The notes beneath the pieces were generated by a model. The model searched no databases. It was given only the letters and a program-made list of their open reading frames with translations, and was not told the origin of the DNA. Shown piece by piece: positions 1-36,998 of a stretch of 36,998 bases of DNA (the stretch's first letter is position 1; each line of letters starts with the position of its first letter). Source of the DNA: a virus; IMG/VR virus record IMGVR_UViG_3300031216_000031, positions 1 through 36,998 of that record, one strand, 5' to 3'. Made by a program: the position numbers and the translations under genes.

Positions 1-148
1 AAGTTGTACGGTTATCAGAAGGTATAAACACCACAATTGGTATGGATGTTTCCCTATCGTCAAGAATAAAAACACCCTCTTGCCCTAAATAATCACAATC
101 CTTGTCAATTACCTTTACTCTGTCTCCAAGTTTTAATTCTTTTTGCAT
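1..148 (-). CDS. N-terminal fragment of a duplicated small phage protein
   Basis: The gene starts at ATG 148 and runs off the window at base 1, leaving 49 codons. The visible protein begins MQKELKLGDRVKVIDKD and is nearly the same as the start of the complete 152-residue protein at 35480-35938. The DNA is identical over 1-127 and differs at only four of the next 21 bases up to the start codon. A GGAG ribosome binding site lies 8 bases before the ATG. The GDRVKV stretch, rich in beta-type residues, suggests a small SH3/KOW-like barrel; the function is unknown. The truncation is a sequence end, not a frameshift. It sits directly downstream of the terminase small subunit gene. Confidence 0.75.
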   Translation of the reverse strand, partial: MQKELKLGDRVKVIDKDCDYLGQEGVFILDDRETSIPIVVFIPSDNRTT

Positions 149-178
149 TTACTTATCTCCAATGTTTTTTAGTAGTGT

Positions 179-206
179 ATCGTAACACGTAAGGGGCGTA
201 TGTCAA
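179..206 (-). promoter_or_regulatory. sigma70-like promoter for the truncated gene at 1-148
   Basis: On the minus strand TTGACA (201-206) and TACGAT (179-184) are separated by 16 bases. The block TTACGTGTTACGATA around the -10 recurs with one mismatch in the leftward promoter at 6532-6561 (TTACGTATTACGATA), so it may be a phage promoter or operator element. The -35 overlaps the stop codon of the terminase small subunit gene. Confidence 0.5.
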
Positions 207-730
207 CTATGTTTCTTAACCAGGTCAGTTATAGAATTTACTGTTATCTCGCCACTAACTTCCACGCGTTCCCTGGTAGCACCCGTGTGCTTGGCTAACA
301 TATCTAGGGCTTTCTCTTTAGAAAATACTTTAAAGTTAACTACAAGTTTTCCCATTTTGGTTTCGCTAGAATGTATCTCGGTTATATAACGTCGCAGCTC
401 CTTAGGGATCTTCTTGAAGTCTTTAAGGCTGACACCCTTCGAGCCTATAATAGCGAACTCGCTAAGGTCTAGCTCAGCCGCGCCTTTGACGTACTCAACC
501 ACGTAGGTCGAATCGACCTTAGTCGCCGCCTCACGCTCTTTCAGAGCCTTTTCTAGGTGTGGCTTAAACCGCACGTTACCAACCAACGCACTGCCCTTAG
601 TGTCAGCTGTAGACTCAGAGCAGTTATATGTCACAAGATAAGACCGCTTGGCGTTAAAATCTTTTAAATACTCCGACAAAAATGCTTTATGTTTTTCACT
701 CAAAGGGTTTAGTTTTATTCCATCACTCAT
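203..730 (-). CDS. terS: terminase small subunit (TerS)
   Basis: A 175-residue DNA-recognition subunit of the packaging motor, which marks phage DNA and hands it to the large subunit at 33165-34814. The N-terminal part has the usual layout of the Terminase_2 family: LSEKHKAFLSEYLKDFNAKR, then a helix-turn-helix region with CSESTAD and GSALVGN (about residues 9-60), followed by a helical and beta oligomerisation part. The length fits the family (150-180). It is the last complete gene before the truncated copy at 1-148. There is no good Shine-Dalgarno site; a -10-like hexamer lies 6 bases before the ATG, so the message may be leaderless. TerS and TerL lie at opposite ends of the window, which fits a circular or circularly permuted map. 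Confidence 0.8.
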   Translation of the reverse strand: MSDGIKLNPLSEKHKAFLSEYLKDFNAKRSYLVTYNCSESTADTKGSALVGNVRFKPHLEKALKEREAATKVDSTYVVEYVKGAAELDLSEFAIIGSKGVSLKDFKKIPKELRRYITEIHSSETKMGKLVVNFKVFSKEKALDMLAKHTGATRERVEVSGEITVNSITDLVKKHS

Positions 731-736
731 ACCTAA

Positions 737-766
737 AATATACCGAATGTTTTACATATTTGTCTA
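737..766 (-). promoter_or_regulatory. promoter directly abutting the terS start codon
   Basis: On the minus strand TAGACA (761-766), an 18-base spacer and TATATT (737-742). Only six bases, TTAGGT, separate the -10 from the ATG at 728-730. Transcription would therefore start at or next to the ATG. The same TTTAGGTATGA string precedes the gene at 34898. Confidence 0.45.
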
Positions 767-802
767 CCTCTAATATTTACAGGCACTTACGCCAAAACTT
801 CA

Positions 803-1040
803 TAACGCATGGTCACAATGTAGGGTTTTTTGCTCATTAATGGTACAAAAAAATAAAACAACGAAATAACGCTACAAGTCTTTGTTATTTGTATTTAATT
901 AGAAGAAAAACCCTACATACCCTACATCATCGCTCTAAGTACTTGAAATTGATCAGGTTAACGCATGGTCACAATTTTGCCAATGTGACCATGCAGCATT
1001 TTCAAGTGGTTGTAATCATTGAGTTAACGCATGGTCACAA
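803..1040 (+). repeat. iteron-like direct repeats TAACGCATGGTCACAA
   Basis: Exact 16-base copies lie at 803-818, 959-974 and 1025-1040; the last two share two more bases (GT) on the left. An inverted partial copy, TGTGACCATGC (984-994), faces GCATGGTCACA (963-973) across ten bases, giving a perfect 11-bp inverted repeat. The arrangement resembles binding sites for an initiator protein. Confidence 0.8.
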
Positions 1041-1191
1041 GGTTTTTGCAAACCCTACATCATCGCGGTTTTGAAGCCTAAATAACGCAGCACAAGCAGC
1101 ATTTTATAACACAGCACATTCAGCATTTTAAATAAAAATTATTGATGATGTAGGGTACGCGCCGAGTCGACGACCCTAAACCCTACATCAT
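818..1191. repeat. CCCTACATCATC motif, six copies in both orientations
   Basis: Forward copies: 911-918 (short), 920-933 and 1053-1066 (both CCCTACATCATCGC), and 1181-1191. Reverse copies: 818-825 (short) and 1144-1155. The copies interleave with the 16-base iterons, and the last one ends two bases before the stop codon of the primase-helicase gene. Confidence 0.75.
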
Positions 1192-1192
1192 T

Positions 1193-3439
1193 TTAAAGAA
1201 TAAAATCAGTGTTTGACGCGGCACTCACGTCAGAAAATCTCTTGGAAACCTTATAAAAAACGCCTCGCGTCTTACGATTAGCCTCTAAATAAGTCTTTAA
1301 GGTTCTACCAAACCTCGCGGTTGAAAAAGCATAACGTCCACGGTTTTGCATTTCTAACCAATCTACATAAGCCAAATAAAGAGTAGGTGAAGAAACCTCT
1401 ACGCTACCCTCATCATCAACAAAAAGCCCATTTTCAGTGAGAAACTCCTCTACACTGTCCATCTCCCTAAACTTCTCTTGCTCTAACTTGACGGCTTTCA
1501 TATCCGTTAGGTAGATATCGTCGCGGTCCTCATCGATCCCCTGCCATAATTTAAGATAATCTATAGTGTTGATAGCGTTCCAATCAATACGGTTTTTACA
1601 CTTAAAATCCCAATAACGTCTAACTGACGTAGGGTCCTTGATAATATCAATGACCTCGTAGTTACTAGTACCAATAAAGCTACAAACTTTTTTACCTTTA
1701 TTCTTGGCGTTGGTGCCTAAAACTCTATAGGTCAGATAGTCAGCTGTAATTTTCTTTTTCAACGATTCAACATCAACTTTATTAGCCTTAGCCATCTCAT
1801 CAAAGTACATTATAAAGCTAGTCATTAACCTAAAGTCTTGTCTATCATCACCAAGTATAGAAACGTCTGCGGTGTCAACCACGTCGTTTAGTGGCGCACA
1901 TAAAGCCTCAACTGCTCTAGACTTCCCTGAGCCTGTTCGACCTGTGAAGATGGGCATCATGTGGTGTTGTAAATTACCTGACCAAATATTACGCTTAACT
2001 AGCCATATCCAGTGCTTGAGTACTTGCCTGTCAACGTCGCGGACCTCTGGCAGCACTGCCGTAAGAAACTTCTCAACCTCGTCGTTTTCACCTGTATAGC
2101 GTATACGGTCGCGCATCTCCAGGAGCTTAACCGCGCGCATACGCTTCTCGAAGTTGGATAGGGTTGCTTCGATTATAGCCTGGGTGACTGTACGATACTC
2201 AACCATGTGGGAAGTAGCACTATTGTAGACTCGGTAAATTTCCATTACAACGTCTGATAGAGGCATACTGACACCAGCAACAAACCATAGATTAGACAGA
2301 GTAACATCGAGGTTATTCTCTCGACACCAGGTATAGACGAACTCTGTGGCAGGTATTTTTTTAGTTTTTTCATGATCTTTAAATGCTGTTTTAGGTGCGT
2401 CTACTGGTACTGGTCTTTTGTCTTTAGCTAACTTAGACCATAGCGGACACTTAGCACTACACTTCGCGGACTTGATAGGCTCGAGGCAACCGTGGTTATA
2501 AAACCTGTCGCCCGCGTAAATAGCCTCTACCATCGTAGTTACTTCGTCAGTGGGAAAGCCTGACCTGGATGCCCAAGGTAGTACAACCTCGTAGCAGTAA
2601 TCTTTGTGTTTACCCGTTTTAAAAAGATCATTGATGATAATCAACGCGGTCGTATTACGCTCACCATCTGGGCAACGTGCCTCGATCAGACGTTTAATAC
2701 ATATCTTACCGTCAAAGCTCTCTAGCTTGGTAGGCTCGATAGCTGTGCCAGCCTTGGATTTATCGTATGCAGCACTGACCTTACAGTCCGCGACAAGACG
2801 CACGAGGTTCTCGTCTGGTTCTATAGGACCAAAAGAATCGTAACCCCTAGTATGGCGAGTCTTGCAAAATTCCTTGATACCGTCCATATCTCTACTACCA
2901 AGACCGTTAATTATAGTTTTATATAATCCCGTCTTAGGATGCTTGCTGTTAAGTGCGCGGAACTTGCGACCGATATTATAGACGCTAGTGTCCAGTGTCT
3001 TAAATGCAGGTTTTAGATGATGCGCCAGCTTGTTAAGAGTCTTAGGTAAGTCGGCGTCTGCCTCTAAGCCGAAATACTCAAACGGAATTGAGACATGAAA
3101 ACCCTTAGAGCCTGAAAATGCTACATAGAAGTTTTTTAGCTTCAAGTAATTAATAAATCGAATAACATCATTCAGGGATTGTGCCGCGTCTTCGTGATCG
3201 AAGTCAAAGCCTACAAGACCTAGAGCTGGTCTAGCTGGACCGCTTGCGCCCTTGAAAGTCGCTACGCCCTCGTCAACACCTAGACCGTCTGTAGTCACAT
3301 CGAAGTGATTATAGTAAGCCTCGCCGCCGTCGTGGTCTTGAATTGCTTGCGCTAGATCTTGTGCAGGTAGATGCCCCTCACTAGACTTGGCGAACTTTGA
3401 GGTTACTAGATAATTAACCCAACTCAATTGCAACCTCAA
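1193..3439 (-). CDS. primase-helicase: AEP-type primase with a SF3/VirE-like helicase
   Basis: A 748-residue replication enzyme expected to prime and unwind DNA at the nearby repeat region. The N-terminal half matches archaeo-eukaryotic primase-polymerases: DFD (79-81), SGSKGFHV (109-116), Asp150, and RKFRALNSKHPKTG (about 158-171). A Cys group (C318, C327, C331) may bind zinc. The C-terminal half is a superfamily 3 / virulence-associated protein E ATPase: Walker A GRTGSGKS (500-507), Walker B IMYFDEM (543-549), GTSN (600-603) and the DPTSVRRYW signature. The longest reading uses TTG at 3437-3439, directly after a stop. A second TTG at 3425-3427 has a GAGG site 6 bases upstream and may be the true start (744 residues). 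It overlaps the 27-codon peptide upstream, suggesting translational coupling. Confidence 0.85.
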   Translation of the reverse strand: MRLQLSWVNYLVTSKFAKSSEGHLPAQDLAQAIQDHDGGEAYYNHFDVTTDGLGVDEGVATFKGASGPARPALGLVGFDFDHEDAAQSLNDVIRFINYLKLKNFYVAFSGSKGFHVSIPFEYFGLEADADLPKTLNKLAHHLKPAFKTLDTSVYNIGRKFRALNSKHPKTGLYKTIINGLGSRDMDGIKEFCKTRHTRGYDSFGPIEPDENLVRLVADCKVSAAYDKSKAGTAIEPTKLESFDGKICIKRLIEARCPDGERNTTALIIINDLFKTGKHKDYCYEVVLPWASRSGFPTDEVTTMVEAIYAGDRFYNHGCLEPIKSAKCSAKCPLWSKLAKDKRPVPVDAPKTAFKDHEKTKKIPATEFVYTWCRENNLDVTLSNLWFVAGVSMPLSDVVMEIYRVYNSATSHMVEYRTVTQAIIEATLSNFEKRMRAVKLLEMRDRIRYTGENDEVEKFLTAVLPEVRDVDRQVLKHWIWLVKRNIWSGNLQHHMMPIFTGRTGSGKSRAVEALCAPLNDVVDTADVSILGDDRQDFRLMTSFIMYFDEMAKANKVDVESLKKKITADYLTYRVLGTNAKNKGKKVCSFIGTSNYEVIDIIKDPTSVRRYWDFKCKNRIDWNAINTIDYLKLWQGIDEDRDDIYLTDMKAVKLEQEKFREMDSVEEFLTENGLFVDDEGSVEVSSPTLYLAYVDWLEMQNRGRYAFSTARFGRTLKTYLEANRKTRGVFYKVSKRFSDVSAASNTDFIL

Positions 3440-3497
3440 TCAATACAAAAAATAGCGTCAGTGAAACTATAAAAATTCTAAGTGATCTATCCGACAT
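3414..3497 (-). CDS. 27-residue single-pass membrane peptide (tentative)
   Basis: An ATG overlaps the last codons of the gene at 3487-3693 (AATGTCGGATAG) and opens a short frame. The product starts MSDRSLR and then has a hydrophobic helix, IFIVSLTLFFVLIEVAI. Its end overlaps both possible TTG starts of the primase-helicase gene. It could be a real membrane peptide or a translated leader that couples the two genes. There is no homology evidence; support comes only from the overlap pattern and composition. Confidence 0.4.
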   Translation of the reverse strand: MSDRSLRIFIVSLTLFFVLIEVAIELG

Positions 3498-3693
3498 TTT
3501 TAGCCTCACTAGACTTGTAGGCAATATCTGCCCGTAGTAGAAACCCTCTACGATATTTGCTATAGTTAGATTCGTTCAACTCAAGCGGCTCGACGAGGTC
3601 GTCAAAGGCTTTTAGCTCAATCTCGACAACCTCCCAAGGCATATTGTAGTTTTCTGTGAACTTTTTACGGCTCATTTTTTCGTGTCTATTCAT
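3487..3693 (-). CDS. hypothetical protein, 68 aa, first gene of the primase operon
   Basis: Not recognised. A charged, mostly helical protein beginning MNRHEKMSRKKF, with no membrane segment or clear motif. It is the first gene of the leftward unit that includes the primase-helicase. The ATG at 3693 is preceded by the conserved leader GTAGGGGTAC six bases upstream, one of four such leaders in the window. A role in replication or its control is possible from position only. Confidence 0.7.
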   Translation of the reverse strand: MNRHEKMSRKKFTENYNMPWEVVEIELKAFDDLVEPLELNESNYSKYRRGFLLRADIAYKSSEAKNVG

Positions 3694-3699
3694 TTGTTT

Positions 3700-3709
3700 G
3701 TACCCCTAC
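3700..3709 (-). promoter_or_regulatory. conserved leader element GTAGGGGTAC (copy L1)
   Basis: Lies six bases before the ATG at 3691-3693 and includes the GGGG that serves as ribosome binding site. The complement of this ten-base element is in the loop of the candidate small RNA at 3782-3887. Confidence 0.7.
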
Positions 3710-3727
3710 ATTTCAATTTGAATCTAG

Positions 3728-3756
3728 AGAATAAATTAATCAAAGGGCTTTGACAA
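3728..3756 (-). promoter_or_regulatory. leftward promoter for the 68-aa gene and primase-helicase
   Basis: On the minus strand TTGTCA (3751-3756), 17 bases, TATTCT (3728-3733). Its -35 is the other face of the TTGACA used by the rightward small RNA promoter, so the two promoters oppose each other over the same bases. A second possible leftward promoter lies further up: TTGTAT (3796-3801), 16 bases, TATAAT (3774-3779). Confidence 0.45.
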
Positions 3757-3778
3757 GGTTTTTAAATAATTAGATTAT
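3750..3778 (+). promoter_or_regulatory. promoter of the candidate small RNA
   Basis: Consensus TTGACA (3750-3755), a 17-base spacer and GATTAT (3773-3778). It predicts a start near 3782-3786. No protein gene lies downstream on this strand before the terminator at 3833-3882. Confidence 0.6.
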
Positions 3779-3781
3779 AGT

Positions 3782-3887
3782 GGAGTGTGTTTTGTATACA
3801 AGTTATTTGCATTGCTTGTATATGGGTCTCCTAGCCGTCTAGATTTTCTGTAGTACCCCTACGATTCTCTAGACGGCTTTTTAATTT
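3782..3887 (+). ncRNA. candidate regulatory small RNA complementary to phage leader sequences
   Basis: About 100 nucleotides between a strong promoter and an intrinsic terminator, with no sensible reading frame. The 5' part folds into a hairpin: GGAG (3782-3785) with CTCC (3828-3831), and TATACAAG (3795-3802) with CTTGTATA (3815-3822) around a 12-base loop. The 3' part is the terminator hairpin, whose 24-base loop (3844-3867) contains GTACCCCTAC (3853-3862). That is the exact complement of the leader element at 3700, 6493, 6650 and 10578; against the 6493 leader the match extends to 14 bases (GTACCCCTACGATT). Within the loop GTAG and CTAC could form a small stem that presents the C-run. Pairing would cover the ribosome binding sites. 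Transcription and pairing are inferred. Confidence 0.55.
3833..3882 (+). terminator. intrinsic terminator with 11-bp perfect stem
   Basis: AGCCGTCTAGA (3833-3843) pairs with TCTAGACGGCT (3868-3878) and is followed by TTTTT (3878-3882). On the minus strand the stem is not followed by a T-run, so it acts rightward. It closes the candidate small RNA. Confidence 0.75.
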
Positions 3888-3926
3888 CATGAAACAATAT
3901 TAATTCACCAAGCATTTTGCTAACGT

Positions 3927-3975
3927 CCATATTCGACTATGGATGCCAGACCGACCCTAGTACATTGCTAGGGTC
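3927..3975. other. two adjacent hairpins at the end of the leftward small-gene operon
   Basis: TCCATA/TATGGA with a six-base loop (about 3927-3944) and GACCCTAG/CTAGGGTC with a seven-base loop (3953-3960 and 3968-3975). Neither is followed by a convincing T-run in either direction. They may stabilise the 3' end of the leftward transcript or continue the structured region that begins at 3782. The rest of 3888-3982 shows no gene. Confidence 0.4.
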
Positions 3976-3982
3976 ATTTCTG

Positions 3983-4153
3983 CTATTTAACTTTAACAAC
4001 CTCGCCGAACTTAAACATGGCAGCTCTGCGTGTTGCCTCCTCTAGTGTTAGTCTTGTAGCAACATTCACTGAGCTTGTAGAGTTTCTCATAGCCTCTATA
4101 GTCCAGTAAAAAGCCTTGCCCTTACCACTTCTTTTAACGATGTAATCTTTCAT
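3983..4153 (-). CDS. hypothetical protein, 56 aa
   Basis: Not recognised. A small basic protein (MKDYIVKRSGKGKAFYWTIE...), with a beta-like first half and a helical second half containing LTLEEATRRAAMFK. Its ATG overlaps the stop of the preceding gene (TAATG), so translation is probably coupled. It is the last gene of the leftward small-gene operon. Confidence 0.65.
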   Translation of the reverse strand: MKDYIVKRSGKGKAFYWTIEAMRNSTSSVNVATRLTLEEATRRAAMFKFGEVVKVK

Positions 4154-4578
4154 TACTTTAACTCCATTGTAATTATTTCTGTTATTAATTTAAACCCGTC
4201 GCGGCTGCGGTGGTTAGTACCACAAAATTGATCACATTCAACTTGCTCACCTGTAGTTACATGCTTATAGATATAGTACTTAGCGTATTGCCTGGCATGT
4301 TCCTTGGCGAACTTATACCCCATGCGACTAAGAGCGTAATCCATTTGATGCTCGCGTAGTTTGTCCAGGTCCTTTGTTAAACCGTCATGACTAATAACTA
4401 CATTCTTGAATATTGGTTCTCTCATTTCTTCTCCTGTACTTCTTTTATTGTTTTTGAGTTGGTCTTGACGGTTTAAACCCCTTTCCAGTTGTATTGTAAT
4501 TGCATGTAGGTGGGACTCGTCTTTTTTTTCTGCGTAGGCGAAAAGTTGGTCAAGCGCATTTTTTAAAAGTTCATTCAT
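4153..4578 (-). CDS. hypothetical protein, 141 aa, with a possible internal start
   Basis: Not recognised. Helical N-terminal part (about residues 1-50), then a part that begins at an internal Met (MREPIFKNVV) and includes the Cys/His-bearing stretch CDQFCGTNHRSRDG near the end, which could bind a metal. The internal ATG (about residue 52) has an AGGAG site 5 bases upstream, so a shorter second product is possible. Its own ATG overlaps the stop of the membrane peptide at 4575-4673 (ATGA-type overlap). Confidence 0.65.
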   Translation of the reverse strand: MNELLKNALDQLFAYAEKKDESHLHAITIQLERGLNRQDQLKNNKRSTGEEMREPIFKNVVISHDGLTKDLDKLREHQMDYALSRMGYKFAKEHARQYAKYYIYKHVTTGEQVECDQFCGTNHRSRDGFKLITEIITMELK

Positions 4579-4673
4579 AAAGCATGCCTCGTCATAAAGG
4601 AATAACAGCTCATAGCGCCCGCAATATACGCAACCACAAAAATGAAAACGAAAACTTTATACTCTGTACTCAT
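4575..4673 (-). CDS. 32-residue single-pass membrane protein
   Basis: The frame opens at ATG 4673 behind a strong GGGAGAAGAA ribosome binding site and overlaps the stop of the gene at 4670-4984. The product, MSTEYK followed by a hydrophobic helix (VFVFIFVVAYIAGAM) and a short basic tail, would sit in the inner membrane. Overlaps on both sides and the good binding site support it. Small membrane peptides of this sort in early phage operons often act on host envelope proteins; no specific role is visible. Confidence 0.6.
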   Translation of the reverse strand: MSTEYKVFVFIFVVAYIAGAMSCYSFMTRHAL

Positions 4674-4984
4674 TTCTTCTCCCGTGATTCTATCTCAGCT
4701 ACTAATGCTCTTGCTGATGCTTCTGGTAGTGTTTCAGCTTCAAAGGTTTCATCACCAAAATCTAAATTTGCTTGCCATGTTGTACCTAGAAAGTCGGCAT
4801 TAGGACTAAGACCGTATTTCTCAAGTAACGGAATCTGTGAGTCGAATGAGTCTGTGTAGAGTTTTTTTGCGTGGTTATATCCTGCAAACCCATACTCCCA
4901 TTCAACTAATCCATCCTCTAGCCATACATCTTCCCCAAACTCAGCTCTAGCCAAAAATTCGTTAATTTCTTTTATTGTTTTCAT
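4670..4984 (-). CDS. hypothetical protein, 104 aa
   Basis: Not recognised. An acidic protein (MKTIKEINEFLARAEFGEDV...) with several Trp and Tyr residues in its first half (EWEYGFAGYNHAKKLY). No membrane segment and no catalytic motif identified. It overlaps its neighbours by four bases on each side. The acidic character would fit a DNA mimic or host-protein inhibitor, but this is a guess. Confidence 0.7.
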   Translation of the reverse strand: MKTIKEINEFLARAEFGEDVWLEDGLVEWEYGFAGYNHAKKLYTDSFDSQIPLLEKYGLSPNADFLGTTWQANLDFGDETFEAETLPEASARALVAEIESREKK

Positions 4985-5229
4985 TTCAATTTCTCCATAA
5001 TTTCGCTCAGTTTTTCCGAGGTAACTTCGTAATCTTTCCCCGCGATTGTTATCTTTTCTAGCTCTAGCTCTGGTTTTGTAAGGGTCTTTGGTTTAACTTT
5101 TACGGCTGTTACTAGTTTGACTTGATCGACCCTGTAGTGCTTGCCGACTGTAAAATAGCCTCCGTCGCCATAGAAAAGCTTAGTACACTCAACTATATCG
5201 CCTACTTGGTATTCTCTTTCTTTACTCAC
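4981..5229 (-). CDS. hypothetical protein, 82 aa, beta-rich N-terminus
   Basis: The start is GTG at 5227-5229, overlapping the stop of the previous gene (GTGA). The N-terminal half (EYQVGDIVECTKLFYGDGGYFTVG) resembles a small SH3/KOW-like barrel, as in the duplicated protein at 35480-35938, though the two are not obviously homologous. The C-terminal half is a charged helix. Function unknown. Confidence 0.65.
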   Translation of the reverse strand: MSKEREYQVGDIVECTKLFYGDGGYFTVGKHYRVDQVKLVTAVKVKPKTLTKPELELEKITIAGKDYEVTSEKLSEIMEKLK

Positions 5230-5393
5230 TCTAAACCCCCATACGACGCGATCAAAGAGTTTTTCTCGTCTAACTCGTCCTTAACTTTTTTTAACGCCTC
5301 TAACATTTGAGTATCATATATGTCGGCATGACCATAACTAAGCTGATCAGACACGCGTAAGTCTAGTAATTCTATACAATCTTCTAAAGTCAT
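5226..5393 (-). CDS. hypothetical protein, 55 aa
   Basis: A short acidic helical protein, MTLEDCIELLDLRVSD and on, with no recognised family. It begins at an ATG overlapping the stop of the gene at 5390-5530 (ATGA) and ends in a similar overlap with the next gene. The tight overlaps are the main support. Confidence 0.6.
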   Translation of the reverse strand: MTLEDCIELLDLRVSDQLSYGHADIYDTQMLEALKKVKDELDEKNSLIASYGGLE

Positions 5394-5530
5394 TTAACTA
5401 ATCCCTCTAAGATATAAGCCACCATCTTCGTAAGTGAGCCAAATTTCTTATCTAACTTTTTCTTGAGCTTAGGCTCAATCCTAACTGTATAAGTCTTTTT
5501 AATTTCTTTACCATCTCTAGGTCTACTCAT
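5390..5530 (-). CDS. small ribbon-helix-helix-like protein, 46 aa
   Basis: MSRPRDGKEIKKTYTVRIEP, then KLKKKLDKKFGSLTKMVAYILEGL at the end (two helices). A strand with alternating residues (TYTVRI) followed by two helices is the pattern of ribbon-helix-helix DNA-binding proteins. It could repress the divergent promoters at 6488-6664. No direct homology was checked. Confidence 0.6.
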   Translation of the reverse strand: MSRPRDGKEIKKTYTVRIEPKLKKKLDKKFGSLTKMVAYILEGLVK

Positions 5531-5705
5531 CTGATAACTCCTGGATTGCGTTTTTAGTGACGTGTATCAATTCAACAACGGGCGCAACGTCACACGCGTA
5601 GCAAGCACCACGATCCCCACTATCTTTCCAGGTGTCACAGCTCTGAGACTTTCGTAGTTTCTCAAGCTCTAGTAACTCCAAGACCTTAGTAAAATAATCT
5701 TTCAT
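5523..5705 (-). CDS. hypothetical protein, 60 aa, three cysteines
   Basis: Not recognised. A helical N-terminus (DYFTKVLELLELEKLRKS) and a middle with C23 and a CYAC pair that may bind a metal. ATG at 5703-5705, four-base overlap with the upstream gene. It ends overlapping the start of the ribbon-helix-helix-like gene. Confidence 0.65.
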   Translation of the reverse strand: MKDYFTKVLELLELEKLRKSQSCDTWKDSGDRGACYACDVAPVVELIHVTKNAIQELSDE

Positions 5706-5995
5706 TTTTCCACCTTCGCGTAGCCCGAGCCTTCTAGACTATCTATAACCTTTCCAAGATGCGCGTAACTATGTGCAAACTGCACTTCGTTATGATCATC
5801 GCAAAACCCGTTGATACTAACTGTAAAAGTCGCATGCTCTACAGAATAAAACACACCGCTTATATTTCCCGCAGCGTAGATATCTGTAGCTATTTCTTTG
5901 CTAGGAACAAACGGCAACAACACACGTTTAGAAAATACAACTTTCTCTGCCTGGTCTTCTACCTCTATATTATAATTTATTACTACTGTGTTCAT
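5702..5995 (-). CDS. hypothetical protein, 97 aa
   Basis: Not recognised. Mostly beta-type sequence (MNTVVINYNIEVEDQAEKVV...; FTVSINGFCDD), no signal peptide or membrane segment. One-base stop/start overlap with the secreted-type protein upstream and a four-base overlap downstream. Confidence 0.7.
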   Translation of the reverse strand: MNTVVINYNIEVEDQAEKVVFSKRVLLPFVPSKEIATDIYAAGNISGVFYSVEHATFTVSINGFCDDHNEVQFAHSYAHLGKVIDSLEGSGYAKVEK

Positions 5996-6156
5996 TACTT
6001 ACCCCAATTACAACTAACACCGATACCATTACCGCTGCGCGCACGTACTACTACGCACTCAACCCCGTCCACTGTAGTTTTTCTACCGTCGAATGCAAAG
6101 TAGGTACCTGCATAAACCGACGCGGTTGCTAACATTAATAAAACTAAATATTTCAT
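5995..6156 (-). CDS. small exported protein, 53 aa, with signal peptide
   Basis: MKYLVLLMLATASVYAGTYF has a basic start, a hydrophobic core and an AxA-like cleavage site (VYA, residue 16). The predicted mature part has about 37 residues with two cysteines (C38 and C49), which could form a disulphide in the periplasm. An AAGGAGTAAG-type site precedes the ATG. An early-operon exported peptide could act on the host envelope, for instance in superinfection exclusion; this is inference. Confidence 0.65.
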   Translation of the reverse strand: MKYLVLLMLATASVYAGTYFAFDGRKTTVDGVECVVVRARSGNGIGVSCNWGK

Positions 6157-6158
6157 CC

Positions 6159-6338
6159 TTACTCCTTATCTAAAAAGATTGACGTATTTACTAAAGTAAT
6201 TAAAAAATCTACATCGGTGACGGTTGCAGGGTCCGCGCACCACATATAAGGTAGTAGCCGCGTTTCAACTTCTGCCCGACTTAACTGCAGCTTGTCGGCT
6301 ACCTCTTGATAATAATCTATTATCTTATCGTTTCCCAT
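6159..6338 (-). CDS. hypothetical protein, 59 aa
   Basis: Not recognised. A helical acidic protein beginning MGNDKIIDYYQEVADKLQLS. The segment KLQLSRAEVETRLL could be a helix-turn-helix but is too short to be sure. The ATG overlaps the stop of the first gene of the operon (6338-6487). The gene ends in AAGGAG, which serves as the binding site of the next gene. Confidence 0.65.
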   Translation of the reverse strand: MGNDKIIDYYQEVADKLQLSRAEVETRLLPYMWCADPATVTDVDFLITLVNTSIFLDKE

Positions 6339-6487
6339 TACGCCCCTGCCTTAGCTGCAAATATAGCGTTAAGCTTTTTCAAGGTATCAACTTTCAACTC
6401 TTTTAAAAACTCAATCTCATAAGCCATAAACTCAGTAGATAATTTCTGATCAATTGTAACTAGTAGTTTCTGTAATTTCTTTTCCAT
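6338..6487 (-). CDS. hypothetical protein, 49 aa, first gene of the leftward operon
   Basis: Not recognised. A nearly all-helical basic protein, MEKKLQKLLVTIDQKLSTEF and on, ending AAKAGA. Its leader holds GTAGGGGTAC five bases before the ATG and has the longest match (14 bases) to the candidate small RNA. It is divergent from the gene at 6665, which has the same leader element. Confidence 0.65.
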   Translation of the reverse strand: MEKKLQKLLVTIDQKLSTEFMAYEIEFLKELKVDTLKKLNAIFAAKAGA

Positions 6488-6492
6488 GATTC

Positions 6493-6502
6493 GTACCCCT
6501 AC
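6493..6502 (-). promoter_or_regulatory. conserved leader element GTAGGGGTAC (copy L2)
   Basis: Five bases before the ATG at 6485-6487. Its 14-base extension on the plus strand (6493-6506) is identical to 3853-3866 in the loop of the candidate small RNA, so an RNA made there could pair with this leader over its ribosome binding site. Confidence 0.7.
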
Positions 6503-6531
6503 GATTAATTGTTAATGTTTATTACTTAGCT

Positions 6532-6561
6532 ATCGTAATACGTAACTAATCGACCTGTCAA
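6532..6561 (-). promoter_or_regulatory. leftward early promoter
   Basis: On the minus strand TTGACA (6556-6561), 18 bases, TACGAT (6532-6537). It shares TTACGTATTACGATA with the promoter at 179-206 (one mismatch). It would give a leader of about 38 bases before the 49-aa gene. Confidence 0.55.
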
Positions 6562-6599
6562 ATAAAAAAGTTAATTATTTTCAACGAGGTATAATTTTC

Positions 6600-6647
6600 T
6601 TGACTATAGGTATCTTATAGCCAATTATAAGAGTCAATCAATATAAT
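6600..6647 (+). promoter_or_regulatory. rightward early promoter region
   Basis: TTGACT at 6600-6605 with AT-rich candidate -10 boxes at 6623-6631 (imperfect) and TATAAT at 6642-6647. CTATA and TATAG face each other at 6604-6620, and TTGACT/AGTCAA (6600-6605, 6632-6637) form a wider inverted repeat that could be an operator. The exact start cannot be chosen from the sequence. Confidence 0.35.
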
Positions 6648-6649
6648 TA

Positions 6650-6659
6650 GTAGGGGTAC
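6650..6659 (+). promoter_or_regulatory. conserved leader element GTAGGGGTAC (copy R1)
   Basis: Five bases before the ATG at 6665. It is the first leader of the rightward operon and faces copy L2 across the divergent control region. Confidence 0.7.
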
Positions 6660-6664
6660 AATTT

Positions 6665-6925
6665 ATGGAACTTAATCAAGACATTATTAACGCGGCTGTA
6701 GCTAAACTAGAGCCTATTGAGGTAGGCGAGCTATCTAAGATGATCGACGCTTTCAAAGAGTATCAGTTAGAGGTATCTAACCTATCTGACCTGGTAGATG
6801 GCTTTGAGACGCTAGCAAAGAGGGCGCAAGAACAGATAAAGCACATCAAGGTCCTAGCAGACTTAGAGACTTACGGTAACGCGTTCGAGACTACTGCTAC
6901 TTACGAGTATATAAAAGGATTATAG
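6665..6925 (+). CDS. hypothetical protein, 86 aa, first gene of the rightward operon
   Basis: Not recognised. An acidic, almost entirely helical protein (MELNQDIINAAVAKLEPIEV...), with heptad-like spacing in the middle suggesting a coiled coil. The next gene starts directly after its stop. Its position at the head of the operon and its leader element suggest an early gene. Confidence 0.7.
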   Translation: MELNQDIINAAVAKLEPIEVGELSKMIDAFKEYQLEVSNLSDLVDGFETLAKRAQEQIKHIKVLADLETYGNAFETTATYEYIKGL

Positions 6926-7270
6926 ATGAACGACTTTGACATAGCCAAGCGCAAACAAGAGGCTAAGCAAAATCTCGATAACTTGCAAGGGCTACCTGAG
7001 CATGAACTACGCAAGGTCCTAGACTATTTGTATGATGGCTATACGCCTGTAGCATCTTCGCTGCTGCAAATAAGAGGGTTTTATCACACCAAGAAAAATC
7101 TATTCAGGGAACATCAAGTCTATTTGTGGTTAGCCAGGAATAAACTTAGAGGCGTGAAGTTAGTAGAGTTCATAGAAAATGAGGGTGGCATAGCCGCGTC
7201 TATATTAAAGATAAGTAACTCTATAGATAAGACTCACAAGAAAACACTAAACAAGAATGAGGCATTATGA
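6926..7270 (+). CDS. hypothetical protein, 114 aa
   Basis: Not recognised. A basic helical protein that begins MNDFDIAKRKQEAKQNLDNL. It starts next to the stop of the 86-aa gene behind an AAAGGATT site and overlaps the endolysin start by four bases, so it is co-translated with the lysis gene. No membrane segment. Confidence 0.7.
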   Translation: MNDFDIAKRKQEAKQNLDNLQGLPEHELRKVLDYLYDGYTPVASSLLQIRGFYHTKKNLFREHQVYLWLARNKLRGVKLVEFIENEGGIAASILKISNSIDKTHKKTLNKNEAL

Positions 7271-7722
7271 AAAACGATAAACCATTTAGCGCGGCTGATA
7301 TAGCTATGCTGCATAGCTGTCATCCAGACTTACAAAAGATATTTAACACAGCTAACAAGTATGTAGCTGTTAACATTATCGAGGGCGTAAGAACTTACGA
7401 CCGACAGAGATACCTAGTGTCTATAGGTCGCAGTAAAACTTTAAAAAGCAAGCACCTTGCAAGACTTATAACAGTTAACGGCGTGGGTGTTGAGTATAGC
7501 TTTGCTATCGACGCGGCTATGGAGCCAATTAACTGGGACGATAGAGAAGGTTTCACCAACTTTGCGTACTTCGTAATTGGAATAGCTACGATGTTATATG
7601 ACATGGGCGAGATTGATCACCTACTACGTTGGGGCGGCGACTGGAATAGTAATTTTAAAACTAAGGATCATAAATTTTATGACGGTCCGCATTTTGAGCT
7701 GTGCAAGCCCAGGGGTAAATAA
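7267..7722 (+). CDS. endolysin, M15-type L-alanyl-D-glutamate peptidase
   Basis: A 151-residue peptidoglycan peptidase that would cut the cell-wall peptide cross-links at lysis. It has the zinc ligands of the VanY/T5-endolysin group: SKHL (His63), AIDA (Asp82), and DGPHFEL (Asp139 as likely catalytic acid, His142 as ligand). EGVRTYDRQRYL near the N-terminus is the usual EGYRS-like motif. No signal peptide is present, so a holin is needed for export. It lies in the early rightward operon, far from the holin-like gene at 14795-15142, but next to two small proteins that may assist lysis. Confidence 0.85.
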   Translation: MKNDKPFSAADIAMLHSCHPDLQKIFNTANKYVAVNIIEGVRTYDRQRYLVSIGRSKTLKSKHLARLITVNGVGVEYSFAIDAAMEPINWDDREGFTNFAYFVIGIATMLYDMGEIDHLLRWGGDWNSNFKTKDHKFYDGPHFELCKPRGK

Positions 7723-7961
7723 TGATTATATGGAAAAACGTCAGGCATAATCTAGTCTACTTGCTACTAAAACCTATACCAGTGTCAGCCAGGAACACAC
7801 TTGCCGAGGCTGTAGCGAGCCTACTGCCCCAACGGGTTATCGGCTGGTGCTTACTTAGAGCTTGTAAGCATTACAACATGAATGAGCATCTAACGCTGAT
7901 ATCAGCAGCTAGAAAATTTAGTAAGAAGCCGGAAGGTTTTAGAGGGGTACACCGTGGATAG
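7722..7961 (+). CDS. small lysis-cassette-adjacent protein, 79 aa
   Basis: A basic protein with amphipathic or hydrophobic stretches (MIIWKNVRHNLVYLLLKPIP; RVIGWCLLRACKHYN). It overlaps the endolysin stop by one base (TAATG). The layout is similar to short proteins often encoded next to phage endolysins, but I cannot assign a family with confidence. It may associate with the membrane. A function in lysis is suggested by position only. Confidence 0.6.
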   Translation: MIIWKNVRHNLVYLLLKPIPVSARNTLAEAVASLLPQRVIGWCLLRACKHYNMNEHLTLISAARKFSKKPEGFRGVHRG

Positions 7962-8133
7962 TTTGAGTAATTTTAGTGTGAGTTTAAATTTGCCTATATG
8001 GTTTCTAGTGTCCGTTGCCAGCTACTACGGATTAAAGACATGCTTTGGTGTATTGGCTTTTTATAAAAGGGTTAAAGTAGATAACAGAAAAACAAACAAA
8101 AATAAGCCCTTTAAAGGCTCGAGGCGTTTCTAG
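7954..8133 (+). CDS. 59-aa single-pass membrane protein, GTG start
   Basis: GTG at 7954-7956 has a GAGGGG site at 7942-7947 and overlaps the end of the previous gene by eight bases. The product has one membrane helix (about residues 13-37, LPIWFLVSVASYYGLKTCFG) and a basic tail rich in Lys and Arg. It ends directly before the exonuclease ATG. Position after the endolysin makes a holin- or spanin-like role possible. The leader GAGGGGTAC resembles the conserved element with one missing position. Confidence 0.6.
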   Translation: MDSLSNFSVSLNLPIWFLVSVASYYGLKTCFGVLAFYKRVKVDNRKTNKNKPFKGSRRF

Positions 8134-8904
8134 ATGCTAGTACTTGGAATGGACCTAGAGACTACTACCTTCGACCAAGATCTATTGAGGGTCACTGAGG
8201 TAGGCGCAATTCTGTACGACACAGATTTAAAAGTACCTATCGAGGTACAGGCTGATCTAGTACATGAGCCGGACATTAAAATACCTATGGACCCTTTTGT
8301 GGTAGGTCTTACAGGTATACAAGACAAGATGGTACTAAACTACGGGAAGTCGCCAGTTGATGTTATAGAAAGATTTATTAAACTGTATAATAAAGCTGAG
8401 TATGTAGTAGCTCATAACGGCGAGCATTTCGATAAGCCTGCTATGGCTAACTTCATTAATAGATATTTCCATCAAGCTAACGGCAGAGTAACCAACAGGT
8501 TTGGTAGATCTATCGACCTGGCACTAAAGCCTAAGCACTGGATTGATACTATGACAGACTTGCCCTACAGTGAGTATATCACCACTAGGAAGCTGCAAGA
8601 CTTAACAGGTCGTCACGGGTTTTTAAATCCGTTCCCCCACAGGGCGTTCACTGACGTGCTGAGTATGATGCGCATATTTAGTGAGTACCCGACCGAGGAT
8701 ATTATCAAGATCACACACTCGCCTACTCTCACGTTTCATGCTCAAGTAGACTATCATCACAAAGACTTAGCCAAGGCCGCGAGGTTTAGATGGAATGGAG
8801 AAAGTAGAAAGTGGGAATATAAGACTAAAGAGTATTTTATTGACGCGGACGCAAGAGCCAAAGGCACACTTTGGGACTTTAACTACATAGAAATTAAGGA
8901 ATAA
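8134..8904 (+). CDS. DnaQ-like 3'-5' exonuclease with DUF5710-like tail
   Basis: A 256-residue DEDDh exonuclease. Motif I is GMDLETT (Asp7, Glu9), motif II AHNGEHFDKP (around Asp100) and motif III PHRAFTD (His169, Asp174). The tail (about 201-235) has the pattern KDLAKAARFRWNGESRKW, which looks like the DUF5710 module found on nucleic-acid enzymes. It probably trims DNA or RNA ends during replication or nucleotide recycling; the polymerase at 12185 has its own proofreading domain, so this enzyme is extra. It starts right after the stop of the membrane protein gene. Confidence 0.8.
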   Translation: MLVLGMDLETTTFDQDLLRVTEVGAILYDTDLKVPIEVQADLVHEPDIKIPMDPFVVGLTGIQDKMVLNYGKSPVDVIERFIKLYNKAEYVVAHNGEHFDKPAMANFINRYFHQANGRVTNRFGRSIDLALKPKHWIDTMTDLPYSEYITTRKLQDLTGRHGFLNPFPHRAFTDVLSMMRIFSEYPTEDIIKITHSPTLTFHAQVDYHHKDLAKAARFRWNGESRKWEYKTKEYFIDADARAKGTLWDFNYIEIKE

Positions 8905-9144
8905 ATGCAAACACCAGAACAGATGACAAGAATTAAAACCAGGCTAGCAGAGGTAAACCAGGACGCATTTAATCTAGTAGCTAGCTTTGATCATAGCACT
9001 AGGTTAATTAACCAGGGTAAGCGGTACAGCCTCGTAGAGGTACAACTCAAGGGCGTATTAGCTCTTGAGCATGACGATAGCAAAGCGGTGCAAGTTAGAC
9101 GCTACATAAGCTATAACACATTACAGACATACGAGGTTGTATGA
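8905..9144 (+). CDS. hypothetical protein, 79 aa
   Basis: Not recognised. Begins MQTPEQMTRIKTRLAEVNQD; a helix followed by strands (KRYSLVEVQLKGVLAL). It sits between the exonuclease and helicase genes with no space on either side (four-base overlap with the helicase). Probably a replication accessory protein by context. Confidence 0.65.
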   Translation: MQTPEQMTRIKTRLAEVNQDAFNLVASFDHSTRLINQGKRYSLVEVQLKGVLALEHDDSKAVQVRRYISYNTLQTYEVV

Positions 9145-10550
9145 GTCTAGGTTACGAGGACTTATTTCCAGGGCAAGTCGAGATAGTAGACCGCTATAAA
9201 AGTGAGTCTAGTATGGCTAACTTGTCTGATATGGGTACAGGTAAAACGCCTATGACCATATGTACAATCAAAGATAAATGGTTACAGGCAGGCGGCATTG
9301 TAGACACCATCATATTCTGTCCTGTCATTGTACTAGAAAACTGGAAAGACGAGTTTCTAGCGTGGACTAAGCTTGATAAAAAACACATCGGCGTAGTTAG
9401 AGGCACAGCCAAGAAACGTCTGCAGATTATAGAAAATACAGATCATAAAATTATAGTGATTAACTACGAGGCTCTAAGGACCGACGCGGTTGTTAAAGCC
9501 CTGGTAGCGCGTAAGTTTAAAATAGCAGTAGCCGACGAGTCACAGAAAATAAAAACATATAAATCTATAGCCTGTAGGAAAGTCTTACAGATTACCAAGA
9601 CGGCTAGCGTGTTTAAAGTCATGTTGTCAGGTACGCCCATATCGGGACTTATAACCGATATTTGGTCACAGTTTTTATTCTTGGACGGCGGCGAAACTTT
9701 CGGGTATCGCATGAGCGTTTTTAAATCTAAGTACATGGTGCAGTATATTCCGTACGGCACTAAGTACCCCAAGTGGAGAGTAGACCCCAACAAGATAGAT
9801 GAGTTTAACAAACTACTATACTCTAGGGCATGTAGACTAGAAAACACTCAAGGCTTGCCAGAACTAAGAAGCATCCCGATGAAAGTAGAGCTGTCTAGTG
9901 AACAGAAAAAACACTATAAAGAAGTACAAAAAGAGCTGATTACTTGGCTTGACGAGCAAGAGGATAACCCGCTAGTAGTGACTAATGCATTAACCAAGAT
10001 GCTAAGACTAAATGAAATATCTAGCGGATTTATGAAGTTATACGACGGCACTATACATAAGTTTAAAACTAATCCAAGACTAGATGCCTGCATGGAATTA
10101 GTAGAACAGTCAGCACCTCACAAGGTTATTATTTTTGCTATCTTTAAGCAGAACTATAAGGACATTAGAGAGGCTCTAGAGAAACGCGGTATTGAATACG
10201 TAGAGATCACAGGCGAGGTATCAACCGACGAGAAGTTAGCAGCCGCCAAGAGTTTTAAAACTACTGATGCAGGTCCTAGAATTGCGTTGTGTAATACTAG
10301 ATCGGCAGGGCTAGGCGTAAATTTAACAGGTGCTAGATATAAAATTTACTATACTAGAAACTTCTCGCTTGACGACTACCTGCAATCGGTGAAACGTAAT
10401 CATAGAGAGGGTGCGCAGAAGTATCACGACAACTTAACCGACTATCATCTGATAGCACCAGACACAATCGACGAGGTTATTTACAAGAGAATTTTAAGCA
10501 AAGAGAAGTTCGTTAACAAGTTACTTGACATAAGGTCACTGCTCCTATAA
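9141..10550 (+). CDS. SNF2-type superfamily 2 DNA helicase/translocase
   Basis: A 469-residue ATP-driven DNA translocase. Motif I is SDMGTGKT (29-36), motif II ADESQ (131-135, DESQ instead of DEAH), motif III SGTP (163-166), and the C-terminal half has STRSAGLG-like NTRSAGLGVNLTGA and the motif VI region SVKRNHREGA. The short length, with no extra domains, is typical of phage SNF2 proteins. It probably remodels or unwinds DNA in replication or recombination with the ssDNA-binding protein and polymerase downstream. Confidence 0.85.
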   Translation: MSLGYEDLFPGQVEIVDRYKSESSMANLSDMGTGKTPMTICTIKDKWLQAGGIVDTIIFCPVIVLENWKDEFLAWTKLDKKHIGVVRGTAKKRLQIIENTDHKIIVINYEALRTDAVVKALVARKFKIAVADESQKIKTYKSIACRKVLQITKTASVFKVMLSGTPISGLITDIWSQFLFLDGGETFGYRMSVFKSKYMVQYIPYGTKYPKWRVDPNKIDEFNKLLYSRACRLENTQGLPELRSIPMKVELSSEQKKHYKEVQKELITWLDEQEDNPLVVTNALTKMLRLNEISSGFMKLYDGTIHKFKTNPRLDACMELVEQSAPHKVIIFAIFKQNYKDIREALEKRGIEYVEITGEVSTDEKLAAAKSFKTTDAGPRIALCNTRSAGLGVNLTGARYKIYYTRNFSLDDYLQSVKRNHREGAQKYHDNLTDYHLIAPDTIDEVIYKRILSKEKFVNKLLDIRSLLL

Positions 10551-10577
10551 ATTCTATAGGTGAAATAAAAATAATAC

Positions 10578-10587
10578 GTAGGGGTAC
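10578..10587 (+). promoter_or_regulatory. conserved leader element GTAGGGGTAC (copy R2)
   Basis: Five bases before the ATG at 10593, in the 42-base gap after the helicase gene. The match to the small RNA loop is 11 bases here (with the preceding C on the coding strand). Confidence 0.65.
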
Positions 10588-10592
10588 GAAAA

Positions 10593-11027
10593 ATGACACA
10601 AGAAATTAATTTGAGTGAGCTTCAAGAAGCGTGTAAAAAAATGTTTATTCAAAAAGCTAAAGTGGCTAAGATGAAAGAATTAAAAACCATCGAGGAAAAA
10701 ATATTTTCTGATATGGAAAATGGAATCATCGACATGCTCGAACATCACAATTTGAAAACTTTTGACACGGGATTTGGTAAAGTTACTAGGACTAATAAGC
10801 CCTACGCCAAGATCACAGACAAAGACGCTCTAGGTAAATTTTTAAAAGAGCGCGGTATTTTTGAGGATCTCATAACATTTAACGCGGCAAAAATGAATAG
10901 CTTTTATAATGAAGAAATGGACCGCGCCAAAGAAAACATGGACTTAGATTTTAAAGTCGATGGCATGGAAATATCAAGCAATAGAGTTAAATTATCAGTT
11001 AGGAATATAGACCTAAGCAACCAATAA
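10593..11027 (+). CDS. hypothetical protein, 144 aa, upstream of the ssDNA-binding protein
   Basis: Not recognised. A helical, charged N-terminal half (residues 1-50), then VTRTNKPYAKITDKDALGKF and a C-terminal strand region. It may be a recombination or nuclease-control protein, as genes placed before phage ssDNA-binding proteins often are, but no motif proves this. It has its own conserved leader, so it is probably regulated together with the operon starts. Confidence 0.7.
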   Translation: MTQEINLSELQEACKKMFIQKAKVAKMKELKTIEEKIFSDMENGIIDMLEHHNLKTFDTGFGKVTRTNKPYAKITDKDALGKFLKERGIFEDLITFNAAKMNSFYNEEMDRAKENMDLDFKVDGMEISSNRVKLSVRNIDLSNQ

Positions 11028-11043
11028 CGTCATAGGGGACACC

Positions 11044-11205
11044 ATGAAAAAAGTAGTTAAAGCAAAAAGTAAGACAGTAGCAGTTAAGACAATTACGCCA
11101 TCTATCACAATCACACACAAGCAAGCACTAACGCTGCAAAAAGCATTAGGTAGTAAGGCTTATAAGTTTTTAAACAAGAAAATCGAGGCGGTATCTAATG
11201 TCTAA
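11044..11205 (+). CDS. hypothetical basic protein, 53 aa
   Basis: A very basic short protein, MKKVVKAKSKTVAVKTITPS and on, which could bind nucleic acid. The ATG is preceded by ATAGGGGAC, a weaker form of the leader element. It overlaps the ssDNA-binding protein gene by eight bases. Confidence 0.6.
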   Translation: MKKVVKAKSKTVAVKTITPSITITHKQALTLQKALGSKAYKFLNKKIEAVSNV

Positions 11206-11947
11206 GAAAAATGAAGTAGTAGCTCAAGCTAGTACAGAGGTAGCAGTTAGTGCGGAGTCTTCGGGGACGTTCGGCTCGCAGATTAGTGCTGAGGATATTA
11301 TCCTACCTAAGATTCTACTAATGCAATCTATCAGTGAGTTAGTCGAAGACGATACTAATGCAGCCAAGTCCGGTGACTTTGTTCACTCACTAGACGAGGT
11401 TGTAGTAGGATCTAAGGCTAATAATCCAGTAGAATTTATAGCCCTTGGTATGTATAAAACTATTCAGACTTTTGAGGATAACAAGTATGTAAAGACTGAG
11501 TCCTGGAGTCCTGAACTAGCGCAGCTAGCATATGAGGAAACACTAGGCGGTAAAGTAGTAAATCGTAACACTGTTATGAACTACTACGTTATCAGACCAT
11601 CAGACATCGAGTCTATGCAGGTGTTCCCATTTGTAATCTCATTTAAAAGAACTAGCTTAAAGGGCGGTAAAAAACTTGCTACTAAACTAATGATGCTAGA
11701 AGAATTCGGCGCAGAAATGTACGCCAAGACTTTTAAGCTTGTAGCTAAACAAGAGGAAGGCGACAAGGGTAAATACTACGTTATGGATATTGTCGATGGT
11801 CGTAAGTCTAATGAAGTAGAAATTAAGCAGGCTATCAAGTGGACTAGCCGACTTGCTGCCTCAGAAGTTAAAGTACATGAATCTGACGAGGCTGACGCGG
11901 CTGTGAAAGCTGCGCCTGCTGCAGGCGACTCGACTATTAACTTCTAG
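11198..11947 (+). CDS. single-stranded DNA-binding protein-like
   Basis: A 249-residue protein with a predicted OB-like core and an acidic tail ending in DSTINF; the combination of acidic tail and final aromatic residue is typical of phage ssDNA-binding proteins such as T7 gp2.5, where the tail docks replication partners. The start (MSKKNEVVAQASTEVAV) is flexible. The location between helicase and polymerase genes fits. A strong terminator follows the gene. The family assignment is by layout and context rather than a clear motif. Confidence 0.6.
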   Translation: MSKKNEVVAQASTEVAVSAESSGTFGSQISAEDIILPKILLMQSISELVEDDTNAAKSGDFVHSLDEVVVGSKANNPVEFIALGMYKTIQTFEDNKYVKTESWSPELAQLAYEETLGGKVVNRNTVMNYYVIRPSDIESMQVFPFVISFKRTSLKGGKKLATKLMMLEEFGAEMYAKTFKLVAKQEEGDKGKYYVMDIVDGRKSNEVEIKQAIKWTSRLAASEVKVHESDEADAAVKAAPAAGDSTINF

Positions 11948-11968
11948 TGGTTGAACTCTGACGAGTGC

Positions 11969-12015
11969 ATGACCTCTAGTTTTTTGTGGTGACTAACTAG
12001 AGGTCATTTTATTTA
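11969..12015 (+). terminator. strong intrinsic terminator after the ssDNA-binding protein gene
   Basis: ATGACCTCTAGTT (11969-11981) pairs perfectly with AACTAGAGGTCAT (11995-12007) over 13 bp with a 13-base loop, followed by TTTATTTA. It would reduce transcription into the polymerase gene, allowing more ssDNA-binding protein than polymerase. Confidence 0.75.
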
Positions 12016-12027
12016 TAAGGAAAATCA

Positions 12028-12204
12028 ATGATTGATAAAAAACCTATATGCGTCGAACTACCTACGGGGTTAGTGCTGGACGCCAAGCAAAAAGCTAAAG
12101 AGTTAGACGTACCCTTTCGTAAGGTAGTAGAGTTAGCCCTTAGAGATTTTTTAAGTAGTGACCCTCAAATAACTATGAGTTTTAATGCGAACACTAGTAA
12201 ATAA
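12028..12204 (+). CDS. small RHH-like protein, 58 aa
   Basis: ATG at 12028 follows an AAGGAAAATCA site. The product, MIDKKPICVELPTGLVLDAK and on, has a strand (ICVELP) and two helices (LDAKQKAKELD, FRKVVELALRDFL), the ribbon-helix-helix pattern. It overlaps the DNA polymerase start by 20 bases, so the polymerase is likely translated by coupling. It may regulate this part of the operon. Confidence 0.65.
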   Translation: MIDKKPICVELPTGLVLDAKQKAKELDVPFRKVVELALRDFLSSDPQITMSFNANTSK

Positions 12205-14035
12205 TAAGAACTTCGACGCGGTCGTACAAGCCCTAATGAATACCGAGCGTATGTCATTAGATACAGAGACTACCGGGTTACTACCATTTCACGGGGATAG
12301 ATTATTCTCAATAGTTATGGCTGATAAAGATAACGAATATTACTTCGACTTTAGTATAGGCGGCATTAAAAAAGATAAAGAGACAGCCGCGAAGATGCAA
12401 GCCCTACTAGACTCTATTAAATATATATTTTTAATTAACGCCGACTTTGACTACAGTATGCTGCATTTCGACGGTATCAAATTAAATTCCAAACTACTCG
12501 ACGGCGGCGTAATGGCTAGGCTTGAGTATTCTCTACATCAACCACAAGGGAAAAAGTCAGATAACCAGTTTTTCAGTATGGACTATCTAGCCAAGTGGTA
12601 TTTAAAACTCAGCAAAGACACTAGTGTAGAAAATTATATAAAAGAGCATAACCTCTACGGCGTGGATATATACGACAAGAAAAAACCCCTCTACGCTAGA
12701 GTACCGCTAGACATTATGTTTAATTACGGGTGCCGTGATGCTCGGATAACTTACGACGTCTGTATAAAAATATTAGAGCAGATCAACGCCAGAGATCACA
12801 GCTATAAGGACTCACGTCCCAAGAGCTTTAAAAAGATTATAAACAAGCTCGCTAATGAGTCCGCGTTAACTACAGCCCTGGCAGAAACTAAGATACGGGG
12901 CATGGTTTTAAATACAGAATATTGTAAAGAGGCTCAAGTATACGAGCTTGAAAATGCCAGAGTGAATCTAGCAGAAATTAAAAAGACTGTGGACCTCAAT
13001 GTTAACTCACCTAAGCAGATGCAGAAATACCTACGAGAAGATTTAGGGCTAGAGCTTCCTAAGATTATTAAAAAGGGTAAGTGGACAGGCGGCTACTCGA
13101 CTGACGCAGAAACTTTATTTATGTTGGGCGATAAGCATGACTTGCCCGTATTAAATAATATAGTCAGTGCGAAACGCAGCCAGAAAAAAGCCAACACCTA
13201 CTATAAAAACTACCTCAAGATGATCGACGAGGCTGGTATAATTCATTGTAGTTTAGGTCAAGAGACAACAACAACGGGGCGGCTATCAAGCTTCCAACCC
13301 AACTTACAAAATGTACCTAAAGAGGATTTCCACAAGTGGGCTGTTAGGAACTCATTTAAACGTAGGGACAACTACACTTTGTTTTTCTTTGACTACAAGG
13401 GTCAAGAAATGTACATAATGATTGATTTATCAGGTGATCAACAAGTTATAGACCAGGTAGCTAGCGGTGTAGATATTTATATAGCTATGGCTCAGATGGT
13501 TGAACGCTACACCGGTTTAAAAATATCACGTAGTCAAGCTAAGGCACTGGCTCTAGGTGTTGCTTATGGTCAAGGCATTAAGCTTATTGCGGCTAATTTA
13601 AAATGCGCAGAGTCCGAGGCTAAGACGCTTAGGGGCGCATTCAGAAAATCACTACAAGGTGTTAACGACCTCGACGCTTGGTGCAAACGGCAAGCGAAAC
13701 TTTACGGTAAAATACACAATCCTTATGGTAGAGTTTCCATCATAGAAAGGGGCTTCGAGTATAAAACACTTAACGCTTTAATTCAGGGTACGGCGGCTGA
13801 TTGTACCAAGGCAGCATTTGTTAGTTGCTTCGAGCTACTAAAAGATTATAAAAGTAAAATAGATTTAACTGTGCACGATGAAATTATTTTCAGTATACAC
13901 GATAACGAGCATCACCTACTACCAGAGATATCGAGGTTGATGGTTGAGGCGTACCCGCACAGACACCTACCTCTGCGCGTAGACATAGAAAGTAGTAAAA
14001 CTACTTGGGGTGCAAAGGCTGATTACGTTGCATAG
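12185..14035 (+). CDS. polA: family A DNA polymerase with 3'-5' exonuclease domain
   Basis: A 616-residue replicative polymerase. Exonuclease domain: DTETTG (26-31), NADFDY (85-90), YGCRD (181-185). Polymerase domain: TGRLSS (364-369) and QNVP, motif A FFDYKGQEMY (Asp403), motif B RSQAKALALGVAYG (Arg449, Lys453, Tyr461) and motif C VHDE (563-566). No 5' nuclease domain, as in T7 and many phages. The residue equivalent to E. coli Phe762 is Leu457, a variant reported mainly for phages with temperate or slower replication. No Shine-Dalgarno site precedes the ATG at 12185; it is inside the previous gene. Confidence 0.93.
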   Translation: MRTLVNNKNFDAVVQALMNTERMSLDTETTGLLPFHGDRLFSIVMADKDNEYYFDFSIGGIKKDKETAAKMQALLDSIKYIFLINADFDYSMLHFDGIKLNSKLLDGGVMARLEYSLHQPQGKKSDNQFFSMDYLAKWYLKLSKDTSVENYIKEHNLYGVDIYDKKKPLYARVPLDIMFNYGCRDARITYDVCIKILEQINARDHSYKDSRPKSFKKIINKLANESALTTALAETKIRGMVLNTEYCKEAQVYELENARVNLAEIKKTVDLNVNSPKQMQKYLREDLGLELPKIIKKGKWTGGYSTDAETLFMLGDKHDLPVLNNIVSAKRSQKKANTYYKNYLKMIDEAGIIHCSLGQETTTTGRLSSFQPNLQNVPKEDFHKWAVRNSFKRRDNYTLFFFDYKGQEMYIMIDLSGDQQVIDQVASGVDIYIAMAQMVERYTGLKISRSQAKALALGVAYGQGIKLIAANLKCAESEAKTLRGAFRKSLQGVNDLDAWCKRQAKLYGKIHNPYGRVSIIERGFEYKTLNALIQGTAADCTKAAFVSCFELLKDYKSKIDLTVHDEIIFSIHDNEHHLLPEISRLMVEAYPHRHLPLRVDIESSKTTWGAKADYVA

Positions 14036-14055
14036 TAGGTAAAAATTACCTACTA
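14033..14055. other. perfect 10-bp hairpin just after the polymerase gene
   Basis: TAGTAGGTAA (14033-14042) and TTACCTACTA (14046-14055) around AAA. It includes the polymerase stop codon and ends seven bases before the GTG of the next gene. No T-run follows, so it is more likely an RNA stability or translation-control element, or a protein-binding palindrome, than a terminator. Confidence 0.55.
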
Positions 14056-14062
14056 TATATAC

Positions 14063-14440
14063 GTGAAACACTTGGGCGATTACGCCGAGCTAAAATTTAC
14101 AGTAAGGGCGTTCGAGCAAGGTTACGCGGTCCTAAGACCCTTTAGTGCTAGACCTTACGACTTTGTCCTAGAAAAAAACGGTAATTTCTTACGGGTACAG
14201 GTAAAATCTACAAGCCTTGCACTACAAAAATCAGGGCGGTTTCCCGTAACTATAAGGTATGGAAGTTCTCCAAAAAGAAAATATACGCGGGAACACTGCG
14301 ACGCGATTGCAATATATATTAAAGCATTAGACATGTTCTATTTAATCCCCATAGATTTTATTACCTCCGTTAGATTATCCCTCTACCCGCTACGCCCTAA
14401 ATACAGGTTTAACGAGTTCAAAGAAAACTGGTCAATCTAA
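14063..14440 (+). CDS. PD-(D/E)XK endonuclease-like protein, 125 aa
   Basis: The layout matches small PD-(D/E)XK nucleases of the archaeal-resolvase / intron-endonuclease-like type: GDYAEL (Glu9), RPYDFVLEK (Asp33) and VQVKST (Gln46, Lys48). Likely cuts DNA, perhaps branched DNA made in replication. The start is GTG without a clear Shine-Dalgarno site, behind the hairpin at 14033-14055. A second small nuclease follows. Confidence 0.7.
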   Translation: MKHLGDYAELKFTVRAFEQGYAVLRPFSARPYDFVLEKNGNFLRVQVKSTSLALQKSGRFPVTIRYGSSPKRKYTREHCDAIAIYIKALDMFYLIPIDFITSVRLSLYPLRPKYRFNEFKENWSI

Positions 14441-14465
14441 TTCGTATACCATAAACTAGTTATCT

Positions 14466-14798
14466 ATGGCAGAGGCAAGAATTACCAAGCAGACTAAGGG
14501 CTTACTCGATCAGTATATTAAAGACGGCGCGGACCTTTACTACAATAAAATATCAGACAGATATACTAGCGGCATGGCTGATATCCAGGGCACATTTAAT
14601 AGCGTACCTTTTTATGTTGAATTAAAAGACGTAGGCAAAGAAGCTAGAAAACTACAGGTCTGGCATTTAATTAGAGCAAAACGAGCAAAAGCGGCTGTGC
14701 TTAGTACGGGTTGTTTTGACGAGATTACAGTGTTTTTTGCCAAGTTGAATAAGTTTAAACTGCCCAGAGAAACTGAGCAGTTATTAAACTCGCTTTAA
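14466..14798 (+). CDS. VRR-NUC family nuclease, 110 aa
   Basis: A small stand-alone VRR-NUC domain: helix, then SGMADIQG (Asp39) and YVELKD (Glu52, Lys54) as the catalytic D...ExK, then helices with QVWHLIRAKRAKAAV. Stand-alone phage members are thought to act on branched or flapped DNA. The last gene of the rightward operon; its stop overlaps the stop of the opposing holin gene by four bases. Confidence 0.8.
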   Translation: MAEARITKQTKGLLDQYIKDGADLYYNKISDRYTSGMADIQGTFNSVPFYVELKDVGKEARKLQVWHLIRAKRAKAAVLSTGCFDEITVFFAKLNKFKLPRETEQLLNSL

Positions 14799-15142
14799 GT
14801 ATCTTTCCTATTTTTTGACTCGAAGAACCCACCACCAAAATAAAAGCCTACAATAGTTAAAACTATGTAGCCCAATTTAAACTGATCTACTATAACTGTT
14901 ATCGCGGTAATATCCTGCTTAAATAAATGAAGTACCAAACAAATAATTATGGTCAGCAAATACATACCACAAAAACCAAACGCCAAAACTCTTTGAGCTA
15001 TCTTGTATTGAGAGTAGCCCGCAAGCATTTTTATCTGTAGTTTGGCTTTTTCTTCTTTGGTTAATACAACCTCGTCTAAGATCTCAAGGGCTTTACCCGA
15101 CGAAAAAATAGAACCTATTACACCTTTTATTGCTCCCCACAC
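14795..15142 (-). CDS. holin, 3TM / gene-transfer-agent type
   Basis: A 115-residue membrane protein likely to open the inner membrane for the endolysin. It has a helical N-terminal part (AIKGVIGSIFSSGKALEIL, then LTKEEKAKLQIKM) and two strong hydrophobic segments, about residues 52-75 and 89-108, as in holins of the GTA_holin_3TM group. GTG start at 15142, overlapping the previous stop (TAGTG). Last gene of the leftward late operon, convergent with the replication operon. Confidence 0.7.
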   Translation of the reverse strand: MWGAIKGVIGSIFSSGKALEILDEVVLTKEEKAKLQIKMLAGYSQYKIAQRVLAFGFCGMYLLTIIICLVLHLFKQDITAITVIVDQFKLGYIVLTIVGFYFGGGFFESKNRKDT

Positions 15143-15492
15143 TATTTGATAGCCTCTTTAATAGCAGCACGTTTATTTTTATAAATTTCTATTTCTTTTG
15201 TGTCTCCCTCTATAACTAACTCTTGAAACCTATCAAAAGTTAAGCCTGCCGCTTCATATGCGTTTCTTCTAAGCTCCCTAATATTTTCTTTAGCGTGCTC
15301 ACCCTTAAAAAAATCATCTGTCATACCCAATAAGAAGCTACTAACCTCTTTTCGATTTGAGTCGTCAGAAAAAAATAAACTCACATCGTCGTTATGCGAC
15401 GAGTAGTGAGAGTAGTTAGAAAAATTCTCAATGATTTTTAAGTTCAGCAAACTCACATTATCTCTGCCTAAATCTTTAATCTCTATAATCAT
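15142..15492 (-). CDS. hypothetical protein, 116 aa, after the fibre gene
   Basis: Not recognised. Acidic protein, MIIEIKDLGRDNVSLLNLKI and on, with a helical C-terminal half. It starts directly after the stop of the 564-residue fibre-like gene. Such a place is often held by a fibre assembly chaperone, but there is no motif to prove it. Confidence 0.65.
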   Translation of the reverse strand: MIIEIKDLGRDNVSLLNLKIIENFSNYSHYSSHNDDVSLFFSDDSNRKEVSSFLLGMTDDFFKGEHAKENIRELRRNAYEAAGLTFDRFQELVIEGDTKEIEIYKNKRAAIKEAIK

Positions 15493-17187
15493 TTATACTA
15501 CCTCAATTACTGTTTGTGATGCTATATACTTAGCCGTAGCACCCGACGTGCCTGATCTAATCTGCAGCTTTATTGTTTTTGCCCCTAGTGGCAAGTCTGA
15601 GCTGTAAGAAACTACAGACGAGGGTACCCTATATAAGGTTGATGAAGCACCCCCCGAACTAATCCCCATACGTAACGTATAAATAATAGACGAACCGATC
15701 AAGATAAAAAGATCACCTCTAGACGAAGTGGCACTATTAACGCACTCTAGGTGACTCGCTTCGCTTCCCCCGTCCCCTACGGTGTATAAGTTCATTTTCT
15801 GTCTGCCTCGGGACAGCACCAAAACGCTTGCCCCTGTTATATCGGTTGCGTCTGTAGAGGTCGTACTAAAAGATGAGACATAATCCATTTTATAAACATT
15901 CTCGCCTTTTTCTGACCAAATGGTAGTTAAATCGTCTGACGAATCGTTGTAAGCCATACCGAGTAGTCGCCAAGACTCGTATGGATGATAATCACCCCTA
16001 AGATCTTCTCTGTAGTAAGGCTTCTGAGTATCCATAACTCTCTTACCTAACTCCGTTAAGTACAAGTAATAAACTGTAGAAGTAGACTCACTCAAGCCAC
16101 TAGCTAAATCTGTAGTTATATTCCAGGTTAACTTAGTTCCCCCTAGATTGACCGTATTACCGTAAACGCTTACCGCGCCTATGTGACTTTTAGACTCGAC
16201 GACAGACGTACTAAACGATTCTAACTCTACGTTGTTCAATTCCCTAAAGCCATTCGAGTAATCTATAGACCGAGTAGCTACACAGTTCGCTGCATCTATG
16301 ACAACCTTCCCAACCAGTATACGGTTTATAATAACAAAACTAGTACCGTCGTGACGTTTCCACAAGGCGTTAGAGATATCATACCAGTAGTCACCTGCAT
16401 TCGGTGAGCTTGGAGCAGTAAACGAGTAGACCGGTTGTGTGTAACTAACATCGACTGTAGTACCATTATTTTCTACGAATACGTTGCCGGTAGCCATCAA
16501 TGTTAAAACGTCATTGTTAGACAAGTTTGCTCTCTCTACTGGGTCTCCCGAATCGTCTAGGAAAAACCCGCGAAACACGTTTGTAAGTGTCGTAGCATCT
16601 TTGACGTATGCGTACATATACTCGTTGTTAGATGATTTTAGAGTTATATATTGACCAACTTTATCACTGATATTTGACCCTACCGCGTCGATAGTAATTA
16701 CTGTACTATCTTCACCAGCGTACAGGTCGTCAGTCATGTTTGAGTCGTTAACCGCACATGTATTATTTGAGCTTGGAGCTAATGCCAATGAACCCACTAC
16801 AATGTCGGTATCTACTGTCACAGCCGTAGCATTAATACTCAGCAATAAGTTTACTGTGTTACCCAACAAACTAAACGCGTTTGTAGACCCGTCTGCCCGC
16901 AAAAAATCAGACAGCGCGCTTAAAGTTCTGCTAGGTCCACTAATAACCCTATTAGCCTCCGCTACTAGGTTGGCTGTGTCTATCGCTTGCCCACCTAATA
17001 TAAGACTCCCACCGAATATAGTACCCCAAGGCAGCGCAGTAGTTCCAAGAGACCTACCAGCCTCGGCGACCCCTGATGTATTTCTACCTACAAACTGGTT
17101 TGTTAATGCGCTTGCTAGTTCATTGTGATCAGACGCGTCTATAACGTCCCCGTTACTTATCGCTGTATCTATTGTATTAGTTCCCAT
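15493..17187 (-). CDS. tail fibre-like structural protein, 564 aa
   Basis: A Gly/Ser/Thr/Asn-rich, beta-type protein at the distal end of the tail module. The N-terminal part has features common in phage tail proteins (NGDVIDASDHNELASALTNQ; FVGRNTSGVAEAGRSLGTTA; FLRADGS), usual in fibre heads that attach to the tail tip. The middle includes a YWYDISNALWKRHDG segment typical of fibre repeats. Probable receptor-binding or tail-tip protein. A clear AAGGAGTAAATAAAA site precedes the ATG. Confidence 0.7.
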   Translation of the reverse strand: MGTNTIDTAISNGDVIDASDHNELASALTNQFVGRNTSGVAEAGRSLGTTALPWGTIFGGSLILGGQAIDTANLVAEANRVISGPSRTLSALSDFLRADGSTNAFSLLGNTVNLLLSINATAVTVDTDIVVGSLALAPSSNNTCAVNDSNMTDDLYAGEDSTVITIDAVGSNISDKVGQYITLKSSNNEYMYAYVKDATTLTNVFRGFFLDDSGDPVERANLSNNDVLTLMATGNVFVENNGTTVDVSYTQPVYSFTAPSSPNAGDYWYDISNALWKRHDGTSFVIINRILVGKVVIDAANCVATRSIDYSNGFRELNNVELESFSTSVVESKSHIGAVSVYGNTVNLGGTKLTWNITTDLASGLSESTSTVYYLYLTELGKRVMDTQKPYYREDLRGDYHPYESWRLLGMAYNDSSDDLTTIWSEKGENVYKMDYVSSFSTTSTDATDITGASVLVLSRGRQKMNLYTVGDGGSEASHLECVNSATSSRGDLFILIGSSIIYTLRMGISSGGASSTLYRVPSSVVSYSSDLPLGAKTIKLQIRSGTSGATAKYIASQTVIEVV

Positions 17188-17233
17188 TTTTATTTACTCC
17201 TTATATTTATAAATTCTAATATGTTTAACATTG

Positions 17234-18529
17234 TTAGTCTATTCTAGTTTGATATTGTGAAACCCCATAAACTGCAGAGCCGTAAACAGATATAAAGTCA
17301 TTAAAGCTACCGTCTGAGATTGTCGTACCGCGCTGCCGTAATTTTACAATCGTTGTATATTTCTTTGGTCTTTCCTGGAAGCCTATAACTTTAAAAGCGT
17401 CCTGCGGTCGGATCTTCATATTACCCTGTATAATCGGATAGCGAGCCTCACCGTATTTAGCCACACCGTATAGCGGCAAGTAGTCAGTGCCTACAGGTAT
17501 GCGCCTGTAAGGGTAGTCTATTGAAACGGCATCTAAAAAATTAAGCGTCTTAGCTATCTCGGTTGTAGTTTCGATCTCTAACTCTACCTTGGGCGCGCTA
17601 AACTCAGCTAATATTGCTGCAGCTATCAAGGTATTCGTAGTTAAGTTTGTTATAAATGGGAAAGATATAACTTTTTGTCTAGCCCCGTAGGTAGCAATTA
17701 AATCGTTATTCGCAACCTCGACGTCATTAACTACAATCGAATTAAACATACGCTGTACGCCCGTATTATAGCTTTTAATATTGATGATGTTTTCTCTACC
17801 GAATAGATCACCATGCCCATAAAACTTGAATGTGTTGCCTGAGTTTTCTTCTCTGGTCCTGACTACCATCGTAGAACCTTCTATCAACATGACAGAGCCA
17901 CTAGCTACCAGTAGTGCGTCAAGTCCTGTCTTCGTTTTCTTGTTATCAAACCAGCCGCCTACATCAATAGTGTAATCAGTACCGACATTTATTTTTGACT
18001 CATCATAAGTTAGAACGCTTGTAATTTCTGGTACACTGATAATGTTCTTTATGGCTTGAGAGATAGGTACGCCCGACGCGACCGTACCGCCTGAGATCTT
18101 AGATTTTCTAATAACGGAATCTTCTGACAAGACTTTAAATTTTACCTCGTCTTTTCTAAAATCCTGTCTAGTTCCTTCCTCGTTAGTAATACCCTTAAAA
18201 CTACTTAGAACATTGCCGTCAAGGTCTAGATAGTTAACTGTGACCTTGGCTTTATCCCTACTGTACGGAAACAACGACCTAAAATCATTCTGGTCATTAA
18301 ATTTACCGTCGATGTTAAGTGCTTTTATTGTAATGTTTCCGTAGGTAAATACGCCTATATCATAGTCACCATTATCAATATCTCTTTTTATATTTCCAAT
18401 ACCGTTATTTTTTACGAAGTCTGTAAGGTCAATATCTTTTGATACGTCCACAACCTCGCCGTAAACATTCATATCTAGTAGTGGCGTTATTAAAAACTGG
18501 TAGTTCCTGATGTTAGTGACTGTAGCCAT
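17234..18529 (-). CDS. distal tail structural protein, 431 aa
   Basis: Not tied to a named family, but the place after the tape measure gene and the next distal tail gene indicates a tail-tip or hub protein. Beta-rich sequence, with a repeated GVAKYGEARYPI / VYGSAVYGVSQY motif near the end, which appears as short Tyr/Gly repeats. The ATG overlaps the previous stop by one base. Confidence 0.65.
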   Translation of the reverse strand: MATVTNIRNYQFLITPLLDMNVYGEVVDVSKDIDLTDFVKNNGIGNIKRDIDNGDYDIGVFTYGNITIKALNIDGKFNDQNDFRSLFPYSRDKAKVTVNYLDLDGNVLSSFKGITNEEGTRQDFRKDEVKFKVLSEDSVIRKSKISGGTVASGVPISQAIKNIISVPEITSVLTYDESKINVGTDYTIDVGGWFDNKKTKTGLDALLVASGSVMLIEGSTMVVRTREENSGNTFKFYGHGDLFGRENIINIKSYNTGVQRMFNSIVVNDVEVANNDLIATYGARQKVISFPFITNLTTNTLIAAAILAEFSAPKVELEIETTTEIAKTLNFLDAVSIDYPYRRIPVGTDYLPLYGVAKYGEARYPIIQGNMKIRPQDAFKVIGFQERPKKYTTIVKLRQRGTTISDGSFNDFISVYGSAVYGVSQYQTRID

Positions 18530-19365
18530 TATACAACCTCGATGAAATTGACCTTAGTATCTACGCCGTTCTGGTAGATGCTTTTCGCATAGTCAGCCCC
18601 TAGAGCTTTTCGTATTTGCATGTTATATACGTCGCCTATACGCCAGCCCCTTTGCTCTATTGTAAAATGATCAGTGCCATATCTACCACCGCACAACCAG
18701 ACCAGGAAACTATCTTCTTTTAAATGTATAGTTTCTAGTAGGTTTATGTCAGCTTGTATCGGATAGGTTTTAAAATCCATATTAAATGAAGTAGTCTCAT
18801 ACCCTTTTTGAATAATCTTACGACCGCTAATAACTTCATCTTCTCTGATGTTTCTGTCATGCTTCACATTCTGAACACGTGGAAACCCTGCAAGTGTGCC
18901 GAGTTCTATAGTGGCTATAAACTCGCGTAGAAATTTTTGAGCGTTTGCTACTTGAGTGGTATCTACTGATATAACTACTGAGTCTACTGAGACAGCGTCA
19001 AATTTGTAGTATGTTGTTGATTTCGAGTAGCCCGTCTCTGTTATGCCACCAGCTAGGTCAACGTCTAAGTTCGATACGTTGGTAAACTCTGTACCATCGT
19101 TATATGTAATACTATAATTTTTAAAGTTATGATCTAGTATAAATAACCTGTCTAGCGTCCGCGTCTTACTAAGATTAATTGTTAACGTCTCTGTAGTTAC
19201 GTCATTTGAACCAGAAGACTCCCACCGCACATATTTATTATTACTCAGCAAGTATTTTGCAGCCGTATCATTTGAACTAGCTGATGCTGTACTGCCGTCT
19301 TTTAATAGAGCAAGATTTCTATCTAGTATCTTAACCCCACCTGTTATATCTAATGCTACACCCAT
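18529..19365 (-). CDS. distal tail protein, 278 aa, possible carbohydrate-binding fold
   Basis: Directly downstream of the tape measure gene, where the distal tail protein is normally encoded. The first half has a discoidin-like pattern (ASSNDTAAKYLLSNNKYVRW; TLTINLSKTRTLDRLFI), common in tail proteins that bind sugars. The second half ends in an unassigned beta domain. The function is inferred from position and pattern. Confidence 0.6.
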   Translation of the reverse strand: MGVALDITGGVKILDRNLALLKDGSTASASSNDTAAKYLLSNNKYVRWESSGSNDVTTETLTINLSKTRTLDRLFILDHNFKNYSITYNDGTEFTNVSNLDVDLAGGITETGYSKSTTYYKFDAVSVDSVVISVDTTQVANAQKFLREFIATIELGTLAGFPRVQNVKHDRNIREDEVISGRKIIQKGYETTSFNMDFKTYPIQADINLLETIHLKEDSFLVWLCGGRYGTDHFTIEQRGWRIGDVYNMQIRKALGADYAKSIYQNGVDTKVNFIEVV

Positions 19366-19366
19366 G

Positions 19367-21943
19367 TTACGCCGCCCCTATTGCTAAGTCTGTATTTTCT
19401 CGCTGCTTCGCGGTTAAAAAATCTACTGCATCATCTTCTATGCCGATCATTACTAGTGGCGACTCGGCACTACTACCGCCCTGCTGGTTATCTGGTCTAC
19501 CTACTGACTGAATAAAGTCAGGGGCTAACCCTTTAGGTACTACCAGCTCATCAGGCTCTAACATCATCGGTACTCTGTCGCGTGTACCACCAATAGCGTT
19601 AGGTACAATACCCCCACGCTGCGCGCTTCTCACGTTCGATGCTCTCTTAGCTCCATAGACAATTAAAGCCCCGGCTGCTGCTGCCCCAAGTGCCGGACCT
19701 ACAATCGGTATACCCGACAATGAAGCATAGGCAGAAATAGCACCCTGTGCGGTTTCTACTGCGATACGTGATATAGCCGCGGCTTTCCCAATAGCTTTTA
19801 GCGTAGAATTCTTAGAATTCTGTAGTTGGATAAGCTGAGTAGCTACATTTATAGCACCTCTAACCTCGTCTTTTTCTAGTACCTCTTGAAACTTACGCTC
19901 TACCTGCAATGCCTTGGCTTTGGTCTTACCGAATTTCGCCTCGTCTTTGAGGTATTGATTACGTCTAAACGCCTCACGCTTAATACCGTCGACTACGTTC
20001 TGGTTTTCTATTTCTTGTTTGGTTAAAATCTGGTTGTTTAGGTCCTCGATCTCTTTTTCGTCAAAGGCTAATTTTTCCTCTGCCGTCAATTCCCTAAATG
20101 CGTCCTCGATTTCTTTTTCATTTTCTAGGCGTTCTACTAGCTGCTCAGCGGCGGCTATAGCGTCCTCTGCTTTCTTCTCTTTTTCTTTTTCTGATCGAGC
20201 TAAATTTTCTTCTGCTTTTCTATCGGCTGCAGCCGTTTCAATCCTAGCTTTCTCATCTTCTAGCATTTTAACTTGTGCTAGCTCTGCCGCTACAGCCGCG
20301 TCCGCAGCCGTTGTATCTACTGCGCCACCGTCAACGCCGCCGCCTGCCTCACTAGTGCTAGCTGTCTTTAATTTTTGTTTTCTTAGTTCTTCTAGTTTTG
20401 CTATTTCTGCGTCTAGCTCTGCCAGTCTTTGTGCTGCTTGCTCTTTACTAATACCGCTTAGTAGTGCGATACGGTCCAGGTCTTTAAGCTTCTCGCGCTT
20501 CTTAGCAAGATCATCTAGCTTTTTATTTAATGCCTCGATACCTGTAAGCTCCGGGGCTTTCAACGTATTGTATAATGAAACTACAGCGGCAGTTACACCG
20601 ACTATCCCCGCTACCGCTAAACCTACTGGACCTGTGACAGCCGCCCAAAAACCAGTAGCAGCGATACCACCTGTAGTAAATACGCCCGCGAGCGTAGCTA
20701 TAATTGCAGAAACTTTTATAGCCCCTACTAGTATGGTTGCTAGGGCTGCTACGCCACCAGTTATAGCCAAGCCCCATTTAATGAAGTTAGCTATATTATC
20801 TTTTTGACCATCTGATAAATCGTTAAACTTGCTAGCTAGCTTGCCTATGCCGTCAGCTAATTTATTTACCAGGGGCGCGAACCTCTCGCCTAGTTGTATT
20901 ACGATAGCCTCTACAGACTTACTCAATCTAGAAAAAGCTTTTTCTGTGGTTGCGTTTTTAACTGCTAGGGCATCTTGAAACGCTGTAGCCCTCGCTGTCT
21001 CGTCTCCTAGCTCACCTAGAATCTGAGCGAATGACCCCGCCTGACTTCCCGTCAATGCCAGTGCAGCACTTAGAGCCTCGGAGCTACCTAGTAGTCGTTG
21101 TATAGCTACTACGTCGCCGTCGGTAGCTATCTTTAAATCTTCTAATGCTCCTACGATACCCTTCTGCTCAACATTCTGTAAGCTTAGGGCTGCCGCTACT
21201 TCTACACTCTCGTTTTTTAATTTACCTTGAGCTAAAATTACTGAGTTTAGTACAGCTCTAAATTCTGTAAATGCTTGGGCTGTAGGTTTCGCACCGTTTT
21301 TAGTTAGTGCGGTAGAGGCTGCAAGAGCCTCATCGAAACTGATACCTAGCTCTTTAGCTAGTCCAGCGACCTTGTTAAATTCTGTAGCTAATCTCGATAC
21401 GTCTGTAATGCCGAATTTTTGAGCAGTAAAAAATTTCTCTGCTATATCTGAGGTGCTACCAGCCTCTTTACCATATGCGGAGGTCGCGGCTGTTAAAGCT
21501 TTCACGGCTGTAGCTGTATCGGTTGCACCCGCTGTCGCTAAGTTAACCGCGTCTGCAAGTGCTGCCGTGGCTTCCTCGGCTGGAATACCCGCCGACACTA
21601 GATCAAATAAACCCCGGTTTAAGTTCTCGAAACTCTCGCCACTAGCAGCTCCAAGTTTTAATACATCATTTTTTAAATCGTCTATACCTTTAGAAAGTGT
21701 TTTCGTTGTAAAGCTAGACTTATCTAGAAGTGTCTGGACGCTTGTAAATGTTCTCTCAAAGTCTGAGAATTTTTTTACAGCCCCGCCAACGGCAACCGCA
21801 AGTCCCGTAAATGCTACAGACGATATTTTGGCAGTAGTAGCTAGAGATTTTTCTAGCTCTTTTGTTTTAGACTTTAACTTATTTAGTGTGTTGTTAAAGT
21901 TACGGGCGTCAGCCCCGATTTTAATAGTTAAATTATCAGCCAT
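19367..21943 (-). CDS. tape measure protein
   Basis: An 858-residue protein that sets tail length and occupies the tail tube. An N-terminal helical start (TIKIGADARNFNNTLNKLKS), a TP901-1-type core (FERTFTSVQTLLDKSS, then Ala-rich helices to about 330), a hydrophobic region at about 385-460, a long coiled coil (about 470-650) and another Ala/Gly-rich hydrophobic stretch near 745-780. The length suggests a tail of about 130 nm by the usual 1.5 A per residue rule. The start overlaps the end of the frameshifted chaperone product (TAATG). Confidence 0.9.
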   Translation of the reverse strand: MADNLTIKIGADARNFNNTLNKLKSKTKELEKSLATTAKISSVAFTGLAVAVGGAVKKFSDFERTFTSVQTLLDKSSFTTKTLSKGIDDLKNDVLKLGAASGESFENLNRGLFDLVSAGIPAEEATAALADAVNLATAGATDTATAVKALTAATSAYGKEAGSTSDIAEKFFTAQKFGITDVSRLATEFNKVAGLAKELGISFDEALAASTALTKNGAKPTAQAFTEFRAVLNSVILAQGKLKNESVEVAAALSLQNVEQKGIVGALEDLKIATDGDVVAIQRLLGSSEALSAALALTGSQAGSFAQILGELGDETARATAFQDALAVKNATTEKAFSRLSKSVEAIVIQLGERFAPLVNKLADGIGKLASKFNDLSDGQKDNIANFIKWGLAITGGVAALATILVGAIKVSAIIATLAGVFTTGGIAATGFWAAVTGPVGLAVAGIVGVTAAVVSLYNTLKAPELTGIEALNKKLDDLAKKREKLKDLDRIALLSGISKEQAAQRLAELDAEIAKLEELRKQKLKTASTSEAGGGVDGGAVDTTAADAAVAAELAQVKMLEDEKARIETAAADRKAEENLARSEKEKEKKAEDAIAAAEQLVERLENEKEIEDAFRELTAEEKLAFDEKEIEDLNNQILTKQEIENQNVVDGIKREAFRRNQYLKDEAKFGKTKAKALQVERKFQEVLEKDEVRGAINVATQLIQLQNSKNSTLKAIGKAAAISRIAVETAQGAISAYASLSGIPIVGPALGAAAAGALIVYGAKRASNVRSAQRGGIVPNAIGGTRDRVPMMLEPDELVVPKGLAPDFIQSVGRPDNQQGGSSAESPLVMIGIEDDAVDFLTAKQRENTDLAIGAA

Positions 21944-22245
21944 TACTTGTTACTATGCTCCGCTTGCATTTTTTTTAATAGTTGTTGTGCGTGGTCGTCT
22001 CCTACTTTCCTCTGCTCTGCTGTCATATCGAGTGCCTTAACTCTTGGTTTCATAGTAACCCCGTGCAGTTTCGCCTGTATAGCTATGTCTGCGTAAGCGT
22101 TATCATCTATAATTGGTAGTAGTGTTACTACCTGCTTTAGCGTATACCCTTTATAAAACTCATCGGGTGTGCTGCAGCCATATCTTGCGGCAAAAACATC
22201 ATAAATTCTAGCCCAACAGCTAGTAATATCCCCACCGCTTAGAGC
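21943..22245 (-). CDS. C-terminal extension of the tail assembly chaperone (-1 frame)
   Basis: This stretch has no gene start, but the -1 frame relative to the upstream gene is open from the slippery site to a TAA at 21943-21945. It adds 100 residues beginning ALSGGDITSCWARIYDVFAA and ending KKMQAEHSNK. With the upstream part it gives a 226-residue fusion (22622-22245, then 22245-21943). This is the standard G-GT layout of siphoviruses: a chaperone and its longer form just before the tape measure gene. Confidence 0.85.
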   Translation of the reverse strand, partial: ALSGGDITSCWARIYDVFAARYGCSTPDEFYKGYTLKQVVTLLPIIDDNAYADIAIQAKLHGVTMKPRVKALDMTAEQRKVGDDHAQQLLKKMQAEHSNK

Positions 22246-22622
22246 TTTTTTAACTCTACCTCCTCGTCAGTTACGTCTGTCTGGTCTGGTTGTGAACCTC
22301 TGATTGACCTATCTACTGCGGGTAGTAATACTTTTATTAAAGATACGTCATTTCTAAAAAGATCTATGACTCCTTCGTAATTTTCTATCTCACTTTTATC
22401 TACCAGGAGATAGTAAGCGACCTTAGCTATAGCGGCGACGTCTAAATTTCTCATAGAATCGCTAAGGTTATATAATCCGCTAGGCTGTTCATCACTAGAA
22501 AATTCAGTATCAGCCCAAACTTGCGCGGCTAAACTAAACTTTTTCATATGGTAGACATTGCCAGCTACCTCAAACTTTGAGGGGCTTGGATTTAAATCTT
22601 TAATACTAATTTTTTTGCTCAT
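22239..22622 (-). CDS. tail assembly chaperone, short form (G-like)
   Basis: A 127-residue protein of the type encoded between tail tube and tape measure genes: MSKKISIKDLNPSPSKFEVA, helical middle, and an acidic C-terminus (QPDQTDVTDEEVELKKL). It coats the tape measure during tail assembly. Near its stop lies the slippery sequence that yields the longer product. The ATG has a GGAAG site. Confidence 0.8.
   Translation of the reverse strand: MSKKISIKDLNPSPSKFEVAGNVYHMKKFSLAAQVWADTEFSSDEQPSGLYNLSDSMRNLDVAAIAKVAYYLLVDKSEIENYEGVIDLFRNDVSLIKVLLPAVDRSIRGSQPDQTDVTDEEVELKKL
22245..22251 (-). other. programmed -1 frameshift site A AAA AAG
   Basis: On the minus strand, zero-frame codons GAG TTA AAA AAG CTC TAA contain the canonical heptamer A AAA AAG. 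Slipping back one base moves ribosomes into the open -1 frame just before the stop codon. The same heptamer is used in E. coli dnaX. Confidence 0.9.
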
Positions 22623-22701
22623 AAGTGTGCTTCCTCTTAACTAGTTTACTTCTTAGATTTTGTTATTTAAACTATTATTATGTTAAACACTGGAGTACAA
22701 C

Positions 22702-22944
22702 GTGGCAAGACTTAAAAGAGAGAAAGTATATAGGCGAAAAGCTATAGGCGTTCGCATGACTGACGAGGACTACAATCTTATCAAGCTTGCCGCTAATATC
22801 TATGCAGACGGTAATGTTAGTGAGTATATGAGATATGCTGCTATTAACTTCGAGCCCGAGTATTGCGACCTGGAAGATCCTGAAATAGACGAGTTAATTA
22901 AGAGTGTGCAAAACAAACACCTGGGACGACCGCGTCGCGCTTAA
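22702..22944 (+). CDS. small RHH-like protein gene on the opposite strand of the tail module
   Basis: An 80-residue basic protein starting at GTG with a GGAG site eight bases upstream. AIGVRMTDEDYNLIKLAANI and MRYAAINF are the strand and helices expected of a ribbon-helix-helix or plasmid-mobilisation-like DNA-binding protein. It is read rightward within a leftward block, between the chaperone and tail tube genes, so it looks like an inserted moron with its own promoter (AT-rich, TATTAT at 22676-22681). The hairpin after it terminates leftward, not rightward. Confidence 0.7.
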   Translation: MARLKREKVYRRKAIGVRMTDEDYNLIKLAANIYADGNVSEYMRYAAINFEPEYCDLEDPEIDELIKSVQNKHLGRPRRA

Positions 22945-22972
22945 ATAAAAAGAGGACCCGTTAAGGTCCTCT
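22942..22972 (-). terminator. leftward terminator after the tail tube gene
   Basis: On the minus strand AGAGGACC, a six-base loop and GGTCCTCT (22951-22972) are followed by TTTTATTT. It follows the abundant tail tube gene and precedes the chaperone, so it would lower expression of chaperone and tape measure relative to the tube. Confidence 0.8.
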
Positions 22973-22998
22973 AGTTCACTTACAAATTTACTTATCAA

Positions 22999-23889
22999 CT
23001 AGCAGGCAGAGTCTAAACCCTTAATCTTTCTAGCTGTAATAATTCTGTTAAGACAGTTATCAAACAGTAGCTTACTAGTAAGCTCGAATGAACTGAATGT
23101 AGTTTCCTCTAAAGAAATTGGAACACCAGCACCAACAACTTTATGCATATTGATCTCAAGAATGTCACCAGAAGCTTGCTTAGCAGCTAATGCCATTTGA
23201 CCATGTTGCGTAAAGTTAGCACCACTCTTACCAATAACTATAGTAGAAATACCACCGTGCGCAGGTGCAACGCTAAATGTTGCAGTGTCACCAGTGGTCA
23301 TGTCAATAGTACCTGAACCACCTGTGAGTTCTATTCCTGTATTAGGGACAGACACAGCCGCGCCAGTTGAGATAGTCAAAGCCGATGCAGTGATCTCTAA
23401 GTCATCAGTCTTGTAAGAGATATCAGTTCCGTTAGAAAAATCAATATCCGTTAGGCAATAAACGTCTACAGTTGTAGCACTTACTGCTTTAACAACATAA
23501 AGACCTGTCTTTAACTCTGCTTCCTCGCCCGACTCAATGCCTACAGACGCTAAACCTACAGCATCGACTAGTGTACCTTTACCAGCTACAAGAGCTGTAA
23601 TAGTACCAGTAGCACTGGCTGCAGTAGTAGTCACTTCTGCCGCTAGAAACAACTCGAAAAGAAAATCTGGTAAACTTTTTACAGTCGCCACATACTCACT
23701 AGAAATTGTTTTAGCTTCACTTGCCCATGCGTACTTATTTGAACCACCAAATAGGTCTTCAAATTCTGCGGATAAACTGATCGTACCACCAGCTAGAATC
23801 TTAAAAATACCGTATGGTAGTTTATCAGACCTGCGGTATGGTACAGATGAGTGAATCCCGTATGAAAGAAAATCATTACTTAAACCCAT
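22999..23889 (-). CDS. major tail (tube) protein
   Basis: A 296-residue beta-rich protein at the place of the tail tube subunit, after the tail terminator-like gene and before the chaperone. Sequence features: MGLSNDFLSYGIHSSVPYRR at the start and long Ser/Thr/Gly/Ala/Val stretches; an Ig-like or repeat insert is possible in the middle (residues about 90-210). A GGAG site precedes the ATG and a strong terminator follows the gene, as expected for a high-output structural gene. Confidence 0.75.
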   Translation of the reverse strand: MGLSNDFLSYGIHSSVPYRRSDKLPYGIFKILAGGTISLSAEFEDLFGGSNKYAWASEAKTISSEYVATVKSLPDFLFELFLAAEVTTTAASATGTITALVAGKGTLVDAVGLASVGIESGEEAELKTGLYVVKAVSATTVDVYCLTDIDFSNGTDISYKTDDLEITASALTISTGAAVSVPNTGIELTGGSGTIDMTTGDTATFSVAPAHGGISTIVIGKSGANFTQHGQMALAAKQASGDILEINMHKVVGAGVPISLEETTFSSFELTSKLLFDNCLNRIITARKIKGLDSAC

Positions 23890-23900
23890 ATTATACTCCG

Positions 23901-24095
23901 TTAAATTACTTTTTCTGTTTTAAGAGCTACGAGTAGATGCTTGGGTATGTCCTTTAACTCATCACCTTTTTTAATCTCGATACGTACATCATTTTGATGT
24001 AGGGACCAATCTTTTTTAGCGATAACTTTTCCGGCTTCTACCTTTACAGCTTCCTTTGGCTCTTGTTTAGTTTCTTTGTCTTTTTTACTCGTCAT
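23901..24095 (-). CDS. hypothetical protein, 64 aa
   Basis: Begins at ATG 24093-24095 with an AGAGG site upstream; a longer frame opens six codons earlier at GTG but lacks a binding site. A Lys/Glu-rich flexible start (MTSKKDKETKQEPKEAVKVE) is followed by a short strand-type domain. It lies between the tail terminator-like and tail tube genes and may be a minor tail or connector protein; unknown. Confidence 0.6.
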   Translation of the reverse strand: MTSKKDKETKQEPKEAVKVEAGKVIAKKDWSLHQNDVRIEIKKGDELKDIPKHLLVALKTEKVI

Positions 24096-24124
24096 TTTTA
24101 CCTCTTGTCGCACATTAATTACTA

Positions 24125-24601
24125 TTAAATGGCTGCCTCAATAGTTATGCCTGCGCTTCTTAAAGTTTTACCCGCAAAGCTTAGGCTCGTCGGGTTTAGG
24201 CTGCTGACTTTGAACTTTGTACCAGAGCGGATGGTCCCGCCCTTTTTTTGTATTACTTGCTCAAGTGCGCGGCTATATCTCAATAACCTTATAAATACAT
24301 TCTCTGACATAGGTCCCGCATCGTCAACGAGTACAACCTCAAAGAATACTTCTACTTTTTTTAAACTAGCTACTTGTGTAGTGTCAATTATCTGCGGGTT
24401 GTCGTACATGCCCCACATAATAAACTGCTTGTAACTAAATACCTCGTTAGTCAGGTTTTGAAAGTAGTACATACTGTCAGTAAACTGAGCTAGATCGAAG
24501 TCTGCTTTTTCTGTATTGATACAAACTATCTCGGCGTTAAGATTGTCTTTAACGACCGCGGCTGTTTTATTTAATAATGTCTCTACATCAAATTTTGCCA
24601 T
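24125..24601 (-). CDS. tail terminator-like protein, 158 aa
   Basis: Placed after the gpG-like protein and before the tail tube gene, where the tail terminator is usually encoded, and about the right size. It starts with a helix (MAKFDVETLLNKTAAVVKDN) and then has a beta-rich core, also fitting. Assigned from order and pattern, no signature motif. Confidence 0.5.
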   Translation of the reverse strand: MAKFDVETLLNKTAAVVKDNLNAEIVCINTEKADFDLAQFTDSMYYFQNLTNEVFSYKQFIMWGMYDNPQIIDTTQVASLKKVEVFFEVVLVDDAGPMSENVFIRLLRYSRALEQVIQKKGGTIRSGTKFKVSSLNPTSLSFAGKTLRSAGITIEAAI

Positions 24602-24604
24602 ATA

Positions 24605-25120
24605 CTAAAACCCCTGTAAGTCTATATTATCTAGTATATACTGATTGATTATGTTAAGCCAAGCCTCTCGCCTACCTGACCTAGATGCGCCCTTTGACTG
24701 TTCAAAAGGACCCCCGTCGATAAATACTGCCTTACGTAGTGGTATCTTTGACCTCGGCTCGTCAGACTGATGGTATTTTAGATAAGGTACGTCTGAGCCT
24801 AACTCTAATCCAGTTTTACTGATGTTTCTAACTGTCTCAGGGTCCGACGCATTTACCAGGGACGACGCGAGCCTACCTGTACGAAATAATAGCGGATATG
24901 CAAACCCAACCTCTCTTATCTTTTGAGCCTTAGACTCAGCTGACTTGAAGTCGGGATATAGTCCAGCGGACTTTAATTTAAATATTTTCTTATTGCCCTG
25001 GTAAAACTCTCTCGCGATATCGCCGAACGGTATTCTAAAATCGTTGGTAGCTTTCGCAAGCCTGTTAATCGCTGCCTGGAAGTCGTCGTCATTACTTAGA
25101 ATATAGCTAGTAGTTACCAA
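24605..25120 (-). CDS. tail completion / virion morphogenesis protein (Mu gpG-like)
   Basis: 171 residues with the pattern of the phage virion morphogenesis family (Mu gpG, P2 gpS): YPLLFRTGRLASSLVNA, then GSDVPYLKYHQ and IPLRKAVF. These proteins complete the tail or head-tail joint. It overlaps the gp36-like gene by seven bases. Confidence 0.7.
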   Translation of the reverse strand: MVTTSYILSNDDDFQAAINRLAKATNDFRIPFGDIAREFYQGNKKIFKLKSAGLYPDFKSAESKAQKIREVGFAYPLLFRTGRLASSLVNASDPETVRNISKTGLELGSDVPYLKYHQSDEPRSKIPLRKAVFIDGGPFEQSKGASRSGRREAWLNIINQYILDNIDLQGF

Positions 25121-25605
25121 TTATCTTGCCCGCGTTTAAATGTAGGTGTCCCTGTAGTTCCGGCAACCCTATTAGCTGTAGCAGGCGCGTAAGTCAGCAT
25201 AACAGTATCAGGTAGGGGCGTGGAAGGTCGCGTCTTGCACTTGCCGCACTCATCTATAGGGCATATTTGATCGAGCATTTTATCAGCTTTCTTTGACCAG
25301 TTACTAGTAACCATTTGAACAGTGTTCTCGGTGTTGCTAGTGGTAAGCTCCATAATATCCTTTATTATCTGAGCCACCTTAAACTTTGCTATCATCCCTA
25401 TAATTTTAACTGACTCTGTGCCTACAGTAGCCATATCATAGCAAGTAGAGAGTCTAGATTTTATTAATGTTTCAACCTCGTCAATGAAAGCTGTAACTTC
25501 CTCGGTCGTTATAACTGTGTTGGTAGCTTCTGTGCCTGTATCGTCCTCAATTTTGATTGATCTGAATAAGCTTTTAACTTTGGCTACGTCTGTATAAATG
25601 CCCAT
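25114..25605 (-). CDS. head-tail connector (Mu gp36-like)
   Basis: 163 residues. N-terminal part is like DUF1320/gp36 proteins: YTDVAKVKSLFRS, then helices with TAFIDEVETLIKSRLS. The C-terminal part has a CPIDECGKCKTRP cysteine group that may bind metal, and ends in a flexible tail. It would adapt the portal to the tail. Assigned by order and N-terminal pattern. Confidence 0.6.
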   Translation of the reverse strand: MGIYTDVAKVKSLFRSIKIEDDTGTEATNTVITTEEVTAFIDEVETLIKSRLSTCYDMATVGTESVKIIGMIAKFKVAQIIKDIMELTTSNTENTVQMVTSNWSKKADKMLDQICPIDECGKCKTRPSTPLPDTVMLTYAPATANRVAGTTGTPTFKRGQDNW

Positions 25606-25606
25606 A

Positions 25607-25900
25607 TTATTTACCCTCTTTTAATCTATCTATGTATGCTTCAAGAGCGTCTAGACGTTTCTTAACAATCTCTAATTCTAGATCTGTTCTTTGCTCTGCA
25701 AGAGCAAGCTTGTTAACAATCTTATCTACTTTTTCAACTAATGTATTAACTTTATCCAGCATGGGCTCTATATGCGCGACACTGTCCATTTTTACCATAA
25801 CACCTTTGACGTAGTTCAAGAACACCAAACCCATTAAACCGCAAACTGCTACAAGGGCTATTATTCCTATTCCTATAATACTATCAACCATTTCAACCAT
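25607..25900 (-). CDS. membrane-anchored coiled-coil protein, 97 aa
   Basis: One N-terminal membrane helix (about residues 8-30, IIGIGIIALVAVCGLMGLVF) and a long coiled coil (residues about 45-93) with regular Leu/Val/Ile heptads. Odd for a gene between capsid and connector genes. Similar small membrane-coiled-coil proteins act as lysis accessories or as inner-membrane spanins; another option is a virion fibre stalk. Function unknown. Confidence 0.65.
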   Translation of the reverse strand: MVEMVDSIIGIGIIALVAVCGLMGLVFLNYVKGVMVKMDSVAHIEPMLDKVNTLVEKVDKIVNKLALAEQRTDLELEIVKKRLDALEAYIDRLKEGK

Positions 25901-25923
25901 TGTTAAATCCTTTTATTATACCG

Positions 25924-26193
25924 TTATAAAACACTTGTTATTATCCCATTCACTACTGTTACTGTATCTCCGTCACCATTTACAAAAGTTCCACTAAATC
26001 CAGTCTGTTCCGCAGTTTCAAGAGTTGGAACTAAAACATTTTCAGTTCCATTAAAGATAAATAACTCTTCAGTGTCAGTACAATAATGAAACTCGCCGAG
26101 ACTAGCCAAAGCTTTTGTAGCAGTTGCATTTATAGCAGCCTTTAATCCAGATTTTATTTTTATTATTACGCTATTATTATTTAGTTTTTTCAT
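25924..26193 (-). CDS. fibre-associated small protein, 89 aa
   Basis: Contains LGEFHYCTDTEELFIFNG, a pattern common in phage fibre or structural proteins (a short beta-hairpin with EL(F/Y)I-NG). The C-terminal part, FSGTFVNGDGDTVTVVNG, is beta-type. It follows the beta-helix gene with a four-base overlap and is probably part of the same fibre. Confidence 0.55.
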   Translation of the reverse strand: MKKLNNNSVIIKIKSGLKAAINATATKALASLGEFHYCTDTEELFIFNGTENVLVPTLETAEQTGFSGTFVNGDGDTVTVVNGIITSVL

Positions 26194-27062
26194 AATACAC
26201 CTGTGCCTATGCAGGGAGAAGTAGGTCGTAATCTAAAATCATTATTTACAGAATCTACAAGCAAGGGATCATCTGTTATAACTCCGGTCTCTCCACCAGT
26301 ATAGTTTGCATTATGTAAGCAACTGTAAGTAGTGTTTACTGTCCCATTTCCATTTCTTATTTCTGCAAACTTGGAAATAGTCCCTCCATCCACAAGCACT
26401 ATAGTATTTGATACTGTCGCCGACCTATTTGAGCCGCCATCTCCCATGTGAATTACTGCCACAGGCATAAAATTTTCTGCTGGAATATTGTTTGCATTAA
26501 AATAAATCGTACAGTTTACCAACTCAAAATCATAACCACCGCTTGTAGAAGAAAAAACACCGCCATTATTAGTGTCTGAACTGCCAGACCAGCAATCAAT
26601 AAATATACAAGATTGATACCTTGTGCTGCCTGCGTGAAAAGACCCACCTCTGCCTCTCGGTCCATCCTTACCGGTGATTCTTTGAAATATACAATTCTTA
26701 ATATATTCCCCATCAAAATTTAAAAAGACACCTCTCGAGTTACCGTCAATAACTTGCATATTTTGAAACTTGATACCTTCAATCTTAGCTTCAGAAGTTC
26801 CGCTTATATTTTGAGTATCTAAACTTGCAAAGTCTAGTATAGCTGAATTAGGCTCAAGGCTTTCTGATCTTATATGTCTATTATTTAAAGAGAAATTACT
26901 CGCACCTACAGTCTGAGTATAAGTACCGTCTTTTACAATAATTGTATCACTTGTACCAGACCTACTGTTGCTAGCAGCATAAAAAAGATTAAACCAAGGG
27001 CTGCTTTCGCTGCCGTCACCCGTTGAGTCACTCCCATTCGCTGCTATGTAAAAAGTTGCCAT
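26190..27062 (-). CDS. right-handed parallel beta-helix protein, 290 aa
   Basis: The start YIAANGSDSTGDGSESSPWF is the typical opening of DUF1565/pectate-lyase-like beta-helix proteins. Repeated short beta turns follow (IEGIKFQNM, IKNCIFQRI, YQSCIFIDC, FELVNCTIY, VSNTIVLVDGG), the stacked coils of the helix. Such proteins bind or cleave surface polysaccharides. It lies between the capsid and connector genes, so a head fibre or capsid-bound spike is more likely than a tail spike. No catalytic residues could be assigned. Confidence 0.75.
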   Translation of the reverse strand: MATFYIAANGSDSTGDGSESSPWFNLFYAASNSRSGTSDTIIVKDGTYTQTVGASNFSLNNRHIRSESLEPNSAILDFASLDTQNISGTSEAKIEGIKFQNMQVIDGNSRGVFLNFDGEYIKNCIFQRITGKDGPRGRGGSFHAGSTRYQSCIFIDCWSGSSDTNNGGVFSSTSGGYDFELVNCTIYFNANNIPAENFMPVAVIHMGDGGSNRSATVSNTIVLVDGGTISKFAEIRNGNGTVNTTYSCLHNANYTGGETGVITDDPLLVDSVNNDFRLRPTSPCIGTGVL

Positions 27063-27667
27063 TAAAATGTCCCCCCGTCTATCGTTAGCGGTGCAGAATA
27101 AGCACCCATATCTATTTTCATGTTTTGTATAGTTGCAACCCTGTTTGAATCTTTAGAGTCGCTATTTCCAGTTATCAGACTTAGTACCCACGGCGCAAAA
27201 TCTGTAAACTCAATATCTACAATCGCCTCGTTTTTATCTGTTTGAATATTCACACCAGTTAATATAGTCTGCCAGTTTTCTTGCAAATAAATTTGAAATA
27301 AATCACGCTGCAAGCTATTCGCAAAGACTGTTCTTATTGCGCCTTTTTTTGCTTCTGAATTTGAGCCGAGACTACAGTTAGAAATTATCTTGCTCGATAC
27401 ATAATCTTTTCCATATCCTGATAAACTGCTGCCTTGAATTGCGCCCATATCGATTGCGCCGATTCTTTCGCTTGATATTGCATCCGACTCTTTCCATTTT
27501 GAATCTTCGTATAAATAATATTTTTCAGTGTCAGTCGAAAAAGCCAGCTGACCCTCTTCTGGTGTTGAATTAAATATATTTATTATTGTGTCTACTAATA
27601 GTGATGAGCCTCCACTAGGACTTACTAAATCTAATTTGCCTGTAAGTGGATTAAACTTGAATCCCAT
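27062..27667 (-). CDS. head fibre / fibre attachment protein, 201 aa
   Basis: MGFKFNPLTGKLDLVS is a common opening of phage fibre and structural proteins; EEGQLAFSTDTEKYYLYEDS resembles the hairpin in the 89-aa protein at 25924-26193. The middle is possibly a receptor or adaptor domain. One-base overlap with the neighbours on each side. Probably the adaptor that joins the beta-helix protein to the particle. Confidence 0.6.
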   Translation of the reverse strand: MGFKFNPLTGKLDLVSPSGGSSLLVDTIINIFNSTPEEGQLAFSTDTEKYYLYEDSKWKESDAISSERIGAIDMGAIQGSSLSGYGKDYVSSKIISNCSLGSNSEAKKGAIRTVFANSLQRDLFQIYLQENWQTILTGVNIQTDKNEAIVDIEFTDFAPWVLSLITGNSDSKDSNRVATIQNMKIDMGAYSAPLTIDGGTF

Positions 27668-27900
27668 TACATAACCTCAACGGTTGTGAGTATTTCTTTC
27701 GCGGCTGTCGAGTAGGTAACCCTTAGAGCTACGACCGCGACTGAATTTAAAACATATGAGTAGACCTCAGTCGTAGTTGTCGGGTACGTAACATTCAACG
27801 TGTCGTAATCCCTGCCGATAACTAGATCTCCAGTTAGTACATTTAAATACTGTTTTTCACCAACACTTTTCCAAGCCTTGGGATCGTCAGCTATGCTCAT
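27667..27900 (-). CDS. hypothetical structural protein, 77 aa
   Basis: Not recognised. A beta-rich protein with MSIADDPKAWKSVGEKQYLN and many Thr, Val and Tyr residues. Overlaps its neighbours by 1-4 bases, so it belongs with the fibre cassette between capsid and connector. Confidence 0.65.
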   Translation of the reverse strand: MSIADDPKAWKSVGEKQYLNVLTGDLVIGRDYDTLNVTYPTTTTEVYSYVLNSVAVVALRVTYSTAAKEILTTVEVM

Positions 27901-28208
27901 TCCTGGGCATCCTCAATCCTACTAATTAACTCGGTTTTATTATCTCTCGTATTATATTTTATACCCAGCTTACCGCAAAGGTTTTTTAGTTCTTCATTAG
28001 TCCTATCTTTGAGTTCAATCAGTGCTTCTACAGTCTCTACATTTTCGCAGGGTACTGCAATTATCCAGTGCTTAGGTCCTGTAGTCTCTAGTAGAGCTAT
28101 TTCTTCTTCGTTTAAATCAACTACCTGGTCCAGCGGCGTAACCACATGCCTTTGGAAGTTCATGGCGTTGCTTGGGTGTCTATTTTTTAATTTGATTATG
28201 TATTCCAT
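27897..28208 (-). CDS. hypothetical protein with a HeH/SAP-like C-terminus, 103 aa
   Basis: The C-terminal part, TNEELKNLCGKLGIKYNTRD followed by KTELISRIEDAQE, has the two-helix pattern of HeH/LEM or Rho-N-like modules that bind nucleic acid. Similar proteins often follow phage capsid genes and may help connector assembly. The gene lies right after the terminator of the capsid gene, with an AAGGAGACACA site. Confidence 0.6.
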   Translation of the reverse strand: MEYIIKLKNRHPSNAMNFQRHVVTPLDQVVDLNEEEIALLETTGPKHWIIAVPCENVETVEALIELKDRTNEELKNLCGKLGIKYNTRDNKTELISRIEDAQE

Positions 28209-28221
28209 TGTGTCTCCTTAG

Positions 28222-28244
28222 AAAAAAGGGGACCGTAGTCCCCC
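28222..28244 (-). terminator. leftward terminator after the capsid gene
   Basis: On the minus strand GGGGAC-TACG-GTCCCC (28228-28243) is followed by TTTTTT. The UACG loop closed by C-G is an UNCG-type tetraloop, which makes very stable hairpins. It would separate capsid mRNA from downstream genes. Confidence 0.85.
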
Positions 28245-28272
28245 TCTCATTTAAAAACTTAATTAGTTAAAA

Positions 28273-29187
28273 CTAAGCGTAAACAACTTTAACTGCTTTT
28301 TGCCATAGTCCGTAACCCATACCTATACGAGTATCAATTCCATACTTGTATGTCTTGTGCATAAATCCATGTTCACTACCCGCCTCAAGTGCGTTAAACA
28401 CTGGAGCTTGTCTGTTTTGCTTGATAAATGGCTTAACATTACCGCTTGTCTCTACGATGTAGAATTCAGCACCTGCCAAACGAGCACTAGTCATGTAAGT
28501 CGCCTTACCTTTTAGTGTGTTTGTCGAGTTGTTAATTAAGTCAGCTCCGAAAACAATATCAAGAACATTCTCAAGGTCTGGGCTAGCTACAATATGTAGT
28601 TTAACTTCACCTTCGTTAAATGGTTGACCTTGATCATCAACTAGCTTTTTCATCTTCGCTCTAGCAGCACTAAAGTCTACAGAAAGCTCTGCTGCTGTAG
28701 GTAGTGTACCTGCCTTAGTACCTGTATGTAGGTTAGACTGTGACGCACTATCCGCTGTGTACTTGTGGTCAGTTGCAAAAAATGCAGACCCATCATAACA
28801 AAGCTCAGTCTCACCAGCTACTAGTAGCTCAAAGAATAGTTTTCTAGGGTGAATACGTGCCTTGATTGCAAGGTCCGCGATTCTAACTTTGATAGCTCCT
28901 AATTGATCATCTTCGATATCGTCTCTGTCTACTTGAAGCGTTGCCTCATACGACTTGTTTACGATTTCGTAGTTGTAGTCAACCAAGCCATTAAGCTTTC
29001 TTGAATCTTTCCACTCAGATAAATTAGGTACTTGACCTAACCAACCATACTTTTCTTTGTTTGACGTAGAATTAGTCTCCATAATCATTGACATAACGTC
29101 AGCTGGATTCTCTCCATTGTCGTACGACTTCATAAAGTCGGCGCGTAGTGCTTTTTCCAAAACAATACTATTTTTAATTTGTCCCAT
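28273..29187 (-). CDS. major capsid protein, Mu gpT-like
   Basis: 304 residues, matching the Mu gpT (Mu-like major head subunit) pattern: LEKALRADFMKSYDN at the start, NLSEWKDSRKLNGLVDYNYE, DRDDIEDDQLGAI, and a C-terminal HGFMHKTYKYGIDTRIGMGY stretch. It builds the icosahedral shell. Strong expression signals: an AGGAG site before the ATG and a tight terminator after. Confidence 0.88.
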   Translation of the reverse strand: MGQIKNSIVLEKALRADFMKSYDNGENPADVMSMIMETNSTSNKEKYGWLGQVPNLSEWKDSRKLNGLVDYNYEIVNKSYEATLQVDRDDIEDDQLGAIKVRIADLAIKARIHPRKLFFELLVAGETELCYDGSAFFATDHKYTADSASQSNLHTGTKAGTLPTAAELSVDFSAARAKMKKLVDDQGQPFNEGEVKLHIVASPDLENVLDIVFGADLINNSTNTLKGKATYMTSARLAGAEFYIVETSGNVKPFIKQNRQAPVFNALEAGSEHGFMHKTYKYGIDTRIGMGYGLWQKAVKVVYA

Positions 29188-29210
29188 TACTAATTACTCC
29201 TAAATTCTAA

Positions 29211-29612
29211 TTACTTGTTAATTTCTACGTAAACAACCGCAGCACTGATGAACTTGACAATCTTACCTACGGCGACTTCGTTAGTCCCTTGAGTTTTTGA
29301 GATTGTTTGATCGTCAGAAGCATATACAGATTGACCTACGTCAGTCTGAGCAAAACCAGCACCTGATAACTTGAAAACTCCATGTCTAAGGATTTTGATC
29401 TCTAGATCACCTGCAGAACCTGCAGAATTATCAACTTGCTCGTATGCAACGCCAGCGAATACTGCGCCAGCTTCAGCTACAGACTTAGCGATAAAACCAG
29501 CCGCGTTGATATTACACAATGCACCTTTAAAAATTTTCTCGCCTGCCATAGCCATAGACATAAGTCTTGGGTGTTGCTCTTCTACTTCTTTATTTGCTGT
29601 TAAATTAGCCAT
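29211..29612 (-). CDS. capsid decoration-like protein (DUF2190 type), 133 aa
   Basis: 133 residues with Ala/Gly/Val-rich beta pattern (GEKIFKGALCNINAAGFIAK, VFAGVAYEQVDN). Small proteins of this type between protease/scaffold and capsid genes are usually capsid cement proteins. An AGAGGT site precedes the ATG. Confidence 0.7.
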   Translation of the reverse strand: MANLTANKEVEEQHPRLMSMAMAGEKIFKGALCNINAAGFIAKSVAEAGAVFAGVAYEQVDNSAGSAGDLEIKILRHGVFKLSGAGFAQTDVGQSVYASDDQTISKTQGTNEVAVGKIVKFISAAVVYVEINK

Positions 29613-29626
29613 AATTTTCTACCTCT

Positions 29627-30046
29627 CTAAACAAGCTTATTATACTTGATATAGTCCTCTTTACTAATGTCCATAAGTTTACGGGCTGCCTCATCTGAGT
29701 CACTTAGAGTGATTGATTCAGTGTTGCTGCTTCCGCTACCTTCTGAACTAGTATTAATGTTTTCACTAAGCGCAAACACTTCTAAAGGATCTTTACCCTC
29801 TGTTAGTGCTTTAAGCTGAGCAGCGTTGATTTTCTTTTCAGAAAAAAGCTTCTCATGCTTAGCCTTAATGTCCGCGTCAGCTTGATCTTTTACAAGTTTT
29901 GCGTTCGCTTCACTAAGTGTCTTAATTTCTTCTTTTTGACCTGCCATAATTGTCTTAGCTTTTTCGCTCGCAAGCTCTAACGCTGACAACTTAACATTTA
30001 AGTCTGCTTTAACGGCGTTATGCTCGCTAAGTAGAACAGTTTCCAT
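29627..30046 (-). CDS. internal start: stand-alone scaffold protein, 139 aa
   Basis: In the same frame as the protease, ATG at 30044-30046 (Met274) is preceded by GAGG at 30052-30055, a spacing of five bases. It would give a separate helical scaffold (METVLLSEHNAVKADLNVKL...), as in Mu (gpI and gpZ) and lambda (C and Nu3). Supported by the binding site and the domain boundary; not proved. Confidence 0.65.
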   Translation of the reverse strand: METVLLSEHNAVKADLNVKLSALELASEKAKTIMAGQKEEIKTLSEANAKLVKDQADADIKAKHEKLFSEKKINAAQLKALTEGKDPLEVFALSENINTSSEGSGSSNTESITLSDSDEAARKLMDISKEDYIKYNKLV

Positions 30047-30865
30047 TTTAACCTCGTTGTTTGTTTTTGTTTTCTCTTTAAATGTTACAATAGCGTCCAT
30101 CTTTAAAAATGGTCTATTAACAAGCCCTCCACCTAATAGAGTCGGTCCGTGACTTTCTCTAGTGTGTGGATGCACATAATTATCAGTAAATTCTGGGCTA
30201 AAATACCTAAACTCTCGGTCGCTTAAACTAAGCGCGCCTTTAGGTGTCCATCTAACCTCACCGAAAAGAGTTTCACCATCGACAGATAAAAATACTGACT
30301 TAACCCAACCCGCAGCCCCGCGTTGTTCGTGATCATAGTCAATCATTAAATCTACGCCGTAAACCTCATTACTGTGATTATCTGCAAAAGACTTTAACAT
30401 ATTCTTTGTGATTGAAACCTTACCGTAACTAGCATGATAGCCCTCGACGACCGTAGCTAACTTGATAATATGGGGTAGTGCTTCATTCAATTTATAAGTT
30501 TTACTTTTTTCTGATAGGTACACTTCTAACAGACCGCCGTCGATGGCATCTATTTTCAAGACGCCGACGACCGCGACTACTCCATTAGCCAGCTCAAGTC
30601 CTTTGAGCGTTGACTCAATGAATTCTCTATCATCTAGTTGGTGTACAGTGATGCCCCCACCGCTATCAACTACTACTTCTACTTCATAGCCATGTTCTCT
30701 AGCATATAGCTTCGCATCTTCCTCAGTAGGGTAGACGCTTTTGTCAAATTTTAATGATTGCAGCATTGAGTTAGGGTCGATATCGTTAGAAGCTAATATC
30801 TCCTCGACCTCGTCAATAGACTCAAAATACTTTTTCTGCATTAGAATATTTTTTAATAAGTCCAT
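29627..30865 (-). CDS. prohead protease with C-terminal scaffold, Mu gpI-like
   Basis: 412 residues. An N-terminal extension of about 100 residues (with SVYPTEEDAKLYAREHGY) precedes the protease domain (about 105-270), which shows DLMIDYDHEQ (173-181), YFSPEF (221-226, likely serine) and GGGLVNRPF (245-253). The C-terminal part from Met274 is charged and helical: the scaffold. The scaffold is removed when the head matures. The gene is fused or adjacent (one-base overlap) to the portal gene upstream. Confidence 0.85.
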   Translation of the reverse strand: MDLLKNILMQKKYFESIDEVEEILASNDIDPNSMLQSLKFDKSVYPTEEDAKLYAREHGYEVEVVVDSGGGITVHQLDDREFIESTLKGLELANGVVAVVGVLKIDAIDGGLLEVYLSEKSKTYKLNEALPHIIKLATVVEGYHASYGKVSITKNMLKSFADNHSNEVYGVDLMIDYDHEQRGAAGWVKSVFLSVDGETLFGEVRWTPKGALSLSDREFRYFSPEFTDNYVHPHTRESHGPTLLGGGLVNRPFLKMDAIVTFKEKTKTNNEVKMETVLLSEHNAVKADLNVKLSALELASEKAKTIMAGQKEEIKTLSEANAKLVKDQADADIKAKHEKLFSEKKINAAQLKALTEGKDPLEVFALSENINTSSEGSGSSNTESITLSDSDEAARKLMDISKEDYIKYNKLV

Positions 30866-33153
30866 TATAATTTATCCTCACCCTCATTATTTAATATATC
30901 AACCATGTTGGCAAGCCTTTCGTACTCAGATAATGTTTTGCTCTTGCGGTCCTCTTTGCTAATAGGCGGTAGCGGCTCTATTTCAGGCTTTACCTTCGCG
31001 CTGTTTGTTACCGCTGTCACATAGGACTTGCAGTTGTGATGTAATGGTGGTGAGTAGCTCAAGAATTCGGCATCGTCTTTAGAAAATACCTTTCCAGCTA
31101 GCTTTTTACAGATAGCTGCTACCGGGTCAAAGTTATTAAATTTAAATGCATATATTTGCTCTAATACTTCTGGCGCATAGAAAAACTCGTTGCGTGTTTG
31201 GTTAACTACAGTGCTGGCTACATTCTGAGACGCTGTATCTATAGCACCCGCGTCTATATAAGCTGTGGCAGCGTCGTCAATTTCTTTTGTTATGGCTAGA
31301 ACACTATCACTAGTCTGCGATGTACTCATAAACTGAAACGATACACGATCAGCCAGGTCAGCCGCTTGCTTGTCTACGATTCTGTTAGCTTGAAGCTGTA
31401 ATAGTTTTCTAACGTGTGCTGGCAGTGCAGAAAAATCGTTATCGACAAACTTGACTGTCTCGACCTCGTCTAGTAGTGCAAGCATAGAGTCGTTGGCAGC
31501 TAACTTAGTGTTGCTAGCTGCAGGTACTTCTTTTCTGACGTCTGCCAGGGCTTTGGTAGCCGTAGTTGTTAAGATACCTTTTAACTGTCTCTTGTACTGA
31601 GCTATATAGCCTATCTTAATGTTATCGACGGCTTTTAACTTTCCACTCTCCGGCAATGACTTATATTTTTTCATTACATCAAAGATAAGCTTATCTTTCA
31701 TTTGTACTAGGTTTGATCTCATTGCTTCTCTGATATCGTCGCGCTGAGTTTCCATTAATTTCTTTGGTGTCTCTGCTAGCTTTACAGTTTCACTAAGCTG
31801 TACGTCCTCGTCTACGATCTGATCTGATTGCTCATCATTATCATTACCGCTATTAGTATTATCTGTGTCAGGAGGCGTATCATCTGGATTACCATCATCC
31901 AAGCTTTCACCGTTGTCAAGTAATGCACCCTCGTCTTTGTTTGGCAGCCCGTGTGATCGTCTTAGGTAATCATGTAACGACTCGTCTTTACTTATTACGC
32001 CCGCGTTAGTATAGCCCGTAACTATTTCCATTAACTCCTTACCGACCCTGTCGTTAATGCCTGAGCATTTCATAGCGGGGAAGTTTTCAAACTCATCACC
32101 GTAGTTTAGAGCCATTAAGTTAGGTATTAATTCTGTATTAATCGTATCGGTAATAACTTTAGCAAAGCTGTTAACCACATTAGAGAAAAACTTTTCTAGA
32201 TTTTCGCCTAGAGCAAACGCGCCGCCGTTACCGCCTGTACCTAACTCTAAGAATGTAGCAAGTATAGCCCCTGCCATCTTCTCATCTTCTCGCTTGATAG
32301 AGTCCTCTAATTTCATAGGGTCAAAGCCATCATTCCCATGCAGATCCATTAACCAGCCCTCTGGAAACGCTAAGTACGCGTCGTGACCTGACACAAACAT
32401 GTTTAAGACTCTGATAGCCTCGATGTACTCTACGTCTGTAGGCTTAACGTCTTTAGGCACTGTTAATGTAGGTGTACCGATAGCGAACTTCTCAATTCCT
32501 ATCATCTTTAGAGTTTCTGTAATTAGTTTTCTTTTATATGGACCATATAGAGGTCTAAGAAGTGGGAAGCCGTTGTCGTCGCCCTCTTGCTCGTTAATGA
32601 ACAGTAGTAAATTATCTTTTGGTATCTCTACTTCAAGCTCATTATCCCCACTAACTTTTTGCTTAACCCATTGTAGAGCCGAGGTCTTGGCATCTACTTT
32701 CCACTCGGTCAAAGTCGTCTGGTTTCTAAAACCTAAACAGTTAAGACCTGTATAAGGTCCAAACTCTTTGTTAATTCTATTTTCATGAACAACCTCAAAC
32801 GCTGAATAGCCGTGAGGCAAAAACGTAAGGATTTCATTTAATATTTTCTTTTTAAATGGTATGTCTCTGAATAAAATATGGTCCATTAATGCAGCTGCCT
32901 CGATATCTCTTGGCTCAATGCTTGCTGGCTCTACAGTAAAGTCTGCCGCCTTGATTGGACCGTAGATAGCTGCCATAATCTTTCTAACTTGGGGGTCACT
33001 ACGACGCATTTTATTATATATCTCATGACCGCTGACGCCTACAAGGTCCGCGAGATACTCGCTCAAATAAACCATCGAGGTTATCGGCGTACCACTGTTA
33101 CCCCTAGGCGATAAGCTTAATTTTAGTTTATTCTCGTCGCTGGTTTCACTCAT
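30865..33153 (-). CDS. portal protein fused to minor head protein (Mu gp29 + gpF-like)
   Basis: A 762-residue fusion. Residues about 20-400 are a DUF935 (Mu gp29) portal: YLADLVGVSGHEIYNKMRRS, then GYSAFEVV, FPLLRPLYGP, and EDEKMAGAILATFLELG. An acidic linker rich in Asp, Asn and Pro follows (about 405-455). Residues about 455-762 are the minor head part, ending with CKKLAGKVFSKDDAEFL and the SPPLHHNCKSYV signature (gpF/SPP1 gp7 family). In Mu the two are separate genes. It forms the portal ring and carries the injection or assembly helper. Confidence 0.82.
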   Translation of the reverse strand: MSETSDENKLKLSLSPRGNSGTPITSMVYLSEYLADLVGVSGHEIYNKMRRSDPQVRKIMAAIYGPIKAADFTVEPASIEPRDIEAAALMDHILFRDIPFKKKILNEILTFLPHGYSAFEVVHENRINKEFGPYTGLNCLGFRNQTTLTEWKVDAKTSALQWVKQKVSGDNELEVEIPKDNLLLFINEQEGDDNGFPLLRPLYGPYKRKLITETLKMIGIEKFAIGTPTLTVPKDVKPTDVEYIEAIRVLNMFVSGHDAYLAFPEGWLMDLHGNDGFDPMKLEDSIKREDEKMAGAILATFLELGTGGNGGAFALGENLEKFFSNVVNSFAKVITDTINTELIPNLMALNYGDEFENFPAMKCSGINDRVGKELMEIVTGYTNAGVISKDESLHDYLRRSHGLPNKDEGALLDNGESLDDGNPDDTPPDTDNTNSGNDNDEQSDQIVDEDVQLSETVKLAETPKKLMETQRDDIREAMRSNLVQMKDKLIFDVMKKYKSLPESGKLKAVDNIKIGYIAQYKRQLKGILTTTATKALADVRKEVPAASNTKLAANDSMLALLDEVETVKFVDNDFSALPAHVRKLLQLQANRIVDKQAADLADRVSFQFMSTSQTSDSVLAITKEIDDAATAYIDAGAIDTASQNVASTVVNQTRNEFFYAPEVLEQIYAFKFNNFDPVAAICKKLAGKVFSKDDAEFLSYSPPLHHNCKSYVTAVTNSAKVKPEIEPLPPISKEDRKSKTLSEYERLANMVDILNNEGEDKL

Positions 33154-33164
33154 AGATTATTACC

Positions 33165-34814
33165 TTAATAGTTGTTGACTTTTATCCTGTCTGCGATTCT
33201 CGAAATAGTATCTCTCGTCTTGTCTGGTTTGTTAAGTGTTCTTTGTTGTGTGATAGGTGTAAATATGCCTCGCGTTAGTTTCCTGTGTCTGCCTAAGTTC
33301 GCTAACATCAGTGAGTCACTATCGTCGGGTGAACTATTACCTGTTCTTTTCTTGTAATCTTTTTTACTTTCTATTTCCATCTTACCTTTACTGTTATAAC
33401 TAAACTGTATGGTAGGTAATTCTTCTGGGTATACTGCCTCATCTAATAAATGTAATTCTTTTTTGATATCGTCAGCGAGTATGTCAAATCCCCTAGCCTT
33501 TAGGTTTACATACCTGGCATTTATTTCGTCCGCGTCTGTATTGCCTTGCTCATTCTTATGTTTATTGTCGTCGGTGTCCATTACAGGCGACTGTCCAAAA
33601 TGTACCTCGATTACTTCTACGTGGTTGTCTCGTCTATAGTGATCGTGCAAATTATCGTACACACCCGCACCGACACCCGTAGCATCTACTAGTATACGTG
33701 TCTTAGGGTAGTTAATTTTCTCGAACTCAACTAACTGAATTACATGACCACTAACTACAGTGGTTGACCGCTGGCTTAGGGTTTTTCTGCCTGTCTGTTT
33801 GGCTCCTACTAGTGTAGTAATGCTCGTATCATCATCACCAAACCGTGCCACATCGACACCGATACAGCGTATCTCTGCATAGTCATGTTTGAGATCTCTC
33901 CTCATGGCTGCCTCGACATCGGCTAACTGTACTAGTACGTCCTCGTCTACATCAGGGAATTGACCTAGAGCTTTTGATTGAAATAATGGATGATCTATGC
34001 CCCACTTTAAAGCCTTAGCCATAACCCACCGGCATGACAACAAATGCGGTACGGGTTTTTCATAATTAGCTATCATCAATAATCTCTCGTCCTTATCCAT
34101 TTCTTTAAGGCGGCTTAATTCTCTTTTTAATTTATGTAGGTTAGTTATACCGTTGGCTATTAAGTTTGGAGAGTCAAAGCAAGATAAATATACGTTAAAC
34201 CACGAGTCGTCTGAGAAAGTTTTATAAAATTCACTAGCCTTAGTTGTAGGGTTGGCGATAGCTACAAACTTGACAATGATACCCGAGGTAAGTAGCCCTT
34301 CTGCCATTTTCCATATGTCGGCGGGTATTCCTGTAGCCTCGTCAAAAATCACCAGGATATAGTCGGCATGGAAACCTTGGAAAGCTGAGCCTGATTGTTC
34401 TTTACTATCGCTGGCTGCCTCTTTTTGAGGTGAAAAGCCCATAGCATACCACTCAGGACCTATCTGCCACTCAGTAGTAAGCATCTTACCACCTAACGGG
34501 TGCTTAGACTCAGCGTGTGCTGTACGCATTTCTCCCCATAGCAGTTTCTTTATCTGTCTGCCTGTAGGTGCTGTAGTAATTACTTTTGAATTCTTGTAAG
34601 CAGCTGTAAACCACAAGGCAATGCGTGCCATGCTCCAGGTCTTACCTACTGAATGTGTCGCCGCTATAGAGACGCGATCGTATAACGCAATAGAGCGTAA
34701 TATCTTCTCACGTTGAAAGTCTTGAAGTGTCTCTACCCCTAAGACCTCGTCGAAAAAGAATTCAGGACCGTTAACCCCCTGCATCTTATCTATAAAGCTC
34801 ATTTCACTAGTCAT
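33165..34814 (-). CDS. terL: terminase large subunit (TerL)
   Basis: A packaging motor of 549 residues (ATG 34814; a start at 34802 is also possible). Walker A ATHSVGKT (52-59), Walker B ILVIFDEA (153-160), coupling motif AIANPTT (195-201); the nuclease half has GVDVARFGDDDTS and ILVDATGVGAGVYD. It translocates DNA into the head and cuts it. An upstream in-frame start exists but would lie in the divergent promoter region and adds an unlikely Cys/His-rich stretch. No Shine-Dalgarno site is visible at either start. Confidence 0.93.
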   Translation of the reverse strand: MTSEMSFIDKMQGVNGPEFFFDEVLGVETLQDFQREKILRSIALYDRVSIAATHSVGKTWSMARIALWFTAAYKNSKVITTAPTGRQIKKLLWGEMRTAHAESKHPLGGKMLTTEWQIGPEWYAMGFSPQKEAASDSKEQSGSAFQGFHADYILVIFDEATGIPADIWKMAEGLLTSGIIVKFVAIANPTTKASEFYKTFSDDSWFNVYLSCFDSPNLIANGITNLHKLKRELSRLKEMDKDERLLMIANYEKPVPHLLSCRWVMAKALKWGIDHPLFQSKALGQFPDVDEDVLVQLADVEAAMRRDLKHDYAEIRCIGVDVARFGDDDTSITTLVGAKQTGRKTLSQRSTTVVSGHVIQLVEFEKINYPKTRILVDATGVGAGVYDNLHDHYRRDNHVEVIEVHFGQSPVMDTDDNKHKNEQGNTDADEINARYVNLKARGFDILADDIKKELHLLDEAVYPEELPTIQFSYNSKGKMEIESKKDYKKRTGNSSPDDSDSLMLANLGRHRKLTRGIFTPITQQRTLNKPDKTRDTISRIADRIKVNNY

Positions 34815-34821
34815 TAGTCTG

Positions 34822-34851
34822 ATTTTACATACGTGTATAACGCAATGACAA
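34822..34851 (-). promoter_or_regulatory. late promoter before terL
   Basis: On the minus strand TTGTCA (34846-34851), an 18-base spacer and TAAAAT (34822-34827). The -10 lies seven bases before the terL ATG, so the message would start at or near the ATG (leaderless), as for terS. Confidence 0.45.
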
Positions 34852-34885
34852 GTAATATTAGTATGCTTTTCGATTACATAACCCA

Positions 34886-34897
34886 TATAATTTAGGT
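34886..34897 (+). promoter_or_regulatory. -10 box next to the metallopeptidase start
   Basis: TATAAT at 34886-34891, followed by TTAGGT and the ATG at 34898. The -35 is weak. The arrangement is like that at terS (TATATT, TTAGGT, ATG) and suggests a leaderless message. Confidence 0.4.
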
Positions 34898-35188
34898 ATG
34901 ACATTTAAAATAAAAAGATCCCATAATATTCTAGGCACAACATATAAGACTAAGTTTTTAAAAAAGCTCGATTGGTTTATGGGTTTGTGTAAGTTCAAAG
35001 AAAAAGAAATACATATCGCACCCCATGATAGCCTGTATGAATTAAAGCATACATTGCTACATGAGATAATACACGCGACTTGCCATGAAAGCGGCGCAAA
35101 CCAGACACAAGTTATAGAGCTTGAGGAAGTACTATGCACTGTCCTGGCGACCGCGATATTAAAGAATTACGATATCACTAACTACTAG
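34898..35188 (+). CDS. small HExxH metallopeptidase-like protein, 96 aa
   Basis: A minimal zinc metallopeptidase: LLHEIIHATCHES gives HEIIH (His55, Glu56, His59), and ELEEVLCTVL (Glu74-77) may supply the third ligand, as in ImmA/IrrE- or SprT-type enzymes. The target is unknown; ImmA-type proteins cleave phage repressors, SprT types act on DNA-protein crosslinks. It is the only rightward gene in a leftward region, next to terL. The -10 abuts the start codon. Confidence 0.75.
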   Translation: MTFKIKRSHNILGTTYKTKFLKKLDWFMGLCKFKEKEIHIAPHDSLYELKHTLLHEIIHATCHESGANQTQVIELEEVLCTVLATAILKNYDITNY

Positions 35189-35412
35189 GTTAATCTTAAT
35201 TTAGTTGTTTTAGCCTCGACCATTTGTTTATTATTTGACTCTAATGTGTCGTAATGAGCCTCAAGCTTTCTAACTATATCCTCTAACTCACACACCAAGC
35301 GGTTACTCTCTTTTCTCTCTATAACGTTTCCAAGGTCTAGCATATCTATTCGGCATGTTAATTCGTGCGCGTATATATGTAGTTTAGTAGCTTCTTCGCG
35401 TTCAATAATCAT
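35185..35412 (-). CDS. hypothetical coiled-coil protein, 75 aa
   Basis: A helical protein, MIIEREEATKLHIYAHELTC and on, with heptad-like spacing to the end. ATG at 35410-35412 has GGAAGG five bases upstream; the longer TTG start lacks a site. Its stop overlaps the stop of the opposing metallopeptidase gene by four bases. Function unknown. Confidence 0.6.
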   Translation of the reverse strand: MIIEREEATKLHIYAHELTCRIDMLDLGNVIERKESNRLVCELEDIVRKLEAHYDTLESNNKQMVEAKTTKLRLT

Positions 35413-35480
35413 AATCCCTTCCAATGTTCGTCTATAAGCTCACCGCATATCTCGCATAGTATTCCTGTTGCTTCACACAT
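35409..35480 (-). CDS. 23-residue CxxC micropeptide (tentative)
   Basis: ATG at 35478-35480 overlaps the stop of the gene before it (TAATG), and its stop overlaps the ATG of the next gene (ATGA). The peptide MCEATGILCEICGELIDEHW has a CEIC pair and a further Cys and His that could bind zinc. The overlaps at both ends support translation; its end contains the next gene's binding site, so a coupling role is also possible. Confidence 0.45.
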   Translation of the reverse strand: MCEATGILCEICGELIDEHWKGL

Positions 35481-35938
35481 TATTTAACGCCCTCAATAAT
35501 CTCTTTAATCCGAGCTGCTTGCTCTGCGGTTACTTCTGCTTCTAGGATGTTGAAATCTTTTAAGGTTTTTTTGATTGGGTTAGGTAATCGGGTTAGCTCT
35601 TTAAAGTGTCGGTCATTGTTTAAGTTTTTAAGCTTCTCGCTGTTAAATGTAAAATAAGGCTCATTCTCCTCATTATTAACAAAGCCAAATACATCTCCGT
35701 AATTATTAATAAATTTATGCCCGTCAACCATATCTTTCATTATTTCTAGTCGGGTTTTTGGTAGTATTTCTAGGTCTTCTCTTTCATAGTAAGTTGTACG
35801 GTTATCAGAAGGTATAAACACCACAATTGGTATGGATGTTTCCCTATCGTCAAGAATAAAAACACCCTCTTGCCCTAAATAATCACAATCCTTGTCAATT
35901 ACCTTTACTCTGTCTCCGAATTTTAATTCTTGTTTCAT
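35480..35938 (-). CDS. SH3/KOW-like small protein, 152 aa (complete copy)
   Basis: The full version of the gene cut off at 1-148. The N-terminal part (FGDRVKVIDKDCDYLGQEGV, about 1-60) is likely a small beta barrel; the rest has a YFTFNSEKLKNLNND region and a helical end with TAEQAARIKEIIEG. The function is not recognised. The first 148 bases share 144 identities with the copy at 1-148, including a 127-base exact match. GGAG lies 7 bases before the ATG. Confidence 0.7.
   Translation of the reverse strand: MKQELKFGDRVKVIDKDCDYLGQEGVFILDDRETSIPIVVFIPSDNRTTYYEREDLEILPKTRLEIMKDMVDGHKFINNYGDVFGFVNNEENEPYFTFNSEKLKNLNNDRHFKELTRLPNPIKKTLKDFNILEAEVTAEQAARIKEIIEGVK
35791..35938. repeat. near-identical repeat of window positions 1-148
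   Basis: 35791-35917 is identical to 1-127; the next 21 bases up to the shared start codon carry four differences. The match reaches the window's left edge, so its true left end is not seen. Confidence 0.95.
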
Positions 35939-36081
35939 TATTTTAACTCCTTCTTTTTTAACTTTAACTCAATAGCCGCCTCAATAAACGCCTTAATACT
36001 TATGCCCGTTTTTGCATTATGTATTCTCATTTTTACCGCCAGCTCTTTATCAATTTTCACATAAATGTTTTCTGTTTTCAT
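35938..36081 (-). CDS. ribbon-helix-helix-like protein, 47 aa
   Basis: MKTENIYVKIDKELAVKMRI with a strand (NIYVKI) and helices (KELAVKMRIHNA, ISIKAFIEAAIEL) is a classic ribbon-helix-helix layout (Arc/CopG type). Probably a small repressor of the local promoters. It overlaps the start of the next gene by one base (TAATG). Not in any list of longer frames but supported by AAGG before the ATG. Confidence 0.65.
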   Translation of the reverse strand: MKTENIYVKIDKELAVKMRIHNAKTGISIKAFIEAAIELKLKKKELK

Positions 36082-36119
36082 TTTTACCTTTTTGATTTGG
36101 TTATTTTTATTGCTTTTTG

Positions 36120-36368
36120 TTAATCTTCAAAAAATTCGCTATCAAATATATTTTCAGTAACATTACTGCCATATTTGTCGTAAACATAAACTTTAACAGT
36201 AGTTAGCTCCTGATCTTCCATTTTCAATCGACTCTCAAACTCTAAATATTCATCCATCTTCTTAATTTCACTAAAACTAAATTCTTCTTTTAATCTCTTA
36301 ATAACACTGAGTTCATCAACTTCCATTAGTTCAGCATTTTTATAAGTCGAAAATTTTAAATAATACAT
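36120..36368 (-). CDS. hypothetical protein, 82 aa
   Basis: Not recognised. ATG at 36366-36368 preceded by AAAGGATTT (the longer frame upstream runs through the leader). Acidic, with a central helix (VIKRLKEEFSFSEIKKMD) and a beta C-terminus. Its promoter and leader are a copy of those at 36719-36785. Confidence 0.65.
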   Translation of the reverse strand: MYYLKFSTYKNAELMEVDELSVIKRLKEEFSFSEIKKMDEYLEFESRLKMEDQELTTVKVYVYDKYGSNVTENIFDSEFFED

Positions 36369-36428
36369 AATAAATCCTTTGTTGTTGTTGTTTTTTAAAG
36401 TATATATCAATATATATTTATATACAAG
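36369..36428 (-). promoter_or_regulatory. duplicated promoter and AAC-repeat leader (copy 1)
   Basis: On the minus strand TTGTAT (36422-36427), 17 bases, TATACT (36399-36404), followed by a leader with repeated AAC triplets (AACAACAACAACAAAGGA) to the ATG. A 29-base block around the promoter matches 36750-36778 at 27 positions. Confidence 0.55.
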
Positions 36429-36439
36429 CTTTTTTTCAC

Positions 36440-36718
36440 TTACGCCACCTCTCTTAATGCACCAGATGATTTTAAGTAACTAATAAGAGCTGTTGGAGAC
36501 CCAACATAAAACCATGGCTTAATGTCATAGTGATAATTGTCATTAGATTCCTCTAGCTTGTCGTTATTAAGCTCTAGTCTTAAAATAACTGCTTCCCCAT
36601 CTTGGTCATTAAACTTAGCAATATACTCACTGTTTACAATAGCCGTTAAAGTGTTTCCCTCTCTTTTGAATTCAATATTGATTTTCTTAAACTTGTTGAT
36701 TACTGATTTTGTTTTCAT
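36440..36718 (-). CDS. hypothetical protein, 92 aa
   Basis: Not recognised. ATG at 36716-36718 behind AAAGGAAAAAAA; the longer frame would run through the promoter. A charged start (MKTKSVINKFKKINIEFKRE), beta middle, and helical end (SPTALISYLKSSGALREVA). A single-gene unit with the copied promoter. Confidence 0.65.
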   Translation of the reverse strand: MKTKSVINKFKKINIEFKREGNTLTAIVNSEYIAKFNDQDGEAVILRLELNNDKLEESNDNYHYDIKPWFYVGSPTALISYLKSSGALREVA

Positions 36719-36778
36719 TTTTTTTCCTTTGTTGTTAGTGTTGTTATCATTGTATATCAATATATATATATATACAAG
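36719..36778 (-). promoter_or_regulatory. duplicated promoter and AAC-repeat leader (copy 2)
   Basis: TTGTAT (36772-36777), 17 bases, TACAAT (36749-36754) on the minus strand, then AACAACACTAACAACAAAGGA. The AT-repeat spacer plus TTGTATA...TATACAA arms form an inverted repeat that might be an operator. Confidence 0.55.
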
Positions 36779-36785
36779 CATTATT

Positions 36786-36998
36786 TTACTTTAATTGAAT
36801 AATAATTCCAGAAACATATCCTAGCTGCTTTATCTGCCGCCTGACCTTTTCTTTAACAAATAACCTCTCATCGCGCTTTAAAATCCTAACAAAATCTGGA
36901 TAAGCCTCCATTTTCTTCCTCATCAGCTCATTTTTAGACTGAATAAAAAGCGTATTATCTTTTTCTTTGTAGATAAGCCCGTGGACACCTAATAATCT
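36786..36998 (-). CDS. C-terminal fragment of an unknown protein (cut at window edge)
   Basis: 70 codons open from the window edge to the TAA at 36786-36788. The visible part begins RLLGVHGLIYKEKDNTLF and is basic and mixed helix/strand, with VRRQIKQLGYVSGIIIQ near the end. Not recognised. It is not in frame with the truncated gene at 1-148 if the two ends are simply joined; such a joint would create a stop. Confidence 0.55.
   Translation of the reverse strand, partial: RLLGVHGLIYKEKDNTLFIQSKNELMRKKMEAYPDFVRILKRDERLFVKEKVRRQIKQLGYVSGIIIQLK

Follow-up and report, generated by a model that had tools for sequence, protein, structure and literature searches.

The window, that is, the whole 36,998-base virus record analyzed here, comes from an uncultured tailed phage and contains a ten-base tag in the leaders of four genes, a hairpin whose loop is complementary to this tag, and around the hairpin a unit (3750-3882, plus strand) that is conserved in two related phages. 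Very probably this unit is a genuine small RNA gene that works by pairing of loop and tag, its transcription being inferred. The best explanation of the whole, and in our judgement a probable one, is a phage small RNA of about 100 nt that represses the translation of the early operons, most likely in trans. The interpretation given in an earlier note on this DNA, which had read the region as a small RNA with an anti-leader loop, was right in substance, as the unit is conserved in two relatives and the leader matches exceed those of shuffled sequences. The gene set of the window includes a VapE-like primase, an SNF2 helicase, a DNA polymerase A, an exonuclease, a DUF7307 protein and a Pam3 gp34-like protein.

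The unit is located in a stretch without genes, bounded on one side by gene 3693 and on the other by the leftward operon that ends with gene 3983-4153. Its promoter, TTGACA-17-GATTAT (3750-3778, plus strand; TTGACA at 3750-3755, GATTAT at 3773-3778), has a -35 box that overlaps back to back with the -35 box (TTGTCA) of the leftward operon of gene 3693 and the primase. From this promoter a start near 3784 is inferred, giving an RNA of about 100 nt (3784-3882, plus strand) that comprises a 5' hairpin of 12 bp (3792-3825) and a terminator-type hairpin (3833-3882). In the latter, AGCCGTCTAGA (3833-3843) pairs with TCTAGACGGCT (3868-3878) in an 11-bp stem, enclosing a 24-nt loop (3844-3867) and followed by TTTTT (3878-3882); it was missed by a terminator scanner because the program permits loops of 3-8 nt only. 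The predicted fold of 3784-3890 (107 nt) reaches -33.2 kcal/mol, with a z-score of -6.1, and none of 200 shuffled sequences was equally stable. A small peptide gene within the RNA was rejected, since the plus strand of 3784-3882 lacks an ORF of 40 aa. Thus the promoter, the two hairpins, the T-run and the absence of a gene, all proposed previously, are confirmed, and the unit possesses its own promoter and intrinsic terminator with no conserved ORF. No match to the small RNA was obtained in Rfam at gathering scores, including the c4 antisense RNA (RF01695), and a permissive Rfam search returned the trpB motif alone, at 24 bits (gathering score 59); a search of phage-record DNA with 3600-4000 as query also gave no match. 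Elsewhere in this stretch, a perfect 10-bp hairpin without a T-run, GACCCTAGTACATTGCTAGGGTC (3953-3975), directly follows the stop of gene 3983-4153.

Across both strands, the window holds exactly five copies of the tag, GTAGGGGTAC: four occupy ribosome-binding positions and one lies antisense in the hairpin loop, in agreement with the proposal that the loop is complementary to a leader element of genes 3693, 6487, 6665 and 10593. The antisense copy, GTACCCCTAC (3853-3862, plus strand), is contained within a mini-hairpin, GTAG-TACCC-CTAC (3850-3862). All four leader tags stop 5-6 nt ahead of the ATG of their gene. The first (3700-3709, minus strand) belongs to gene 3693 (3487-3693, minus strand), which codes for a 68-aa protein without matches in Pfam or PHROG searches; this is the first gene of the primase operon, upstream of the primase/helicase with its VapE-like domain (1193-3439, minus strand). 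The second (6493-6502, minus strand) precedes gene 6487 (6338-6487, minus strand; 49 aa, unknown), the first of a leftward operon, and here the match to the loop extends to 14 nt (6493-6506), as previously noted. The third (6650-6659, plus strand) precedes gene 6665 (6665-6925, plus strand; 86 aa, unknown), which opens a rightward operon and has homologues in the relatives, while the fourth (10578-10587, plus strand) is found 25 nt behind a TTGACA-17-TAAATT site, in the leader of gene 10593 (10593-11027, plus strand), whose product is Pam3 gp33-like (DUF7307). All four genes come first behind a promoter-like site; three of these sites have a TTGACA or TTGTCA -35 box, and a TTGACT site at 6600 is likely to be the promoter of gene 6665. 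A backwards control pattern of the tag does not occur in the window, and TAGGGGTAC and GTAGGGGTA are the sole 9-mers found in at least three of its leaders. The targets previously suggested, namely the genes that open the two divergent operons, are among them, but the set is wider and covers four transcription units. A role in lysis timing, also suggested, is not supported, as no lysis gene is involved and the tagged genes open replication or early operons (primase, both divergent operons and DUF7307).

The complementarity exceeds what is expected by chance. The longest matches of the loop in the whole genome are to the four leaders (14, 11, 10 and 10 nt), together with one further 10-nt site. 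The best four loop-leader duplexes have a mean predicted energy of -23.5 kcal/mol, versus -17.3 kcal/mol (sd 1.7) for shuffled loops; this value was reached by 2 of 500 shuffles in which CCCC was kept and by none of 500 free shuffles. CCCC was retained because these phages commonly use GGGGUA as a Shine-Dalgarno core, which by itself favours C-rich loop partners. When leaders with at least nine matched bases were counted instead, their number was equalled by 13 of 1000 CCCC-kept shuffles for the window, 0 of 1000 for one relative (G001) and 5 of 1000 for the other (G002); the count for the window is too low, since the gene caller omitted the 49-aa gene 6487. At G002, matches of 7-9 nt are present at several genes and are marginal against shuffles at the 8-nt and 10-nt cut-offs. 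The small RNA thus matches several separate leaders better than the shuffled control does, as the earlier note had asked to be checked.

Scans of IMG/VR with the primase, helicase, polymerase, exonuclease, gp34 and capsid identified only two phages that share this early region, G001 (L006, contig 3300048881_000221) and G002 (L007, contig 3300017782_000066), whose primases and helicases are 50-51% and 65-66% identical to those of the window. In both, the unit is located directly upstream of the primase operon, on the opposite strand, and has the order TTGACAAG-N-GATTAT/GATAAT (GATWAT), 5' hairpin, long hairpin, with fold z-scores of -5.0 (L006) and -4.5 (L007). The 5' hairpins are of other sequence, and so are the stems of the long hairpin, all of which are nonetheless paired (AGCCGTCTAGA/TCTAGACGGCT; CGCCCTCG/CGAGGGCG; AACCCCTAGCCG/CGGTTAGGGGTT), whereas an 11-base block of the loop, TAGTACCCCTA, is invariant in the three phages. 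The T-run after the long hairpin is present in G002 and only partial in G001 (a poor U-tract, GUUUA). Most of the corresponding leaders in the two relatives bear the tag, and in both the primase is directly preceded by a variant of it. In G001, TAGGGGTAC is found in the leaders of the primase (GTAGGGGTACAATG), of the first leftward gene (GTAGGGGTACTGCATG) and of the gene before DUF7307 (TAGGGGTACTATATG); the DUF7307 leader holds GGGGTACTA (GGGGTACTAAATG), and that of the first rightward gene (AGGGGTGCTA) can pair at 11 positions, one of them G-U. The G002 tags are exact at L007:7859 (CTAGGGGTACT) and at contig position 16269 (TAGGGGTACTA), and elsewhere are shortened or use G-U pairs: at the primase (TACTAGGGG), the first leftward gene, the first rightward gene and DUF7307, with matches of 8-9 nt at the primase and DUF7307. 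The loop of G002 has changed from GTAG..CTAC to CTAG..CTAG, and the leader of gene L007:7859 has changed to CTAGGGGTAC accordingly, so that loop and leader shift together, as anticipated for a pairing RNA, in a unit otherwise kept with different stems.

So far the small RNA is confined to these three phages only. A more distant relative (L010/G003; helicase 45% identical) lacks TAGGGGTAC, and searches by DNA polymerase, exonuclease, gp34 and capsid yielded no additional phage sharing the early region. Two further candidates, G010 and G009, were rejected as relatives for the unit, having only structural genes in common and lacking TAGGGGTA. An IMG/VR scan for GTAGTACCCCTACN{6,36}TTTT gave 56 matches, mostly chance or coding, and none of those listed showed a matching hairpin with repeated leader tags. 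IMG/VR contig 3300031269_000208, an 11.5-kb fragment that does not cover the early region, encodes a capsid protein identical to that of the window and is a near-identical phage from another sample. In G002, near-identical tandem repeats encoding repetitive WEA-type motifs (L007:9543-9860) lie just upstream of the small RNA unit.

According to the proposed mechanism, the terminator hairpin would present its C-rich loop, UAGUACCCCUA, to the shared tag, GUAGGGGUAC, which forms the Shine-Dalgarno region of the first gene in each of four early transcription units. The loop folds as a mini-hairpin, GUAG-UACCC-CUAC, in which UACCC is predicted to be unpaired with a probability of 1.0, and the tag is able to fold as GUA-GGGG-UAC; since both hold short self-complementary arms (GUA/UAC), the tags have an accessibility of about 0.4, and in the loop only UACCC is accessible. 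UACCC may therefore kiss GGGG, with pairing then spreading to 10-14 bp, and kissing followed by zippering in the window is predicted to yield duplexes of -20 to -25 kcal/mol, far stronger than the predicted pairing of the tag with the 16S tail (about -6.6 kcal/mol). As GGGG is located 4-9 nt ahead of the start codon, the duplex would cover the Shine-Dalgarno region, masking GGGG and blocking 30S loading. A single RNA could in this way reduce translation from four units at once: the primase operon, the two divergent operons and the operon of DUF7307. Repression is the likely effect, inferred without expression data, and the timing is likewise an inference, in which the small RNA would serve as a brake on the early genes once it has accumulated.

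Because the direction of the effect cannot be read from pairing alone, the RNA might act on the tags otherwise, by activating or stabilizing the mRNAs, or the tagged mRNAs might sponge an RNA aimed mainly at host mRNAs; host targets are not excluded, the host being unassigned (the nearest annotated capsids found in a host search are merely 31-38% identical, and genome scans revealed no close prophage). However, pairing would cover the ribosome-binding site and the leaders have no long inhibitory structure to open, and such an outcome appears unlikely. A second reading does without the RNA: the tag would be the site of a phage protein, such as a RegA-like translational repressor, or simply a strong Shine-Dalgarno sequence, and its antisense copy incidental. 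GGGGU can indeed form 5 bp with the 16S tail, and other genes are also preceded by similar G-rich sites. Yet ten conserved bases exceed the need of a Shine-Dalgarno sequence, and the duplex of the tag with the 16S tail is average for the genes of this phage (-6.6 versus -6.7 kcal/mol, predicted); moreover, the antisense copy is retained in the loop of all three phages, and the RNA holds the complement of the tag, to which a protein that recognizes the tag would not bind, making this explanation quite improbable. Finally, GTAGGGGTAC as a DNA operator for a phage repressor just past each early promoter, with the hairpin as an ordinary terminator containing a fifth operator, is very unlikely: a promoter-like site is found within about 40 nt of most tags and the element has dyad arms (GTA/TAC), but GGGG lacks dyad symmetry, the hairpin loop that has the fifth copy at its centre is borne on unrelated stems in the three phages, the tags keep their spacing from the start codon whereas that from the promoter varies, and tags also precede internal genes without a nearby promoter (L156:2769, L156:6305, L157:16269). 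The constant start distance, the variable promoter distance and these promoterless genes are the reasons for which action of the tag at the RNA level is preferred.

To our knowledge, phage small RNAs with known phage targets are few and mostly form single cis-antisense pairs; if the repressor reading is true, a common tag lets one RNA address all early operons, a simple RNA regulon in a 37-kb genome. In the c4 phage RNA, single-stranded parts pair near a ribosome-binding site. The present RNA resembles it in this respect, while c4 has a single target in cis and the RNA of the window is without an Rfam match; c4, the antisense RNA of P1/P7-type phages, corresponds to RF01695 (listed in PMC2864571). 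OOP and aQ of lambda and sar of P22 (reviewed in PMC12197685) are also phage RNAs that pair with a phage mRNA and block its expression. They are encoded opposite one target, and OOP and sar form long perfect pairing with it, whereas the window RNA lies in a gene-free stretch with its four tags elsewhere and is proposed to address several distant leaders. VpdS of phage VP882 and PreS of lambda (PMC12197685) are trans-acting phage small RNAs; unlike the RNA proposed here they are Hfq-dependent with mainly host targets, and a shared tag in phage leaders is not reported for them. In S. aureus RNAIII, the streptococcal csRNAs and E. coli CyaR (PMC2837412), a C-rich hairpin loop pairs with the ribosome-binding sites of several mRNAs, and the unpaired C-rich loop of the window faces several Shine-Dalgarno sequences in the same way, with no sequence kinship claimed. 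These regulators are, however, chromosomal and control host genes, while in the window a single small phage genome encodes both the RNA and its proposed targets, which have an identical 10-nt tag in common.

The closest arrangement is that of the Start-Associated Sequences (SAS) of Cluster K mycobacteriophages, for which a single reverse copy was seen in three genomes (Pope et al. 2011, PMC3203893); the discoverers left undecided whether RNA or protein reads them (PMC3203893). As in the window, a short tag, GGGATAGGAGCCC, is found at the ribosome-binding position of many genes, is conserved beyond Shine-Dalgarno pairing and has one reverse copy. The element itself is different from GTAGGGGTAC, the tags number 13-19 versus four, and sequence and host are unrelated. 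In Adephagia, Angelica and CrimD, the reverse copy is situated within a hairpin loop, antisense to 13-19 SAS tags; this hairpin, with a stem of 20 bp, lies near the right end (Angelica 58,609-58,674; L212:38610-38675) and shares its strand with the right-arm genes. Of mycobacteriophage records, 159 contain the hairpin region, frequently with no gene annotated there, and Rfam has no match to it. The loop is an exact anti-tag in seven phages (Angelica, CrimD, Adephagia, Anaya, Validus, SgtBeansprout and Peanam), and the stem of the K1 hairpin covaries, with 18 cells altered on both sides (0 of 500 shuffles). In contrast to the window, no independent small RNA promoter has been shown for the K1 hairpin, and outside K1 the loop is unmatched. 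The hairpin persists in Ekdilam, Ximenita, Unicorn and Syra333 with altered loops, CTCCTTCCCC and CTCCCTTCCC, with predicted pairing of -13.4 and -13.6 versus -21.7 kcal/mol, while their tags are still GGGATAGGAG (13-15 copies in those listed); no anti-SAS hairpin was found in TM4, Pixie (30000-61147 only), Keshu and ShedlockHolmes. SAS can therefore persist without an exact anti-loop, and, judging from sequence alone, the change of loop without a change of tag in other subclusters limits the K1 parallel.

In practical terms the parallel with SAS weighs most: described in 2011, they still have no known function, although later reports of an RNA at the hairpin are not excluded. Since M. smegmatis mc2 155, a laboratory strain, is a host for Cluster K1 phages, the tag/anti-tag idea can be tested directly in them. 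That unrelated phages, namely the clade of the window, Cluster K1 and possibly a third phage (L023), independently evolved a tag and an anti-tag hairpin RNA that sets the translation of a whole gene set is a tentative suggestion, which we regard as possible without favouring it. When 133 loci were scanned blindly for hairpins with a loop antisense to at least three leaders, the window and G001 were recovered and L023 was pointed out; matches in L024, L178 and L182 were discarded as tandem repeats or scattered matches. L023 (IMGVR_UViG_3300025635_001387) is a GC-rich phage with eight leaders of the type GG(G)AGACAC, and may be a further case of the same design: a strong hairpin behind a gene (L023:8791-8842) has a 12-nt loop, CCACTGTGTCTCCCGG, that contains the antisense GTGTCTCCC.
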